From the NCBI GenBank assembly GCA_002694895.1, contig NZNN01000050.1, positions 1-7,199 on the forward strand: a stretch of DNA of 7,199 bases, given 5' to 3'. Every line of letters begins with the position of its first letter. The stretch's first letter is position 1. Below are positions 1 to 7,199 of the stretch, piece by piece. The notes beneath the pieces are model-generated. The model was not told the DNA's origin and made no database searches. It saw only the letters and a program-made list of their open reading frames with translations. This DNA is from Chloroflexota bacterium. Lineage in GTDB: Bacteria; Chloroflexota; Dehalococcoidia; Lucifugimonadales; GCA-002694895. A program made the position numbers and the translations under genes.

Positions 1-1404
1 TCCAATCAAAAGTTGTGTTTTGTTTAATTTTATAGAATTTGTAGATTTTGATTGCACAATTTCTTTGAACCATTTAGAAAGTTCTGAAATATTTAAGAAA
101 GTTAAATCAATAATATTTTTATTGACTATTTTTACTTGTAGTGATTCTTTTTGTAATCTAAATCCATTGCACTCAGGACAAATTATTTTAGACATATATT
201 TTTCTATATCATCCCTAGAGCCTTCAGAATTTGTTTGTTTGTATCTTCTTTCCAGATTATTGACGATACCTTCGAATTTTCTTGAATATCGCATTTTTCC
301 AAATCTTCTTGAAACATAATTGAATTTTATGGGTTTTGATTTTGACCCATAAAGAATAATCTTTAGATTTTCTTCAGATAAATTTTTAATTGGAGTTTGT
401 AATGAGAATTGAAATTGCTCTGATATTGAATTAAATATCCCAAGATATATATTTGCATAACCTCCAGATCTAAACCATGGCGCTATTCCTCCTTGCTCAA
501 TGCTAAGTTCATTATTGGGTATAATTAATTTTGGATCTACTTTTAGAGAATGTCCGATTCCTGAACAGCTATTACAGGCCCCTTTTGGACTGTTAAAACT
601 AAAATTCCTAGGCTCTATTTCTTCTATACTGATATTACAGTCCGGGCATGAAAAAGTATCAGAATATTGTATTTCTTTGTTATTTGATAATGCAATTTTT
701 ATAAGACCTTCAGATAATTTCAGGGATGTTTCAATAGAATTTGTAAGCCTGTCATTGTCTATTTCATTATTTATTTGTAGCCTGTCAACTATAATTTCAA
801 TTGTATGCCATTTATTTTTTTCCAGTTCTATTTTTTCAGATAATTCTTTGATTTCTCCATTGATACGGGCTCTTACAAAACCTGATTTTCGAGCAATATT
901 AAGAGTTTCCTTATGCTCTCCTTTTCTATGTCTAATGATTGGGGATAGGATCATAAATTTTGAATTTATTGGCAGAGATTTAATTGAATCAACAATTTGT
1001 TGTATTGATTGTTTTTTTACTTCTTTATTACATTTAATACAATGTGGGGTTCCAATTCTTGCAAATAATATTCTTAAATAATCATAAATTTCAGTTGTAG
1101 TTCCTACTGTAGATCTTGGGTTTTTTGAAATACCTCTTTGATCTATAGATATTGCAGGCGATAATCCTTCTATATAATCCACATTTGGTTTTTCTAAATT
1201 ACCTAAAAACTGTCTTGCATAAGCCGACAAAGATTCCACATATCTTCTTCTTCCTTCTGCGTAAATTGTGTCAAAGGCTAATGAACTTTTCCCAGATCCT
1301 GATAAACCTGTTATTACAATAAATTTACCTCTTGGAATATTTATATCAATATTTTTTAAATTATGTTCTTTTGCTCCACGTATGACTATGTCGCTAATTT
1401 CCAA
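1..1404 (-). CDS. uvrA: UvrA, excinuclease ABC subunit A (N-terminal half, cut by window edge)
   Basis: This is the damage-recognition ATPase of nucleotide excision repair; it works in the cytoplasm as a dimer that loads UvrB at lesions. The 468 codons from 1404 to the left edge are open without a frameshift, about half of a usual UvrA of roughly 940 residues. Visible motifs are the first Walker A (GLSGSGKSS, residues 33-41), the conserved block RRRYVESLSAYARQFLG (52-68), and SPAISIDQ with NPRSTVGT (82-102). A zinc module has CPDC at 253-256 and CNSC at 277-280. Further CxxC pairs lie at 122/125 and 409/412. The start is TTG: an in-frame TAA lies eight codons upstream and no ATG or GTG occurs between it and the Walker A motif. 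GCGGGA upstream is a weak ribosome site. The gene is transcribed divergently from the tRNA-Ser/sucCD unit. The signature motif and second ATPase half lie outside the window. Confidence 0.97.
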   Translation of the reverse strand, partial: MEISDIVIRGAKEHNLKNIDINIPRGKFIVITGLSGSGKSSLAFDTIYAEGRRRYVESLSAYARQFLGNLEKPNVDYIEGLSPAISIDQRGISKNPRSTVGTTTEIYDYLRILFARIGTPHCIKCNKEVKKQSIQQIVDSIKSLPINSKFMILSPIIRHRKGEHKETLNIARKSGFVRARINGEIKELSEKIELEKNKWHTIEIIVDRLQINNEIDNDRLTNSIETSLKLSEGLIKIALSNNKEIQYSDTFSCPDCNISIEEIEPRNFSFNSPKGACNSCSGIGHSLKVDPKLIIPNNELSIEQGGIAPWFRSGGYANIYLGIFNSISEQFQFSLQTPIKNLSEENLKIILYGSKSKPIKFNYVSRRFGKMRYSRKFEGIVNNLERRYKQTNSEGSRDDIEKYMSKIICPECNGFRLQKESLQVKIVNKNIIDLTFLNISELSKWFKEIVQSKSTNSIKLNKTQLLIG

Positions 1405-1475
1405 TGGATTTCCCGCATTGTATATTTATATATTATTAATTTTAACAAAATATAAATAAGAAAGATTGTAAATAA

Positions 1476-1494
1476 ATTAATTGAGGAAATTAAT
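1476..1494. repeat. Short AT-rich inverted repeat in the divergent intergenic region
   Basis: ATTAATT and AATTAAT form perfect 7-bp arms around the 5-bp centre GAGGA. It lies between the uvrA start and the promoter-like boxes of the tRNA-Ser unit, so it could be an operator or a weak hairpin. In DNA this AT-rich, a 7-bp palindrome can arise by chance. Confidence 0.3.
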
Positions 1495-1505
1495 ACAGCA
1501 ACTAA

Positions 1506-1534
1506 TTTGGATTTAAGATAACAATTGATATAAT
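1506..1534 (+). promoter_or_regulatory. Candidate sigma-70 promoter for tRNA-Ser(UGA)-sucCD
   Basis: A perfect TATAAT (1529-1534) stands 28 bp before the 5' end of the tRNA. A weak -35-like TTTGGA (1506-1511) lies 17 bp upstream of it. The distance suits a start point a few bases upstream of the tRNA. The -10 box is strong and the -35 box poor. No other convincing promoter was seen before sucC. Confidence 0.5.
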
Positions 1535-1562
1535 ATTTGTTTAAACTTTAAAGACTAAACTT

Positions 1563-1649
1563 GGAGAGATGGCCGAGTGGTTTAAGGCGCTGGTCTTGAA
1601 AACCAGTATAATTTTACGATTATCGTGGGTTCGAATCCCACTCTCTCCG
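1563..1649 (+). tRNA. tRNA-Ser, anticodon UGA
   Basis: A complete class II tRNA. The acceptor arms GGAGAGA (1563-1569) and TCTCTCC (1642-1648) pair, with G as discriminator at 1649. The anticodon stem CTGGT/ACCAG encloses the loop CTTGAAA, with TGA at 1597-1599. The long variable arm expected of tRNA-Ser is present (ATAAT/ATTAT around 1608-1623). The T arm is GTGGG-TTCGAAT-CCCAC. CCA is not encoded and must be added after transcription. sucC starts only 22 bp downstream, so the tRNA is probably processed out of a longer transcript. Confidence 0.97.
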
Positions 1650-1671
1650 AATTATCAAAAGAGATATATAT

Positions 1672-2829
1672 TTGAAAATTCATGAATATCAGGCAAAAGA
1701 ATTATTTAAGGATTATGAGATTAAAATCCCAGAAGGATTTATTTGTAAAAATAAAGATGAAATTTTGAAAATCTATAAAACTCTTGATGATGAAGTTGTA
1801 TTAAAAGTCCAAGTACATGCCGGAGGTAGAGGAAAGGTGGGCGGAGTTAAATTAGTTAAATCTGAACAAGAAGTAATTGAATTTGCAGACAGATTTTTAG
1901 GGAAGGGATTTCAAACTGTTCAAACGGCAAATGAGGAGTTTATTGTTAATAAAATTTTAGTAGAAAAAGTTAGCCAAATAAATTCTGAAAGTTATATAGC
2001 ATTGTTGGTAGATGGTGGTAATCAATCTGTGAATATTATAGTTAGCCCTGAAGGGGGTATGGATATTGAGGAAGTAGCTTTCCAATCTCCTGAAAGTATC
2101 TTAACTTTACCAATAAATATAATTACTGGACCAACAGATTTTCAAATAAGAAAAATTAACAGTTTTTTAAGATATGAACAAATTTATTATGTGCAATTAA
2201 GAAAAATTATAAGAAATCTATATAAATTGTATTTAAATAAAGATTGTTCTTTAATTGAAATTAACCCTTTAATTCAAAATAATTCAGGTGAGATATTAGC
2301 TCTTGATGCAAAAATAACCTTTGATGAAGATGCTTTGTTCAGGCAAAATTCAGTTCAGAAGTTAAGAGATTTATCACAGGAAAACCTTGTTGAAATTGAA
2401 ACTGCTAAGTTGGGTATAAAGTATATACAATTACAAGGTACTGTAGGATGTATAGTTAATGGTGCAGGTTTAGCAATGGCTACCATGGATGTTATTCATG
2501 GATCTGGATTAAAGCCGGCAAATTTTTTAGATATTGGTGGTGGCGCAGATGAACATAAGGTTTCAGAAGCAATGTCAGCTGTTTTATCTGATCACAATGT
2601 AGAAGTAGTATTAATAAATTTATTTGGAGGAATTTTAAGGTGCGATGTTGCTGCTAGAGGTTTTTTATCTGCTCTTGATAAATATAATAAAAAAGCTCCC
2701 GAACTTATCATTAGAATGTTAGGTACTAATAGTGATGAAGGCAAAGAAATTCTAAGTGCAAGTAAATATAATATTTCTTTTGCTGATAATTTAAATGAAA
2801 TTTCAAAAATATTACTTACTAAGAGGTAG
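1672..2829 (+). CDS. sucC: Succinyl-CoA synthetase (ligase) beta subunit
   Basis: With SucD it makes the TCA-cycle enzyme that converts succinyl-CoA and NDP plus phosphate to succinate, CoA and NTP. The beta subunit carries the ATP-grasp nucleotide site. The 385-residue length matches the family (about 388). The N-terminus MKIHEYQAKELF is canonical and fixes the start at TTG 1672; the first in-frame ATG is at residue 130. Motifs are VHAGGRGK (48-55), EINPL with the metal ligand Asn198, the paired metal ligand Asp212 in LDAKI, VNGAGLAMATMD (262-273), NFLDIGGGA (284-292) and INLFGGILRCD (325-335). The ribosome site (AAAAGAG, about 8 bp upstream) is weak. The gene lies 22 bp after tRNA-Ser and ends 6 bp before sucD. 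ATP versus GTP preference cannot be read from the sequence with confidence. Confidence 0.98.
   Translation: MKIHEYQAKELFKDYEIKIPEGFICKNKDEILKIYKTLDDEVVLKVQVHAGGRGKVGGVKLVKSEQEVIEFADRFLGKGFQTVQTANEEFIVNKILVEKVSQINSESYIALLVDGGNQSVNIIVSPEGGMDIEEVAFQSPESILTLPINIITGPTDFQIRKINSFLRYEQIYYVQLRKIIRNLYKLYLNKDCSLIEINPLIQNNSGEILALDAKITFDEDALFRQNSVQKLRDLSQENLVEIETAKLGIKYIQLQGTVGCIVNGAGLAMATMDVIHGSGLKPANFLDIGGGADEHKVSEAMSAVLSDHNVEVVLINLFGGILRCDVAARGFLSALDKYNKKAPELIIRMLGTNSDEGKEILSASKYNISFADNLNEISKILLTKR
2822..2827 (+). promoter_or_regulatory. Shine-Dalgarno site deciding the TTG start of sucD
   Basis: AGAGGT overlaps the last codon and the TAG stop of sucC and ends 8 bp before TTG 2836. It supports the TTG start and suggests translational coupling of the two subunits. 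It is the clearest ribosome site in the window. Confidence 0.65.
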
Positions 2830-2835
2830 TTTGAA

Positions 2836-3714
2836 TTGACACTTGAAATTGATAGAAATACTAAAGTTATTGTTCAAGGAATAACTGGAAAAGAAGGTGG
2901 GTTTCATGCTTTGAAATGCCAAGAATATGGAACTCAAATAGTTGGAGGTGTAACTCCTGGTAAAGGTGGACAATTATTTAATAATTCTATACCAGTTTTT
3001 AATTCTGTTATTGAAGCAAAAGATATAACTGATGCTGATACGTCTTTGATATTTGTACCTGCTCCATTCGCCCCAGATGCAATTTTAGAATCCATTGATT
3101 CGGGAATCGAAACAGTTATTTGTATTACCGAAGGTGTACCTGTAAATGAGATGATTAAAATTCATAAAGTTGCAAAAGATCAAGGCGTAACTTTAATTGG
3201 TCCAAATTGCCCAGGAGTAATTAATCCAAAAGAAGAATGTAAAATTGGAATTATGCCTGGGGATATTTTTATGCCCGGAAATGTTGGTGTGGTTTCCAGA
3301 AGTGGAACACTTACATATGAAGCTGTAGATCAGCTCTCAAAAAGAGGTATTGGCCAATCTTTATGCATAGGTATCGGTGGTGATCCTATAGTTGGCACTT
3401 CATTTATTGATGTTTTAGATTATTTTATATCTGATGATTTGACCCAAAGTATAGTTTTTATTGGTGAAATAGGTGGGATAAAAGAACAAGAAGCAGCAGA
3501 ATTTTTAAAATCGGTAAATAATACTAAACCTATAGCAGCTCTTATTGTGGGAGCAAGTGCTCCAAAAGGTAAAAGAATGGGGCATGCAGGGGCAGTAATT
3601 AGCGGTGAATATGGTAAGGCAGAATCAAAGATAAATTCTTTAAAAGATGCCGGTTGTCATATTATCCCACACCCTGGCAAAATAGCAGAAACTGTAGAAA
3701 AGATTATTAATTGA
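2836..3714 (+). CDS. sucD: Succinyl-CoA synthetase (ligase) alpha subunit
   Basis: This subunit binds CoA and carries the histidine that is phosphorylated during the succinyl-CoA synthetase reaction. Its 292 residues match the family (about 289). It aligns by eye along its whole length with E. coli SucD. The CoA-binding Rossmann motif QGITGKEGGFH is at residues 14-24, GGVTPGKGG at 37-45, IGPNCPGVI at 121-129, SRSGTLTYE at 154-162 and GEIGG at 210-214. The phosphohistidine is His250 in KGKRMGHAGA. The start is TTG, supported by the family-typical N-terminus (MTLEIDRNTKVIVQG), the AGAGGT ribosome site, and the next in-frame ATG lying only at residue 105. It follows sucC by 6 bp. Its TGA stop is 3 bp from the 3' end of the converging tRNA-Leu. 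Confidence 0.98.
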   Translation: MTLEIDRNTKVIVQGITGKEGGFHALKCQEYGTQIVGGVTPGKGGQLFNNSIPVFNSVIEAKDITDADTSLIFVPAPFAPDAILESIDSGIETVICITEGVPVNEMIKIHKVAKDQGVTLIGPNCPGVINPKEECKIGIMPGDIFMPGNVGVVSRSGTLTYEAVDQLSKRGIGQSLCIGIGGDPIVGTSFIDVLDYFISDDLTQSIVFIGEIGGIKEQEAAEFLKSVNNTKPIAALIVGASAPKGKRMGHAGAVISGEYGKAESKINSLKDAGCHIIPHPGKIAETVEKIIN

Positions 3715-3717
3715 TAA

Positions 3718-3800
3718 TGGGGAAGGAGAGACTCGAACTCTCACGTTCTATGAACACTTGATCCTAAGTCAAGCGCGTCTACCAATTCCGCCACTTCCCC
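3718..3800 (-). tRNA. tRNA-Leu, anticodon UAG
   Basis: A complete class II tRNA read on the minus strand. The acceptor GGGGAAG pairs with CTTCCCC (3719-3725), with A as discriminator at 3718. The D arm contains GCGGAATTGGTAGACGC, typical of tRNA-Leu. The anticodon stem CTTGA/TCAAG encloses the loop CTTAGGA, with TAG at 3766-3764. The variable arm is GTTC-ATA-GAAC, and the T arm is GAGAG-TTCGAGT-CTCTC. CCA is not encoded. The 5' end is 5 bp after the stop of the 1103-codon gene, so it is probably processed from that gene's transcript. The 3' end is 3 bp from the sucD stop. Confidence 0.97.
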
Positions 3801-3805
3801 AAGTT

Positions 3806-6800
3806 TTATTTTTTTATTTCAATTATATCTAAATGTTGATTAACGTTTATTGAATATAATTTTTGTATTATACCGCTAGGCCATATTATCCTAATTTCAT
3901 CAATAATTTCAATATCACTTAATCCAAATTCTAAATTGGTTGAATCCATTGATAGGTAACTAGATCCGGCTATTACTTCCTGCATTTGTATTGATTTTTG
4001 ATTATTTTTATCTTTATATATTAAATATACTTTTGCTCCTATTCCATCTGAATTACTTCCTGTATTGTCTATACCCATCCTTCCTGTTAATTTTAAGTTT
4101 ATCCAATTGTTTTTACCTCCACCATTAATCCATACATAAAATGGTCCCCCGGCATCATCTAAAGTTCCTGACCATACAGGCCCGCTACTATTTGTTGCAA
4201 TTAAATCAACGTATCCATCGCCATTCAAATCTCCATGAGCTAATCCTTTTCCATTTTCATGATATTTTGTATGAACTTTGTATTTTAAATTGTATTTATT
4301 GTCTGGATATGTGTTTTCTTCGAGGTTTTTAAAATAATTGTTATAATTAATTCCTTGAATATCCAGTAATCTTGAACGTATAGTTATATCCTCATATGAA
4401 AAATCCGGTTTACCTTGAAGCATTCTTCCGGCTGATGGATAGACATTGCCGCCAGGGCCTTCTCCTCTACCTACTTCTGAACCTATCCAGTATATATCTT
4501 TAATCGTGTCATTATTGAAATCAAATGCTGTTACACCGTAACCAAAATCATAAGCACCTATCCCAAGTGGTATATTCATTCCTGGTTTTATATTAGTTTT
4601 TATTGTTGCTTCAGCAGGCATAAAAGGAGATGGAATCACATTTGTTTTTTCAGAAAATTCCTCAAATTTTGGTATTATATTATTATTATCTGTTTCAACT
4701 ATTCCTTTATTTATCAAAAATGAATGTAGGCATGTTCCTAAATTGTGCTTTTCATGATATTTACAATCTCCACCAGGCTTAGGTTTTGGACTTGGCATAC
4801 TCTCAGTGATTATTCTTGAATGAGGTCCTGCATTTGTAATAAAAACGTCTTGTTTACCATCATTGTTAAAGTCGCTTATTGCAAATCCCATCCAATTTCC
4901 AATAATATCTAATCCCATATCTTTTGATATGTGTGTAAATAATATTTTGCCATTGGCTGAATCGTTTCTGTAAATATGTAACTGATCACCGTCGCTTGCT
5001 ACCCATAAATCCTGATCACCATCTTCATCATGATCAAAAAAAGCAGCTGCGTGCGTTGGTCCGGTTGGATCTCCGACTCTATTTAAGTTTTTATCTTTTA
5101 CATCAGGGTTATAGCCCATATATTCCTTATCAGATTTGTCTTTAAAAATTATTTCCTTACCCTCAGGGTTAAGCATTATAACCTGGGGCCCATTTATTCC
5201 GGCTTCTTTTGCAATTTCATCAAATGTTAAATCACCATTGTTCTTATAAAGAAGATTGTAATGCCCTGGATGTGAAGGCCAAAATAAACTAGACATGAAA
5301 AAATCTTCATCGATTAAATTAGTTACATAAAGATCTAAATAACCATCATTATTTATATCAGCACAAGCAATACTACTTGCTGATCTATAATTTAAATTTT
5401 CTTTAAAAGCTTTTCTTGTGATATCTTTAAATTGACCATTTTTCATATTTAAAAAAAGCCTATCTTCAATACCTATGAATTCTGTATTGTTATTATTAAT
5501 TTGAGATCTAAAATCTAATCCGTCGCCATTAAATCCTCTGGCTCCAATGTAAAGATCTTGAAAACCATCATTATTGATATCGCAAGCTACTGCACCACTG
5601 CCATTTAATTTTTTATCACCCAAACCTGCTTCATTGGCAATATTAGTAAAAGTGCCATCAGAATTATTTAAATACAGAATGTTAGAATATTCAGTACCAT
5701 TAGTAATGAAAAAATCCATATCATTATCACGATCAAAATCGAAGATTACTACTCCTGGTCTGTAATTCCATACTTCCATTGGTCCTTTCAAAGTTTCATT
5801 ATCTAATTGTTTAAAATACTTGATATCAAAATTAGAATTGTCATTTTCTTTAGTTAAGAGTTTTTGAGTTATTGTATGTTCTTTAAGAATATTTGTTATT
5901 ATTTCAGGTTCTTTTAATTCAGTTTTTGTAGTTTGAATAGAATTAATTGTTTCTTTTGATTCTCTTATTATTGGTTGGTTATCTGTAAGTTTTATTCCTC
6001 CAGAGATTCCAGAATTATTTATATTGATAATAAGAAGAGAGATCAAACCAGTTGAGATTCCAAGAATCCATATCATTAATGCATAATAAGTAACAGAAAT
6101 TTTAGGTAATACTTTTGATAATCCCCAATAGGTAATTGGTCCCCCTGATGCTGCAGTGAAAAGCAAGGTGGCGGCAGGTGCAACTCCCATGCCAAGTAAT
6201 AGCAATGCAACAACCAATGGTATTTCAAATAAAAGTGGCACATTAATTAAAACTCCAATAGTGCTTGCGATTATTATGCCTTTTAAATTATTGCCTAAAT
6301 AATTATCTATAATGCCAGGAGACAAGAATTGTATTACTAAACCTGCTGCAAATCCGGCGATAATCATTATCGGACCTAATTTAATTACATTAGAAAAAGT
6401 AATTTTCCCAAAATCAAACAAACCTTCTTTCATTGAATTTTTGAAACTTATATTATCTTCTATATTTATTGATTTAATTTGTTCAGTTTTTTCTTTTTTT
6501 AATTTCCATCCAAAAGTTAAGCGTGCAATTATAGGACCAAACAAAAATACACTAATTGCACCTGTTATAATCCTGTTCCATCCTAAGTCAGGTGTAAAAA
6601 TAGTAAAAATCATAATTATTGATAAGAAGTTTAGAGTCGATGAACCTTGTGTTAAGGCTATAACTGATTCAAGTGAAGATCCTTTATTTTTTAAAGAATT
6701 TACCACTGGTACTATACAAGCAGAACAAAGATTTAGAGCAGGTCCTAGTATATATCCTCTAAATATTCCCTTTAATCCTGGAGAAAATAACATAGTTTGA

Positions 6801-7117
6801 TTTTTTCTAGGGAAAATAAAAGCTTCTACAATTCCAGATATGGCGAAAGCAAAAATCATTCCTAAAAGGACTAATTCCATATATTCAAAAGAAAATGTTA
6901 ACCATCTTGAGATTAAAGTGGCCTCAGGGTCGCCTCCTAGACAAAATCCTTGAAAACATTCACCTTTTCTTGATGCTGAAGCAAACAGTTCTTCTTTTAT
7001 TGTCCCGAGTTTTTGAACCCTATTTAAATAGAAAAATAAGGGAGTAGAAAGTAAAACAAGTATTATTCCTACTATTCTTTTTATATGTGTATTATTATTA
7101 AAATCTATAAATTTCAT
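3806..7117 (-). CDS. Permease (UPF0718/ArsP-like) fused to an FG-GAP/ASPIC-UnbV (CRTAC1-like) propeller
   Basis: A 1103-residue open frame starting at ATG 7117, with no clear ribosome site. Residues 1-365 are a polytopic membrane domain with roughly nine hydrophobic segments (the first about 14-31, the last about 341-364). It resembles the UPF0718/ArsP permeases: an internal duplication, with LCSACIVPVVNSLKNKG (130-146) in the first half and FEIPLVVALLLLGMGVAP (297-314) in the second. A hydrophilic linker covers about 366-440. Seven D-x-[DN]-x-D-x-x-x-D loops follow (residues 460-971), typical of FG-GAP/VCBS propeller blades that bind calcium. Residues about 1020-1100 are an ASPIC/UnbV domain (GAKV, AGSSYLS, FGL, IIWPSG, NQHLDIIE). 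By analogy with CRTAC1-like proteins the C-terminal part should lie outside the cytoplasm. ArsP members export organoarsenicals, but that substrate cannot be assumed here. Cysteine pairs (54/59, 131/134) and a Cys/His cluster (785-798) may bind metal. tRNA-Leu follows 5 bp downstream. Domain calls are firm; function is unknown. Confidence 0.9.
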   Translation of the reverse strand: MKFIDFNNNTHIKRIVGIILVLLSTPLFFYLNRVQKLGTIKEELFASASRKGECFQGFCLGGDPEATLISRWLTFSFEYMELVLLGMIFAFAISGIVEAFIFPRKNQTMLFSPGLKGIFRGYILGPALNLCSACIVPVVNSLKNKGSSLESVIALTQGSSTLNFLSIIMIFTIFTPDLGWNRIITGAISVFLFGPIIARLTFGWKLKKEKTEQIKSINIEDNISFKNSMKEGLFDFGKITFSNVIKLGPIMIIAGFAAGLVIQFLSPGIIDNYLGNNLKGIIIASTIGVLINVPLLFEIPLVVALLLLGMGVAPAATLLFTAASGGPITYWGLSKVLPKISVTYYALMIWILGISTGLISLLIININNSGISGGIKLTDNQPIIRESKETINSIQTTKTELKEPEIITNILKEHTITQKLLTKENDNSNFDIKYFKQLDNETLKGPMEVWNYRPGVVIFDFDRDNDMDFFITNGTEYSNILYLNNSDGTFTNIANEAGLGDKKLNGSGAVACDINNDGFQDLYIGARGFNGDGLDFRSQINNNNTEFIGIEDRLFLNMKNGQFKDITRKAFKENLNYRSASSIACADINNDGYLDLYVTNLIDEDFFMSSLFWPSHPGHYNLLYKNNGDLTFDEIAKEAGINGPQVIMLNPEGKEIIFKDKSDKEYMGYNPDVKDKNLNRVGDPTGPTHAAAFFDHDEDGDQDLWVASDGDQLHIYRNDSANGKILFTHISKDMGLDIIGNWMGFAISDFNNDGKQDVFITNAGPHSRIITESMPSPKPKPGGDCKYHEKHNLGTCLHSFLINKGIVETDNNNIIPKFEEFSEKTNVIPSPFMPAEATIKTNIKPGMNIPLGIGAYDFGYGVTAFDFNNDTIKDIYWIGSEVGRGEGPGGNVYPSAGRMLQGKPDFSYEDITIRSRLLDIQGINYNNYFKNLEENTYPDNKYNLKYKVHTKYHENGKGLAHGDLNGDGYVDLIATNSSGPVWSGTLDDAGGPFYVWINGGGKNNWINLKLTGRMGIDNTGSNSDGIGAKVYLIYKDKNNQKSIQMQEVIAGSSYLSMDSTNLEFGLSDIEIIDEIRIIWPSGIIQKLYSINVNQHLDIIEIKK
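4205..5740 (-). repeat. Seven FG-GAP/VCBS calcium-loop repeats within the fusion protein
   Basis: The loops begin at residues 460 (DFDRDNDMD), 513 (DINNDGFQD), 587 (DINNDGYLD), 695 (DHDEDGDQD), 749 (DFNNDGKQD), 866 (DFNNDTIKD) and 963 (DLNGDGYVD). All keep the spaced acidic residues of an EF-hand-like calcium loop, each followed by a hydrophobic strand (for example LYIGA, LWVAS). Seven copies fit one closed seven-bladed beta-propeller, as in integrin alpha chains and CRTAC1. Spacing is uneven: about 53-110 residues, with large inserts after blades 3, 5 and 6. Confidence 0.85.
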
Positions 7118-7159
7118 TAATTACTATGTTATTGAGATAGTTTTTGAATGTATGACCAT

Positions 7160-7165
7160 ATCATA
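7160..7165 (-). promoter_or_regulatory. Possible -10 box for the fusion gene
   Basis: TATGAT on the minus strand lies 42 bp before the ATG at 7117, in the only upstream sequence visible. At 17 bp upstream there is only TTTTAA, a poor -35 box. The real promoter may lie beyond the right edge. Nothing else recognisable was seen in 7118-7199. Confidence 0.22.
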
Positions 7166-7199
7166 ATTAAATTTGTTAAATTTTAAAACTTTAATAGAT

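Follow-up and report, generated by a model that had tools for sequence, protein, structure and literature searches.

The gene at positions 3806 to 7117 of the window (the whole 7,199-nucleotide stretch of DNA that was analysed) encodes a single chain in which a PF03773 membrane permease is followed by an FG-GAP beta-propeller and an ASPIC/UnbV end. We found that this protein is one member of a permease subfamily with a varying, predicted external head and a carrier core that is sometimes lost. The fusion is neither a chance event nor a frame artefact. We tentatively favour, as plausible and well short of settled, the reading that it is a capture-and-carry device, in which the external propeller would bind a thiol-seeking substrate and the permease would carry it, more likely inwards. 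The gene lies on the minus strand, which the preliminary description had left unstated, and it runs from an ATG at 7117 to a stop ending at 3806 with no break in the 1103-aa ORF; the coordinates and the uninterrupted 1103-codon frame given in that description were right. The features are as follows.

3806..7117, minus strand: permease-propeller fusion gene, 1103 aa (ORF, Pfam)
6917..7093, minus strand: N-terminal helix plus predicted outer loop, residues 9-67 (not covered by the PF03773 model)
6941..6958, minus strand: CFQGFC motif, residues 54-59 (conservation counts)
6041..6883, minus strand: PF03773 ArsP_1 permease region, residues 79-359 (Pfam)
6716..6727, minus strand: CSAC, residues 131-134, where the first helix-break-helix hairpin (115-144) breaks
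6218..6244, minus strand: NVPLLFEIP, residues 292-300, including E298, at the modelled break of the second hairpin (278-307)
5819..6013, minus strand: low-confidence linker, residues 369-433 (pLDDT, dN/dS)
4109..5818, minus strand: FG-GAP beta-propeller, residues about 434-1003 (Pfam, predicted structure)
5714..5740, minus strand: cation loop 1, residues 460-468 (pattern match)
5582..5584, minus strand: propeller cysteine C512 (kept in 120/120 relatives and 13/13 stand-alone propellers)
5555..5581, minus strand: cation loop 2, residues 513-521 (pattern match)
5363..5365, minus strand: propeller cysteine C585 (kept as C512)
5333..5359, minus strand: cation loop 3, residues 587-595 (pattern match)
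5009..5035, minus strand: cation loop 4, residues 695-703 (pattern match)
4847..4873, minus strand: cation loop 5, residues 749-757 (pattern match)
4763..4765, minus strand: propeller cysteine C785 (kept as C512)
4730..4732, minus strand: propeller cysteine C796 (kept as C512)
4496..4522, minus strand: cation loop 6, residues 866-874 (pattern match)
4205..4231, minus strand: cation loop 7, residues 963-971 (pattern match)
3830..4045, minus strand: ASPIC/UnbV domain, residues 1025-1096 (Pfam)

The Pfam search of the window protein revealed PF03773 (ArsP_1) at residues 79-359 with 81.9 bits against a cut-off of 32.3, which bears out the UPF0718/ArsP relationship proposed earlier for the N-terminal part. 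FG-GAP_3 (109.8 bits over five stretches) and FG-GAP (57.7 bits) were both above their cut-offs, and UnbV_ASPIC scored 63 bits against 23.4 at residues 1025-1096. The seven calcium-loop repeats and the ASPIC/UnbV end of the preliminary description were thus recovered; by pattern, the seven canonical DxDxDxxxD-type loops start at residues 460, 513, 587, 695, 749, 866 and 963, and an eighth pattern match at residue 675 was off-type. The earlier count of nine or so membrane segments was close, as we found eight hydropathy peaks, and the structure models add one N-terminal helix, followed by long helices and two helix-break-helix hairpins. In the model, the pLDDT is below 50 across residues 378-429 of the linker. 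The dN/dS values (NG86, one pair, with the nearest relative) were 0.047 for the permease, 0.18 for the linker and 0.078 for the propeller with the ASPIC domain, and by this comparison both the permease and the propeller parts look constrained. The window has a G+C content of 30.7%, and its assembly comprises 1.05 Mb in 65 contigs at 65% completeness. An excerpt of PMC11994032 describes small, low-GC SAR202 genomes from the sunlit ocean, and we infer from the size and G+C content of the window genome that it is among them.

The whole chain was present in its own genome and in 4/4 others of the genus, at 72-100% identity. Among the best 120 of 2186 whole-protein matches, all carry PF03773, PF13517, PF01839 and PF07593, in a search whose length filter favours matches with all four domains. 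When the permease alone was used as the query, 119 of the best 120 of 587 long-protein matches were fused to FG-GAP by manual reading. For short proteins, 120 of 200 matches were listed, most with PF03773 alone; some of those listed were fragments, or carried TIG, FG-GAP, ASPIC or cyclophilin domains. Across the order, the permease occurred in 61/250 genomes, and 59/68 full-length matches lie in long frames, while an even draw across the phylum gave 3/400 genomes, own genome counted. PF03773 as such is common (8/14 control genomes). Named carriers outside Chloroflexota are Spirochaetota (L089, L092, L095) and others that are possibly wrongly binned. The cultured Candidatus Lucifugimonas marina JH1073 (L085) encodes the fusion as a 1080-aa protein, with a window-type propeller. 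An assembly or frame artefact was rejected, since the same fusion recurs in the genus and in wider relatives; the single-chain fusion first described is kept there and is not always two genes.

On sequence comparison, the permease part defines its own subfamily, marked by CxQGxC in the predicted outer loop and CSAC at the predicted hairpin tip. Both motifs occur in 80/80 permease ORFs of the 79 named loci (79/80 by a narrower count of CFQG only), and of 328 database proteins, 321 have CxQGxC and 325 have CSAC. Each of the window protein's eight cysteines is conserved in 118-120 of 120 full-length relatives; C54 and C59 are kept in 118/120, the two misses being gaps. In 52/52 diverse permeases, C54, C59, C131 and C134 are invariant, as are N292, P294, F297, E298 and P300. 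Like the PF03773/UPF0718 permeases ArsP, SaoE, SO_0444 and YraQ, the window protein has the domain above cut-off; it differs from them in its extra N-terminal helix with CxQGxC and its 700-residue external part. Four other PF03773 relatives (L109, L119, L126 and L133), which are unfused, have CSCS or CSCC where the window protein has CSAC, and CFQGFC is absent from them; L110 has neither motif. When CSACIVP is set against the CSC-type motif that precedes a proline at the corresponding place in these four, the first cysteine, the serine and the proline match, whereas the second cysteine lies one place later.

Membership of PF03773 is also the starting point for a different reading, that of an exporter with an external receiver, in which the permease would pump a toxic thiol-binding compound out of the cell, where the propeller would bind, store or release it. 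The best NCBIfam neighbours are the efflux families SaoE and SO_0444, and an excerpt of PMC7176098 describes the PF03773 relative ArsP as an exporter. However, the SaoE equivalog NF040736 scored 71.7 bits against a cut-off of 325 and the SO_0444 Cu/Zn efflux equivalog NF033936 scored 33.4 bits against 300, both far below, and export does not need a large variable outer head. Arsenic or copper efflux by family name was rejected on these scores. No ars-type or resistance-type family occurred among the 25 listed of 135 families matched by 139 neighbours, and nothing in the two models or the listed families ties the protein to arsenic. We consider the exporter reading unlikely.

The neighbour survey compared 139 ORFs at ±1/±2 of 38/79 loci with 76 at ±7/±8; the ORFs were called mechanically, some of them being spurious. 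The comparison covered ORFs of 90 to 1100 aa that were complete within their locus and had no permease; a further 3/142 were dropped. Near and far neighbours showed no difference (BPD_transp_1 in 11/139 versus 3/76, p 0.39), and naming the substrate from the neighbours was rejected for this reason. Around the window gene itself, a second FG-GAP/ASPIC gene with an N-terminal anchor (733 aa; contig 7219-9420, plus strand, corresponding to L164:220-2421) starts 20 bases past the window end, head to head with the fusion gene across a 101 bp gap. No FG-GAP_3 genes other than these two turned up in the 65%-complete genome. A divergent FG-GAP neighbour is also present in the other genus loci with enough flank (L002-L004, L022-L024). 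Directly downstream of the fusion gene lies a tRNA-Leu (tag) at 3717-3801 on the minus strand. Two adjoining ORFs with TTG starts at 1672-3714 on the plus strand are presumably sucCD-like (a succinyl-CoA ligase pair), with a tRNA-Ser (tga) at 1562-1650 on the plus strand ahead of the sucC-like ORF, and we take the cut ORF at 1-1404 on the minus strand to be UvrA-like. The order of the sucCD-like and UvrA-like ORFs beside the fusion gene is kept in L021-L024.

The heads differ widely between loci. The 80 permease ORFs comprise 28 with the window-type propeller, 36 with a divergent FG-GAP head, seven without a head, five with another or broken tail and four cut by contig ends; the "other" class includes L045, apparently a broken fusion and not a new module. 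Fusion forms of about 1260 aa were seen in L055, L062, L066, L071, L080, L088 and others. In L055, the one such form scanned, the tail consists of a PD40 propeller, TIG, FG-GAP and ASPIC, with the PD40 propeller and TIG between the permease and the FG-GAP head. The same permease type is fused to a cyclophilin-type isomerase domain in P0214 (138.4 bits). Beta-helix-like tails were seen by eye in L029 and at 21.2 bits, below the cut-off of 25.9, in P0311. L026 has an ASPIC-like end alone (20.7 bits, below the cut-off of 23.4); a separate window-type propeller gene of 709 aa (L026:5681-7810) adjoins this permease, and the record, titled Acidiferrobacteraceae, may be wrongly binned. For L064 and L086, the guess of a cupredoxin-like tail was rejected, as Pfam finds nothing there. 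In the permease tree, a quick one with long branches flagged and the contig-cut L035, L039, L054 and L084 not used as labels, the window-type head did not form one clade (8 changes versus the rest, AU p 1.5e-5). All module types together required 15 changes, or 17 while the four contig-cut rows were still labelled. The external heads appear to have been exchanged during evolution; repeated exchange and repeated divergence both fit this tree.

The propeller is predicted to be external, as the preliminary description had proposed, and three indirect lines support this position: the charge bias of the loops (K+R, 12 in 55 predicted inner-loop residues versus 5 in 52 outer), the topology of the models and the lipoprotein-like stand-alone copies. 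Among 13 propeller ORFs without a permease, six have a lipobox by pattern and five more by eye; of the other two, one begins with a plain N-terminal anchor and the start of the other is ambiguous. In L031, a permease (414 aa) and a propeller (726 aa) are overlapping neighbour genes in one species, and this split pair, together with the charge bias, supports the outer position. The head resembles CRTAC1-like FG-GAP/ASPIC-UnbV proteins in that both domain models are above cut-off and the model also contains the fold of a propeller plus a C-terminal domain; the fold alignment with the murine CRTAC1 structure 9etn showed 23% identity. CRTAC1 is a secreted animal protein and, unlike the window protein, has no membrane carrier.

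The carrier core is not kept everywhere. Two G005 paralogs have lost the CSAC stretch and carry N292G, P294W, F297A and E298A; they retain CFQGFC or CLQGFC, as well as the propeller. A contig-cut frame of G044, a genome of that genus, is without the CSAC hairpin but still has CFQGYC and, in the second hairpin, the FE. The missing CSAC hairpin in these two genomes of one genus indicates that carriage is not always kept. Nearest to the G005 propellers are the 771-aa lipoprotein-like propellers L013 and L014 (support 94 in a propeller tree where one G005 row, L012, counts as fused despite its degenerate carrier). These two have no permease, and they contain CVQGVC in a stretch weakly resembling the outer loop (best E 7e-5, 20-sequence set); among 1195 called ORFs of 108 loci, they alone have CxQGxC without a permease match. 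As the motif stays when the carrier core is lost, in few lineages, CxQGxC seems tied to the propeller more than to carriage. These losses also favour an anchor or scaffold, in which the main task of the membrane part is to present exposed heads for adhesion, matrix contact or sensing, with transport secondary or lost; the membrane part persists under changing heads, and integrin-like propellers are among the fold matches of the head. A mere anchor, however, would not need carrier residues that are invariant across the diverse permeases, nor a permease under tighter constraint than the rest of the window gene, and we regard this role as rather improbable.

The membrane core is predicted from the models to be elevator-like, with CSAC and E298 at the hairpin tips. 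The resemblance to TRAP and other elevator-type carriers (DASS/CNT/TRAP) was moderate, with an rmsd of 4.6-6.6 Å in the ten top rows of the fold comparison. Foldseek gave no match to the permease fold at E 0.001 or better (best E 0.45), the two halves of the permease showed no significant match as an internal repeat by profile (probability 1%), and no TRAP, DASS or solute-binding Pfam domains were among the window-protein matches to E 1. TRAP systems employ an external binding protein; the window head, in contrast, is a propeller that shares its chain with the carrier.

In the capture-and-carry reading, the propeller and the CFQGFC loop would bind the thiol-seeking substrate outside the membrane, candidates being a soft metal, a metalloid, an organometal or a sulfur compound, and the propeller would hand it to the cysteine-lined carrier. 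The protein would work like a binding-protein-dependent secondary carrier (cf. TRAP), with the propeller as the binding part, and would not be a TRAP transporter. Uptake would be more likely than export, since the variable part lies outside and resembles a binding component. An excerpt of PMC13188914 on an SO_0444 family selenoprotein with UxC is consistent with thiol or metal chemistry. Against uptake, the characterised PF03773 relatives are described as exporters, in PMC7176098 and also in PMC10092412, in the latter by annotation and induction. Capture and carriage are further weakened by the headless permeases and by modules such as cyclophilin that are not obvious binders, by the moderate elevator resemblance with no Foldseek match and unmatched halves, by neighbours that name no substrate and by the loss of the CSAC hairpin in two genomes. 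The same cysteines might instead form a thiol-redox relay, with membrane CSAC and outer CxQGxC passing electrons across the membrane to disulfides in the head. Four conserved cysteine pairs lie on one chain, and CxQGxC accompanies the propeller once the carrier core is lost; however, the thioredoxin, DsbD and CcdA models had no match in the window protein and the families nearest to it transport metals or metalloids, which makes such a relay very unlikely.

A broader and more speculative reading, which we consider possible, is a plug-in transporter class in SAR202-like bacteria. A cysteine-gated elevator core (CxQGxC, CSAC) would take exchangeable heads (propeller, double propeller, beta-helix or cyclophilin), and the CxQGxC loop with the propeller would be an external thiol/metal capture site that outlives the carrier as a lipoprotein. 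The single domains are already known, and automatic annotation sees them together. In agreement with the preliminary description, which knew of no characterised protein of this layout, no description of a permease-propeller family turned up in the literature searched, which included SAR202 papers and had most subscription journals outside its scope.

Other carriers with fused binding domains are known. In the ocean, SAR202-like bacteria are abundant, and how they take up dissolved matter is poorly understood. As the cultured Candidatus Lucifugimonas marina JH1073 has a fused copy, it can be tested what the substrate is, which way it moves and what CxQGxC and CSAC do, and the two genomes with a worn-down carrier core and the related lipoproteins are natural tests of which part matters. 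If the capture-and-carry reading is true, these bacteria would have a secondary carrier with a fused, exchangeable, propeller-shaped external binding part, and this carrier would fall in a protein family whose known role to date is export.
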